DNA from: Tieghemostelium lacteum
Taxonomy: Eukaryota > Evosea > Eumycetozoa > Dictyosteliales > Raperosteliaceae
DNA: 64,000 nucleotides
Assembly (NCBI GenBank): GCA_001606155.1
Contig: LODT01000037.1
Location: 310,001 to 374,000, forward strand
Direction of reading: 5' to 3'
The notes under the pieces were generated by a model. It made no database searches. It was not told the origin of the DNA and was given only the letters and a program-made list of their open reading frames with translations. Positions 1 to 64,000 of the stretch are shown in pieces. A program made the position numbers and the translations under genes. Every line of letters starts with the position of its first letter. Positions within the stretch are counted from its first letter, which is position 1.

Positions 1-1
1 T

Positions 2-1663
2 AGATACGATCAAGACAATAAAGAGAGTTGTGCAGTTAGAGTTTCTGTACTCTTCCAGAAAATCACTACAAGTTGTACAATGTCGAATGTAACATTCCAC
101 TATTCACCTAATGTTCTAGACCAGATGTTTACTATTCTTACTGAAGGTACAAAACCAGAGAGAAACATAGTATATAATCTATATTATCAATTGGATTGGG
201 AGACATCAAATGGAACGAATGCAGTTGGATTCTATCGATTGGTTATGGCTATAAGTGTGTTTTGTAATCCTGAAAATCCATTTTCAGTATTTACTAAAAA
301 TTGGTGGGTTTCATATGAACACCTATTAACAGACTCTGAGTTATCAGTGTTCTCTGGAACTACATTCCAAAGCATTTTACTCAACTTCAATGACAATACA
401 CAAGACCCTAGCGGTGCTATCATGGGTTGCATCAACCTGTTTATTGAAAATGCTCTACAACTCGACAATACACATTTCTATAATGCATTATTGAGAGAAC
501 TCTATAATATCCTAAATCTAGATATTGTAGATAAAAATAAGAAATGGTCATTGAATATAAATTGTGTTCCTACATTCTTACCAGAGATTCCAGATTCCGA
601 AGATAACCTTTTCCTTAAGAAAATCATATGCCTTCTTAAAGCCCCTCTTGTATCAACAATCAAACCAGATCTACAAGAACCTATGGTACAGTCACTCGTG
701 TCATCTCTACAATTCCTCTCTCCCAAACCTATCGTATGTGAACTGAATTTCCCATCTTTAGCTCCAAAATCAGAGAACCCCAACAAAGGCTGTAGAGTTG
801 AACTTTTTAGTGGAATTTACGATGCATTGAAAAATGATATTACCAATTTATTAACCTACACAACCTATATTCAATTACTAAAGTACTGCTATAGAGTTAA
901 CTTTTCACTCTCTGAATTCTGTCAAATTGTCACTGCACCATTCCCTCGTGTACTTAATCTATGTTCAGAAGACATTTCTATAATCTTTAAATCACTTCAA
1001 TGGCCTACAGGATACAGTTTAGATAATCTACAATTGCATTTGATAAGTGAGAAGAACTACATTCTCTACTACTTCCTCTGTGTTCAAAACCACAATAACA
1101 ATGCATTCATTAACTCCATGTTAGAGTACCTAACATGTAGAGTTAACACTTCAAATGCAACACCACATTTGTTGCTCCTACTAATACACCTTGTAAGAAT
1201 GATCCAATTTGACCAGTTCAATGTCAGAGATTACAAGTCACAGCAACGGTTGAAAAGTCTTAATGAATGGTTACAAAATTTTAGTTTAACAACAATACAA
1301 AACTTTCAAGTTTGTGTCTATACCAGACTTACACGTATTCTCATACATAATCTTGTGAACAAAGGAAACAAAGATTTCACAGTTCAAAATTACCTTAAAC
1401 CTCTAATACCCTCACTAGGCAAATACAACTACTTCAATGACTTTTTTGATAATATTGAGAAAGAAATTGTAGATTGTGACACTATTGCCATCTCTCAATT
1501 TGTAATATCTAAAACTACTAATACCTCACTAGCCTTCATCCAAAAAGCACTTAAATATCATCCCTATGTAAACTCAATTGACCATCAATCTCAACCTAGA
1601 AAATCATCTGTAAAATCGGGTAACTATACTGACAAACTTTGTCTATTGTCAGATAAATATTAA
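2..1663 (+). CDS. 3' part of an unrecognised large protein
   Basis: The frame is open from base 2 and runs through the first ATG (base 80) without a stop, so the gene probably begins left of the window. If ATG 80 were the true start the product would be 527 residues. The protein looks like a soluble, helix-rich scaffold with regularly spaced Leu/Ile, many Asn/Ser and no signal peptide, membrane segment or catalytic motif that I can name. The TAA stop is followed at once by A/T-rich spacer. I do not recognise the family; a nuclear or trafficking subunit with helical repeats is only a guess. Coding status is secure from length and codon use. Confidence 0.8.
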   Translation, partial: RYDQDNKESCAVRVSVLFQKITTSCTMSNVTFHYSPNVLDQMFTILTEGTKPERNIVYNLYYQLDWETSNGTNAVGFYRLVMAISVFCNPENPFSVFTKNWWVSYEHLLTDSELSVFSGTTFQSILLNFNDNTQDPSGAIMGCINLFIENALQLDNTHFYNALLRELYNILNLDIVDKNKKWSLNINCVPTFLPEIPDSEDNLFLKKIICLLKAPLVSTIKPDLQEPMVQSLVSSLQFLSPKPIVCELNFPSLAPKSENPNKGCRVELFSGIYDALKNDITNLLTYTTYIQLLKYCYRVNFSLSEFCQIVTAPFPRVLNLCSEDISIIFKSLQWPTGYSLDNLQLHLISEKNYILYYFLCVQNHNNNAFINSMLEYLTCRVNTSNATPHLLLLLIHLVRMIQFDQFNVRDYKSQQRLKSLNEWLQNFSLTTIQNFQVCVYTRLTRILIHNLVNKGNKDFTVQNYLKPLIPSLGKYNYFNDFFDNIEKEIVDCDTIAISQFVISKTTNTSLAFIQKALKYHPYVNSIDHQSQPRKSSVKSGNYTDKLCLLSDKY

Positions 1664-2226
1664 TTATATTAATACACATTTACTATAAATTAATTTATTT
1701 TTTATATTAATATGAATTATTCAAATAATTTATTTCTTTATTATTTGATTGGTTATATTTTTTCTAAATTGTGACTGTTCAAATAATTTTTGATTTAGGC
1801 CTTGAAAACGAGAGAAGCTAAAACGGTTGTTTTTGCAAACTTTTCATTTTTGATATCTATTTTTTTGTGCAATGATTAGATTTACAGCGCAACAAAAGTC
1901 TAATTAACTCGTTCTTTAAATAACTTGCTGGTAATTACAATAATAGATTATTATCATTAATATGACCTATATATGAGCAGTTTTAATTGGTTGATTAGAA
2001 TATTACATGAAAGATCACCATATTAATATAAATTGACTCTTGAGGAATAAGTATTTAAATTTAATTTTCAAAAACAACATCATCTTCAATTCATTTTAAT
2101 CCTAAATATCTTTTTTAATTTTTATTTCTATTACCTTTATTTGTACAATTAAATTTGTAATAATTTATTAGTGATTCTTTTTTATTTATTTATAAATAAC
2201 AAATAAGTTACAATTTAAAAATAACC
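1664..2226. other. A/T-rich spacer upstream of the deaminase array
   Basis: No open frame of note. It should hold the 3' end of the left gene and the promoter of the first deaminase gene; oligo-T and oligo-A runs lie within 150 bases of the ATG at 2227, usual for dictyostelid promoters. Confidence 0.6.
2141..2151 (+). promoter_or_regulatory. Shared TTGTAC-ATTA leader motif, copy 1
   Basis: TTGTACAATTA lies 86 bases upstream of the first deaminase ATG. Related forms stand before all four paralogues. Whether it is a promoter element or part of the 5' leader is inference. Confidence 0.3.
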
Positions 2227-2885
2227 ATGAAAACTATATCTGTAATATTTGTTTTATTATTAGTTTCTATTGCATGTTGTGAAGGACGTGTAAAGAAATA
2301 TAAATGGTTAGAAATGGAACCTTCAATAGTATACAAAGGCAGTGATTTGGATGCTAGTGAATTAGAATTCCATGAAAATAAAATGCAAGAAATTATTGAT
2401 CATGCATATTCAAAGGGTTCAGTCTTTGCTTCATCTATTGTTAATGCTACAACTGGTGAGACTATATGTATAAGTACCAATGCAGTAGGTCAAAAGAAAG
2501 ATATGACTCAACATGGTGAAATGGTAGTTATGATGAACTGTTCTTCAATTTACGGTTTATTTAACTGGACTGGATTCTACTTATACACCACTGGTGAATC
2601 ATGTCCAATGTGTCAATCAGCTGCCATGTGGAATAGATTCTCTAAAATCATTTATGGATCCTCAATTAAATTCCTCTATTGTAACCATTGCCAAGCTCAA
2701 ATTCTAATTGAATCTCAAGTCATTAATTCAATGGGTTATGGTTTAAGTGATGACGGTACATATGTTCCAGCCCAAATCATTGGAGGTATCTTAGAAGATC
2801 AAACCAATGTTCTCTTTAAAAACTATTGTATTCCACCTAATGACACTAGTTCTCAAGCAGTTCATCCAGCTTGTATTGAAGAAGA

Positions 2886-2928
<43 letters not shown>

Positions 2929-2994
2929 ACTACTTCATCATCAGTTGAACAATCATCTGAAAATACCTCTTCCACTTCATCCACATCTCCATAG
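2227..2994 (+). CDS. Secreted zinc deaminase-like protein, paralogue 1 (poly-Ser tail)
   Basis: A 255-residue protein with a hydrophobic signal peptide (about residues 1-19) and a CDA/guanine-deaminase-type fold. His96 and Glu98 (HGE) with Cys126 and Cys129 (SCPMC) match the zinc ligands and the proton-shuttling Glu of the family, which normally reads HAE...PCxxC. Spacing and the MW after the Cys pair look most like guanine deaminase or tRNA-type deaminases. NxS/T sites and extra Cys (YCNHC, NYC, PAC) suit an exported, disulphide-bonded protein. The tail is acidic, then a Ser-rich run. It is the most divergent of four tandem copies and uses less biased codons. Substrate (free base, nucleoside or nucleic acid) cannot be told from sequence. 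Confidence 0.85.
2887..2928 (+). repeat. (TCA)14 microsatellite coding poly-Ser
   Basis: Fourteen uninterrupted TCA triplets code a Ser run in the tail of deaminase paralogue 1; the other three copies lack it. Another frame reads it as poly-His, which is only a shadow. Confidence 0.95.
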
Positions 2995-3013
2995 GGAATT
3001 TATATTTAATTAA

Positions 3014-3795
3014 ATTTCTCTGTCAAACCTAAAATTATTTGGAATTTATCTTTCAAATTACAAATTGTAAATGAAATAAATATTCTTATTTATTAAGATA
3101 ATAAATATTATATTTTATATACAAAAACGTTGATCAGGTTGAATTTTTATGAGTAAATATCCACAAAAGTATGAATATTTATTTAAATTTCGTTTACCTG
3201 AGTTTTAATCTTTTAAATATTTATTCTCTGAAATGGTTTATTATTGGGATATATAGAACATATGCCCACAGCATGGGTGATAAATCTTTTTTTTTTGATT
3301 GTAGCTTATTGCTTTATTTTTAAAATTTTTTGATTGGTTAAAGTTTTTTTGGTTTTTTTTTTATTTTGATGAGTTTCTGATGCAACTAAACGGCTTTATA
3401 CTATTACCTTAAAAAAAGGACCTTTATTTAAATTACTTTAGATGTCGTAAAAAGTTTAGATTTAACCTTTAGATTTGATTCTCAATAACAACGAAAATAA
3501 TGACACCAATCAAACAATTGACTTTCATAACTGCCACCAAAAGTCATAACAATGATTACTCGAGAACTTTACAATATTTTGATTGGATGTAACATTTTAC
3601 AATGACATGAGACAACAAGAAATTTTGTGTAGACATGTTTGAAAGAATGAGGAAAATTGACAATATAAAAGCTCTGAAACTTTTTGAATTCATTTCATTC
3701 AATCAACAAATTCAATATTATCTACTTTTTACTTGTACCATTACAACAACTTTATATATCTCTCTCTCTTCTCTCATTGTAACAATAACATTTTA
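3014..3795. other. Spacer between deaminase genes 1 and 2
   Basis: A/T-rich, with no convincing gene. The last 130 bases hold a T-rich promoter stretch and leader of copy 2. Confidence 0.6.
3733..3744 (+). promoter_or_regulatory. Shared TTGTAC-ATTA leader motif, copy 2
   Basis: TTGTACCATTAC stands 63 bases before the ATG at 3796; compare the sites at 2141, 5082 and 6744. Confidence 0.3.
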
Positions 3796-4470
3796 ATGAA
3801 ATCAGCTACTGTATTGTTTTTATTATTAGCCACTGTTGCTTTTGCCTCTGCTGCTAAAGACTATAAGGCACCATGGGTTGAAATTGACCCATCAAGAGTC
3901 TACAGACCAAAAGATCTCAGACAATCTGAAAGACTTTTCCATGAAGCTAAAATGCAAGAAATTGTCAATCATGCCATTGCTAAAGGATCAGTCTTTGCTT
4001 CCTCTGTTGTTAATGCCACTTCTGGTGAGACCATCTGTATCAATACCAATGCTGTCGGTCAAAAGAAAGATATGACCCAACACGGTGAAATGGTAGTCAT
4101 GATGAACTGTTCTTCTATCTATGGTCTCTTCGACTGGACTGGATTCTACTTATACACCACTGGTGAATCATGTCCAATGTGTCAATCAGCTGCCATGTGG
4201 AATAGATTCTCTAAAATCATCTTTGGTTCATCCATCAAATTCCTCTACTGTAACCATTGCCAAGCTCAAATCTTAATTGAATCTCAAGTCATTAACGCAA
4301 TGGGTTATGGATTAAATGACTTTGGTGAATACACCCCAGCTCAAATCATTGGAGGTATTTTAGAAGAAAACACCAACTCCTTATTTGTCAACTACTGTAA
4401 CCCAGGTCCAAACGATACCAACTCACAATCAGCTCAACCAGCTTGTTTAACTGATTCCGACGACGAATAA
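3796..4470 (+). CDS. Secreted zinc deaminase-like protein, paralogue 2
   Basis: 224 residues from the ATG at 3796, which puts a clean signal peptide (MKSATVLFLLLATVAFASAA) at the N-terminus; the longer frame upstream has no ATG. The core is nearly identical to copies 3 and 4: HGE at 96-98, SCPMC with Cys126/Cys129, and an acidic DSDDE-type tail. Like copy 1 it reads MVVMMN after HGE, whereas copies 3 and 4 read IVVMQN. Codon use is strongly biased to the C-ending dictyostelid codons (ATC, GTC, ACC), suggesting high expression. Predicted secreted or lumenal; deamination of an extracellular purine or pyrimidine is inferred from the fold only. Confidence 0.87.
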   Translation: MKSATVLFLLLATVAFASAAKDYKAPWVEIDPSRVYRPKDLRQSERLFHEAKMQEIVNHAIAKGSVFASSVVNATSGETICINTNAVGQKKDMTQHGEMVVMMNCSSIYGLFDWTGFYLYTTGESCPMCQSAAMWNRFSKIIFGSSIKFLYCNHCQAQILIESQVINAMGYGLNDFGEYTPAQIIGGILEENTNSLFVNYCNPGPNDTNSQSAQPACLTDSDDE

Positions 4471-5207
4471 ACAATTCACTAATACACTCTAATTAATACC
4501 CAATAAATTAAATTTACATCGACCCTTGTATTATAATAATTCAAAATATTTAATTTTTTTATTTTATAAATAATCATATTTTATTATAATTTAAAACATT
4601 GATCTTATAATATAAATATAGTAATCTATATCTAATGTTATAGTGTATTTGTATCAAAGAAATTAGATAATAATTTCCCAGGTATTTTTCTAACTCTCAT
4701 AAATTTCAAACTTTCTAACAACCCACAGAATCATAACGGATGAAATTCAAATAAAAATAAAAATTGACCAATCAAACAAAAAAAAAAAACTTTTAGTCAG
4801 CCTATTTCTATTTTTACTTTTTTCTATCTTTTTCGTTTAGATTTAAAAGTTCTATGGGATATTAGTAAAAAAGTTTTTACAGCAAATCGATATGAATTGA
4901 TCGATATTCCCAATCAATAACCGGTACACAAATAATCTAAGAATTCAAGGTATAGGAGACGAGTAAACCTCCCGTCACAATTGAATATCAAGAATTTTAT
5001 TTGAATCTGATCTTAGACTTAATGTATTTAATAACCTAAAGTTTTATTTTTTTTTTCAATTCATTCAACAAACTAAATTAATTGTACCATTACTCAATAA
5101 TTAATTAACTGTATCATTATCACTACTTTTTTTATATTTTTAAATACCTCCCCTCCTATTATTATTATTCTCAATTCCTGAAATTATAATTAAATTCTAA
5201 AAGTAAT
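4471..5207. other. Spacer between deaminase genes 2 and 3
   Basis: A/T-rich. A slightly less A/T-rich patch around 4,920-5,000 has no open frame I can support. T-rich promoter follows. Confidence 0.6.
5082..5093 (+). promoter_or_regulatory. Shared TTGTAC-ATTA leader motif, copy 3
   Basis: TTGTACCATTAC lies 126 bases before the ATG at 5208. The following bases (CAATAATTAATTAACTGTATCA) resemble the matching stretch before copy 4, so the upstream region was duplicated with the gene. Confidence 0.35.
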
Positions 5208-5882
5208 ATGAAATCAACTGCTATCTTATTATTATTAGTTGCATTTGTAACTTTATCTGCTGCTGCCAAAGACTATAAGGCACCATGGGTCGAAATTGAT
5301 CCATCAAGAGTCTACAGACCAAAAGACCTCAGACAATCTGAAAGACTTTTCCATGAAGCTAAAATGAAAGAAATCATTGACCATGCCGTCTCTAAAGGTT
5401 CAGTCTTTGCCTCCTCCGTTGTCAATGCCACCTCTGGTCAAACTATCTGTATCAATACCAATGCTGTCGGTCAAAAGAAAGATATGACCCAACACGGTGA
5501 AATCGTCGTCATGCAAAACTGTTCATCTATCTATGGTCTCTTCGACTGGACTGGTTTCTACTTATACACCACTGGTGAATCATGTCCAATGTGTCAATCA
5601 GCTGCCATGTGGAACAGATACTCTAAAATCATCTTTGGTTCATCCATCAAATTCCTCTACTGTAACCATTGCCAATCTCAAATCTTAATTGAATCTCAAG
5701 TCATTAACGCAATGGGTTATGGATTAAACGATTTTGGTGAATACGTCCCAGCTCAAATCATTGGAGGTATCTTAGAAGAAAACACCAACTCCCTCTTCAA
5801 AAACTACTGTAACCCAGGTCCAAACGATACCAACTCACAATCTGCTCAACCAGCTTGTTTAACTGATTCTGATGATGAGTAA
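5208..5882 (+). CDS. Secreted zinc deaminase-like protein, paralogue 3
   Basis: 224 residues with signal peptide (about 1-20), mature start near KDYKAPW, zinc motif HGE (96-98) and SCPMC (Cys126/129), and an acidic C-terminus. It shares IVVMQN and WNRYSK with copy 4, so copies 3 and 4 are the closest pair. All copies keep the YCNHC pair and NYC Cys, likely structural disulphides. Intact, intronless, with strong codon bias. The absence of variation around the active site over four copies argues that catalysis is maintained; the physiological substrate is unknown. Confidence 0.87.
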   Translation: MKSTAILLLLVAFVTLSAAAKDYKAPWVEIDPSRVYRPKDLRQSERLFHEAKMKEIIDHAVSKGSVFASSVVNATSGQTICINTNAVGQKKDMTQHGEIVVMQNCSSIYGLFDWTGFYLYTTGESCPMCQSAAMWNRYSKIIFGSSIKFLYCNHCQSQILIESQVINAMGYGLNDFGEYVPAQIIGGILEENTNSLFKNYCNPGPNDTNSQSAQPACLTDSDDE

Positions 5883-6849
5883 ACAAATAGATTGTCATTA
5901 ATACTTACATATTATTTGAAATACCTATAAAATAAAACATTATTTTATATCTGTTTTTTATTAATATAAAAAATATCTGATCATCTTCAATTTTTTTTTA
6001 TTTTTTTTTAAAAATTACGAAGTGAACAATACACTAGGTTCACACCACTAAACTCAACAATTTAGATTCTCAAAATTTTAAATTTAAAATATAATCAATT
6101 ATTTCAATTGTTTTATATTATTATTTTTTTTTATTTAAAATCTATTTGATTATTTATTTTTTTAATTTGTTGGATTTGATGGATCAGTTTCATTATTGTA
6201 AAATGTTTTGTGGAAAATGTAAAGGTAAAAACTAGTTGTAAATTAAATCAAATGATATATATCTTATTGATCCCCATTTTGTGATCGATAGAATATATAT
6301 ATTATAAACTATTGCTATGATTATCCTATCATAGAAAAAGTACCTCTCAAAATCTTGAGGGAAAACAAATCACAAGTCGAGGTCAATCAAATTTTCCACA
6401 CAGATATTTTTAATTTTCATTGTATGATTTTTTTTTTTTAAATTTTTACTAAACGAGAAAAGGCCTGTTTAACTAACCAATTGGATTCATTTGATTTGGT
6501 TAACCGTATCAAATCCATCACTCTTTGATTTATTTTTTATTTAAATAAATGAGGGATATAGGCTATTAAGTCCTTTTAAAGATTCTGTGACACCAATGAA
6601 AATTATTAATTTTATAAGAATGAGCATCATGATGATACGCGAAACGTTGATTAAATATTAAAGAATTTACTTTGAAATAATCTTTAAATAAATAGAAAAT
6701 TTTTTCTTTTATTTTTTATTCATACCAACAATCTTTCTATTAATTGTACTATTACTATAATCAATTAATTGTATTATCACATTTTACATTTATTTTTTTA
6801 AGATATTATTACATCATCAATATTTTTAAAAATAATTACTATACAAACT
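5883..6849. other. Spacer between deaminase genes 3 and 4
   Basis: Nearly 1 kb of A/T-rich DNA without a supportable gene; imperfect short repeats of TTTGAT type at about 6,170-6,190 and 6,485-6,530. The final 110 bases resemble the leader of copy 3. Confidence 0.6.
6744..6755 (+). promoter_or_regulatory. Shared TTGTAC-ATTA leader motif, copy 4
   Basis: TTGTACTATTAC stands 106 bases before the ATG at 6850 and is followed by CAATTAATTGTATTATCA, similar to the copy 3 leader. Confidence 0.35.
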
Positions 6850-7524
6850 ATGAAATCTGCAACTATTTTATTATTATTAGCTGCTTTTGTAGCATTTTCC
6901 GCAGCTTCAGAATACAAAGCACCATGGGTTGAATTCGATCCATCTAGAGTTTACAGACCACAAGACCTCAGACAATCTGAAAGACTTTTCCATGAAGCTA
7001 AAATGAAGGAAATTGTAGATCACGCCATCTCTAAAGGTTCAGTCTTTGCTTCCTCCGTCGTCAATGCCACCTCTGGTCAAACTATCTGTATCAATACCAA
7101 TGCTGTCGGTCAAAAGAAAGATATGACCCAACACGGTGAAATCGTCGTCATGCAAAACTGTTCTTCAATCTATGGTCTCTTCGACTGGACTGGTTTCTAT
7201 TTATACACCACTGGTGAATCATGTCCAATGTGTCAATCAGCTGCCATGTGGAACAGATACTCTAAAATCATTTTCGGTTCATCCATCAAATTCCTCTACT
7301 GTAACCATTGCCAAGCTCAAATCTTAATTGAATCTCAAGTCATTAACTCAATGGGTTATGGATTAAATGATTTTGGTGAATACGTCCCAGCTCAAATCAT
7401 TGGAGGTATCTTAGAAGAAAACACCAACTCCCTCTTCAAAAACTACTGTAACCCAGGTCCATACGATACCAACTCACAATCAGTCCACCCAGCTTGTTTA
7501 ACTGATTCTGAATCTGATGAATAA
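6850..7524 (+). CDS. Secreted zinc deaminase-like protein, paralogue 4
   Basis: 224 residues, signal peptide about 1-19, mature start SEYKAPW (one residue shorter than copies 2 and 3), HGE at 95-97 and SCPMC with Cys125/Cys128. The tail is DSESDE. Otherwise nearly identical to copy 3. It ends the array; the next gene (topoisomerase II) lies on the other strand with tail-to-tail orientation. Long identical stretches at DNA level among copies 2-4 point to recent duplication or gene conversion. Function as for the other copies: deaminase fold sure, substrate unknown. Confidence 0.87.
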   Translation: MKSATILLLLAAFVAFSAASEYKAPWVEFDPSRVYRPQDLRQSERLFHEAKMKEIVDHAISKGSVFASSVVNATSGQTICINTNAVGQKKDMTQHGEIVVMQNCSSIYGLFDWTGFYLYTTGESCPMCQSAAMWNRYSKIIFGSSIKFLYCNHCQAQILIESQVINSMGYGLNDFGEYVPAQIIGGILEENTNSLFKNYCNPGPYDTNSQSVHPACLTDSESDE

Positions 7525-7744
7525 ACAATTCACTAAACTAAATAAAATACATGTCCGATCTTGAATAAAAAAAATTATTATTCATTAACACTATTAAATT
7601 ACAGGAATAGATATATTTATAAAAAGGATTGATTGAATTATGAAATTAAATATATTATCAAAGTTGGTTTGTTTATTTTAAAATATATAAATTAATTTAT
7701 ATTTCTATTTGGTAATTGATAATAATGAATATAGATATTTTTTT

Positions 7745-10700
7745 TTAATCACTGAACATTTCATCATCAGATGAATCAAAGAAAGTGCTAGGTATATTGT
7801 TTAATGCAGCACCTCTAGTTCTCAATGATGGCAATACAATATTTTTTGGTGGAGGTGTATCAGACCCACTATCCTCATCTTCTGAAAATGATTCTTCTTT
7901 TTTGGTGAGTACCTTCTTTTTACCATTTGTAGTAGAGGCCTTTGCTGAAGGTTTTGATGGTTTTGGAATTACAGCTGGAATTGGTTTGGCAGCAGCAACT
8001 GTGGTTTTTGATTTTTTAGTAGTTGGTTTTTCAACATAATCTTCATCAGAATCAGAGCTTATGGTGGTAGAGGTAGTTGTGGAAGAAGTCTTGGGAGATA
8101 ATTTAGTGAAATAAGAATCAATTTTACTTGAAGCTGATGTAGATACAGCTGAAGATTTGGTTGATACAGTGGCTGCTGGTTTGGATGGTTTCTTCTCTTC
8201 AACTACAACCTCTTCTTCTATATCACTTTCTTCCTTCTTTCTCTTACCCAAAGTTGATTTTGAAGCAGCTTTGGAGGTGGATGAAGGTGGTTTAGCAACT
8301 TTACTTTTACGAATGGTTGTGATTTTTCTGGCTTTTGGTAGTTTTTTACCCTTGTGTTTTGATTTCAATTGATCAGTAAGATTCTTTTGATCGGTATCAT
8401 ATTCATCTTGTTTGTCTAGTTCTTCTTCAAGTACCTCGAGATCTCTAAGATAGATTTCTTTAATTGGAGTGGATTTGAGTTTATCCAATTCTTGTTTCTT
8501 GGTGTCTCTTTCTTCCATAATCTTTTTGACACGTTCCAATGTAAGAGACCACAGAGGGAGAGATAAGAGATAATCGTAACCTTTACTATCTTCATCTTGA
8601 TCAACTTCCATTTCATCTTCGTCTCTTTCTTCTTCGTTATCTGATTCAATTGCATCTTCTTCCTCAAAGTTTTTACCAGATTTTGCCTTTAACTTTTTTC
8701 TAGTAGATTGATTGGCATTCTTTAGAATCTTGTCGAATTTCATCTCTTTGAGTCTCTTAAGAATATCAACTTTCTTAACCTTATTGATTTCAATCTCCTT
8801 ATTGACAACAGCTAGAATAAATCTAGCTTTGTTAGAGAGTCTATTGTATTCTTCAAGTAATTTCTCACAGAGGAACTCCTTTCTCATATCATAGTGTTTC
8901 ATACGAATCTTTAAGAAATTGTCCATAATCTCCATAGTGGTATTATATTTAACGATATTATTCTCTTCATCAAAGACAACCATATTAGTTTCAGATCCTG
9001 TTGAAGTCAATTTGAATTCTTTAGGGATATTAATATTGTCTACAGGTTCAACAGTGGTAACGATAAAGTGGACAATAGCCTCTGAACTGTAATTTACATA
9101 TTTACTAATTACAGCAGCCTTTTCTTCATTGTCGTCTTTCTTCTTTTTAGAGGTTGCCTTGGTAGTCTTCTTAGCAGTGGTCTTCTTCAGTTTTGCTTTG
9201 GCCTGTTTTCTCTTTTCTTTTGTACCTGGATTCAAGAGTTCTTCAAGGTACTCCTTGTAGTCTTGTGTCCAGACGCCAACAGGTAACTCTGTAATCTCAA
9301 ATTGATATTCACTTAATTTCTTCCAGACACCATTGAAAACATATTGAGCATCACCTTTACCATTTTCAATAGTACCTGTGAAACCTCTGGTAAATGGAGT
9401 GAGTTTCTTCATTTCCTTACCATCTAGATGCAATTTGATATTCTTTATAATGTCTCTTGGATTATAGGAGAGGAATTTAGAGGACCAACCAGTACCAATA
9501 CCAGTTCCACCATTTACCAAAACCATTGGAATAATAGGTACATAGAATTTAGGTTCAACTTTAATACCATCATCAATGACAGTTTTAAGGATGTGGTCAT
9601 CATCAGGATGATAGATGGCTCTTGCAATACTCTGTAAACGAGTATGAATATATCTTGCAGATGAACAATCTTCACCACCTTCATAACGACTACCAAATGA
9701 ACCTGATGGATATAAAAGATTGATATTATTACTACCAACATAGTCCTGGGCCATACCAACAATAGCTTTGTTGAGTGACATCTCACCATGATGGTAAGCA
9801 CTCTGTTCAGAGACATACCCAATCAATTGAGCAACTCTAATCTCACTCTTCAAATTTCTCTTGAAACAAGAGAACAAAATCTTTCTCAACGAAGTCTTAA
9901 GACCATCAACCAAAGATGGAATACTTCTATCACAATCAGCAATAGAGAACAATACCAACTCCTTATTAATAAAATCAGAGTATTTCAAAGTTTTAGTACC
10001 ATATTGCTCTAAAAAGGTACCATCAACATGTTCAGCCATCCATTTCTTTCTGTCATCTGCTCTCTTCTTGTTGAATGCCTTATCAATATTCTCTTCAGCT
10101 TCAGAATCCCATTCAAAGTCAATCTTGTGTTTATCAATAGCAGCAAAGTATTCTTTACCTTCTTCAGGTTTACTAGTACCCAACCCCTTGTAATATTTAA
10201 TATGCCATCCTTTTCCTGGATTCTTTTCTTTCCATTCCAAAAACTCTGGTAGAGTATAGAATGACAATGTCTTTTGTCCCTTTTTAAAACATTTTACAAT
10301 TGGAGTAATAAACTCAACCAAAAATCCTGGTATCTGTAAAAGTGAAGGCCAAAAATGTTTAATCAAATTAATTAACAAACCTTTAATATGTGAACCATCA
10401 TGATCCTAAAATAGTTATATATATTAGTATATTTATATATAAATATTTTAAATAATAACTTACTTGATCAGTCATAATCATTAAATGTCCATAACGTAAA
10501 GTATCAACGGATGTATATTCTTTACCATATTGAAGACCCATAATTTCTACGATGGCAGTGATTTCTTCGTTGGCTACAACTTTGGAATTGGAGAGATCAG
10601 ATACATTTTCAATTTTACCTTTAAGTGGGAACGCACCATAGAGATCTCTTCCAACTACAGAAATACCAGCAGTGGCAATAGACTTTGCAGAGTCACCCTC

Positions 10701-12344
10701 TGTTAATATGAGTGTACAATCTGCTGATGATTTGGAGCCTGCCAAATTGGCATCATCCAATTTAGGGAAATAAGGTCTACCAGTCTTCTTTCCAGAGAAT
10801 TTCTTAATGAATTTGTTTTGGTCCATTAGCTTTACATAGTCAACAATGGAACTGACAATACCAGTTTTAGGATCACAAACTTTTTTTATAAATTTCTCGG
10901 AGGGTTCGCAAGTGGATCCTAATTTATCTTTTTTGGTGGTCAAGGACTCTTTGGTCTGACTGTCAAATTGAGGGTTGATAATCATACTTTTTACAAATAC
11001 AAATAGATAGTTTTTGATGGTTTGTGCTCTCAAATCTGCGGTTTTACTGGCTTTTTTAACCTTTTCAGAGATGGCTGAAATGATGTTTTGGAGTGCGTGT
11101 GTTACATGTGTACCACCTTTAGTTGTACATATAGAGTTTACAAAAGATACCTGATTGAATTGACCTTCAGTTGAGAGAGCTATAGCAATTTCCCAACGGT
11201 CACTAACCTTTTCATAGTGTACTTTAATTGGGTTTTCTTCGTCATTGTTATCTATATACAGTTCAATGTACTTCTCAAAAGAGGAGAAAGAAATGTTCTT
11301 GCCATTGTATGAGACTTTCAAACCTGCATTGGTACCTGCAATATCATAGACACGTTTCTCTAAAAGTGCCATTAAATCATCATCAAAATGTGTCATACCA
11401 AATCTCTTTAGTTCAGGGAAAAATGTGATGGTTGTGTAATTGGTGCTCTTACTGTAACTTGTAATTACAGGGTCCTCCTTTTGCTTCATATTCTTTGTAA
11501 ATGTTTGTTTGAACAGTTTTCCATTCTCTGAATCACCAACTTCTACAATGAACTTATTGGAGAAGATGTTTGCCAATTTGGCACCAAACCCATTACGACC
11601 TCCAGTCAAACGTTCTTCAGAGTCATCGTAGTTTGAACTAGTCAAAAGATTACCAAAAATCAATTCGGGGACGTATATCTTATGTTCCTTATGTTTGACA
11701 ACTGGAATACCATGACCATCATTCGATATAGTAACACTACCAGCAGTAGCATCAATATCAACTTTAATATACTTCATCACACATCCTTTAGCATCTTTTT
11801 GTTTGTTATCAGCAGCATTAACCAAAATCTCATCAAAAATCTTATAGATACCAGGAACAAAACTAATTTTTCTCTTTTCCATTTTGGAACCACCCCACAC
11901 CCACAATTCTTCATCTTGCATTTCTATGGATCCTATATAGGTATCTGGACGCAACAGAATCTGGTCAAGAAGTTCTTTCTTTTGATAGATTTCCTCTATG
12001 GTCTTACCAGATTTTACAGACTTTGCAATATTCTCAAAGACATTCTCTTCATTTGTTTTCTTCTTTGGAGGTGGTGAATCTTCATCATCTAAATCATCCA
12101 AATCATCCATTACCATATCTTCATCTTCACTATCTGCTTTCTTTTTACTAGCTGCTCTTTTTTTACTTCCAGGTGCACTTGGTTTCTTTGGTTCAGTGGC
12201 TTTCTTTGTCTTGGCAGCTGCCTTCTTTGTTGTAGCTGCGGGCTTTTTAGTGGTAGTGCTTGCCTTTGTTTTTTTAACTGGTGAATGATAATCATCTGAA
12301 GACCCTTCAGATTCATAGTCATCATAATCACTATCATCAGACAT
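7745..12344 (-). CDS. top2: DNA topoisomerase II (type IIA), two exons
   Basis: Exons 12344-10464 and 10405-7745 join over a 58-base GTAAGT..TTTTAG intron to give 1513 residues, the usual size for eukaryotic topoisomerase II. The enzyme passes one DNA duplex through another using ATP and works in the nucleus. Visible parts: Ser/Lys-rich N-terminus; GHKL ATPase with RPDTYIGS and GRNGFGAKLAN; TOPRIM with EGDSAKS and the metal-binding TDQDHDGSH, split exactly by the intron after Gln; breakage-reunion domain with catalytic Tyr in ARYIHTRL (about residue 879) and GTGWS; Lys/Glu/Ser-rich C-terminus, probably nuclear targeting and regulation. No organelle presequence is obvious, so this is the nuclear form. 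Confidence 0.96.
10406..10463 (-). other. Intron of topoisomerase II
   Basis: 58 bases, GTAAGT at the donor and TTTTAG at the acceptor; removing it restores the highly conserved TOPRIM motif TDQDHDGSHIKG without gap. Confidence 0.95.
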
Positions 12345-12740
12345 TTTTCTTCTTACCTACAAACTAAAATGAATTAAAAAAAAAAAAAATCTGCAATGTA
12401 AAAAAAAGGCGCAATTAAAATAACAATAACCGGAAATCTTCTGTTTTCCAAATCAATTATTAAATACACATTTTTATATTTAGAATTTGATTTTTTGAGA
12501 TATTTTCTTATAAATAAATTATAATATTATAATATTAATATTTATATTACAATATTTGATAATTTATGATTTTTTGTGATATTTGTTTTGCCTTTTTGTC
12601 AAATTTTTTGTATTTATGTCAATTTTTAACACTAATTATATAAATTGCTATAAAATGGAAACTTTTTATTTAATTTTCTATTCATCAATATCTTAACAAG
12701 TGTAATATCAAATTTATTTATATAACTAAAGAAATTGAAG
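12345..12740. other. Divergent promoter region between top2 and the next gene
   Basis: About 400 bases, almost all A/T, serving two divergent genes; no gene seen. Confidence 0.6.
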
Positions 12741-13922
12741 ATGTATGGAAGACTCTCTGAATCCTGCGGTATCTGGTATGATGATGACTCTTTTCCAATA
12801 ATAAAAACTGAAGAAGAGGAAAATCAAAACGAACAAACTATTCACGACCGAGTTATAAATGATAACCCAACACAACCTCGAGTCTATTTTCAATACAATT
12901 CTCACTTCCAAAATAACAATCTTGAACACCTGAACCAATTCCACCAATCACCATATTTTCAAACACAATACCAACAACAACAACAACAAGTGAATAACTC
13001 AATTTATAATATTCAAAATGGGGATAACCTCAATATCACCTTTGGAAACATTAATAACCAAGAAAGTCATTTATCCACACATATTCAACAAGAACCAATG
13101 CAAATAGAATTTGAAACTGGTAGAACTGAGTTGATGAGTGATGAATCACTTCAAATTGATGAAAGTGAGGATGAATTCAGTGATGTAGATATGGAAAGTG
13201 ATGATGGTTCTGTATATAGTGATGGTAGTGATGATTATGTTTCAAGTGATGAAAGTGATGGTTCGTTGCAATTGAGGGATAGACCATTTACTCAATGTTC
13301 TGGTAAAAGAGTTCAATTAAATATCGATAATTTGATAGATCCGCCCTCAATCTCAAAGTCTAGTAAAAAAGCAGTTCCCAAAAACAACAATCAAAAAACT
13401 ATAATTGCTCCAACTACTAGATTAGCTGTTGAATTGGAATTGGATAGAATTTCACATAAAAACACCCCTGCAATTCATGTTTCAAAATCATCTAAAACCC
13501 TACCACCACCACCACCAAAACCTCCTAAAACCACCCCCAAAACAACTACAGCATCTCCCAAATCTAAAACCACAACTACTAAACCATCAGATACAACAGT
13601 AAATTCAAAAACTTTTACAAAAACATTAGTAACTAAACCAAAATCAGATACAGTTGTAAATTCACAAACCAACAACAACAACAATAATAATGATAATAAT
13701 AGTAATAATAAAATATTTACCTATGCTGGTATATATCCACCTAGTGTTGATCTTAATAATAGGATTATAGATGTTATTAACAAGAATAATGTAAAGCATT
13801 GCAATTATCAACCTATTACCAAGGATGAAATAGATAATTTAAAGAGTATTAAAACAAATGGTGCTGTAGATCCACAAACTGCTAAACAAATTTTCAAGAA
13901 ACATAGTGTTAGCAATATATGA
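12741..13922 (+). CDS. Disordered acidic, Gln/Asn- and Pro/Thr-rich protein
   Basis: 393 residues from the ATG at 12741 (MYGRLSESCG; the frame extends two codons further only through a TTG). Low-complexity parts in order: Gln run near residue 75, long acidic Asp/Ser/Glu stretch (about 130-185), Lys-rich segment, PPPPPPKPPK and Thr/Lys-rich linker (about 255-300), Asn run. Only the last 70 residues (from KIFTYAGIYPP) look foldable and could be a small helical domain. I do not recognise the family. Composition fits a nuclear regulatory or chromatin protein, but that is inference. It is divergent from top2 and shares its promoter region. Confidence 0.75.
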   Translation: MYGRLSESCGIWYDDDSFPIIKTEEEENQNEQTIHDRVINDNPTQPRVYFQYNSHFQNNNLEHLNQFHQSPYFQTQYQQQQQQVNNSIYNIQNGDNLNITFGNINNQESHLSTHIQQEPMQIEFETGRTELMSDESLQIDESEDEFSDVDMESDDGSVYSDGSDDYVSSDESDGSLQLRDRPFTQCSGKRVQLNIDNLIDPPSISKSSKKAVPKNNNQKTIIAPTTRLAVELELDRISHKNTPAIHVSKSSKTLPPPPPKPPKTTPKTTTASPKSKTTTTKPSDTTVNSKTFTKTLVTKPKSDTVVNSQTNNNNNNNDNNSNNKIFTYAGIYPPSVDLNNRIIDVINKNNVKHCNYQPITKDEIDNLKSIKTNGAVDPQTAKQIFKKHSVSNI

Positions 13923-14278
13923 AAATATTAAAAAGTGTAATTTTAATAAACCAGTTTATTTGGTTGTCTTTTAAAAATATCTAACCCATCATAAAATGAA
14001 AATTAATTTTGGACTTTTAGATTAGATGAGTTGGGTTTTCACATTCTTTATAAAAAATGAAAAGAAAGAATTTTATAAAATTTAATTCACCCTATAAAAA
14101 TAAGCGATTCCATTCTGTAAAAAATCACAAACATGGGTTGAGATCAGTTTTCTCGAAATATTAAAAATAATATTTTTAATAAAAAGTTTAACATCTAACT
14201 CATTGAAAGAATTTTAATTCAATCAAGACATTATTCTAAAAGAAAAGATCCTATAAATATTATTATAAGCACATAAGC
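13923..14278. other. A/T-rich spacer
   Basis: No gene seen; contains short inverted A/T words (for example AATAATATTTTTAATAAA around 14,170) and the promoter of the phosphatase gene. Confidence 0.5.
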
Positions 14279-15209
14279 ATGAAAATTAAAATTAAAAATA
14301 TGGTATGTTAACATTTATTTATTTGCATATTTGAATAACTGACACTAATTTTTTAATAATGATAAATTATCTGAATAAAAATTATAGGATTCAATAACAT
14401 CGAATCAACAACTACCACAACAACAAAATAACATGAAAAAGAGAAAATGTGAAATTTTATTTGAAGATAATGAACAGAATCATTATCAATTCGATTGTAA
14501 AGCTATTAAATTAGAGAATGAGACTGTAGATGTACCATTGACACCTCCTATACCTTCGCTATCCTCATCTCAAGATATACTTGTATATGATACTACCTCT
14601 AGAAGTCAAGATACTGAAACTGTTGTACCAACCTATGACGAAGATGAAGATGAATGGAACTCAAGTATCACTGAATTCACAGGTAAACTAGGTTTAATAA
14701 GTCCAATGAACAGTCATAAAAAGACATTGGTTTTGGATTTGGATGAGACTTTAATTAGAAAAGAAGTTCAACCTTTAGTTGGTTTACAAGCTGATTTTAC
14801 ATTGACTTATCCTCAAGGTGAACAAGTACACATCTACAAAAGACCACATTTAGATGACTTCCTATTGACACTTTCAGAAGACTATGAATTGGTCATATTC
14901 ACAGCAAGTTCAAGATACTTCTCTGAATCTATAATTGAGAGATTACCTGCAATCTCACATAGCCTCTATCAAGAAGATACCATTAAGATGTGTATTAATG
15001 GAAAGAATCGTTCAGTTAAAGATCTTTCCACTCTCGGTAGAGATCTATCAAAGACTATTTTAATTGATGATAGTCCTTATTCTGGATATCTTCAACCTGC
15101 CAACTGCATTACCATCTCTTCATGGTACTCTGATAGTACTGATACTGAATTACTATACCTTAAAAACAAGCTCTTAAGACACCAACTCTACAATCGTTCA
15201 AAAACATAG
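14279..15209 (+). CDS. FCP1/SCP-like protein phosphatase (HAD family), probably two exons
   Basis: The C-terminal 170 residues form an FCP-homology (NIF) domain: catalytic DLDET (DxDx(T/V)), FTASSRYFS after strand 2, and LIDDSPYS with the metal-binding Asp pair. The family removes phosphate from Ser in RNA polymerase II tails or other nuclear proteins. From the ATG at 14433 it has 258 residues, preceded by an acidic, Ser/Thr-rich N-terminus. A likely 24-base first exon (14279-14302, MKIKIKNM) joins over an 85-base GTATGT..TTATAG intron to 14388 and stays in frame, giving 281 residues; I prefer this start, though 14433 is possible. The SCP class usually reads DLDETL then HS; here RK follows. 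Confidence 0.82.
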
Positions 15210-15594
15210 TATTTCAACATCCAATGTTAACAAGTACGCTGTTATCAATGTTCAAACCCTAACACCCAAAATAGTAACTATTTTAGCTAGTTGTCCAAAA
15301 CAAAAGACTTAATGTCTTTTAATTGATCAACTTCCAATCCATTTATGTATATATATATATGGACTATTACTACCATTTTCATTCTAATATTTTTTTTTCA
15401 AATAAATTATTTACAAATTCATTATTATTATTTAACATTTAATTTTTTTGATTGAATATTTTATTTTACAAATTTTACCACACATTTAAAACACTTCTTA
15501 TAAGTGCTAACACTAAATATGGGAGATTAAATTTGCAACAACAACAATAATAACAAATTTAATATTTGTTATTATAATATATTTAATTATTAAA
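15210..15594. other. A/T-rich spacer
   Basis: 3' flank of the phosphatase gene (with a TA repeat near 15,350) and promoter of the ABC transporter; no gene seen. Confidence 0.55.
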
Positions 15595-17745
15595 ATGACA
15601 GCTATTCAATTAAAGAATGTAACTAGAGGTTATGGGAATTCAAAAGTTATTGAAAATATGAATCTAAGTATCAAATGTGGTACTATTAATGCACTAGTTG
15701 GTTCATCAGGGTGTGGTAAAACTACAATGTTAAAGATTGTGTTGGGTAGATTAGTACCTGATTGTGGAGAGGTTAGAGTATTTGGATTGGAACCTTATTC
15801 TAGTGCATTGACTGTTCCAGGGTCCATAGTAGGTTATGCACCTCAGGAGATTGCATTGTATAATGATCTGACCATTGGTGAGACTATAAAGTTCTTTGCT
15901 ACTGTGCATGGAATGACTAAAGAAAATTATAAAAAAAGGAAGAAAGAGATGGTTGATTTATTAGAATTACCACCAATGTCAAGGGTTGTAGGTACTTTAT
16001 CAGGTGGTCAGAAACGACGTGTATCATTAGCATGTGCTTTGGTACATTCTCCGACACTGTGCGTGTTGGATGAACCTACTGTTGGACTTGACCCACTGTT
16101 AAGGGCATCGGTTATAAATTATCTCAAGATGATTTCAGAGAGTGCTGGTGTGACAGTACTGATAACCACTCATTATATTGAAGAGGCTAAGGTTGCTGAC
16201 AATGTATTTCTAATGAGAAATGGAAAGATTCTAGAAGGAGGTGATCCAGAGGATCTCATTAGAAAATATCAATGTGATAGCTTGGAAGATGTGTTTTTAC
16301 AGCTTTGTAAATCAGATAATTCTCAAAAGAATTTGTTGGCTGAAAATGTTGTTGGGGGAAATAGTTCAAATAGTAAAAATATTGATATGAATCATAGTGA
16401 AGAGATACCATTAAAGAATGTGAATCTTAGGGATAGTATATCATCTGAAAATCAACAATATCACAACCAAGAGACACCAGAAGAATCTGTAATTTCCAAA
16501 TCAAGGTTTTCTAAAATCCTTCAAACTATTTTAGTATTTATATTCCATTCATGGGCAATATCTAAGAGAACATTGATACAGGTACTGAGAAACAGACTTG
16601 TGCTGTTCATGGAGATATTCTTACCTGCTATAGTTGCTACTATATTCTTTATATGTATTGGAGGAATTCCTAGATCACTCCCATTCTGTATTGTTAATCA
16701 CGATCTTGGACTTCCACCTGGATTCACCCCTATGAACTTGGGGTTGGAAATGGTTGCTAAACTTGAACAATCAGATATACTAAAGATCTATTATTACAAT
16801 GATACCTCTCAGGCTATTGATATGGTAAAAAGAGAGAAAGCGTGGGGTGTTCTAGAGATACCTTCAACATTTACCTATGCATCTATACTTCGAATAAGTG
16901 ATGTGTCCAACCAGACTCTAGCTAACCAATCTAAAGTCCATTTGACCATGGATTACACTGATTTTGAAGTTCAAGCAATGATAAGAGCAACACTTCAAAA
17001 TGCTCATCAAGAAGTAACAGGAAAATACAATATCTCAACAGAAACCATTTATTATGAACCTGCTGTATACGGGTCCCTTGACAACAAATTTTTAGATTTT
17101 GTAGCACCTGGTATTATAGGTATATTCACCTATGCACAGTGTCTTTGTATGGTTGGTTTGATATTCGTAATTGAGAAACTATCAGGGTCACTTGACAGAC
17201 TATTTGCATATAATGTATCAATAGTCTCTATAGTACTAGGTACACTATTATCTAGGATTTTTATATTAATTCTTCAAGCTTGCGTATTGATTGTAATCTC
17301 TATATATGCATTTGAAGTACCTCATAATGGTAGTGTATTTCTACTGTTTTTAATCATTATTGTTAATGGATTGGCTGGTATGACATTAGGTACATTTATA
17401 AGTAGTGTATCCAATTCAGAGTCATCTGCATTTCATTTGGCTTTGGGATGTTTCTTTCCAACTTTATTTATATCAGGTACATTGTGGCCTATTAAAGGTA
17501 TAAAATTTTCATGGCTTTATTGGATACCTTATCTAGCACCATCAACATACACTACAATAGCCATGAGAAATGTTTCACTTCGTGGTCTACCATTCTCCGA
17601 CCCTGGTGTATATCAACCTTTCCTAATATTATTGGCATGGGTAGTAGGTCTTTTTATACTCTCAGTCATTTCATACCAGAGAAGACAACGTAATTGGTCT
17701 TTAAAGTTTTCCAATTATCTTTCAAAATTTAACATCATTAAATAA
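15595..17745 (+). CDS. ABC half transporter, NBD then ABC-2 type membrane domain
   Basis: 716 residues, intronless. The N-terminal ATPase has Walker A GSSGCGKTT (36-44), Q-loop YAPQE, signature LSGGQ (135-139), Walker B LCVLDEP and the switch His in TTHYIEEA. A hydrophilic linker (about 245-305) leads to an ABC-2 type permease with one membrane segment near 325-350, a large extracellular loop with several NxS/T sites, then five or six segments from about 495 to 690. The order NBD-TMD is that of ABCG and the ABCH/ABC-2 half transporters described in dictyostelids and insects, so it must dimerise. Substrate unknown; lipid or drug export is the usual role. Likely plasma or internal membrane. Confidence 0.9.
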   Translation: MTAIQLKNVTRGYGNSKVIENMNLSIKCGTINALVGSSGCGKTTMLKIVLGRLVPDCGEVRVFGLEPYSSALTVPGSIVGYAPQEIALYNDLTIGETIKFFATVHGMTKENYKKRKKEMVDLLELPPMSRVVGTLSGGQKRRVSLACALVHSPTLCVLDEPTVGLDPLLRASVINYLKMISESAGVTVLITTHYIEEAKVADNVFLMRNGKILEGGDPEDLIRKYQCDSLEDVFLQLCKSDNSQKNLLAENVVGGNSSNSKNIDMNHSEEIPLKNVNLRDSISSENQQYHNQETPEESVISKSRFSKILQTILVFIFHSWAISKRTLIQVLRNRLVLFMEIFLPAIVATIFFICIGGIPRSLPFCIVNHDLGLPPGFTPMNLGLEMVAKLEQSDILKIYYYNDTSQAIDMVKREKAWGVLEIPSTFTYASILRISDVSNQTLANQSKVHLTMDYTDFEVQAMIRATLQNAHQEVTGKYNISTETIYYEPAVYGSLDNKFLDFVAPGIIGIFTYAQCLCMVGLIFVIEKLSGSLDRLFAYNVSIVSIVLGTLLSRIFILILQACVLIVISIYAFEVPHNGSVFLLFLIIIVNGLAGMTLGTFISSVSNSESSAFHLALGCFFPTLFISGTLWPIKGIKFSWLYWIPYLAPSTYTTIAMRNVSLRGLPFSDPGVYQPFLILLAWVVGLFILSVISYQRRQRNWSLKFSNYLSKFNIIK

Positions 17746-17851
17746 ATTAGATCAAAAAAACTTTACCTATTGACTAAAATGTATGTGGAACTAAAATTAC
17801 TATAGTGAAGGAAAGATAAAACATGACAGTGGGCACCGTAAAATTTCATTA

Positions 17852-17929
17852 TATTTGGGTTTGGATGGTTTCAGTCTAGAAATACATTTCATTACTTTCT
17901 ATACTATTTAGACTGAAACCACCCAAATA
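17852..17929. repeat. Long imperfect inverted repeat downstream of the ABC gene
   Basis: TATTTGGGT (17,852) and GGTTTCAGTCT (17,867) pair with AGACTGAAACC (17,910) and ACCCAAATA (17,921). This gives a 20-bp stem with a 6-base bulge and a 32-base loop, about 110 bases past the stop codon. Candidate structured 3' element, small RNA or remnant of a miniature transposon. Confidence 0.7.
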
Positions 17930-18344
17930 AATCATCTTTTGAATCCTCATTCCAAATGAATACTTATTTTTTTTTCTCTATCATTTACCCATCTGATTTG
18001 AAATTGGCTTAGGTGTATATTATTATATTATTTTTGTGATTGATTTGGGGACAAATTCATTTGGTATTACATTGTTAATCATTTGATTGGTAATCTCACT
18101 TATTGATTTAAATGAAAAATGTTTTTTAAGCTCTATTGCTCATATAGGATATAGATCCAATCTCTTACCATTCATAATCTTAAAATATTTTAGTATTTGA
18201 TAAATATCATTACAGTAATAACAATGAAATGGGTCTCAAAACCACTATCGTAATGATATCTCTTAGTTTAAAGTAACGTTACAACACAACAGTATGTCGA
18301 CGCTTTACTTTTACCCTCATCCTTCCAAATTTGAATTTAATTTA

Positions 18345-18416
18345 AAAAAGATCTAAGTAAATTTAATTCAAAAAGAATTGATTGAAATTTGATTGGATGT
18401 TAAAAATAGTTTAATT
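18345..18416. repeat. 72-bp dispersed repeat, copy A
   Basis: Matches 21,899-21,970 almost perfectly (one mismatch seen, A/T at AAAARG). It begins AAAAAGATCTAAGTAAATTT and ends ATAGTTTAATT. Upstream, CCCTCATCCTTCC at 18,314 is the reverse complement of the 13 bases just left of copy B. Confidence 0.85.
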
Positions 18417-18716
18417 CAATATTATTATTTTTATAAAAATTAATTGTTTTAAAAAATCTAACGATATATTTAAAAAGACGTTTTATTTTAAAATTGAATA
18501 TAAAATGGTTTGGACTAGACCGAAATATCATCATTTTCCACCTAATTTCAATTATTTAAAATTCCACAATATTGCATTCTCTGACGGATATGAAATTTGA
18601 AACCCATTTTTAGATTTTAAAATAAGATAATTGGGAAAAACGTCGTTTCAAAAAACTGATCGTCTATTTAATGGATTTATAAATTTTTTTTTTTTTTTAT
18701 CAAATAATTAAAAATC

Positions 18717-20791
18717 ATGAACTCTAAAATTATATTTGTATTATTACTATTACTTAATGTAAATTATAGTAAGTTAAACTATTCTAAGATTGTAATTAAA
18801 TAATATCCTAACCATTTTAAATATAAATAGTTTATTGTGTAAAATTATCAATTGTAAAATTAATAGGTGCTCAAAGTCATTTAATACCACAACCAAATGG
18901 ATTAAGTTGGACTCTAGTTGATACATCCAACAAGACAATTTCAAAATCGTTACATTTGACTGGAGGTAAATCAACATTACTTATATTTGAGTTTGGAAAA
19001 ACTGATTTAGTTAGTCCATCTGTACAGGCTTTTCAAGGTTCAACATCACTAGGAACCCAAAATTTACTTCCACCAAATCAATTGGCACCTACTGAATCGA
19101 ATGGCACTGCATTTTCAACTACCGCATATTCAGTTAATGCACCATTAAATTGGATAGTTCCTGGTGTAACATTAAAAGTATCCGCAAGTAATTACGAGAC
19201 TTCTGATGCCATTGCTTTGAATACTGGTTGTACAGCATCAACGAACATATTGATATTCCCATTGTATCTATTTGGAGCTAATTTTGAAAATTCTGCAAAT
19301 TTCTCAACTGCAACTTCAATTCCAGAAATTGCGTTAGATGAGCTTAAAAATAAATGGCCTGTAAGTGAAATTAATGCTCAACCACATCCAAGTGGTGGAA
19401 TAGTTTGGCCATCTATAATTTTACCACCTAATGGTACACATCCAGCATTCTTAGCAACAGCTTCAAATCAACAGAGAGATGGTTTTGAAATTATGGGTAT
19501 TCTTTTAGGTCTTCTTGGAAGAATTTATACAGTCTATGGTGACTCTAAATTAAACACTCAATTGTATGGTCCAATCAGTTGGAAGAACTCAAGTGGTATA
19601 GTTAAAGGTCCTGATGGTGGCTTAGGTACAGTTGGTGGAAGTTGTGGTGTTGGAGATTTAGCATTCGCACATTATATTATTCATGAGCTAGGTCATGCTT
19701 TTGGTATTTCTCATTCTATTGAATCTTATGATGAAGGTAGATACCCATACGTCAATGGGTCCCTACTTGGAAGTCAATGGGGATATGACACCAATAAGAA
19801 TCAACTTTTGTCAACAGTAATTCCAACTTCTGCAAGCCATTATGCAAGTTGTAAAAAAAATTCTGTATTGAATGCTCAAGATCAATGTGTAAAACAGTCA
19901 GTTATGGATGGTGGTGCTCGTGATAGAGCTTCTGGATACCGTTACGCAATGTTTGCTGATTATGAAGCCGCAATAATTCAAGCTTATTTTGAAGGTACTA
20001 CAACAAAGGATGCAACAACTGGTGTAAATTCATACAGTGGTGGTAAAGTATTTAGATCTCAAACATTTTCAAGTGGATATGCTCGTTGGGATAGTATTGA
20101 TAAAAAATTTGTTGAATATACCCCTACTACAACTGATAGAGGTCTCTATGGTATTAATGGTAATTTGCCAGTTCAAAAGAATGTTCCAGTATATACATTT
20201 ATAGCTTCAGTGTCTCTTGCTGGTACAAAAGGAGCATCAATTTTATACCCACCATTATATGCCCAAAATGGTGCACTAATTCAATATTTTGATCCAACTA
20301 GTGCCACTGATTTGGATTTGATTAAACAAAAGACTGGAGTGTATTATAAGTATTGTTATGCTGATGGTTGTGATTTTACCTATCGTATCACATATCAAGA
20401 TTCATCAGTTAGTCATGTAATTGTACAAGATGGACTTAGACCATGGCTCAGTATCAATGGTACCATTGATCCACAATACTATAATGCCACGGCATCAAAG
20501 AGTCAAAAGTCTTTTGTTGTAAATATTCCAGCTTCAAAATCAGTTTCAAGATTTGAAATTCTCTATACACCCAATGTCTATGTTGGTTTGAAAAATACCA
20601 CTGTAACTGTACTCATTGACTACGATTGCAAAGGTCAAGGTAAAGACATATCATGTTCTATTCATGTACCACCATCTTCCTCCGATAGCACTACCTCTGA
20701 ATCTGAATCTGATGATATTTCAATATCATCTAAAATTCATATAAATTTATATGTTATCTTATTATTGTTATTTATTAACTATTTTATTTAA
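18717..20791 (+). CDS. Secreted or surface metallopeptidase (HELGH zinc motif), two exons
   Basis: Exon 18717-18768 gives a signal peptide (MNSKIIFVLLLLLNVNYS). It joins over a 98-base GTAAGT..AATAG intron to 18867-20791 for 658 residues in frame; without that exon there is no ATG. HELGHAFGISH at about 290-300 is the long metzincin-type zinc motif (HExxHxxGxxH), with VMDGGARDRASGYRYAMFADYE downstream where a Met-turn would lie. The layout most resembles M66 (StcE-like) peptidases, which cleave glycoproteins; that assignment is tentative. Many NxS/T sites. A Ser/Asp-rich stalk and a hydrophobic C-terminus (YVILLLLFINYFI) suggest a GPI anchor or membrane tail. Confidence 0.85.
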
Positions 20792-20904
20792 ATTAAAAAA
20801 TATTATTGACCCATTTTTATTCATTCTATATTCACATTCAAAATACAAAATAAATACTTCATTATTTCTGTTATAAATTTTTTTTAATTTTTATATTTTT
20901 TATA

Positions 20905-21270
20905 TTGTCCTTTGGTTTTTACAAAAACACTCCGGAAATCAATCAGATTGGATGTGGATATGCACATTCGGTATTGTGTACTGATATGGGTGATGTCTAT
21001 TCCTGGGGTATTGGAAACTACCTTGGGTTGGGTATCAATGAGAATATCAGTAGACCCAAACAAATTGAGTCACTTCTTGGTGTAATTGATATAAGTTGTG
21101 GTCATTATCATACTGTTGCTACTACAGATCTGAAGAACATCTATAGTTGGGGACAAGGTGAACATATGAAATTGGGACATGGTCGAACCAGTCCTAGAAA
21201 CATTGAGTTCTTTATAAACGAAAATGTCAGAAAGATATTTATTGTAGTAAAATACAATAGTTATAGTTAA
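20905..21270 (+). pseudogene. RCC1-repeat gene fragment
   Basis: An open frame with two or so RCC1 propeller repeats: GCGYAHSVLCTDMGDVYSWG and CGHYHTVATTDLKNIYSWGQG. A full seven-blade propeller needs about 350 residues; here only about 100 remain. There is no ATG at the front, and the frame ends in unrelated sequence. Best read as a relic of a duplicated RCC1-family gene. It starts only 110 bases after the metallopeptidase stop. Confidence 0.65.
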
Positions 21271-21528
21271 TACAGATATGAACTTGATACTACTGTATGA
21301 ATTGGTAATTAGGCCGGGGTTCAATGAAATAAACAACATTCACACTCTTTCAAAAGAAGGAGAAACAGGAAGATGATGACGATGTTTTCTCTGAAGGAGA
21401 AGCAGAGGCCCTAACCCTTCTGTAGAAGTGTATGAGAAAATAGAATGTAAGTATTTGATACTAAATTCAATACACCCAAACATTTTTTTAACATTATAAT
21501 CAGATATAGAGAGTGATTTACAAAATAA

Positions 21529-21786
21529 ACATGTAAAAGATTTGAGGAAATATGTAAAGAGAGAGGCTATGGCCAACAGGGCAGAAAAACTGATCTTATT
21601 AAACGTATTTTAACTAAAGATCAAGGTGCAGACAATGATTGGTCATCAGATATGGTAAAATCAGACAAATGTGAAGTTAAAAATATTTTAAAAACAAGAT
21701 TAAGAAAAATATCACAACCCAAAAGACCCTATTACAGCTTCAGTCTTTTGTTCTCATCAGATATCATAGATTTAATAGTGAATTAA
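21529..21786 (+). pseudogene. SAP-like domain gene fragment
   Basis: An open frame without a start ATG reads EEICKERGYGQQGRKTDLIK, matching the SAP helix-extended loop-helix pattern (Gly, then GxKxDLIxRI). SAP domains bind DNA in chromatin proteins. The rest (about 60 residues) is not recognisable. Likely a relic, related in pattern to the fragment at 34,808-34,948. Confidence 0.45.
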
Positions 21787-21898
21787 ACTCGCCTTTATAT
21801 CAAGCAAAATAGAAAATGTATTACAAATCACCCTTCTTCCTAAATCATCAATAGAGACTTCAACTGTTACCATGAATTTAAACGGAAGGATGAGGGTT

Positions 21899-21970
21899 AA
21901 AAAGATCTAAGTAAATTTAATTCAAAATGAATTGATTGAAATTTGATTGGATGTTAAAAATAGTTTAATT
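21899..21970. repeat. 72-bp dispersed repeat, copy B
   Basis: See copy A at 18,345. Copy B sits directly to the right of GGAAGGATGAGGG (21,885-21,897) and about 100 bases left of the reverse transcriptase fossil. Confidence 0.85.
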
Positions 21971-22067
21971 AAAAATCTAATGATTGTATTTTTACAACCA
22001 ACTATAGATAAGCCAATATTCATAATAGTAAAACTTACAACTTGGTCCAATGCATCTACAATTAAAG

Positions 22068-22265
22068 CTAATATATAAGTCTTACAGGTATTAATCTAAT
22101 TGATAAGTTATTTATAAATTTATGATAGTAGTTAATTAATCCTAATAATTGTTGTAGGTGTTTAGTATTCTTTGGTATTCGTATAACCTGTAATTCTTTG
22201 ATCCTACTAGGATCAATTCTTATACTAATTAAATGACCTAAAAAAGTGATTTCATCCACTGACAT
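22068..22265 (-). mobile_element. Ty3/gypsy-like reverse transcriptase fossil
   Basis: A short minus-strand stretch resembles the connection between the reverse transcriptase palm and thumb of Ty3/gypsy-class LTR retroelements (FLGHLIS, then a block ending GLINYYHKFI). Only this small piece of pol is visible; no terminal repeats, gag, protease, RNase H or integrase were found nearby. It is a broken remnant of a once longer element. Age cannot be judged beyond being old enough to have lost nearly everything. Confidence 0.7.
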
Positions 22266-22548
22266 TTCTTTGTGTGTAAATAGAAATAATACGGATGAAT
22301 AAACATTACCAATATTATTTAGGTAATATGCATAAAAATCCTATTTCTTTTTTAGATTTGAAAAATTATTTAAACTAAAAGGTTTTTAGGAATATGAACA
22401 GGAGATTTAAATCAGGAGGTACCAATGGCGTAATTTTCCGAAGCTTCTTTTGGATAAAATAAATAAAATAAAAAACGTTACCACAATATAATTTTAAACA
22501 TGTTTAAAATATGATTTTATAAAATTGAAAAATTGTCATATCCCACTG

Positions 22549-25500
22549 ATGATAATGGGGGATGGACAAATAACTAGTTATAGTTTTGATAAATTGCATG
22601 ATGTTGAAATAGAAGAAGATGTAGATGATGATATAGATATTACAAGTATTCTATTAGAGAATACCTATACTGAGAATAGAATATATCAACTATTATGTAA
22701 TAGTTCCAATGATATTGATATTGCATTATCATACTATAATGACTTTATAATATACTTTTATAAACTTTCTATTGTATGTAGAATAGTATAGTTAGTGTAT
22801 GATAACATTCTAATAAACTGATTCATGAAGAAACAAGACCCCAATACATTTAATAGATTAGATATGTTATTAGATAAAATACAATGTGATCCTACTGTTA
22901 TTGAACTGATTTTGACATTTTATAATTCAGTTAATAATCTAGACTACATTAATCAAGAATATAATCAACATTTGATACTAGATTTCTATATTTTATACAG
23001 ATTATTAGATTATGATGTAAATGTAGGTTATTTATAATCAGCTATGCCATTTAGGTAAAGATTGTTAATATAAGGTGTATATAGGTTTTACAAACATTTA
23101 GGGATTTGGTAAAAGAGTTTGTAGAGGGTGATAATAGAGGGTATTTAGTTGATAGACTATGTCAGTGTTTGAACATTGTGAATAGTAGAGATATGATTTA
23201 TGGTAGTACTACTACTTTAAAGAAATTAGTTAGAATATTCTATCAGGATTCTAGTGATGGTATGAGTGATGAGGATAGAGAAATGCTAAGTGGTATAGGA
23301 TTGGAAGTGGTTTGTAATGGTTATTTTGATAGCACTGCATATCAGTATTTGTTAGAGCAATGTTGGGATGCTATAAGGTATACAAGTACTTCAAGATTTA
23401 GTTTAATGGATTTGTTAATTGAAATGTCAAAGGAGAGTAATTATTTGAGGAGACGGGTATTGGTACCATTGATACCTGCAAAGGTATTTGCAGGTGCTGT
23501 GTCTAGGTATATAGAGGTACAAGATTCAGTGGGTAGAGATAAAACCTATGAATTTCTATTTCATTTTATGTACATGTACAGAGGACACTATCTAAAGGAT
23601 TACATTGAATCTATACATTCAAATAGTTATGATATGTCACTTATAATAATTACAAAAACACTGGCATTTAAAGTTCATATAATCTCACCGGTACACTCGA
23701 ATATCAGTGTCTATTACTTTAAACTACTGAATCAATTATCAACTTTTAATCTAAACTATTGCACACCGTTCTATCAGGTACTTTTAAAATGGTTGTTAAT
23801 TGACAGCCATTCTATAGTTCCATTACACAAGATCACAGTTAATCTACCTGATGGTATATCAATTAATCTTAGAGAGTTACTGTACCACAGGTTACTTAAA
23901 TTTGTAACTAAAATTGGTAATAGAAATGTAATTAATATCAATAGTTTATTGTCTGCTACTATAATGGATATTAGAATTCAACCATTTTATCTTCACTTTA
24001 TCACTCTTTTTCAAATTCAAGTTAACCAGAGAAGAGAATACTCAGAGTCACCTGACACTTCTGGAATGGATAGTATTTGTGATGGATTACTGAATGTATA
24101 TATCAACCATCTCACCAACATTGTTGAGATGACAAAGTCATTGGAGGAATTTAAAAGGTCTAATAAGGAAATATTAACATTTCTCATTAGTAACCACTTG
24201 GTACCTATATACCACTACCTTATCAACTATTACACTGACCAGTATATCACAACACCTGATGACAAGGTCATACAAGAACAAAATAGATCACAAAGTGTTA
24301 AACTTTTATTTACACTACACAATCTATTAGCGGTATTTAATGTGGTTAAAACTACTAATGATACTCAACCTTCTGACTACCAAATGGACTGTTTTAGGCT
24401 ATCTATTAGAACTGGTATCACACTATTTAGAGATTTCATTGAAAATCTATTTAAGAAAAACACGATGGTGGTTTCAAGTCTACAATGTATACTCTATCTA
24501 CTGAGGAATATTGAATGGGACTGTGCTATGAAAGATGAGAAAAATGAACTATTGGAATTGTTATTGATGTACCAGAGTTTCTGTGCATATGGACAGAGAT
24601 TACTACCTACATGTAACCGAGGTACAATTTATAAGACCTTATTAGACCCAACAATGTCAGAACCATCACTGATTAATCTTCAAGTAGTGGATATGACATC
24701 TTTATATAATGCCATGGAAACTTGTATAATGAGTGCATGTTTGATGGTAATTAGTATTGATTCGTTAAAGTCGTTAAAGAAGTCACAATGGTACCAATAC
24801 TTAATTGGTTATGTAAAGAAATATACAAGTTCATCTAACAGTAGTACCAGTTCTAAGAAAACTGTACATTCGCTATTAGAGTTATGTATGAGTCGTTTAT
24901 GTATATCCAAGTCATTGGTATACTATAACAGAATATTCCAATGGTTTGAAATTAGAAATCAACACATGATTGAAACGATCTTTAGTAGAATTGAAAAGAA
25001 AGCAAATACAGATACAATTGAATCTCTATATGACTATATTGGATCTGCTGAAGATGTCCCTGCATCCCATTGGTTGCTCCACACTTTTAATCTACTAAAT
25101 CTCAAATTCCAACCACAAGTTAATGTGTATATCTACAATTATCTAGTTAGTATAACTAATGAAATTACTGTAGACACCATCGATACATTCATAGAATTAC
25201 TAAAATTCTTAGTCAATTGGGACAATTTCAATTCTAAAACCCTTGAAAAGCATCTCTTTAAAGTTGTAAACCAATTTATAAATGACGCATTCCATCCATT
25301 TTCTAGTAAGACTAGAAAAGATTGTATTGTAGAAAGCTTAGAATCACTATTGATCAATCCAATTGACAATTTGGATATAGTTTCTGAGCTATTGCAATTG
25401 TACCATCAATTGTATAGTAAAGTCACCAAAACTGTTACAGTTCAATCAAAATACATGCAGAAATTCGAGGTATTTTATAGTTCCATTTCCAATGGTACTA

Positions 25501-26120
25501 GTGTAAAGAAATCTAAAAAGATTGTAACATTAAAACAAAAGAGAAGATTATTAACAAAGAAAATAACTCAACACTATCAACCAAATACCAAGAAGAACTC
25601 TAAATCAACTGCAATAGCCCCAATAGTTAGAAGTAGCAATCCATTTATAGATGCAATGTTGGAAGAAGGTGGATTTAGAAATGCCACTCCAAGTGAAGTC
25701 AAAGACCTAGAATCTATCATTGACTACACTGAAGGTGTTGATTATTACACTACAAACATTAATCTAATGGATTATGATGCCTCTAAAGATGAAATGGATA
25801 TAGACACTTCGCCCACCAATAATAATAACAATTCATCAGATTTATTTTTACCTGGAGACCAAATTGAGAAATTAGCTGTGGTGGTTAGAGATGTGTTAGT
25901 GGATAAAGGAAGTATCTTGACAAGAGTTGAATTACTTCAAAATATTTGTAAGAAATTCTCACCAAAATTCCCAGACCAAGACAGAGAGCTATTCATCACA
26001 CAAACTAGAACTATATATGCATCGATAGTATCCATGTTGGTTAAAGAAGGTTATTTATATGAAAATGAAAACGGTATATCACTAGTCTATGACAATGATC
26101 AAGAATTAGAATTTAAATAA
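22549..26120 (+). CDS. Large helical protein of unknown function, three exons
   Basis: Exons 22549-22773, 22831-23016 and 23085-26120 keep one frame (1148 residues). The second intron (GTAAAT..ATATAG; an alternative donor lies at 23023) gives a smooth join LLDYD-VLQTFRDLVKEF. The first (GTATGT..ATGAAG) has a poor acceptor and is less sure. The protein starts acidic (EEDVDDDIDI), continues as about 850 residues of HEAT-like helices, then a basic Lys-rich segment, an acidic/Asn linker, and a C-terminal 80 residues (VVVRDVLVDKG...LVKEGYLYEN) that look like a winged-helix. This resembles big scaffold subunits of nuclear complexes, but I cannot name it. Confidence 0.75.
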
Positions 26121-26145
26121 ATAATAGAGAAAGGTATTTATTGAA

Positions 26146-27274
26146 TTATACCTCTTGTGGAGGTGGTAAGATATTATTGCTATTTACATGGTGTAGTGGG
26201 GTACTTGAATCTGATAATGGATTTTCAAAGGAATCTGTAGAAGATGAAATATTTACTTGACCCAAATCAATGGTATTTGATCTAGAGGCTGCCATTGAAA
26301 GTTTACTTAATTTAATTTCAGGACTTTCATATTTGGGTATATCACTATTTATTCTCTGAAACAGTATGTAATTAATAGGAGTCTCTGCAATGGCATTCAT
26401 CACAATCAACGACTGAATAGTTTCCAAAACAAATGTAAAGAATATTGATAAATGTCTGTAATTGTTATCCATTGGTAACTTTATTACAAACACAATCAAA
26501 TCTCTGATTAAAGCCAACAAGATAGTAGCCACCACAATAACTGCAATTAATTTACTTTTGAATAGAATTTTGGAAACTCTATCTGAAAACACGGATTCAG
26601 TAGTTCCTTTCAAATAAGTTTTTATCACCTTATTCAATGTCATGAAATTTATAATGATGATTATGAACCCAATTAACAACACTCCACAGAAGCCTACAGT
26701 ATACATTAACTCTGCCTGTTTCTTAGTACCCAAAAATGATATTAAAAAGTAGGTAATTGTATAACAAAATGCTACTGCTGTCAAAACCAGTGCTAACACC
26801 CACACCTTTCTGGTATTCTTTTCAGTATTAACATCCTTTACAGTGAATATAGTATACAGTAACTGAAATCTGAAACACCATATAAAAAATAATTCAGTAC
26901 ATATAAAAAAAGTAGTACCCATTCCAAAGTACACAGAAAGTGATCCAAAATCAAAATTGTGAGTTTTTAAAACTGCTATACAATACATTATCCTAACTAT
27001 ATATAAATTTTAATTAAAATTAGTTAGGTGATATGGAGGTATATTTAAATATTATAAACTTACATAAGGGCCAAAAAGTGAGTGAAAGTAAAACTATTAG
27101 TCTTGGATTAATGGATTTATATTTTAGAAATTTAAATTCGAGAAATGCTTGAAATGAACAGACTATTGTTATAACAGCACATAATATTATTCTGAATACA
27201 ATAAATGCTGTAACTAGTTTATCTAAAGATACATTTTCAGTGAGAGACTCTTTTGTAACTTTTAATAAGAACAT
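26146..27274 (-). CDS. Seven-transmembrane protein, two exons
   Basis: Exons 27274-27064 and 26996-26146 join over a 67-base GTAAGT..TATATAG intron (phase 1, ...LTFWPL-FRIMYCIAVL) to 353 residues. Hydrophobic segments: about 24-46, 57-81, 92-122, 138-163, 170-195, 218-242 and 255-280, followed by a Ser/Pro-rich hydrophilic tail of about 70 residues. The count and tail suit a G-protein-coupled receptor or the TOM1/GPR137-type 7TM family; the PRLIVLLSLTFWPLFR segment leans to the latter. No cAMP-receptor signature seen. Its stop lies 25 bases from that of the upstream gene, so the two genes are tail to tail. Confidence 0.8.
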
Positions 27275-27994
27275 AATGTTTGTGGTGGTATTGTGAATTT
27301 TAAAAATAACATTTTGATGATGAAAGAACAGAATTTAAAGTAAAATTTTACATCGTGATTTTCAGAATTTCTTTGATCAAAGATATTTTAAATTGGCACA
27401 AAAAAAAAAAATGATAAATTAGATTTTATAAGGCCTGAAATTCAATGCTGTAAATTTATTTTTAGACTCCACTCTAACAATTGAACTCATCAAATATTTA
27501 AATTTAGCACATTTGATACTAACAATAGATTATAATTTAAAAATTCAAGCTAACAAAAAAATTAAAAAATCAAAAGGTATGTTTTGAAGAGGTTTTTTGA
27601 TTTTATCTCATATCACGCATGTATTTTAATAAAGTTTAACATACAACTACACCATATGATCATTACCAACCATCATCTTGTTAAGAGAGACTCTACTTTG
27701 TAATTTTCAAGTAAAGTTGGACTTTAAGAACAATTTGATATCAAATTGTTTAATATAACGTATATATACTTTAAAATTTTGGAATAATGGTATCTAATAG
27801 ATAGTAGAGCAGATATTTTGTTAAATAAAAAACTGGTTATTAAATATTAAAAAAAAAATAAAGAAAAAAAGGGTAATAAATAATTTCTTTGTTTTTTACA
27901 CTTCGCCTCTTTGCTCTCTGTTGTTGTAATTTTTTTAAAAATAAAAATCGTATTCTATTTTTTTTTTGTAATTATTTTCATATTTTGTCGAGGA
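27275..27994. other. Divergent promoter region
   Basis: 720 bases between two divergent genes; A/T-rich, no gene seen. A perfect short inverted repeat (AATTTGATATCAAATT) lies near 27,733. Confidence 0.55.
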
Positions 27995-30900
27995 ATGGAT
28001 AATCTCGATTTAGAAAAACTTAATAGTAATTTAAACTCTATAGGAGCGTATCTGGACTCTAAATGGAAAGTTGATAAAAATACAGCATTCTATAAAGAGA
28101 TTCTTGATGAATGTATGCAAATCATTGCAGGTAGTAAACAGGTTGAAGAATTCTTTAAAGATCTTGCAGATCGTAAACTATTGAATGTAGGTGCATGTGA
28201 AACTACTTGGCAATTTGGTGACGCTGCATATAAATGTAAAACATGTCAATTAGATCCAACATCAGCACTTTGTATAAGTTGTTTTAAAACTGGTGATCAT
28301 GAAGGTCACGAATGTAAGTACTCCTCCCATATCTAAATACACCTATAGACTTTATATATGATATTAATTATACTTATTTTATAGATTCACTCCAGTCTGT
28401 AGGTGGTGGATTTTGTGATTGTGGAGATCCCACAGCATTTAAACCCTCAGGGTTTTGCAGTAGACATAAAGAACAGAAAACAGATATCACCAAGTATCCA
28501 CAGAGATTCCTATTGGCTCTGTGCTACTGTGTGCAATTTGTATTAAAAAAGATATATTATTTCTTTGAAGAAAAGAAAATTGAGGAATATGAATTGTTGA
28601 TGGATTGGTTACTAAAACTTGCACAAAGAGGTGACATTGTAAAAGTTATCGTAATCAAATACATTAGTAATACAAATATTGGGAATAGTCATTTACTACC
28701 ACCATCACCATTCCAAGTTCCCCTTTTAAGACTCTTTTTTGCACCAGATAAAGATAGTAACAACAATAATAATAATAATAATAGTAACAAAGATAACAAA
28801 AGATTTCTTGAACTTGGAAATCGTATACAACATCGTATGAAAGAGTCATTTGCCAACTTTTCAGTGTTTCTTCGTGGTAGTGTAGAGTTTATAGAATCAT
28901 TTATTCGTATTATTCTACCTATCTACAAGGACTGTTTGATATACAGTCAAAAACACATTCTACTCAGTAGCTATAGTATATTTAGTAGCACTGCAATGGG
29001 ACCTTTACTACTCTCTGAAAGTGCCTCAGAGATTGTAATGGACACTATTACTGAGTTTTTTAGTAGATATCAAATTGAGAGAAACAGTCTCTATATCAAT
29101 GCAAAAAAGGTGCATATGAAGGAACCATACAGGTTTCCACAGTTCAAGTACATTACCTACCTAAACAGTATTCCACCACATTTGAATACATTGAGAACTG
29201 ATATAAACTTTATTCTCTCAAATCCATCGGTTAGCAGTCATGTTCTAAATACACAGAGTTCACTAGCCATGTGGTTTAATATGATTGGTATCTCTCAGGG
29301 TATGAATCCTAATATCCAATTCATGCCCTGTTTGCCTATTGATTGGTTGACTGCATTCACAATGGATATTGCATTCAGTCAAAGTCTTTTCTATATCGTA
29401 AACTCAATCCCCCTAGACAAGGGGGCACTGGATTCAACATTAGCTATCGCCACTCAGTACCTTGGTAAATGGATGTTGGGATGGTTGGAATTCAGAAACA
29501 ACTATCTCGTTGAAAAACAGCAAAAACTCATTCAACTCAAAGAAGAATCCAAAGACACACCAGTAGTCTACAACCAACAACAACAACTAATCTCCAATTT
29601 GAAACTGGATAGTAACAGTTTTCTCAAGAATATAAAAACACTTTTAACAGTTGATATCAAGAGAGACGGTTTCACATTCCATCTACCACTTCACAGAATG
29701 ATATCAGCCATTATTTACAAGTGTTTTTTGAATTTGTCCAACGAATACAAGAGTTCTGGTAGTCTAAAAGCCATATTTAATCAAATTATTGGTACTGGTT
29801 CCCTCATTACTATAGAAGACTATGGAAAAGCATCTACATTCCATCCATTGTCCATCTTGGCTGCTTTGGGTGAAATCAAATCTGGAATGTGGAGAGCTCA
29901 TGGTCGTGAAGAAGATATGTCTTTACAAGCCATCATGTATCAGAGTTTACATTTCCAGAAATACTATGATCTTGATATCTTTTTAATTCAAATTGGTTCA
30001 CTTTTAATGGGTCCAAATGAGTTTATCAATCATACTTTAGCCATTTATAAATTGACTGATTATTTTAAATTTGAAAAAGATCCAAATAATAATAATAATA
30101 ACAATAGTAGTCAACAAGCACCTGTAACTCCATCAAAATCATTAAGACAGAGCTCTGGTTCTGTTAAAACTAGTAATGAAAATACTCCAACTACAGAAAC
30201 TACAAGTATATCAGGTACAACTGCAACAACTACAGCTACAACTACAACTACATTGTCAAAAGAAGAGAAAAAAGAGAAAAAAGAAAAAGCTAAAAAAGAA
30301 GAAGAATTACAGAAAAAGAAAACACTTTCAGAGGACTATTTACAGACTGTTATCATGTTGTCAACTAATAAGATGTTGTGTGGTATGGTTGAAGAACAGA
30401 TTATTAGAAAAGAGATTATTCATAGATTGTGTCTAGCTGATTGTACCCATTCTCAAATGACTAGAAATATAAAGAGTCGTTTGGTAAATCATCCTCAATT
30501 TGAGAATATTCTTAAAGAAGTATCGGTATATCATCAACCTCAAAAAACTGAACAGGGTAAATATCAACTAAAGGAGTCATGTTGGGGTGAATTTGATGGT
30601 TATTTCCCACACTATAACACTCAAGATCTCCAGACTGCCGAAGAGAGATATTCTGAATTTGTAAACAAAACAAAGAATAACATTGCACGTGGTTTGTTTA
30701 TAAACTATCCTGTGTTCCCTGGATTTGAAGGTTTGAATGCATTGTTATGTAGCAGAGAACTTCACCAGATTCTCTTTACCATTCTACAGAATCAGTTGAT
30801 TAATTCACCTAGATCTTCAGATACTCTGTTTAACCATGCTTTAAATGCATTAGAACTCTTGATTATTCAGACCTTGTCATCAGATATAAAATCAGAGGAT

Positions 30901-33900
30901 CTTGATAAACTTTCAACCATCTATCAACAACAGCAATTGGAGAAAGAAAAACAACAACAGAAGCAATTGTCAACTCCAAGTAAGAAAGGTACCTCTTTGA
31001 ATAGTTCCATTGAGGTTATTGAATCTTTCAGTGACATTTCATTCCCAAGTCAGAGAAACATCTTTGTAAACTCTATTGTACAGGTACAAATCTCTGAACA
31101 AAAGAAAATATCACTTCTCATTCTCTTGGTTAAACTCACTAGTAGCTCACAAGTTAATGCTGAGCCCAAGAGACAGATTCAGAATATTATTAACTGTCTG
31201 ATGGAAAACAACCAAATTTGTAAACAGACTGTCGAGGACTATCTCACTGCTCTCAAGGCTAAGAAACAACCTCTAGCAGGTTCCAGAAAAGAAGATCCTG
31301 AAGAAGAGAAAAAGAGAATTGCACGTACTAGACAAGCCGCAATCTTAGCACAGATGAAAACTCAACAAGCTGCATTCAAATTTGACGATGATGACGAAGA
31401 TGACTATGAAGATGAAGTAGATCTAAAAACACAAAAGAAACATGAGAAAGTAAATTCAAATGCTTTGATTGTTGATGGATGTGAATCTGTTACGACTTGT
31501 GCACTTTGTAGAGAAGCTGGTTCATTGTCAAGACCTATGGGTAGATTCGCATTCATTCAACCATCTTCTATATTGATGTTATCCAAATTAACTCCTGATG
31601 AGAGAAAGCATCGTATTACTGAAGCTGTTTTGAAGGAATTATCAACTGGTGATGATTCAAAGTCTAATAAGAGCCAAGAACCTGTTGTAGCTCAACCTCA
31701 ACCTCAAGGTCTTCATGATTTGTTAGGTCAAGAGATGGACGAAGATATTGAAGATGTTGATATGGGATCTGATGACGATGATGATTCTGATGATGAAGTT
31801 GCTAAGGCTCTATCTTATCTCAACAAAATCTCTCAAACTCATGATTTTATGGGTGATTTAGGTTTTGGTGATGATATGAATATGGATTTGGATGATGAGG
31901 ATGAAGATGATACACAAGGTGGTACAATGATGAACTTTGGTACTCCACAAAATCCAATAATGTTCCCAATGGGACGTCGTATTCATGATGATGAGGATGA
32001 GGAAGAAGAAGAATTCCATTCTGATGAAGAAGATGAAGGTGAGGAATATGATACTGATGACGAGAAGGAAATGATTGATATCAACAATGATGATATTGAA
32101 TACTCTTCTATGGACGACGACGATGAAAATGATGATTTGGATGACGAAGATCATGTCATGTTTGATGAAGATGATGAAGGTGACTATGAAATTGAAATTC
32201 CAAATGATCAATTGACTATGAATCAAATGAATCCACTCTTTAGAATGATTAGTCAATTTGTACAAAATCAACAACAACAACAAGGTGGTGGTCAAAGAAA
32301 CAATACACCTACAAGTACAACTGGAGGTACATCTACTGGAGAAGGTGGAAATGAACAATCAACAACTGCCAATAGTGAACAAAATACAACTCAACCAAAT
32401 AACAATAATACCAATAGAAGAAGAGTTGTTTTTAGAACTGATGAAGATGATGAAGATGAAGAAGATTATAATATTGATATGGATGACGATGACGAAGATG
32501 AAGATCCATATTTTGATTCTGATACTGATGAAAATGTACTTAGAAAGTTTGATGACTCTGTTGAACCAGTTCAAGGTCAGCCATGGTCTGATAAATTCAC
32601 AAGACAAGAGATATTCAGAAACACTGAAGAATCTGTTAATTTACATTTATCATTTTGTGGTCACCAAATTCATGAAGATTGTTTCAGTGAATATGCATGG
32701 TCAATCTTGAAAAATAACCCTGAAGAAGAGCAACTTATTGATCCACACAAAAACGAATTCCAATGTGTTTTGTGTAGAAGAATTGGTAATGCCATTGTAC
32801 CTGTTATCCCAGATAGTGGTTTCAAGCACGCTTCTTTGAGTAACCAAATCAAGACTATTGAAGATTGTAAATCTTCTCATCCAGGTCCAGAGTACCAAAC
32901 ATTCCTACAGTCACTTAAATCCAAACTTCTTAGTAGCACCTCTAGTGATGAACCAACTCCAGAGGCTTTGAAAAAAGTTAGACCTGCAATTGACCAATTT
33001 TCATCGAGAATCTATGGTATTAGATATAACTTGTCATTCTATCACTCTCAATCTGATTCTGTTGTTACTCCATTTATATGTTCATCCATTGCCTCAACTA
33101 TTGCAAATACTGAATTGGCGATTAGAACACCAGATATAGATCCCTCAATTAATCCTCAGGGTAATGGTGGATATCAATTATTCAGCACCATGTTGGATAG
33201 CCATAGAATTGATATAAGATCACTATTTAGAGTAACTGTTGCTCATGGATTTGCACATAATCCATTGGCATTCGAAGGAAAGTTACTGTGGAATGCTATT
33301 AGTGGTGCATTTGCAAGTCCACTTCCCGAAGAGTATTTCCAAACCCAACAAGATGACCCACAACAAGACCAAGCCAAGCAACAAGAACGTCTGAAAGAGA
33401 ATGAAAAACTAGATCAAGAGTCATTCCCACCATTACTATCTTTGGATTTGTTCCACACATTTGTTCAAGCAATGGTTAGATTCTCTGATATTAATATTCA
33501 AGAAAATACAACCAAATTCCATAACGTAGCTAGACTTTTTTATGATGCCACCATCACACAAGCAATCTTTCAGTTTTTCAAACCATTTGATAGTACAGAA
33601 TCATCTAATGATCCTTTCATCAAAGGTATAAACAAGCTCATTCTAAGTCACCAACAAGAACAAGTACCTACCATCCTAGTACTTCCAACTGAAATCCTTG
33701 GTGCCATTAAAGAAAACTGTTTGATTTTCCTCAGAAGAATCTCACTATTCCTTTATGCCTGTCTACATGTCAACCCACCTCCCTATCAATCTACTGATAT
33801 CAGTCTATCCAGCGAAGTTAATTATCTTGTAGGTTATCTACAATTACCATCATTCGATAACCATTGTCTATATCTATTAAACACCATCATCCAACATTCT

Positions 33901-34503
33901 GATGAGATGGTACCACTAGTAAATAGCTGGTCAGAACAATTATTATCTTCATTTGCCATTTATTCAAGTACAACAACAACTACAACTACATCAAATAATA
34001 ATAATAATCAACAACAACAACAGATAATACAACAAATTTTACCATCACCAATAGTACCAAAGACATTTTTATTGATCAAATTACCAGAATTATACAATAC
34101 ATTGACACAACAGTTTTCATCGATTCCATGTATACAATGCAAGACAGTATCAAGTACACAGGCACTTTGTTTAATTTGTGGTACTTTATGTTGTCTAGGT
34201 AGCTGTTGTAAGAGATTTTTTGATCAAAAGAATGAATGTATCTTGCATGCTGAAAGATGTAATGCAGGAACATGTATGTTTTTGGTTATCAAGAGTAGTT
34301 CTATTCTATTGATACATTTACCTAGAAAAACTGTTTGGATATCTCCATATTTAGATGATCACGGTGAAGAAGATCCAAATCTCAGAAGAGGTAAACCTCT
34401 TTACCTTAATTCTAATAGATACTATCAATTGAATGCTCTCTTACTTAAACATCAAATAGATCAAGATAGTAAAATTGCCGAATTATCCTCAAGAGATATT
34501 TAA
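27995..34503 (+). CDS. ubr1: UBR1-family E3 ubiquitin ligase (N-recognin), two exons
   Basis: Exons 27995-28313 and 28385-34503 join over a 71-base GTAAGT..TTATAG intron inside the UBR box; 2145 residues, a little longer than human UBR1/2. The enzyme recognises destabilising N-termini and marks the protein for proteasomal decay. Seen in order: UBR box zinc finger (about 66-137: CETTW, CKTC, CISC, DHEGHEYHS, FCDCGD, CSRH); helical core; winged-helix-like stretch before the KESCWGEFDGYFPHY block, typical of UBR1; RING-type finger begun by CALC (about 1145) but resumed by CGHQIHEDC (about 1530) and CVLC (about 1566); Cys-rich C-terminal cap (CIQC, CLIC, CCLGSCC) with WISPYLDDHGEEDP. The RING insert of some 385 residues is mostly Asp/Glu. 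Confidence 0.94.
28314..28384 (+). other. Intron of ubr1
   Basis: GTAAGT..TTTATAG, phase 1; removal joins DHEGHE to YHSSLQ and completes the UBR box zinc ligands. Confidence 0.93.
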
Positions 34504-34807
34504 ATAAATCATCAATAAATAAAATCCACCCAATATATATCTCAAAATCCCCATTATTGTTTACATTTACTTTGCATTTAAATAAATTTTCGCACCCCAC
34601 AGCGCTAATTTGTTTTTTGAATTTAATTTATTATTTATTATTCGTATTTATTCTGTTATTCATTTAATATTATTTTAGCATACCTGATAGAAAAGATTTA
34701 ATTAATTATTTAGTTAATAATATTGGTCAAATCACAGAGGACAAAGCAAAACTGTAGAAATCTTAGAAAAAGATGGCTTTGAATTGACTAAAAAAGGTTG
34801 ATATGAA

Positions 34808-34948
34808 GTTTTAACAGACATCGCCTACCAAGACGCCAAAGAAAAGATTTTCACAGAAGACAATAGTTGGAATGGAAAAAAAAAAGGCGATCTTATAAAA
34901 ATTTGTAAATCAACAACTATAACCATAACTACAAGTACTGGTATGTAA
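34808..34948 (+). pseudogene. SAP-like relic
   Basis: An open stretch ends in WNGKKKGDLIKICK, again like the second half of a SAP motif, then Thr/Ile-rich residues and a GTATGT that could be a donor. Coding-like words continue upstream (PDRKDLINYL near 34,690) and downstream to 35,560 in several frames. No intact gene can be read. Confidence 0.35.
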
Positions 34949-35320
34949 ACTAAACAACTATCACTAATTACAACACCTTTTGTTCATTTATATGAATATA
35001 TTTTGTAACATAAACATCAATACAATTTAAACACCTGTTGACCTTCAACTATACAATAGGTACACAAGGACATCAAGTTGAGGAAGGTATGTAGATTTTT
35101 TGAATAGTATAAAGCAGAAAGTATTAATAAATTGAAATAATTAGAATACATTGATATATTAAAACATTTAGTAGATAATGGTAATCAAAACTTCTCCAAA
35201 TCACATAATCTAAATATTTTGTTTCTACTAGGAAATTCAGCACATTAATAACTCTTTATAGATACTAGCCACCTATGGAAAAGATTTTCCTCTTGAGGGA
35301 AGAAAAGAAACAATGGATAT

Positions 35321-35338
35321 ATACACGTCGACGTGTAT
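35321..35338. repeat. 18-bp perfect palindrome
   Basis: ATACACGTCGACGTGTAT, unusually G/C-rich for this window; lies within the relic stretch. Possible protein-binding site or chance. Confidence 0.5.
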
Positions 35339-35667
35339 GTCAAGAAACTGAAAAAAGATTTAATAATAGATCAGAAACAGATTAGAGAATCCATCCTATA
35401 TTAGTAGATACTGGATCCCAGGTATTGGAAAAACAAGAGTTTGAGGATCATAGCCTATCTCTATAAATTAACAACACCATTTTTAGATCTATTGCTTTTA
35501 TATAAAAAAAGATAGTTTCACTGGTATACCTGTAACAAGTTGGTCCACTGAATACCCAAAAGGTTTGGGACAAAGATTTGAAGAATTGGAGTTTTTGGGA
35601 TTAATTAATTACCAAATATAAAGTATCCAATGCAACCTTAGTTGCCATTCCACCTATTGCAGTAAAT

Positions 35668-36033
35668 TTGTGCAAAGATAACCACTTTAACTCTATCCGA
35701 GATAATGTTCTGAGGTATGAACCTCACCGGCAAAAAATTTTGTGCACAATTACTCGTAGTAAAACATTTCACAACCTTGATGTAAATAGAATTAAAATGA
35801 CTGAATTATTAGGTCAAGATGCTATTAATGCACTATCATCAAATAATAAACCCATTGACATTTCGGATCCAGGGACAAAATTTATACAATTAGTTCACCA
35901 ATATCCTACAAATAGAAAAGAGAATATTGATAGAGAAAAAGTCTATTTAAATACTACGGGGGCTGCATTTGATTTGTTTATATTCAATGGAAATGTTATG
36001 ATTGCTGGTAATAACTCAAAAAAATTAATATGA
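35668..36033 (+). pseudogene. C-terminal fragment of an unrecognised gene
   Basis: An open frame of about 140 codons, without a start ATG at its front, ending ...VMIAGNNSKKLI. The composition looks truly coding (ITRSKTFHNLDVNRIKMTEL; DIADPG-like turns). Coding-like words in another frame lead into it (TSWSTEYPKGLGQRFEELE), so it seems the tail of a decayed gene or the last exon of one with unseen introns. Its last 40 bases recur at 37,034. Confidence 0.4.
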
Positions 36034-36057
36034 AAACATAAAAAAAAATGTTGAAGT
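35993..36057. repeat. 65-bp direct repeat, copy A
   Basis: About 64 of 66 positions match 37,034-37,099 (one T/C change, one extra A). It covers the last codons and the 3' flank of the fragment above. Confidence 0.9.
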
Positions 36058-36493
36058 AAAAATGTGAAAAATGGTGCAAATTACAAATACCTATATCTAT
36101 TCTAGATTAAAAAAAGAACAGGATCTATTTTGGGATTTTATTAATAGTTTATTGTTGTTACCACTACAAATTTTCTATCAATCGATAAAAAAAAAAAACA
36201 ATCATTTGACATTGCTTTCAATTTTTATATCAATAATATCTCCTTCTCCACTTCACATAATCACCCTTCCAACAATACTTGTATATAATCACAAAAAAAA
36301 AAAACTTTTTCAAATATTTATATATAAATAACTCAACAACATTAGAGACAGTGAATTCTATATTTTCATAATAGGTATGTAATTCTGAAAATCAATTACA
36401 AGTAATAAAAAGATCAGCAACTAATACAACACAATGAGCGTAATGATTTTCATTGTGGTATTATAACATCAGTTTAACTTGGTATGAAAGAAA

Positions 36494-36979
36494 ATGACAA
36501 TGTCTAAATTTTCGTATATAAATATAGTTCCTGATAGTATGGTTATATTGGAAGATAAATTTGGTGTTATAGTTGCTGATCTTTTTATTAAAGCTACAGG
36601 GACTGATGATTGTGATACAATAGTAGTAAAGATCTGTGAAAGAGATATGGTTTTATCTATATTGAAAATAAGATTGGATCGTAGTGCTAGGGTATTGATT
36701 GTAAGATTAAAGGTTATGGTTAATATAGATACAATGATTAAAATACATAAAGAGAGTGAAGAACTCATTTTATTTGAAAATAAGTATATAACAAGATTGT
36801 GGAATAGAATGATATTGGAATCAAGAACTGAACGATGCTTTAGAGAAATAGAAGATAGTAAATATTCATGTTTTAGTATTTTAATGAGATACAAAAGTAG
36901 ATTAGATTTTTATCTAAGAACAGATAATGAACATTACCTCAAATTAATCTCTAATGTTGCAAATTATTACAAAGATTGA
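36494..36979 (+). CDS. Hypothetical 161-residue protein
   Basis: Starts at an ATG with A-rich context, intronless. No signal peptide or membrane segment. The sequence is rich in Ile, Val, Arg and Asp (VPDSMVILEDKFGVIVADLF; CERDMVLSILKIRLDRSARV), suggesting a small alpha/beta domain then helices (LWNRMILESRTERCF). I do not recognise it. It lies between the two copies of the 65-bp repeat, so it may have been carried in with a duplication. The stop is followed by an inverted repeat CAAAGATT/AATCTTTG. Confidence 0.45.
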   Translation: MTMSKFSYINIVPDSMVILEDKFGVIVADLFIKATGTDDCDTIVVKICERDMVLSILKIRLDRSARVLIVRLKVMVNIDTMIKIHKESEELILFENKYITRLWNRMILESRTERCFREIEDSKYSCFSILMRYKSRLDFYLRTDNEHYLKLISNVANYYKD

Positions 36980-37010
36980 ATCTATAGAAAAAAGAATCTT
37001 TGAAATAGTT

Positions 37011-37037
37011 ACATATGAACTCTTTGTATTCATATGT
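37011..37037. repeat. Small perfect hairpin
   Basis: ACATATGAA and TTCATATGT, 9-bp arms with a 9-base loop, between the 161-residue ORF and repeat copy B. Confidence 0.55.
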
Positions 37038-37099
37038 TATGATTGCTGGTAACAACTCAAAAAAATTAATATGAAAAACATAAAAAAAAATGTTGAAGT
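37034..37099. repeat. 65-bp direct repeat, copy B
   Basis: Same sequence as 35,993-36,057; here it lacks an upstream frame and ends 30 bases past the stop codon of the coiled-coil gene on the other strand. Confidence 0.9.
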
Positions 37100-37128
37100 G
37101 TATCGATATGATAAATGATAAATGATAT

Positions 37129-38018
37129 TTATGTTGTTTTTTTATATTTTTTCAGCGGTGAATTTGATTCATTATCAATATTATCTTCAACACTTAAAGT
37201 TCTTTTTGAAATTAATTGATCTACTTGTTTTTTTATCTCTTCTAGTGTTTCATTATTTTGATTAATGATACCCTTTAATTCAATATTCTCCTCAATCTTT
37301 GTTTGGTATTCTTTTTGTATTTGTTTATTATTTAGTTGTAGCTGTTGATTCTCTTGTTGCAGCTGTTGATTCTCTTGTTGCAGCTGTTTATTCTCTTGTT
37401 GCAGCTGTTGATTCTCTTGTTGCAGCTGTTGATTCTCTTGTTGCAGCTGTTGATTCTCGTGCTGTAGCTGTAGATTATCAATTAAGTTTTGAAAAATAAT
37501 AAAGTTTTTTTGATTTACTTGGTTTACTAATTGAGGATTAGCATTAACAATTATATTTACTGTAGGTTGTAGAATGTGTACTCTGGGTAAATCATTCTCT
37601 AAAATGTGGTTTACAAGTTTGTTATTATTATTTTTTTTTCTCTTTTTCTCTATTAGAGAGACAATAGATTCATCTAATACTTTTATTTTTTCTCTTTCTT
37701 CTGTAGATATCTCTTTTTTTAGCTATTAAAATTAGTAATTGAGGATATGAGGATATTCATGAAAATTTTAATACCTACAGTGAGATAGAAATATCCACTT
37801 TTAGTTGTTGGAATGCCGATATAGTTCCATATTTCTCTAATTGACACATTATATCTAGAAGAATACTTATTGATTGGGCTGTCTGGTTCGGATTTACGAA
37901 TCACAATTTTTTCTTTTAAATTTGATCCTATATTATTTATGTTTAAAATATTATATTCAAGCTTAATAATCTCTGAAAGAAGCTCTTTAACTCTATTGCA
38001 GATATTATCATTCGACAT
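37129..38018 (-). CDS. Coiled-coil protein with Gln-rich heptad repeats, two exons
   Basis: Exon 38018-37779 (MSNDNICNRVKELL...) joins over a 56-base GTAGGT..AATAG intron to 37722-37129; phases agree and give 277 residues. The second exon has no ATG, so simple ORF listing misses it. N-terminal 80 residues: a small folded part (SIREIWNYIGIPTTKSGYFY, perhaps helix-turn-helix-like), then a basic KKRKKNNNNK patch, a PTVNIIVNANPQLVNQ segment, and seven or so heptads of QLQQENQ type, then more coil (IEENIELKGIINQNNETLEE) and a basic SPLKKYKK end. It could be a nuclear coiled-coil dimer; function unknown. Confidence 0.65.
37341..37466 (-). repeat. Six tandem 21-bp units coding heptads
   Basis: Units of GCTGTTGATTCTCTTGTTGC plus A (plus-strand reading), 21 bases each, the third with TTTATT and the last degenerate. 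On the minus strand each codes one coiled-coil heptad (QLQQENQ). Confidence 0.9.
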
Positions 38019-39254
38019 TTTTATTTGATAATAGGATATACTTTTACAATGTAGAAATTTTATTAGAGGTATACAATAATAAGGCAAATTCTACAAAGGC
38101 CAATCTCATAACCGTATAGATTATCGAGGGGCAATATATCTTTCTTAAAAAATTTAAATTGTTTGCTGATTTATCAATAATAGATGTCACATCTATTGAA
38201 GTTTTTGGGTCAACATTTTTTATATGAGTTAGAATATATAAAGTATATCAAAACTGGATAAATTTAGGTGTAAGTTTTTGCCAACATAGATTCAGGAATA
38301 GTCAAAGAAGATCTCCACGAATCTATGGTGGTGTTTACCATACTACCCACCAATTCTTTGGCCCCAATATGACTACTATTGCAATATTTTAGCTCACCAA
38401 ATTTTAATTTTAAAAAAAAAATAGAGCATTAGAGGAAAAAAATAATATTTTAAAATAATGTTTGATAATATTAAAAATTAGTTGTCTTAATTTATCTTCA
38501 AATAAACAGTTGAACTGATATAGGAACTGATGGTAAATATACTACTCAATTGTTGATACAAATTTAATTAATTGATAATTTATTAGGAAAGGAATAATTA
38601 AATATTTTTTCATATTAATTTATTTATTAATCATTGATATTCATTTATTCTTTGATATTTGTTTGTAATGATGCACTGGATAACTGTTCAAAGAATAATT
38701 TAATATAAAGAATAGAAGTGAAGGTAAATGTCCTTTGTCATAATCAATTGTTATTTTTAAACATTGGTATAATAATGTTATCAATTACAAATTTGGTTTT
38801 ATAAGATTGTTCCATCATTTTTTCATCGTCATCATATCATCGGATAGCTATATCATTACATAATCCTATATTTGATTTGGGATGTTGTTTTGTAGTAGTA
38901 GTTGTAGTGGTGCTTGGATTTGTGGTTTTTAATTTTTTTTGAGATGGTTGTTCAAGATATTTGTGTCAGAATTATATTGGTTTAAATCATCCTTTTCATT
39001 CTTTCCTTGCTCACTATTATCTTCAATATCTTTAAAATTGTCATCTTTATTTGGAGCTATGATTTTATTCAATATCAATACTTGAGAAATGTTAAGTGCA
39101 ATTCAACAGACTACAATGAATATTGATAATATATAAAGAGCATCCTGAAAATGTTACAAAGAATATCTATTTTTTTCATACACCAATTCAAGAGTTTCAA
39201 CTGACTCATACAGTACCTTGTGAATTAGAAAAACAAACATGTACATAGAGTAAG
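38019..39254. other. Spacer with decayed coding-like stretches
   Basis: Two minus-strand stretches look like old coding sequence. At about 38,264-38,410 a frame reads SSHIGAKELVGSMVNTTIDS and ends in TAA. At about 38,880-39,080 acidic and Thr-rich words appear (DIEDNSEQGKNEKDDLNQYN). Neither gives a gene I can support. Confidence 0.35.
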
Positions 39255-39535
39255 AAAAGATATGACGCCTGCTATTGATGATAGATATGATTTAATCATT
39301 TCAGCACCACCCTATTTCAAGAGTGATATATCTATAGATCAACAGGTTAGTGCTATGAAAACCAATAGAAGAATTGCAAGACATACTCATACACTATCCA
39401 TGAAAGATCCGTTGTAAAATTACTTAAACTTAATACAGGTATATTTACTACAATAGTATCTATACCATACCCTTCAGATGATCTTGAAGAAAAGGATCTA
39501 AAACAAGGTCTAGTACTCTTAGCTCCGTGGGAAAT
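39255..39535 (+). pseudogene. TrmN6/YfiC-like tRNA methyltransferase relic
   Basis: The stretch reads DDRYDLIISAPPYF, then RRIARHTHTLS, and after an interruption IPYPSDDLEEKDL. This is the order of motif IV (family: DLI-SNPPYF), the following R-ARHT-LS block and the next strand in bacterial-type TrmN6 (tRNA adenine-N6 methyltransferase). NPPY has become APPY, and a stop plus a frame change split the pieces, so it is dead. No N-terminal SAM-binding part was seen upstream. A host or transferred gene remnant. Confidence 0.5.
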
Positions 39536-39604
39536 GTAAAAAATTTAAAATAACAGTTAGTTGTAAACTTTAAACAACATATTAAACTTTTATTTTTTTT
39601 TAGA

Positions 39605-40686
39605 TTATTTTGAACTCTTACTATCAAATTTACGATATTGTCCAATAACTAAAGCATGATGTCTTTCATATGGGTCTAAATGTTTGAGATAATGTTTTGG
39701 TTTCAGTTTGTCTGCCTTTAATTTTTCGATTTCTAATTGTACAACGACATCGGTTGGGGCTGTGGAATCAATACAATTGGCTTTAATAGAGATAATAAAG
39801 TGACCGCCATTCTTTAAGAAATAGGCAGCGTTTTGAGCGACAATTTGAGCTTGATTTGGTTGAGCAACATCTGCAAATAAGACATCTACCATACCAATGA
39901 GCATTCTGTATTTTTGTGGGTGACGGGCATCTTCAATGATTGGGATAACATTGGTTCTCTTTTTAGCCATACCAATGAGATCACGACCTGAACGATGTGA
40001 CAATTCAATACCATATACAACACCAGTTGGACCGACAATATCACTGACATGTGATACAGTAGTACCAGAAGCAGCACCTAGATACAATACTTTACTACCT
40101 GGTTTAATTGGTAATTCTTCAATACCTCTGTGAATACCTGCGGCAATCTTTGATCTGAATGGATTCCAAATTCTATATTCTTTCTTTTCAGTACCAACTT
40201 CGACAGAGACTCTCTTTTCACCATATACAGATTCACCCATAACTGAGTTTAAGGTGGCCAATGATTCTTCTTTACCTTTAACTAAATAGACACCTTCGAA
40301 ACGTGGATGTGGGACAACAACGGCTTTGGCTCCACCTTTTGGTGCTCCAATTCCACCTCTTCCTCTTGGGGCACCTCTACCTCTTGGTGCACCACGACCA
40401 CCTCCACGACCACCTCTATCTCCACCGAATCCACCACGGCTTCCACCTCTTCCACCTCTATCTCCACCACCGAATCCACCACCGAATCCACCACGACTTC
40501 CACCTCTTCCACCTCTATCTCCACCGCCTCCACGGCCACCACCTCCACGACCTCCTCTATCTCCACCACCTCTTCCACCTCTAAATCCACCTCTGCCTAT
40601 ATATATTTTTTTGTAATAATTATGTATTAGATATTTTTATATATTTTTAATATTAATTTACTGTAGTAATATTTCTTTAAATCCAT
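39605..40686 (-). CDS. fbl: Fibrillarin (box C/D snoRNP methyltransferase)
   Basis: The main exon (40596-39605) holds a Gly/Arg-rich domain (about 80 residues of RGG and GGFGG), then the conserved fibrillarin fold: [21 protein letters not shown]-binding [44 protein letters not shown], and HALVIGQYR at the end. The protein puts 2'-O-methyl groups on rRNA in the nucleolus. The first exon is unsure. ATG 40686 with donor GTAAAT at 40661 gives [12 protein letters not shown] (338 residues, 65-base intron). ATG 40800 with donor GTACCA gives MSEG-RGG (333 residues), more fibrillarin-like but with a poor donor. Both keep frame. Confidence 0.93.
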
Positions 40687-41068
40687 TTTGATTTTACTCT
40701 ATATCTTTTCATTTCGGGAAAAAATATAAAATCTGATCAAAAGGTCAACAATAAAGAAATATAGGTGATTGTGATGATAATTGATGGTACCTTCTGACAT
40801 TGTATAACTTTATAATTTAACTTTTATTCTTTAAAGAAAGAACTGATCTTTGAATAGTTGATAAGAAAAGAATAAAATAAAGGAAAAAAAGTAATAGTTA
40901 TAGAGTTACTAAAGCTATAATCGTTTTTTCAAAAAAGAAAAAAAAATTTTAGAAAAAAAAAATCATTAAGTTTCGTCGTTCGTTTTTCCACCAAAGTAAC
41001 GTTGATCCTTTAATTTTTTAATTTCTATTTAAATTGAGAAAATCAAACACATGTGTACTCAAATAACA

Positions 41069-41240
41069 ATGTCTTATTGGAAAGGTTTGTTTTTGTTAAT
41101 TTTTTTTAATTTTTTTTATTTAATATTATATGTTCACAAAATAAAAAAAAAGATAATTTTCAGTTTTAAAAGGAACAAAAGTAAAACCTTATAAACTTGG
41201 TTGGATTTTAATTATTAATTTTCTTCCACTGTGTAGTTGA
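41069..41240 (+). CDS. Possible 30-residue small protein, two exons
   Basis: ATG TCT TAT TGG AAA G joins over a 79-base GTTTGT..TTTCAG intron to a short exon ending in TGA: MSYWKVLKGTKVKPYKLGWI and ten more, mostly hydrophobic, residues. The A-rich ATG context, the T-rich acceptor and a shared promoter with fibrillarin favour a gene; its tail overlaps the 3' end of the SH3 gene by 26 bases. Small mitochondrial subunits have this look (MSYW start, one short hydrophobic helix), but I cannot name it. Confidence 0.3.
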
Positions 41241-42283
41241 ATGGGAAAAGTCCAGTTTTTCCATGTACAGAACCCAACCACCAACCAGAACCATCAGTGT
41301 CTTTACTGATCACTGTAATAATATCACCTTCTTTAAATTCTAAATCACCAGGTTGTTCAGGTACACAACCCCATATAGCCTTTACAGTTTTTTTGCCAGG
41401 TGGAGGTGGTGGAATTCTAGAAGACAGAGGTCTTTTTAGCGGTGCTGTATATTGAGGTAGTGAAGGTGGTTGTTGTTGGTCAAAAATCAATGGAGATGAT
41501 ACATTTTCATAATTCGATCCTGATGTAGGTGTTGGTGAAGTTGTTCTATTGCTATTACTATTAATATTACTATGATTGCCACTAGAGGTAGTTGATGATG
41601 CTACTCCAGTAATAGGAGATGAGTAAGATGATGTTGGTGAAGTTGATGAAATGGGTGGTTTTGGGGATTGTACATTATTAGGTTGAGTATAAGTGGTGAT
41701 TGGTGTAGATCCACCAGGAAGTGTCACTGGGAATGACATTCTAGTTGGTGTAGGTGGAAGTGGATGAGTAGGAGGTGTTGGTGAGGATGCTAGCCGTGGT
41801 CTATTTACTGTACCACTACCACTACTGGTAGTACTATTATTTGTATTATTAAAGTTTGTGCTATTATTGACAGATGTAGGTGGTGAAGTTGAAGATGTTA
41901 CATTATTTAGATTAGTAGTTGTTGTGTATGATGGTGTAGATATTGGTGAGTTATTAGTTGGTGTTCCGCTTGAAACTTGAATATTTGTAGTTGGTGAACC
42001 AGATGGTTTAATACCACCTAGTGAAGTATTTCTGTTCAATGGTGGTTTATCTGTTCCAATTGGTTTACCTGATGTTATATTTCCTGAAGATGTCTATTGT
42101 ATATTTATTATTCTATATTAGTACCTCTATTATCTCCTCTCTCTATTAAGAACAATACATTACATTTCTCTTTAAATATTTACTGATATTCTCTGGAATA
42201 TCATCTGTGAATGCTATTCTACATTTAAAGCAATATTTTGCTTCTTTTTCATATTCTGTTTTACATTCGGGGCATGTAACCAT
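41215..42283 (-). CDS. Zinc-ribbon plus SH3 domain protein, two exons
   Basis: Exon 42283-42164 (MVTCPECKTEYEKEAKYCFK...) carries a CPxC..CxxC zinc ribbon. It joins over a 70-base GTAATG..AATAG intron, phase 0, to 42093-41215; total 332 residues. The middle (about 40-270) is a disordered Ser/Thr/Pro/Asn region with many PxxP (PPTHPLPPTPTR; SSRIPPPPPGKK). The last 60 residues form an SH3 domain (KAIWGCVPEQPGDLEFKEGD; GWWLGSVHGKTGLFPFNYV-like). Likely a cytosolic adaptor linking Pro-rich actin or endocytosis partners; the proline tract could bind its own SH3. The second exon alone has no ATG start, supporting the join. Confidence 0.8.
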
Positions 42284-42793
42284 TCTATATAATATATATA
42301 ATAAATAAATCCTCTTTCTATGTTTTTTTCTTTTAAATTAATATATTATGATAATTAATTAAAAAATCTAATATTGATAATTGTTTGGAATAAATTAAAA
42401 AAAAAATAATGTTTGAAAAAATTTTTTCTGTCCTGATGAATATAAATTATTTGATCTATCAATATTTAAAAAAATAATTAGTGATACAAATAAATAAAAC
42501 CAAAAAAAAATTTTAAACAAATGATTTCAATTGATAAATAAAATTTCAATCAATAAATTATTGTGATAATTTAAAAATTTGCTAAATTCGATGAATTCGC
42601 AAATGGAAGAAAAACTTCAAAGAATGAACAAAATACTCTTTAGAATATTTAGATTTAATATAGAATTTTAATAAATAAAATAAATGAATACAATATATAG
42701 TGAGAAAAGAATAACTCTTTCTATTCCATAGGTGTATATGTAGTTTTTTTTTATAGTTGAAAAAGTATTTTATTATTAAACAAATCCAATAGT

Positions 42794-43349
42794 TTAGAAA
42801 GCGGTTTCGTTCTTCTTTTTCTTTTCTCCACCTAAATAGATAAAAATGATATATATTAGAATAAAATTCATACTCAAAGTTGTTACTATTATTCGTATTT
42901 TGATGCATACCAAGTTCGAAACGTTTGCAACGTTTGAGGACTTGTTGTTTCTTGTGACCACATGAACATTCCATTCTTAAAACGATCTTTTTAGTAGTCT
43001 TAGCCTAAAATAATTATATGTTAATGATCTCTATTCTTAAACTTTCTTGTTATGTGTGATATCCTACTTTCTTGTGGAAAACTGGTTTGGTTTGACCACC
43101 AAAACCTGATTGTTTTCTGTCGTAACGTCTTTTACCTTGGGCAAAGAGGGATGGTTTACCAGCTTTGTATTGAGTTACTTTGTGTGGAGTGTGTTTATTG
43201 CATTTATCGCAATGGGTCTTACGGGCTTTTGGAATGTTGACCTAATTTATCATCCAAGTATTAATAACGACTCTCTAATGCAGATTAACGTAATCTGTTA
43301 ATCTGGTGTGAAAAATGCCTATAATGCATTATATATGATAGCCTACCAT
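42794..43349 (-). CDS. rpl36a: 60S ribosomal protein eL42 (L36a/L44), four exons
   Basis: Exons 43349-43347 (the ATG alone), 43241-43068, 43004-42911 and 42831-42794 join in phase to 102 residues: [86 protein letters not shown]. It is a zinc-binding protein near the E site of the large ribosomal subunit. The Pro of GGQTKPVF, the position tied to cycloheximide sensitivity in fungi, is present. Four exons in such a small gene contrast with the mostly intronless neighbours; an ATG-only first exon is known for ribosomal protein genes. Confidence 0.94.
43281..43305. repeat. Hairpin in intron 1 of the eL42 gene
   Basis: CAGATTAAC and GTTAATCTG, 9-bp perfect arms with a 7-base loop, inside the 105-base first intron. 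Confidence 0.6.
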
Positions 43350-43598
43350 TTTACTCTATTACAGGTGTGATGAAAAACAATAAAAAAACTTTTGAGTCAA
43401 GTCTCGAATTAAAATTTTTTATTTTTTGATTTTTTTTTCAATTCGAACGAGACCATAGTTTAAATAGTATGGAGAAAATGTAATTTGATTGATTTTCAAT
43501 TAAAATAAAGTTATTTATTGTAAATTTAATAGAAATTTTAAATCACATTTTAACTTGATCTAAATTTAAATTTCTCTTTCATTTTGTGTTCACAGATT

Positions 43599-43784
43599 TT
43601 ACTTTGAAATTTTTACTGATGAGGTAAAAGTAGTTTGTTCATACATCCAATTATCTGATTCTAAATTATTTACTTTTTTCTTTAAGTCTTCTAATATTTC
43701 CTGATGTAGTTCTTCATTTATCAAATCTCCTACTCCATCGGTAATTAATAGTGATTTTTGGTAAAATGGATCTCTTTCTTTTTG
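43599..43784 (-). pseudogene. Short coding-like fragment
   Basis: An open minus-strand frame of about 60 codons with no ATG at its front: DPFYQKSLLITDGVGDLINE followed by an amphipathic EILEDLKKKVNNLESD helix. It ends in TAA. Probably the tail of a decayed gene; family not recognised. Confidence 0.3.
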
Positions 43785-44700
43785 TTATTACAAATTATTT
43801 TTAGTGTTAATTATTTGATTTTAGAAAATAGTGTGAAAGGGTACAGTGGTAGTAGTGGTGTGTTTTTGGGTATGAGTAAAAACACAAATCAAGTAACAAT
43901 TTCATATGAAATATTAAGATCAAAAATATTTACCAATTATAGGTTGTGGATTCATTTATTAAAATATCAAGTTTGATGGGTTTCTCTAGTGTTGCAAAAA
44001 ATTGGAACGTTGTAATTTAAGAAATCGAAATTGTAATGATTATATTTATATGAAAAAATTACACCATCAAAGCTCTGAAATTTTTTTTAATTAAAAACTT
44101 TTTTTTTTTTTTCCCTCATAACAACATTTTCACACCAAACCACTATTAATTATTTATTAAAAAAAAAAGGTAAACAACGATTATTTCAATATTTACAAAA
44201 AGAATAAATGTGATATGAAAATGTGTGCAAATTTCACAATTTTAAAATAGCAAAAATACACACACCCACACCAAATCACATTTTTATTTGTTCATCAAGT
44301 AGATAAACATATAAAAATATATACATTAATTTTTTACACACCCCACCAACAACACAAACACACTATATTTGCTCTATCACCAATCACAGTATTATAAAAT
44401 CTAATACAATGATTGATTGTATGTTGTATAGTATAGTGGCCCACTTTTTGAAAATGGGTATATAAACACTAATTACCACCTCAACAAAAAATTTACATGC
44501 GACCTAAAAAAAATTTTTAATTAAATTCTCTTTTTCAATCATCACATTTTCATTCTTTATTATATTACTTATTATTATAATAGAAAATCAAATTATTTAC
44601 TCTCTTTCTTTTTTTTTTCTTTTACCAATTTATATAGTAGTGTAAATAAATTTCAACAACAGAGTAGTATTAAATATATATATAAAATTTAAATTATAAA
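43785..44700. other. A/T-rich spacer and tetraspanin promoter
   Basis: No gene seen. The 200 bases before the tetraspanin ATG are T-rich then A-rich, the usual dictyostelid promoter pattern. Confidence 0.5.
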
Positions 44701-45470
44701 ATGGTTGATACATCAGATCTTCTTCCAAAAACACCACGTTACTTAAAAGTACCATTAATTATATTAAATGCAATCTTATGGGTAAGTTTTTTTTTTCTAG
44801 AGTCCAGTATTCAAAGGAACACAAACTAATTAGGATGATAATGAAATGATCGATTGGAAATGATTAGATTCTAGGTTTACTTTTAATTATTTTAGGTGGT
44901 GTTGCTGTTTCTAAATTCTCAAATATCAAGGAGATGATTTCCATTTCCATACCTGCAGGTCTCATTGTTATTGGTGTTTTCTTTGTTATTTTAACCATTG
45001 TAGGTTGTTTTGTAGCCTACAAAGAAAACTTGGTAGGATTGGTATTCTACACTGTATTTATGTTAGTTCTTTTGGTTTGTTTAATTGGTGTCGGTGGTGG
45101 TGCCCTCTCTTACCGTAACGATGTTGAAACTCCATTACACAAGGCTTGGAGTCTTTCAGATAACAACACCAAGAACATTATTGAAGACTACTTCCAATGT
45201 TGTGCATGGGATGAAAATGAAAATTTGACTATTGGTACCAAATGTCTAACCAGCGAACCTATTCCAGGTAATCCAGTCCCAATTATTGTCAGAACTAACC
45301 CTGATGGACCATACTGTAAAAACACCATCATTGACTTTGTTCAAAAGTATCTCTATTTGGCTGGTGCTGCTGGTCTTACCATTGGTATCATTGAATTCAT
45401 TTCAATGTTATTCGCCTTGTTCTTGATTATTCGTATCTGTAACAGTCCAAGATCAAAATCATACGATTAA
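44701..45470 (+). CDS. Tetraspanin, two exons
   Basis: Exons 44701-44781 and 44868-45470 join over an 86-base GTAAGT intron (phase 0) to 227 residues. Four membrane segments: about 18-40, 50-75, 83-105 and 195-220. The large outer loop (about 108-190) has the double Cys CCAW (family: CCG), two more Cys (GTKCL, PYCKN) and NxS/T sites, enough for two disulphides. Tetraspanins organise membrane microdomains at the plasma membrane or endosomes. The CCG Gly is Ala here, as in several divergent protist tetraspanins. The short cytosolic ends (MVDTSDLLPKTPRYLK; NSPRSKSYD) lack known motifs. Confidence 0.9.
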
Positions 45471-45716
45471 TTCTATAAATTGAATTGATTTTTTTTTTCT
45501 TTATAGCTTATTCATATACAATAATAATCACACTCTCACTCACCTCACAATATACACTCTCACTCAACTCAACAATCATAAATAAAAATTTTCATTCTTA
45601 TTGAAAACCAAAAAATTCATATAATCTTCTTATTCTTGATTTTTACTCATCCCTTTCACTTTTATCTACTTTTTCATTTTTTTAAATATTTAATTAATTA
45701 CCTTTCATTCAAACAA

Positions 45717-48089
45717 ATGACTTCACAACAAAATCCACCATTAACATATGAAACCCTTAAGATATGGGCAGTTAATAAACTTGATAAGTTACTTGGAATG
45801 GCTTCGAATGAAATTGTGGATTATATTTTGGATATGGATTCTACATCGGATGTCGAACAGTACCTTCTTAATGATCTACTAGATACTACTGCAAAATCAA
45901 AATCATTTACAAGTGATTTGATTAAAAAGATCAATTCACTGCCTAGGAAGGTTACAACTAATAAGTTTCAAAAAGTTGTAACACCTCCTACCAGTGGTAG
46001 AATCAATATAAAATCAAATCAAACCAATAATATAAAACCAAAAAATAATAGTAATGCAGTTGGTTCAGCAAAGAAAGATCAGAAGCAGCAGAAACAGAAG
46101 ATTTCTTCATTTTCAGATATACAGGTTCAGATGAGACCTGGTGAGCCTTGTGATTGTCAGGCTACTAAACACAAGTTGATAACTAATTGTTTGAATTGCG
46201 GGAAGATTGTGTGTGAACAGGAGGGTAAGGGACCTTGCCAATTCTGTCAGGTACCTTTGTTCACTAATCCCAATACAATGTCACTTCAACAACAACAGCA
46301 GTATGATAAGAGTTTAATGTCGGCTACTCAGTATAAAGACAGGATTCTCGGGTACCAAAGTACATCTGCAAAGAGAACTATAGTCTACGATGATCAGGAG
46401 GACTATTTCTCGAATAAGAATAATAAATGGTTGTCAGAAGAGGAGAGAAAAGTGGTTTCCGAGCAAGAGAAAGAGTATCTACAAAAACTAGAAGAAGAAA
46501 AGAAAAAAACAAAAATTGCATTTGATTTTGTGGGAAGGAGAATAACTGCAGTTCCTTTTGATCCTTCTGCTGTGAAGGTATCAAAAATTGAGTTTCAGTC
46601 CAATAACAATGCAAAGAACTCAAAAGACATTTCCAATACCTATTCAGAGTCTATAAAAGAGAACAAGATGGATACTGCAGAGTTTAAGTATCATCATAAT
46701 ATTAGAAAAGCTGGTAGTATGAATACAATGGATAATGCTGGGAATAATAAAGTTCAGGATTTTAATAGTATAGTGACGAAACAGTACTATGGTGTAGATG
46801 AGGATTTAATTGTACTCAAATCAAAAGAGAGTATGAATGGGGGTGCAAAACAATTGAAATATCGTGGTATTATGGAAGGACTTTGGGGCACATTTACAAA
46901 GAGATTGCCTAATAAGATATGGTATTTCAAGTACTTGGAAATGCTATCAGAACACCAGTGTAATTATTTTATAGTTTCAATTCAAAATTACTGTGAATGG
47001 GATATGTCCGGACCTGTACCCAAAGAAGTTTTGATGTTTTTGAAATTGTATAATATTGAAGCTTCCAAACTTGGAATTACACTAAATTTGAGTTTAACGC
47101 TACCCCAGAGTTTTGTATTTGGTGATGAACAGTCTGTGACTCTGGTTAGAAATGTATTGGCTAATGTCAAGAAGGAATGTGATATATCAGAGTTTACTTT
47201 GATTTTACCTAGTGGTTTTAATAGTACTTTTACCCTGCCTATTTGCGCACCAAATTCCACTAAAAGTGAGGTAAATAACGCAAAGACCTATTCGACAACT
47301 CAGACATTGTTTATTCAGAAACTTTTAGACAAAAACAAGGATATAAAGACTATGATGGTGGTCCCAAGTTTCTTTGAAATGAACCTATTACAAGGTCCAC
47401 CAACTAGACAACAGATAGAGTATTGGTTGGAGATTAGTAAATCTGTACCCTCTCAATGTCCTATAGTTTTCACAACGGTAGATGGAAGTCTACAGAACCA
47501 GACAATGCAGAAGGTTAAGAGTATATTTGAGCGTAGGGAGCTTGTACTGATTGAAAAGTATCCATATAAGGGAGGTGTAGGTCACAAGGAACATAAAGTC
47601 AGTTGGAATCCTTATGAACCACATTTTACAGACACACACCACCAGTTGGCCGGTGTTCTAGCATCACCATTTGACAGAGAATCTCTATTGGATAACATGA
47701 CATCTGTCATTGCCACCAATACATTTTTACATTTCCTTCAAGTACCTACCAACTACCAAAGTGAGTTATCATTGAGAGCAACTCTACTGGAACTCACATC
47801 CAATAATGACATTTCAGAGATATTCTCAGATCTCATTTTAACAACTTCCAACGGTCTCATTGAAAATATTAAATTGTATCTGGAGAATAATAAAAAGACA
47901 GCACTGGAACAACCCCAACAAACCAAAGATAGAAAAAAACTAGATAACAGAGAAAAGTTAATATTGGGTGAAGTCAGAGACAGATCAACCAAGTTACTAG
48001 AGTACTATAAACCCATCCAACCAAATGATTCTATTATTCAACAATTTGAATTCATTATAGATACTATAGCTCAATATTTATCAATATAA
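45717..48089 (+). CDS. ASC-1/TRIP4-like protein with a GH84-like C-terminal domain
   Basis: 790 residues from ATG 45717 (the frame upstream lacks an ATG). The N-terminal 330 residues follow TRIP4 (ASC-1): helical start (LTYETLKIWAVNKLDKLLGM), C2HC5 zinc finger (PCDCQATKHKLITNCLNCGK through CQFC, about 143-180), and the block YKDRILGYQ...RTIVYDDQEDYF...WLSEEER...DFVGRRI. TRIP4 works in transcription coactivation and ribosome-collision rescue. Instead of the usual C-terminal ASCH domain, residues from about 380 (YRGIMEGLWGTF) to 700 resemble a glycoside hydrolase 84 (O-GlcNAcase-type) barrel, ending with HHQLAGVLASPFDRESL. The catalytic Asp pair is not seen where expected (LILPSG), so that half is likely a pseudoenzyme. 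Fold match is my inference. Confidence 0.85.
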   Translation: MTSQQNPPLTYETLKIWAVNKLDKLLGMASNEIVDYILDMDSTSDVEQYLLNDLLDTTAKSKSFTSDLIKKINSLPRKVTTNKFQKVVTPPTSGRINIKSNQTNNIKPKNNSNAVGSAKKDQKQQKQKISSFSDIQVQMRPGEPCDCQATKHKLITNCLNCGKIVCEQEGKGPCQFCQVPLFTNPNTMSLQQQQQYDKSLMSATQYKDRILGYQSTSAKRTIVYDDQEDYFSNKNNKWLSEEERKVVSEQEKEYLQKLEEEKKKTKIAFDFVGRRITAVPFDPSAVKVSKIEFQSNNNAKNSKDISNTYSESIKENKMDTAEFKYHHNIRKAGSMNTMDNAGNNKVQDFNSIVTKQYYGVDEDLIVLKSKESMNGGAKQLKYRGIMEGLWGTFTKRLPNKIWYFKYLEMLSEHQCNYFIVSIQNYCEWDMSGPVPKEVLMFLKLYNIEASKLGITLNLSLTLPQSFVFGDEQSVTLVRNVLANVKKECDISEFTLILPSGFNSTFTLPICAPNSTKSEVNNAKTYSTTQTLFIQKLLDKNKDIKTMMVVPSFFEMNLLQGPPTRQQIEYWLEISKSVPSQCPIVFTTVDGSLQNQTMQKVKSIFERRELVLIEKYPYKGGVGHKEHKVSWNPYEPHFTDTHHQLAGVLASPFDRESLLDNMTSVIATNTFLHFLQVPTNYQSELSLRATLLELTSNNDISEIFSDLILTTSNGLIENIKLYLENNKKTALEQPQQTKDRKKLDNREKLILGEVRDRSTKLLEYYKPIQPNDSIIQQFEFIIDTIAQYLSI

Positions 48090-48253
48090 ACTTTACTCTA
48101 CCGTACATAGATGGTATACTTTTGTTAAATATCATCATAATTCCTCCTTTTATATACAAATGGATATTTTTAAGATTGCAGATATTTTCTAGAAATCCGA
48201 TTGAAATTTTTTTTTTAAAAAACTGATCACTTTAAATTTTAGAATTGAATAGA

Positions 48254-51200
48254 ATGGAGAGAGCAAAAATATTAATTATATTGGTTATATTTGTGATTGG
48301 TTGTTGCTCGTTTGTTCAATCACAACTCACTATTATGGGTAATATGGGTACAGCAACTACACTCTATGGACAACCTACACTATGTTCTTTTAATAGATAC
48401 TATTCATTAAATACAGATAAGACCGTGACATCTGTAATTGCAAATTTATTAACTACACAAGGATCTCTTCAAATCACAGGTACATTTCAACGAAGTGGTA
48501 TCAATGGTGCAAATGGTAAAACTGAATTTGTATATTCATTTAACATGGCAAATGTACCAGTAGGTACAAGTCAGGTATCTTTGCTCTACATGTACTCAGA
48601 TACCACTACATTTACAATAAATCCTGAATTAGTGAAATGTCTCAGTATTCCAACTCCTACAATAAACAGTACTGCATCATCCATGATATTCACTGACCGA
48701 TATCAAATTGTGATTTTTATAAAACTGGAAAATAGAGTACCTGGACTTAATGTACCTCCATTGACAAGCAGTGATTTGACGTATACTGACAATCAATTTT
48801 CAATAGTACAGATAACCTATGTCCCAGCATCCCCAAAACCATATATTCAAATGATTTTGGATTTGACAGATGCTACACAACCATCTAGTGTAGCATATTT
48901 CCAATTCACACAAGGACCTGTATCATTTTCACTTCCACTCCCATGGAATTCAGATGTTGGTGCCATTACCAAAACATCTGGAAATACCTATATACAGTAT
49001 ACTGATGGTGTTGGTTTAGAATATTTCTTTGCTGCTGTACAAAAGACTAGTTCAGCATACTTACTAGTAATATACCATTCCTATAATACAGATGAAGTCG
49101 TACCTTCTATTAGAGCATTTGGAAACACTGATAACTATACCCTTTACACAGGAGGTCGTGTTAATGCAGTAGATGATGTCTATACTGCCAGAGGTATATC
49201 TACAGTTTCAGCTACTAATGTACCATTATCCCAATACTCTGCACCTATGTTACTAAACTATAATCCAATCGAATACCTTTCAACTACAGAGAACAACATT
49301 GTTATAAATCCAGAAAGTGTTGTATCACCAGATTCACTTACATTACAAGACTTTAGTGTTGAAACAATCAGTCCATTATCACATAAGTTACATGTACAAG
49401 CCAGTGATCCAGTTGGTATAAAGTTTATAATTATAAATTATAAATTAACACAATCTGTTTTGGTACTGAATCAGTTACATCTTGTATCAGGAACAGTTTA
49501 CAATGGTGCTTGGGAAATTCCATACACTGTAATAATGAAAAAGTCAGCAACTGATGGGCTTACGTCAGTAGTCCTTGTGAACCAAGATGGTGAACAACAG
49601 ACATTTGCAGTTGGTACAATGTATAGATTACAGAATTTTAGTACTTTAGATCAAATACCTGAAAGGTTACCCCCATTTAATGATTATATAGCTACTGATT
49701 TTAGATCTATATATTTCAATGTACAATCTGTTAATTTGTCATCTCAAGGTTCAAATGTAACTTTGACATTGTGTCCTAAAGTTGCTCCTGATCATAAGGA
49801 GCTATTTTTGACATTTTTAGGACCTGGTAAAAGCTATCCGATTTTCAATAGTGTTTGGGATACAGGTTTGATATGCTTTAAATTTACAATTTATCTACCT
49901 GCTAGAATGTTTTCTGGACCACTTTTATTCGCTTTGGCAAGAGTTGACCAACAACCACCTGTTGTTATTCAACAACTATCTTACACTCATTTTTATTATA
50001 ATTTTGTAGAGAATGCAACACTGCAGATCGATACAGCTGATGCATACCAATTAGGTCCACAAGTTATCTCATTTGGACCAGGTACAAATACTTATATAAT
50101 CAATGAAAACACATCATCTAATTTTACTGCCATCCAATTCCATTTCGTTATTGATAGTGAAGAAACTGGTATGGGATCTATATCATGGAGAATTTACTAT
50201 AACAATTCTACAACTGGTATCTATAAATCTATAACTACCAAAGTGGATGCCGATTCTAATTCTCTAGTAGACGAACTCTATAGTTTCAAAGTCTATAAAT
50301 CATGTAAGGGTATGACATTACGAGCTGTTATAGTTAGTATTACAGATAAGGAGGGATCTGTATTTTCAGGTACTGATACCTATATAGGTGTAAATAACCT
50401 TAATGCTGATAAATTGGTCACATGTGAATCAATATTAGACTTAACTCCACCTACTATAACACAATTCTCTGTGTCTAGTCAATATGTCAATACCAATGCT
50501 GCATTGGCAAGCAATAGACAAGTTTCAGTTATCTTTACTGTACATGACGATTTTTCAGGTGTAAATACTCAATTTGATCCTCCAGTTCTTACACTATCTG
50601 ATAGTTCCCAAATATACCCAGACTTCCAATCCAACAATTGCCAATTGACCAAAACCAATATATCAGATGCTCAGTACACTTGTGTAGTGCAATTTGGTTT
50701 AAATTATGGTTATCCAAACACATTTTTTATTTCACATATTTCTAATGTATTCGATAACCAAATGAATATTTTGGTTTACAATGGATCTCTAACCCAATTC
50801 GGGTTCCATGGAATATTAACCACTACTGTTATGTATTTGGACCCTGAAATTACATCTACTAGTAATATTACATCTTTAGGTGGACAACTCCAAATTAATG
50901 GAATTGGTATGGTTCCTCCATCAGATGTATATATTAAATACCAAGATAGTACTACATTTATATTGGTACCTACATCAGTTGATACTGATACAATGAAAGT
51001 TATTCAAGTCAAACAGACTCTATACCCTTTCAATATTAAAGTAGTAGTAGGTGGTTCTTTGTCATCTCCAGAGTTCACAGTAACACCTACTCTTGCACCC
51101 ACACCTCCTCCAGTATCCACTCTAGAACCTGTGAAATGTGTTGGATCACCTGAATGTGGTGGACCATCAAATGGTGTTTGTACAGCTACTGGTTGCCAAT

Positions 51201-52192
51201 GTTTTGGAAATTGGACTGGAAATGGATGTCTATCTAAGCCTATAGACATACCTCCTCCTCCACCTAACCCAACAACCCCAACTACAACCCTTGTAGATAC
51301 ATCCAATGCCATAATATCAATAATCTCCATTGAAGAAGTTGATACTCAAAATAACATTGTATTTAATCACACTTTCCCAGACTGGAATTTTGAGAATACC
51401 TCAGATTCTGAATATTTATCCTACAGATATACGACACAAGTTTCCAAAAGCACATCAAACCAAGTAATTTGTAACATAACAGTTGATATCAAATGGTATA
51501 CAAAAACAGAGAATATAACATTTGCCAATGAAATTATTACAATGAGTCCATCTACAATGAAATATACTATTGATATGACAGCATTCCCATTTGACAAAGG
51601 TACCAATACACTAAGACTAAAATTGGCTGCTTCCATTTCTGATTCAGCAGCAGATGACTCTTGTACAGCCAAAGAATTTGGAACATCTAGTCAAAACAAT
51701 GATATAAAATTTATGAAACTACAAGTAAATTCACAGAGTCTTTATGGAAGATTTATAGAAAGAGGTATATTAGATGGTAGAATTGCAATGGTCTCTAATA
51801 CTATACATGAAGATGAGGCTTCACAAACTAGTGATACAACATCAACGTATATATCCATTGCCATTCCACATTATTCAACTTTAGCTCAATTAGATCCTGT
51901 AAGTTTTTCCTTTTACTTTTAAATAGTAGACAATTTCAAAATACTAATTAAAATGCTTTAAATTTTATAGGATTTCTCATTACTTGTTGATGTTGATGAA
52001 GCATCTGATAAAGATACATCAATTTGTAAATCAACATCATCAGATTCAGGTTTATCTAAAAATAAGATTATAGCAATTGCAGTGACATGTTCAGTAGTAG
52101 GAGCAGCACTCTTGGTTACAACTTTTGTAATACTATTAAAGAAATCAACTATTTTAAAAATTAAACTTATCAAATTGAAAAGTTTTCTTTAA
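48254..52192 (+). CDS. EGF/TIG membrane protein of the ComC-like type, paralogue A
   Basis: Exons 48254-51898 and 51971-52192 join over a 72-base GTAAGT..TTATAG intron to 1288 residues. Signal peptide about 1-24 (ILVIFVIGCCSFVQS). A long beta-rich ectodomain with many NxS/T sites follows, then a TIG/IPT-like unit (about 865-945), an EGF-like module (CGGPSNGVCTATGCQC), a PPPPP linker, a 200-residue C-terminal ectodomain, and the membrane segment (IIAIAVTCSVVGAALLVTTF, in exon 2) with a short basic tail. Dictyostelids carry many such proteins; ComC and relatives act in cell-cell signalling and adhesion during development. The second exon reads LDPDFSLLVDVD, matching LDPDFSVLLDTK in paralogue B. 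Confidence 0.88.
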
Positions 52193-52421
52193 CTTATATA
52201 GATAGTTGTGAACAATAAAATACATTAATAGTGAATTTTAATTATAAATATACAAGATTTATTGAAGCAAAAATCAATTTAAATTAAATCTAAAAAAAAT
52301 GATACATTGTCTTATAGAATTCGGCTTTAACCGGTTAATTACAATTTTTATACATTAAATGGTTTAATATATTTCATGAAAATTATCAAAATTTTTAATT
52401 TTTATTAACAATATTAAACTA

Positions 52422-52730
52422 ATGAATATCAATAATACACAACCAACAAATTTTAACGATATTGAATTACCAAAGGAACATTGGAACAATGAATCTGTTC
52501 AAAAATGGTGTAAGGTCATTGGAATATATGAAAATGATATAATAATTATTAGAAATTTTGAGTTAGATGGATTTAGTTTAATTTTTTTGAATAAATATGG
52601 AAATTTAGAAAAAGCATTAATATATTTAGGTGTATCACCCTCTTCTTCACTTAGAATTCTTTTAAAATTCAATCCACGTTATTATTCCTGTTTGCACGAG
52701 ATTGATGATTGGGAAGAAATAGTTAATTAA
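52422..52730 (+). CDS. Small SAM-domain-like protein
   Basis: 102 residues, intronless, ATG with A-rich context. The order HWNNESVQKWCKVIGIYEND, NFELDGFSLIFL and LGVSPSSSLRILLKF fits a sterile alpha motif (W-x-V-x-W, then DG-x-L-L, then LGI-x-R), a five-helix domain for protein or RNA binding and oligomerisation. No other domain is present, so it may cap or regulate a SAM partner. It sits between the two EGF/TIG paralogues beside the NTPase gene, reading toward it. Confidence 0.6.
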   Translation: MNINNTQPTNFNDIELPKEHWNNESVQKWCKVIGIYENDIIIIRNFELDGFSLIFLNKYGNLEKALIYLGVSPSSSLRILLKFNPRYYSCLHEIDDWEEIVN

Positions 52731-52991
52731 AAAGATGAAAAAAATGAAAAAATCAAAACAACTAATCAAAACCAATACATAATTAACTATCAGAAAACCA
52801 AAGCGTTAAAGTTTTTATTCCAAAATTTTAAAATAAATCCTTTACGATCATCTTTATGTTAAAATTTTGGTTTAAAGTAAAGTATATAGTTAGTTTAAAT
52901 TTATTGGAAAATACCAACTAATCAAGAGGAGGAGGAACATATACAAGAACAACAAAAACCATCAAAATATAAATATAATGGAACCATAAAG

Positions 52992-54542
52992 TTATGGTTT
53001 TGGTTGATAGGCCAAAATTTGATATTCAGAGAAATCAGCATTGTGCCATATATGGATTACTCCAACGCCTGATATTGATGTAGGATATTTTACAGTTTCA
53101 TTTTCTTTTCCCATTGTATAGTGGAGTACCCAAGCTTCTGATGCACCTTTTGCTTTCTTATATTCAGAACATCTATTAATGCTGTCTGAAACTTGAGTTA
53201 ATGCGGAATGGGCTACAATTTCTAATATACATTTTTTACCAACAAACTCTAGTAAAATATCAGCTCTATCTCTTTTTGTTGAACTAGTACTAACATTTGG
53301 AAAAATATTCATAAGAGGATCCCAAATCTTAATGAGGTTAACTAATTCAAAGTAATAAAAAGCTTCTGATGGAACTAAAGTGTCCTTTTTAGGTCCTGTA
53401 CCAAAACCTCTATAGTTCTTTGTTGAAACGTTTCCATTCAGTGTGAAAAATGGTGTGAGAGTTTCTACCATTTGAATGATATCAAATTCAGTATTTGTAC
53501 TCGAACGTATTTTGGGTGGAATGTTTCGATTGGATATTTTGCGTATATTGGCCAATATACAGAAATAAAGTAATTGTGATTGGATGACACATTGGGAGAT
53601 ATTAACTGATTCTGTGTCCATTTTTAATTTATAATTTAAAATACCAATTGATATCCAATATATATCTGCGTCATCTACAGTGATACCTGTGATCAAGGGT
53701 TCAGGAAAAGATCTGATATATGTCAATAATCTCTCTTTATATTGAAGAGAAGCAATTTCCAAATGAGACATCATCCATGCTACTGTAGAATACCACAATG
53801 CTCGTGGAATAAGAGAAGAGGTTACAACTTCTGACCAATCACTAAAGTATTTGTTATTACTTTTAATAACTTCATCAATTGCTCTACCACACAAATTTAC
53901 CAGTCCAGCATGCCCATTAGTCAGGTAAAATATACTTTCAACTATTTGAGGGTCTACTGTGCATTTATTGGTATCTTGGTAGATCATATATAGATTTTTA
54001 ACTTCCTCTAGGGTGAAATCATTTGCAGGAATTTGATCAATATTGTTAAAAGGAGAATATTTCCGATTTTGTTGTGTGTTAATGGAATCTCGCTGAATAG
54101 GGTATATTTGGTCTAAAAATAAGATATCAAATGACCCAATGGCAACTACAGACTTTAAATATGTGTCATATCTTTTCCAAGTTCTAAGCTGTCCAAGAAA
54201 GGATTTCTTTAGTTCTTCAGGTGCTGATAATATTCTATTAAATTTATCGATAAATAGAACAACTTTCTTCCCAAAAAAGAATTTTTTTGCTATATCATTT
54301 TGTTTATCAAACATACTAGACACATTGGTAGATGGAAATGTAGCGTTTGTATATCTATTAATATCATTTACGAAATGTCGCCAAAAACTTTCCATTGTAA
54401 AAAAATAACAGTCCAATGATATATAAACAGGGAGATAATTTTGTTTTTTGAGTTGCTCCATTAAACCCAAAACCATTGTTGTTTTTCCTGTAGAATTTGC
54501 TCCTTGAAATAAAACAAAATCTCCTCTGTTTATTTTAGCCAT
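52992..54542 (-). CDS. P-loop NTPase with possible nuclease-like C-terminus (Crinkler-type layout)
   Basis: 516 residues from the first in-frame ATG; the coding frame extends about 15 codons further upstream, so the true 5' end may lie in an unseen exon. Walker A GANSTGKTT lies near the N-terminus and Walker B is VVLFIDKFNRI, followed by helical AAA/STAND-like parts (LTNGHAGLVNLCGRAID). The last 120 residues (RADILLEFVGKKCILEIVAH...SEYKKAKGASEAWVLHY) have the D...ExA spacing of PD-(D/E)XK folds. NTPase plus such a tail is the published layout of Crinkler-type eukaryotic proteins. Which role this one has, defence, effector or housekeeping, cannot be told. Confidence 0.65.
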   Translation of the reverse strand: MAKINRGDFVLFQGANSTGKTTMVLGLMEQLKKQNYLPVYISLDCYFFTMESFWRHFVNDINRYTNATFPSTNVSSMFDKQNDIAKKFFFGKKVVLFIDKFNRILSAPEELKKSFLGQLRTWKRYDTYLKSVVAIGSFDILFLDQIYPIQRDSINTQQNRKYSPFNNIDQIPANDFTLEEVKNLYMIYQDTNKCTVDPQIVESIFYLTNGHAGLVNLCGRAIDEVIKSNNKYFSDWSEVVTSSLIPRALWYSTVAWMMSHLEIASLQYKERLLTYIRSFPEPLITGITVDDADIYWISIGILNYKLKMDTESVNISQCVIQSQLLYFCILANIRKISNRNIPPKIRSSTNTEFDIIQMVETLTPFFTLNGNVSTKNYRGFGTGPKKDTLVPSEAFYYFELVNLIKIWDPLMNIFPNVSTSSTKRDRADILLEFVGKKCILEIVAHSALTQVSDSINRCSEYKKAKGASEAWVLHYTMGKENETVKYPTSISGVGVIHIWHNADFSEYQILAYQPKP

Positions 54543-55134
54543 AAGTAAAGTGTTATCTCTTTCCAAATAAAAATACTTTCTATCTGTTCATGAATTCCAA
54601 TTGCACCGTTTGTACTAAATCTTGTTGCATATGTATACACTAAAAATTTTTTAATATAAAAACAAATCTATTCAATCCTATTAAATAATCTACATACTTT
54701 CTTATCCTTGTGTACCTATTTTGTGGTTGAACATAAGTTTAATTTTTATAAACTTTATGTTAAAAATTTAATAGTATAAATGAACAAAAGTTGATTAGAT
54801 TAGTGATAGGTGTTTAGTTTAGTTGAATAAAAAAAATATTTAAATAGAATAAATTAAACCATTTAATATATTAAAAAAAATTAAAAAAATTAAATATAAT
54901 AATATCAAATTAGGTTATAAAACATGAATAACCAATTGAGTATAAAAAATCGTATTAAGAAATTAAGATAAACATCTATTGTAAGAATTAAATACAGGTG
55001 TTTCTAATATGGTTGATTAGAAACATAGATCGTTAATATTTACTTCATAATGATTTGAAATACCCATCTTATCTTTGCTTTCAGTTCCACATCAAATTTA
55101 AAATTTTTTTATGAGGTCTGTTCATGTAATTTAT
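54543..55134. other. Spacer between the NTPase and paralogue B
   Basis: The first 200 bases may hold 5' coding or leader sequence of the NTPase gene; a T-rich acceptor-like stretch lies at about 54,640. The remainder is A/T-rich without a gene. Confidence 0.45.
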
Positions 55135-58100
55135 TTATTTAAATTCCTCCATTTTCTTTTGAAGTTTAATTTGAGTGTTTTTGTATTGTTTAGTTTTATA
55201 AATGTAATAGACTACAGAGATTGCTACTATTAAACCAAATCCAATACATCCTATGATAATACCTGCTAATTGAGCTTTTGTAAGACCCTTGTTTTTACTT
55301 TCTGAACACATGGAATTTGGTGAGGAATCAGAAGTTACAGGTTTAGTATCAAGAAGAACAGAGAAATCAGGGTCTAACAATGCATTGAATCTATAGTTTG
55401 GAATCTTAATTCCAATGAGATTACTAATAGATGTTGCAGTTTGTTCCTGAACAGTTGTAGTTGTACTATTATAGAATGTATTGGAAACAGATTGAACTCT
55501 GTTATCTATAATAGCTCTTTTTACAAATCTTGCATAAAGACTGTTTTCATTTAATTGCAATTTAACAAAATCAGTTCCATTGTCAATGAGAGAACCTTGT
55601 TCTTGACTGGTACATGATGATTGAATGTTATTAGATTCAAAAGTTGCAGTCATCATCAGTTCAAGACTGTTTAGATTCGATGTGAATTCATAATGGTTCA
55701 ATGAAATCTTGTATTTGATAGTTGATGGTTTCATATCAAGAACTTCATTGGCAAATACAATGGATTGCTCTTGAGTGAAATATTGAATATTCACAGTTAT
55801 GTTGGTGACTTTTCCATTGTTTGTAAGTCCACTAGTATATTGGAACTCTTGAATTGTGGATCTTGGTAATGAGAGATTTCTGAAATACCAAGTATCAAAT
55901 TTATGATCAGCAACAATAGTTCCATCAATTTTGATTTCTCTGAGTGATAGAATGTTGATTAAAGATCTCAATGTTGCAGTTTCACCATTTGGAAGAGGGA
56001 TTTCATTGTCAATTGTTGGATTAGTATTGTTGATTGTTGGAGTGATGATAACAACCTTTGAAAGACAATCAAAACCAGACCAACCTTCTGAACATTTACA
56101 ACCAAATGAGGTACATAAACCATTAGTTGGACCACCACATTGAGGTGTACCTGGACATATTGGTGTAACTACAGGTTGACCACTACCATTCCCATCAATA
56201 TAGTTATTAGAGGTGTGATTATTTAGAATTATAGTCACGTTTTTAATAACCTGATTAGGTACTGGTTTAATAACTAAGATTACATGTTCATAGAATGTTG
56301 CATTGTGGATAGATGTAGATGATTCATAGGTTACATTTACTTTTGGTACCTCGGGTGAATATCTTTCACTACCAAAATTGTGACCTATAATAGTTAACTC
56401 ACCATCTTCATCAATTGGTAGAACTGAAGTAATCACAGGTTGGGTTTGAGAAAATGTAGCATCAAAGTAATTGGTTAACCCAGCCTCTATTATATTATTT
56501 GGAGATGATCCACCAAAGTTTAGTGAACTATCAGTGTAACCATAAATACCAAGGTACACTTTCCCTTCTGGGTATCCAAATCCAAATGGAAGATCAAAGG
56601 CACATGAAAATGTAGCTGTTGAGTTTCCATCCGTTGCACTGACTAATGTGGACTTGGATTCAGTTTGTTTGAACATTCCAGCATAGAGATAACATGTTGG
56701 TGTTATATAAGTTATAACTTTACTGTTAGTATCAGTAATGTTAAATGTAATCTCCAAATGTCTATTAGAAGAACTGACATCAACAAATTCAGGACTGAAA
56801 GTTACAGAGACGATAGAAGGTGGTACTAAATCAGTACTTGGAATCACACCACAATCAGTACCAATAGTTCTATTGATTGGCAAATCAATGTTATCTAGAA
56901 TCTTCATGAAAGGGTCAACAAAAGGTTTCTTACCAAATTCTTGATAAATGTAAGTCAAGTTATTGTACACACTCTTAGCGCCACTATTATCAACAAGTTC
57001 TACATAGCTAATTCTGAATGACTGTGCTATACATTGTGGTGGAATTGTAATGTTAATTGAGAATACTGGGTTGATGGATAGTTGTTGACTTTCAGGTACA
57101 TAATCAAACACCAAAGGTACAAATGGATTCTTATCAGTTGTAATAAAAACTTTGGCATATTTAAGACCATTGTATTGCTCCTCAATGTAAAATGTCCAAT
57201 CTATTTGACCACCTGTTCCTTGTTCAATGGCACCACTTCTATCTAGCCTTGTAATCAAGGGTGGCATTCTATCAGCATACTGTGTTTTTATCTTCAATTG
57301 ACCGGAATCTGGCAAAAATGAGTGTAGATATTCCATTGAATTATAATAGATAACATATGGTACAACACCTGAGAATGCACGTGGTTCCAATACAAAATCA
57401 CCAGTATACATATTAAAATTCTTATTCCATCTTGCAAAGAATGATATATCTTTATCCAGTTTCAAAACTACCTTAACACTAAGAATTGGATTGGGTTGAG
57501 TGAAATTAATAAACATTATATTTTCACAATTAATTTCTGATAAATCACATTCTTCAACCAAAAATGCAACATAGTTAATTCTATTGGTATTTTGCTCATC
57601 TAATTAAGTGAGTTATTATTAGTATTAATATAAATGGGTCTATAATAGCAAAATATACATACATTCACTAGGTTCTGGAATATTAGGGAATTTGAATGGA
57701 AGTATTTGGAATGGACTGACATTAATTTCATGATCAAATGTAAATATGAATCCTTGGTGATCCATTGGGTAGACATTAAAGAAGTATCCGTCTTGGTAGA
57801 TGTCAGTATAGTCAAGATATTTTTGGAAAATACCATTTTTAATATCACCTTCAACAAGGTCATGAGGAAGTAGGGATATTTCTGATTCTTGGTTACCCAG
57901 AATAAATATTTTTAGAATACCAGATCCACTAGCAGCTTGGGCTCTTATTAACATGGTACAGCCCTTTAGTGGAATGAATTCAACTAGACCAGTTAGAGTG
58001 GTACCTGAAATGTCATCTATAGAACCAGTTTCTTGATTGAAAATAATATTCTCAGAATCCAATGCCAATACAGTTGTAGAAAAATATTCTGAGACATATA

Positions 58101-59439
58101 ATACAAAAGTAGTTCTCATTACATTATTCAATGAACTGTATGATATCATACCATTTGGATATCTAATTGGGTCATATAATCTAAAATCTTGAATTTTCTT
58201 AATAATGTAAAAGTCATAGTAACCTTTGATATCAACTGAGTATTCATAGAGTGTTGTTGAGTTTACTGTGTTTTCAGTTCCACTGACAAACTCTAAAGGG
58301 TTTTGTAGAGGATAATCTGGGAAAGGGTAAGTAGCTTGAATTGGAGTTTCAATAAAACCATTTGATGCTATAGAAGTAGTGAAATTAACTATTGTTATTA
58401 AATCAACTGATGTAAAGTAAGTGTACAATAACATGGTTATATCATTTTGATTACCTAATACCATTTCGGAAATTGTAGAGTATTCCATATCAACAGCTGT
58501 ATATTTCTGCATTGTTGAGCTAACATAATGACCTCCTTGTCCGCCTACAGTAGGAAGAAAATAATGACTTTTATATGCTACATTAGGAACTTCACTATCC
58601 GAATATGACAAGGACGAATAAGAAAGTGGTGTAGGCTCTTTTAAATGAAAATGTTAATATGTATGAAAGAATAGAGTGTCAAATGACAACTTACCATTCT
58701 TAATAAATGAATCAATGTAAAAGGATTGAGCTAAACCAGTTCTAATTGTAATGTTTAATGGTGGTATAACATATGAATACACATTTTCAAGATGACATTT
58801 AATAGCCATTATATCAAAACCATAAACTTTAAATGTACATAAATAAGGAATATTGAATGATACTATGCCTTCACCATCAAGCTGGAACTTTTTCTTTAGA
58901 TTGAATCTCAAGTGAGTGTAATAGAAGGATCCTGAGTTTAACCATTGTACATCATTCAAGATTTGCAATGGAGGTATTTTCTGACAATCATAACTAACAA
59001 TTCCATTTTTTATGTCTACACCAAACATGGTCAGTTGTATTGTATCTTTGTATCTGATACCAATTTGCAATCCCAAAGAGCCAACAGTATGATTACCAAC
59101 ATCACCTATTTGAACTTCAAAGTTAAGTACACCAGTTTCTATAGATGGTCCAATAGCAGCTCCATCAAATGCCATATCACCTTGTTCATCTTCTACATGT
59201 ATCTGCCACTTAAAATAGCAAAAATCATCTTGATCAGCATACACTTCATTTGAACCATATGGTGTCAAAACCTCTTTCAAAATATATGAATCTAATGATC
59301 ATTTATAATTTTTATAAAAAATTAGAAAATTAAATTTGGGATATTTATAAAATAATATGAAATTAGGTAACATACTAGATAAATTAATACATAATAATAA
59401 AAGAATAAATAAAAATAAATAATTTTTAATATTAATCAT
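55135..59439 (-). CDS. EGF/TIG membrane protein of the ComC-like type, paralogue B (four exons)
   Basis: Exons 59439-59376, 59291-58695, 58637-57663 and 57599-55135 join in phase to 1366 residues; introns of 84, 57 and 63 bases with GTATGT or GTAAGT donors. Exon 1 codes a signal peptide (MINIKNYLFLFILLLLCINL). The ectodomain is beta-rich and glycosylated, with a TIG-like unit (ITSVLPIDEDGELTIIGHNF), an EGF-like module (CGGPTNGLCTSFGCKC), a C-terminal ectodomain, LDPDFSVLLDT, and a membrane segment (LAGIIIGCIGFGLIVAISVV) with a Lys/Gln-rich tail. Same plan as paralogue A and tail to tail with it, but with more introns. Likely a surface receptor or adhesion protein. Confidence 0.88.
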
Positions 59440-59836
59440 TGTTTAATGATAAAAATTTAAAAATAAAGGGATATTAAAAAACTTAATACAAGTGGAATTC
59501 GAATTTAATAACTTTTCGGGATTATTATAATAATTTAAATGATTATATTTTTATAAAAATATCTGAATTGATTGTTCAATTTAGTTAAAAAAAACACAAA
59601 AAGATATTATCTCAAATTTTTTTTCCTTTGTGTAAAAAAATTAAAGATATCATAATCTCAACTATTCCCACAAATTGATTAATATTATATCATTTATATA
59701 TTCAAATAATAGTAATCAATTCAAAATTGTGTTTTTTTTTATTTTTTTTATTTTTTTTTTGATGAAACTAAACAAGAGATATAATGAATGAAATCTTACT
59801 TGAAAAATATATTAAAAAACTATAATTGAACCTATA
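59440..59836. other. Divergent promoter region
   Basis: About 400 A/T-rich bases with long T runs (59,730-59,760) between divergent genes; no gene seen. Confidence 0.55.
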
Positions 59837-61882
59837 ATGAAGATAAATATCGATTTTTTAAAATTAATAATATTAGGTTCCAATTATGAGGAAACAGAAA
59901 CAAAAGAAAAGCAACAGAATGATAATAATAGTAATAGTGTAGACAATAGCACTACAACTAATACATCTCCTCCTCCTACTACACAAATCAATGGTATTGG
60001 TAGTATAATTAAAAACCATACCAATAACAATATAACGCAACCATCACCACAAAAACAACAACCGCCATCAACAAATATTATAACAGATACAAATAATGGT
60101 ATACCAATGATTGTAACTAGCAAATTGGTACCTCTATCAGACTCATTTTCACCATCACCAAGCTCATCCATTTTAACATCTTGTTCACCAATTACATTTT
60201 CACCAATAGTATTTAGTCATTTAAATCAATCACTAAATAATAGTTTAGATTTCTCAACTGATCAAGATTTTTCACCACCTATTACAACAAAACATAACCA
60301 TTCTATATCTAGTATCAATAGTAATATAACCTCTACATCTACACCTATACCACAAATTGTGGTACCTAATAACAGTAATACCATCCCTTCAACGATAATG
60401 GTGAATAACAACAATAATAGCAGTACTACAACTACAACCACTACAACATCTAGTAATGGAAATTATAAAACATTAAAAAAGTCATCTAAAAGGCCACCAA
60501 ATCATCATCATAAACATAAACAGAGAACCTTATTTGAGAAACTTTATACAGAGTCTGGATTCAATTCTATAAAGTCATGGTATGAAAAGAATACTGCCAA
60601 TAATAATTTTATCATTGGTGAATCTCAATTTGTACTTTTATTAAGGTATCTGACGGACCTACACAGTTACCAGATTCTAAATTTATTTGATTCATTAGAT
60701 AAAGATGATATAGGTTGTATTGGTTTTGAAGAATTCTTTCTATTAATTGCACTTTTGGCAGCAAAAGAGTGTGGTCAAACTACTAAATTCCTCTACCAAC
60801 ACTCTAGAGTAATGTTTGAAATTGTCTCTGGTGTGCCACTTCAAAATAGTAAAAATATTCAACCAAATAATAATAATAATAATAATAATAATAGAGGAAT
60901 CAACAATAGTAACAACAATAATAATATAGAAAAAGATCAATATAGTATAGATGATATCTATATAAACTTTGATAAATTTTGTAAATTTGGTAATATCATT
61001 GGATTGGCAAGTGACTATCTATTATCTTATCTAGAAAGGTTTAATACTGTCATTTTTGATAAGATCAATTTTGAAATGTTCTTGCTATTCTATTTTGTAA
61101 TATTAGATGAATTTGATAGATCATCAAGTTCCTTTCATAAAATACTATACTTTGATCCTGATAACCTTCTATATGATGGATTAACTCCCACATCACCAAT
61201 TACTAAAAGTAATAGTAATAATAATTTAAATAATAATAATAATAATGTAAAATCACCTACCTCACCCACAATATCAACTTCATCAAATAGTAAAAATAGC
61301 CCTTCAACAACAACTTGGCAAAAACCAAAGACAAGTCATCACCAATCTTTACAGCATCCAATAGCACCATTACAGACCTCTACACAATCTACTATTGTCA
61401 GTAGCAGTAGTGGGAGTGGGAGTGGAAGTGGAAGTGTAACTAAACAAACACCAATTCACAAAGTACCATCAACATCATCCATACAAAGTCTTTCTAAACA
61501 CACCAATGTATTTCCAGGTAACGGTGGTCATATACCGTCTCATAGGACAGTTAGTAACCCTGGTACCAGTAGTAGTGGTAGTACTATAAATAGTGGTATA
61601 ACATCCATACCATTGACACTACCAAACCAAATACACGACATTGAAGATTTAAATTATTTTATAGACTCATTGAAATTGGATCTGCAGGGTAAACAATACA
61701 TTAAAGACCAATTTAAAAGCCACAATATATTAAATTTAGAAATCCTAAAACACACAGATTTGTTAGACCTACAACAAATTATTAAGAAATCCACACCTAG
61801 AAAAGCACTATTCAAAGCACTACACGATCCAAAATCTGTTTTGAGGAATTCTAAAAAGATGATATCTATTTTTAATAAATAA
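59837..61882 (+). CDS. EF-hand-like protein with SAM-like C-terminus and long disordered linkers
   Basis: 681 residues, intronless. Residues 1-225 are disordered (Asn, Ser, Thr, Pro runs) ending in a His/Lys patch (PPNHHHKHKQ). A folded core (about 230-330) has an EF-hand helix-loop-helix, FDSLDKDDIGCIGFEEFFLL, with Asp, Asp, Gly, Ile and Glu in calcium-loop places, then more helices to about 440 interrupted by an Asn run. A second disordered Ser/Gly stretch leads to a C-terminal 75 residues (IEDLNYFIDSLKLDLQGKQY; HTDLLDLQQIIKKSTPRKAL) shaped like a SAM domain. EF-hand plus SAM suggests a calcium-responsive scaffold; the exact family is not recognised. Confidence 0.8.
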   Translation: MKINIDFLKLIILGSNYEETETKEKQQNDNNSNSVDNSTTTNTSPPPTTQINGIGSIIKNHTNNNITQPSPQKQQPPSTNIITDTNNGIPMIVTSKLVPLSDSFSPSPSSSILTSCSPITFSPIVFSHLNQSLNNSLDFSTDQDFSPPITTKHNHSISSINSNITSTSTPIPQIVVPNNSNTIPSTIMVNNNNNSSTTTTTTTTSSNGNYKTLKKSSKRPPNHHHKHKQRTLFEKLYTESGFNSIKSWYEKNTANNNFIIGESQFVLLLRYLTDLHSYQILNLFDSLDKDDIGCIGFEEFFLLIALLAAKECGQTTKFLYQHSRVMFEIVSGVPLQNSKNIQPNNNNNNNNNRGINNSNNNNNIEKDQYSIDDIYINFDKFCKFGNIIGLASDYLLSYLERFNTVIFDKINFEMFLLFYFVILDEFDRSSSSFHKILYFDPDNLLYDGLTPTSPITKSNSNNNLNNNNNNVKSPTSPTISTSSNSKNSPSTTTWQKPKTSHHQSLQHPIAPLQTSTQSTIVSSSSGSGSGSGSVTKQTPIHKVPSTSSIQSLSKHTNVFPGNGGHIPSHRTVSNPGTSSSGSTINSGITSIPLTLPNQIHDIEDLNYFIDSLKLDLQGKQYIKDQFKSHNILNLEILKHTDLLDLQQIIKKSTPRKALFKALHDPKSVLRNSKKMISIFNK

Positions 61883-62086
61883 AATGATATGTATTAAAGT
61901 AGAATATTGCTCTATTATTATAATTATTTATCAATTTGATAAATTTAATTTTCATTAACACCAATATCGTATTTGGTGATTTTATTTTCAAATAAATGGT
62001 TATGTACAAGGTTGGGGAAATTCAATAATAATTTTCTTTATTTAAGAAAATCATGGCTGTGGGTATTAACAATGTTGTGGAGGGGG
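61883..62086. other. 3' flank, no gene seen
   Basis: Short A/T-rich stretch between convergent genes. Confidence 0.5.
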
Positions 62087-62260
62087 TTATTTCCTAAAGG
62101 ATAAAATACCTTTAAAAGGATCAGGTTTGGATTGATTAGGTTGTTTGGAAGTTGAAACTTTTCCTACTGTAAAAAATAAAGTTAGAAAAAATTATTATAT
62201 GAATTATCTATTATTAAAATAAAATTTACCACTAGGTTTCGTAGTTAATATAATTTTCAT
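62087..62260 (-). CDS. Possible 36-residue small protein, two exons
   Basis: ATG at 62260 codes MKIILTTKPS, then a GTAAAT..TTACAG intron (62,167-62,229), then VGKVSTSKQPNQSKPDPFKG and ILSFRK to a TAA at 62,087. Phases agree (111 coding bases). Basic, hydrophilic, no signal peptide. Good donor and T-rich acceptor on a stretch with no competing gene support it; the size makes it uncertain. Family unknown. Confidence 0.4.
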
Positions 62261-62434
62261 TTAATTAAATAATGTGTATGAAAATGAAAAATCGCTAAGA
62301 CTTAATTTACATTTTTAAGTAAAAAGATATTTTTTTCTCCCTCGCAAATCTTGAAAAGTTCTCCTTTATAAAAAAATATAAGAAATTTTCTAAATATTTA
62401 GGAATGGAATTCATCTTTTGTTTACAGAAAAAAC

Positions 62435-62923
62435 ATGTTTTTTTGGATTCCACTCTCACCATCGAAGAACACCTTAATTAAAAGAATATTTCTTAATATT
62501 AAAGTTCCTTGGGAAATCTTACAACTTTCATTTTTAACAAATCAAACGAAAATTTACAATTTTGTAACAACTATAGAAAAAATCTCTATTGGAACGTATA
62601 AGAGAATTAGAAGAACACAGGATAATAAAATCAAAGAACAGGATAATAAAATAAAAAAACAGGATGTCAAAATAGGTGAGCAGAATGATAAAATCAATGA
62701 ACAAAATGATAAAATCAGTGCACAGAACCACAGAATAGGACAACAGAATATTAAGATAAAAAAACAAGACTCCATTCTAAGCGATCTTACAAAAAGAATG
62801 GATGGCTTTATCGAAACTGTTAAAACCACAACAAACGAAAATACCAATCTCCGTGCAGAAATGGACAAAGATTTTTTATTGTATTTTGTTTTGTTTACAA
62901 AAATCACACACAGCAGCTGTTGA
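62435..62923 (+). CDS. Coiled-coil protein with seven-residue repeats
   Basis: 162 residues from an ATG that follows a TTTACAG acceptor-like site. The first 60 residues are mixed (PWEILQLSFLTNQTKIYNFV). Then come about seven heptads of the form D/N-x-K-I-x-x-Q (DNKIKEQ, DVKIGEQ, NDKINEQ), a classic parallel coiled coil with Ile and Asn in the core, then ILSDLTKRMDGFIETV. The last 20 residues lose the pattern and overlap, tail to tail, a minus-strand frame, so the 3' end may be altered. Function unknown; compare the coiled-coil gene at 37,129. Confidence 0.5.
   Translation: MFFWIPLSPSKNTLIKRIFLNIKVPWEILQLSFLTNQTKIYNFVTTIEKISIGTYKRIRRTQDNKIKEQDNKIKKQDVKIGEQNDKINEQNDKISAQNHRIGQQNIKIKKQDSILSDLTKRMDGFIETVKTTTNENTNLRAEMDKDFLLYFVLFTKITHSSC
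62618..62770 (+). repeat. Degenerate 21-bp tandem repeat coding heptads
   Basis: About seven units of CAGGATAATAAAATCAAAGA type, each coding one heptad of the coiled-coil protein; the units have drifted more than those at 37,341. Confidence 0.8.
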
Positions 62924-63160
62924 AGATATGATCTAAAACCTTTGCTTGCTGTGGAGCACCTCTCTTAGCTCCAATACTTTTATATTCCTCAGAGAATTGA
63001 TCCCATGTATAAGTATCTCCACCTTTATTGTTTATCTCTGGTAGCATATAGTGCTCTAGGTAATATTTGAACACAGATGTGAGGTTTACTTTCTGAGTAT
63101 TTTTTATAGAGTTATGGACAAAATAGATATAATTGAGGGTTTTCAAAAAAAATAATTTAT
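62904..63160 (-). pseudogene. Possible C-terminal gene fragment
   Basis: A minus-strand frame reads FKYYLEHYMLPEINNKGGDT, DQFSEEYKSIGAKRGAPQQA and ends KVLDHIFNSCCV. It looks coding but has no start; its N-terminal continuation is only the antisense of the Gln tract of the next gene. Could be the last exon of a gene with unseen upstream exons, or a relic. Confidence 0.3.
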
Positions 63161-63175
63161 ATTCATTATTTTTAT

Positions 63176-63850
63176 ATGTCAGGGAAAAATGATAGAAAAC
63201 CAGTACAACAAACTTTGGTACCCCAACAACAACAACAACAACAAACTCTGGGAATGATTCAACCAAATCAAACCATAAGCGTTACATTTGATCTTAATGC
63301 TTTAATTAACGCTGAAAGGGAAAGAGAATTTCGATATGAAAAACTACTAGAAGAATTTGCAAAAGATATTGCTATCTTAAAATCACAAATTGTATCCTTG
63401 GAAAATAAACTCAAACAAGCAACTGATGATTTGGAGAATCTTAAACCCAAACCAGAAATGTTAGTTTTAGGGGAATTGGCAAGACAATATGAAAAAGCAG
63501 TGTGTAGAGCAATCTTCGGATATAACACAAGAATTTTTACTTTACAAGGCATGGATTCTCGTGTTATCGGAAAACCTGAATTATCAACAAAATGGGCAGA
63601 AGAAAAGGCAAAGATTAATTGGGATGAAGATTTGGAAATCACCATAAAAATATTAAAGGAGAATCGATTACCATTCAGTCACCCATTGGTCACCGCCGAT
63701 AACGAACCCATAACTAAAGAATATATCAAAACTATTGCAAAAAAACATATTACTAATAAGGACCCAGGCTTCGAACAAACCCTTAGTGACATAAATAGAT
63801 TATTGGGAGCTTTAGAGAACCATAACAAAAATACATTATTTAAAAATTAG
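63176..63850 (+). CDS. Hypothetical coiled-coil protein
   Basis: 224 residues from ATG 63176. A Gln run (about 19-25) and a TISVTFDLNALINAERERE segment lead into a coiled coil (about 52-95: LLEEFAKDIAILKSQIVSLE, KLKQATDDLENLK). A helical C-terminal domain follows (ELARQYEKAVCRAIFG; KWAEEKAKINWDEDLEITIK; NRLPFSHPLVTADNEPITKE). Intronless, complete with TAG stop. I do not recognise it. It resembles lineage-restricted dictyostelid families found in accessory stretches; DNA- or RNA-bound roles would be guesswork. Confidence 0.6.
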   Translation: MSGKNDRKPVQQTLVPQQQQQQQTLGMIQPNQTISVTFDLNALINAEREREFRYEKLLEEFAKDIAILKSQIVSLENKLKQATDDLENLKPKPEMLVLGELARQYEKAVCRAIFGYNTRIFTLQGMDSRVIGKPELSTKWAEEKAKINWDEDLEITIKILKENRLPFSHPLVTADNEPITKEYIKTIAKKHITNKDPGFEQTLSDINRLLGALENHNKNTLFKN

Positions 63851-64000
63851 GTTTTTGTATTCAAAACAAGGTTCGTGAATTAGAAAACATTTTTATTATT
63901 CAAATACCTGGCAGGCACTTTATGGCTCTATTTAATGTACATAAATAAACATCAGATCCAACTCCTACCTGTTAGGGTATCCTATTGGTACGCCTTTAAC
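63851..64000. other. Right edge of window
   Basis: No gene seen. The last 60 bases are less A/T-rich than usual spacer and could belong to a repeat or gene beyond the window. Confidence 0.4.

Follow-up and report, generated by a model that had tools for sequence, protein, structure and literature searches.

Four tandem genes for probably secreted CDA-fold zinc deaminases in Tieghemostelium lacteum and their possible link to folate and pterin deamination

The window analyzed here, a stretch of 64,000 nucleotides from Tieghemostelium lacteum with a GC content of 30.6%, contains four paralogous genes for CDA-fold deaminases with signal-like N-termini, arranged head to tail on the forward strand. 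Copy 1 (2227..2994) encodes a divergent protein of 255 aa with a Ser-rich C-terminal tail, and copies 2 (3796..4470), 3 (5208..5882) and 4 (6850..7524) encode proteins of 224 aa each (coordinates include stops). All four are intronless, intact open reading frames, and tblastn searches of the 64-kb window with copies 1 and 3 retrieved only these same loci at E <= 1, in agreement with the sequence-only reading, which had described four intact paralogues in a row. That reading had also called copies 2-4 nearly identical, and protein identity to copy 3, our reference for residue numbering and structure modeling, indeed amounts to 90 and 91% for copies 2 and 4 and to 71% for copy 1. The mature parts of copies 2-4 share 91-94% of their nucleotides in pairwise comparisons. 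NG86 dN/dS values lie between 0.14 and 0.22 for all six pairs, and purifying selection is acting on every one of them.

Copies 2-4 are strongly codon-biased, as had been noted before: the C-ending share of eight NNY codon pairs is 0.56, 0.63 and 0.62 in copies 2, 3 and 4 versus 0.27 (1036/3892) in 16 other open reading frames of the window (Fisher p 1.6e-8 to 1.9e-12). Copy 1, with a share of 0.27 (p 0.90), is unbiased, which is consistent with the original restriction of the claim to copies 2-4. This codon usage suggests that copies 2-4 are highly expressed. Only one strong similarity was seen between the intergenic regions: positions 5038..5143 of the forward strand, ahead of copy 3, are 76% identical to 6697-6801, ahead of copy 4 (E 3e-13, in AT-rich sequence with the low-complexity filter off), likely a remnant of the latest duplication. 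Two proteins encoded near the array match ComC_SSD and DUF7949 and one of them also DUF7034/7035; we take these to be dictyostelid families and the neighbors thus support a dictyostelid origin of the array. Neither tRNA genes (bacterial settings) nor Rfam families were found in the window.

The profile search that had been suggested as a check returned the expected deaminase match: PF00383 scores above the Pfam gathering threshold in all four copies (E 3e-10 to 1.8e-9). The zinc motifs are identical across the array, as stated in the sequence-only reading. In copy 3, H96-G97-E98 (5493..5501, forward strand), the zinc histidine and catalytic glutamate, align with H53/E55 of Bacillus subtilis GuaD, and the two zinc cysteines of C126-P-M-C129 (5583..5594, forward strand), preceded by a conserved serine, align with C83/C86. 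Both signatures of the CDA superfamily, H-x-E and (P/S)C-x-x-C, lie within the PF00383 match in all four proteins. H96, E98, C126 and C129 are invariant in the 62 rows of our alignment A3, for which both cysteines, but not H96 and E98, belonged to the search pattern. The signal peptides had likewise been reported, and judged by eye the second residue of each N-terminus is Lys, and a hydrophobic stretch and a cleavage site with small residues follow. In copy 3 the signal-like region comprises residues 1-20 (5208..5267, forward strand), is modeled as a helix from residue 2 to 21 and has a putative cleavage site, LSAAA|KDYK. The predicted mature masses are 22.7-25.7 kDa, so that a dimer would have 45-51 kDa.

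The AlphaFold model of copy 3 (pLDDT 85.8, pTM 0.79) bears out the deaminase fold, as does a sequence search of the PDB. In Foldseek, TadA provides the top two matches (E 1.3e-10 for the first), and NE0047 guanine deaminase (8.7e-10) and Arabidopsis guanosine deaminase (3.7e-9) are also found, whereas GuaD itself (1WKQ/1TIY) is absent among the best 50 rows listed. In the pocket, as compared by alignment, the aromatic residues of GuaD are kept, with F67, N85, H96, E98, C126, C129 and W135 aligning with GuaD F26, N42, H53, E55, C83, C86 and W92, but Asp114 of GuaD, which we take to be a guanine contact residue and which is present in all 10 GuaD-side rows of A3, is replaced by Gln158 in all four copies (Q158-I159, 5679..5684 on the forward strand in copy 3). 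The window proteins further differ from GuaD in their signal-like N-terminus and in a TadA-like C-terminus (GGILEE...LF). With TadA they share the fold, the zinc motif and this GVLEEE-type C-terminus, yet they carry the aromatic pocket residues F67 and W135 and the signal-like N-terminus, and they reach only 24.0-26.3 bits with the TadA equivalog model PRK10860.1 of NCBIfam, for which the cut-off is 150. Given Gln at the place of Asp114, the TadA-like C-terminus and the absence of GuaD among the Foldseek rows listed, the pocket is not of the guanine-deaminase type, and it gives no specific indication of pterin, which weighs against the folate proposal discussed below.

Relatives were sampled from prokaryote, phage, plasmid and viral collections, and within these the closest ones are bacterial. 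They are annotated as nucleoside deaminases and occur in Obscuribacterales/Melainabacteria, Roseibium/Labrenzia, Polynucleobacter and Streptomyces. By a crude rule, a twin-arginine-type signal is present in 37 of the 43 bacterial members that the tree places on one branch with the window proteins. The sequence-only reading had considered an exported member of this fold unusual; this view does not hold for the subfamily, since its closest bacterial relatives are mostly of the twin-arginine type, and export, as predicted from these N-termini, is already present in the family and not new here. The route is probably a different one, as the window N-termini are plainly hydrophobic and lack RR, as in eukaryotic secretory signals. 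As A3 includes 10 GuaD-side rows, a GuaD score derived from it would be partly built in, and the groups were therefore profiled separately, after L055 had been taken out of the branch set and L074, L076 and L089 out of the GuaD set. The profile of the exported bacterial branch (42 members) gives 119-122 bits with the window proteins, compared with 78-80 for an Acetobacter/Methylocystis profile, 75-78 for the GuaD side (20 rows) and 66-69 for a cyanobacterial profile. W114 and Q158-I159, present in all four window proteins, are also typical of the branch (W114 in 38, Q158 in 31 and I159 in 32 of its 39 rows in A3), while all 19 other rows have Leu at position 114. S125 and C105 are shared with 13 and 17 of the 39 branch rows, respectively. 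On the other hand, identity over the best segment is just 27-39%, and C155 of the window proteins sits in a one-residue insertion absent from all 39 branch rows. Branch members have 156-253 aa with starts as chosen. Within NCBIfam we met no branch-specific model; at E <= 1e-5 the TadA model matches 60 of the 62 A3 rows, an anti-phage dCTP deaminase model 27 and RibD 17, and of these three only TadA, weakly, matches the window proteins.

Phylogenetic trees nest the window proteins within the bacterial branch, with an SH-aLRT support of 90 in a 22-row set, 83/73 in a 21-row tree and 96/93 when five Roseibium-type rows are included. A single clade of the bacterial rows is not rejected by the AU test (p 0.15), and the tree program warns that long branches meet where the window proteins are placed. 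Because of the long branches, the AU result and sampling confined to the non-eukaryotic collections, we make no claim of horizontal transfer from bacteria. Viral relatives were also sought: a first scan matched 29 stretches, none of them a relative, and the two contigs from a second one fall on the GuaD side of the tree. Matches in 32 plasmid and nine phage records all stay below 60% identity, and none covers 80% of the query.

It is very probable that the four genes encode secreted, active deaminases. As substrates the sequence-only reading had listed nucleobases, nucleosides and prey nucleic acid; folate and pterins were absent from that list. GuaD attacks a 2-amino-4-oxo group, and pterins carry the same group. 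Folate and pterins are, tentatively, our first-ranked candidates for the main substrate, and the proposal as a whole, secreted zinc deaminases that clear folate and pterins, is offered with the same reserve. The enzymes would be secreted, dimeric, N-glycosylated zinc deaminases of the CDA fold; secretion, dimer formation, N-glycosylation and catalysis are each probable from motif or model. Zinc would be held by H96, C126 and C129, and E98 would shuttle protons and activate the zinc-bound water. A free heterocycle would stack between F67, H96 and W135, and the water would take the place of an exocyclic amino group on it. Acting on folate and related pterins from prey bacteria, the enzyme would remove the 2-amino group to yield deaminofolate, and this clearing of the attractant may maintain steep gradients around feeding amoebae.

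An extracellular folate deaminase of Dictyostelium has been "identified biochemically" but had not been cloned as of a 2021 review, and it leaves methotrexate unaffected (PMC8616412), which would fit an enzyme requiring the 4-oxo group. Dense cell populations build up very large amounts of it (PMC5476428), and the attractant of D. lacteum is a pterin (PMC3341216). The secreted enzyme has a molecular weight of about 40,000 (PMC4794234), to which neither the window monomers nor the 35-kDa D. discoideum protein DDB_G0292096 is an obvious match. That the array represents this long-uncloned enzyme, a CDA-fold protein from an otherwise bacterial exported branch that clears attractant in chemotaxis and is tandem-amplified here, is conceivable, though somewhat less so than the substrate assignment. 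Precedent favors another fold and so speaks against the proposal: Arad3529 and the PDA of Variovorax F1, two bacterial pterin deaminases, belong to the amidohydrolases and have the proposed reaction in common with the window proteins. The part of the source drawn on here describes them as pterin/folate deaminases grouped with cyclic-amidine hydrolases and makes no mention of secretion (PMC9513972).

Nearly as likely, and ranked second, is the digestion of prey nucleobases: a secreted or phagolysosomal deaminase may act on nucleobases or nucleosides of digested bacteria and thereby serve purine/pyrimidine salvage or ammonia release. Guanine, guanosine, cytosine and tRNA adenosine are the substrates of the closest enzymes of solved structure, which favors this reading; the exchange of the GuaD aspartate for Gln158 and the low TadA scores speak against it. 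DDB_G0292096, named CDD, belongs to the same superfamily and ranks among the four major proteins found on secreted multilamellar bodies, which were described in 2016 as lysosomal in origin and come from cells fed bacteria (PMC4920372). Its presence on such bodies is in line with the folate proposal as well. Going by the published description, it shares the CDA zinc region and a predicted signal peptide with the window proteins but has an annotated carbohydrate-binding domain (PMC4920372), for which the four copies show no Pfam match at E <= 1. Antibody H36, whose antigen is GlcNAc-1-phosphate, precipitated it as well as cysteine proteinase 7, so that a lysosomal, digestive role also fits, to the detriment of the folate proposal; when the bodies themselves were examined by Western blot with H36, no band appeared, which counts against the digestive reading (PMC4920372). 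In 40 bacterial loci inspected by eye, with 10 neighbor proteins checked in Pfam, neighbors are not conserved, a point against the digestive reading, and no pterin or folate genes were recognized, a point against the folate proposal. Possible nitrogen-scavenging neighbors, in favor of the digestive reading, occur at five loci, namely an Asp/Glu/hydantoin racemase (L008 and, by eye, L009), isochorismatase plus CN-hydrolase (L023), an NMT1/THI5 ABC transporter (L029) and a luciferase-like monooxygenase (L042), and a sixth, L075, has an amidohydrolase. A dUTPase gene lies directly upstream in five of 12 Burkholderiales-type loci (by eye, with a Pfam check for L036), which we consider accidental as the deaminase is exported.

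It is improbable that the enzymes act outside the cell on the DNA, RNA or further macromolecules of rival or prey organisms, or that they are self-contained deaminases of a toxin-like kind: MafB19-deam, a toxin deaminase family, also exceeds its Pfam gathering score in all four copies (E 2.6e-8 to 1.2e-7) and the first Foldseek match is TadA, but PF00383 outscores MafB19-deam in each protein, Pfam detects no further domain above cut-off, and the bacterial branch members are short and have no common neighbors. Slightly less probable still, given the catalytic residues kept throughout A3 and the purifying selection on the array, is a deaminase fold without catalysis. Such a protein might, for instance, be a zinc- or sugar-binding glycoprotein secreted in large amounts on membrane bodies, and DDB_G0292096, a major protein of such bodies with its carbohydrate-binding domain, could be a model for it.

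Self-generated folate gradients are a widely used model of chemotaxis, and the gene family described here provides a short, testable list of candidates for the uncloned folate deaminase that generates them. The array also directs attention to the exported CDA-fold deaminases of the bacterial branch, for which we met no branch-specific model in NCBIfam. If the folate/pterin proposal is true and the branch has the same activity, its members would make up a class of exported pterin deaminases that has so far had no name.

Near the start of the window, four deaminase genes follow each other on the + strand, each translating from Met to stop as an intronless reading frame (copy 1, 2227-2994; copy 2, 3796-4470; copy 3, 5208-5882; copy 4, 6850-7524). 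The sequence-only reading had claimed four intact paralogues in a row, and the family is indeed real. No fifth copy turned up in the window: these four places were the sole matches at E <= 1 when the 64 kb were searched with copies 1 and 3 by tblastn. Copies 2 and 4 share 90% and 91% protein identity with copy 3, in line with the earlier description of copies 2-4 as nearly identical, while copy 1 shares 71%. About 105 bases upstream of copies 3 and 4 are in common at 76% (AT-rich DNA, filter off). NG86 dS amounts to 0.19 (3-4), 0.24 (2-3), 0.31 (2-4) and 0.75-0.99 (copy 1 versus each other copy), and dN/dS lies between 0.14 and 0.22 for every one of the six pairs. Together, these identities, shared upstream bases and substitution rates show a layered tandem duplication maintained by purifying selection. 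The strong codon bias noted before for copies 2-4 was confirmed: the C share in eight T/C-ending codon pairs is 0.56, 0.63 and 0.62 in copies 2, 3 and 4, versus 0.27 in 16 other ORFs of the window (1036/3892; top single ORF 0.44) and likewise 0.27 in copy 1. The effective number of codons, noisier for short genes, is 30.5-32.4 for copies 2-4, 39.0 for copy 1 and 34.6-44.1 for the other ORFs. In dictyostelids C-ending codons accompany high expression, and their preference suggests that copies 2-4 are highly expressed.

A profile search for deaminase families, proposed earlier as a check, matched PF00383 above the Pfam cut-off in all four proteins (E 3e-10 to 1.8e-9), and PDB matches by sequence were TadA, cytosine deaminase and the B. 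subtilis guanine deaminase GuaD. The AlphaFold model of copy 3, built from 62 rows (pLDDT 85.8, pTM 0.79), retrieved B. subtilis TadA first in Foldseek (E 1.3e-10), then the guanine deaminase NE0047 and, lower, Arabidopsis guanosine deaminase; GuaD was absent from the best 50 matches. Profile alignment equates F67, N85, H96, E98, C126, C129 and W135 of copy 3 with F26, N42, H53, E55, C83, C86 and W92 of GuaD, F67 and W135 being of the GuaD and not the TadA type. In contrast, GuaD Asp114, which binds guanine, is replaced by Gln158 (numbers counted on the 1TIY alignment) and the C-terminus is TadA-like (GGILEE...LF), and because of these two features the window proteins would not simply be guanine deaminases. 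Conservation of the site, taken with what is known of the chemistry of this fold, predicts that zinc-bound water removes an amino group by hydrolysis, but does not dictate the substrate.

Judged by eye, the N-termini of all four copies resemble signal peptides, as had been claimed. The predicted mature proteins (22.7-25.7 kDa) carry two to five N-glycosylation sequons and eight cysteines, two of which are predicted zinc ligands by motif, while the remaining six could form disulfides. Copy 1 has an added Ser-rich C-terminal tail; this long Ser/Thr stretch (2880-2991, in part a TCA repeat in the DNA) is found in copy 1 alone and is possibly an O-glycosylated linker.

A scan of 84,980 prokaryote species, each represented by one genome, with the single pattern TGE[SP]C[PS]MC yielded at least 591 stretches. 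At least 571 were relatives, and the 80 best of these were analyzed. In a 93-row tree the window proteins fall into a branch of 48 rows (44 bacterial, SH-aLRT 99). An HMM from 42 bacterial branch members scores them at 119-122 bits, HMMs from the other three groups at 66-80 bits. Branch markers in the 62-row alignment A3, for which we selected 58 of 78 length-eligible loci, are W114 (38/39 branch rows), Q158 (31/39) and I159 (32/39). Among the best 80 of at least 571 relatives, twin-arginine-type signals occur in 37 of 43 loci of this branch, 7/9 of the next, 0/7 cyanobacterial loci and 1/23 on the GuaD side. These signals were called with a crude criterion of our own (N-terminal extension with RR plus hydrophobic run) that passes over some loci that are signal-like by eye (L023, L034, L028) and leaves wrong starts uncorrected. 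Export therefore appears usual in the branch, as far as the bacteria show, and the notion that an exported member is unusual does not hold there. The bacterial proteins mostly have twin-arginine-type signals whereas the amoeba proteins have signal-peptide-like N-termini, and the latter are predicted to use a different export route. Transfer from bacteria is not a supportable claim (AU p 0.15, with bacterial and window rows only). CDA-fold deaminases with twin-arginine-type signals (L008-L047, N-termini of matched ORFs) occur in Obscuribacterales, Roseibium, Polynucleobacter and Streptomyces, and Methylocystis deaminases on the next branch likewise carry such signals. We saw no branch-specific model in NCBIfam, noticed no conserved neighbor genes for L008-L047 and found nothing in the accessible literature joining twin-arginine export with a nucleoside deaminase. 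A dUTPase-like gene sits no more than 10 bases upstream of the deaminase in L035, L036, L041, L047 and L067 (Pfam confirmation for L036 only). Clostridial deaminases on the GuaD side (L032, L052, L063, L078) have hydrophobic N-terminal extensions and perhaps form a second exported group.

Elsewhere in the window, a topoisomerase II-like gene was recognized by eye as two ORFs (7745-12344, - strand) with a short, intron-like AT-rich gap near 10406-10469. Pfam identified two ComC-like proteins, one with ComC_SSD and DUF7949 (48254-51922, +), the second with DUF7034/7035 in addition (55135-57516, -), and a protein with a Peptidase M66 domain (19493-20791, +, E 4e-47), a family of metalloproteases more familiar in bacteria. 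An AAA_35 ATPase (52992-54542, -, Pfam E 2e-8) belongs to a family known mainly from bacteria and is possibly mobile or laterally acquired.

Folate and guanine have the 2-amino-4-oxo group in common. A GuaD-like dictyostelid deaminase that is secreted and probably abundant is thus a natural candidate for the folate deaminase of these amoebae, an assignment we consider plausible though somewhat short of probable. Digestion of prey nucleobases is an alternative of only slightly lower likelihood. The Dictyostelium enzyme is described as secreted and cell-surface with a MW of about 40,000 (PMC4794234), as 'identified biochemically' but 'yet to be cloned' and leaving methotrexate untouched (PMC8616412), and as building up to very high levels, so that dense cultures inactivate >20 nM folate per second (PMC5476428). 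PMC5095226 cites earlier work in which folate raised production of the enzyme, but its own data showed no such trend. The accessible literature names no dictyostelid folate deaminase gene; subscription papers are thinly covered therein and may hold such a report. The D. discoideum 'CDD' protein DDB_G0292096 was reported on secreted multilamellar bodies in 2016, as a protein without assigned function (PMC4920372). Two pterin deaminases from bacteria, Arad3529 and Variovorax PDA, have been grouped with cyclic-amidine hydrolases (PMC9513972), so the window family, if it deaminates pterins, would be of separate origin. The array is a real tandem family, and exported CDA-fold deaminases as such are already known; as folate deaminase it is a candidate. 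The array is of interest chiefly because it allows a direct test of which protein is the dictyostelid folate deaminase.
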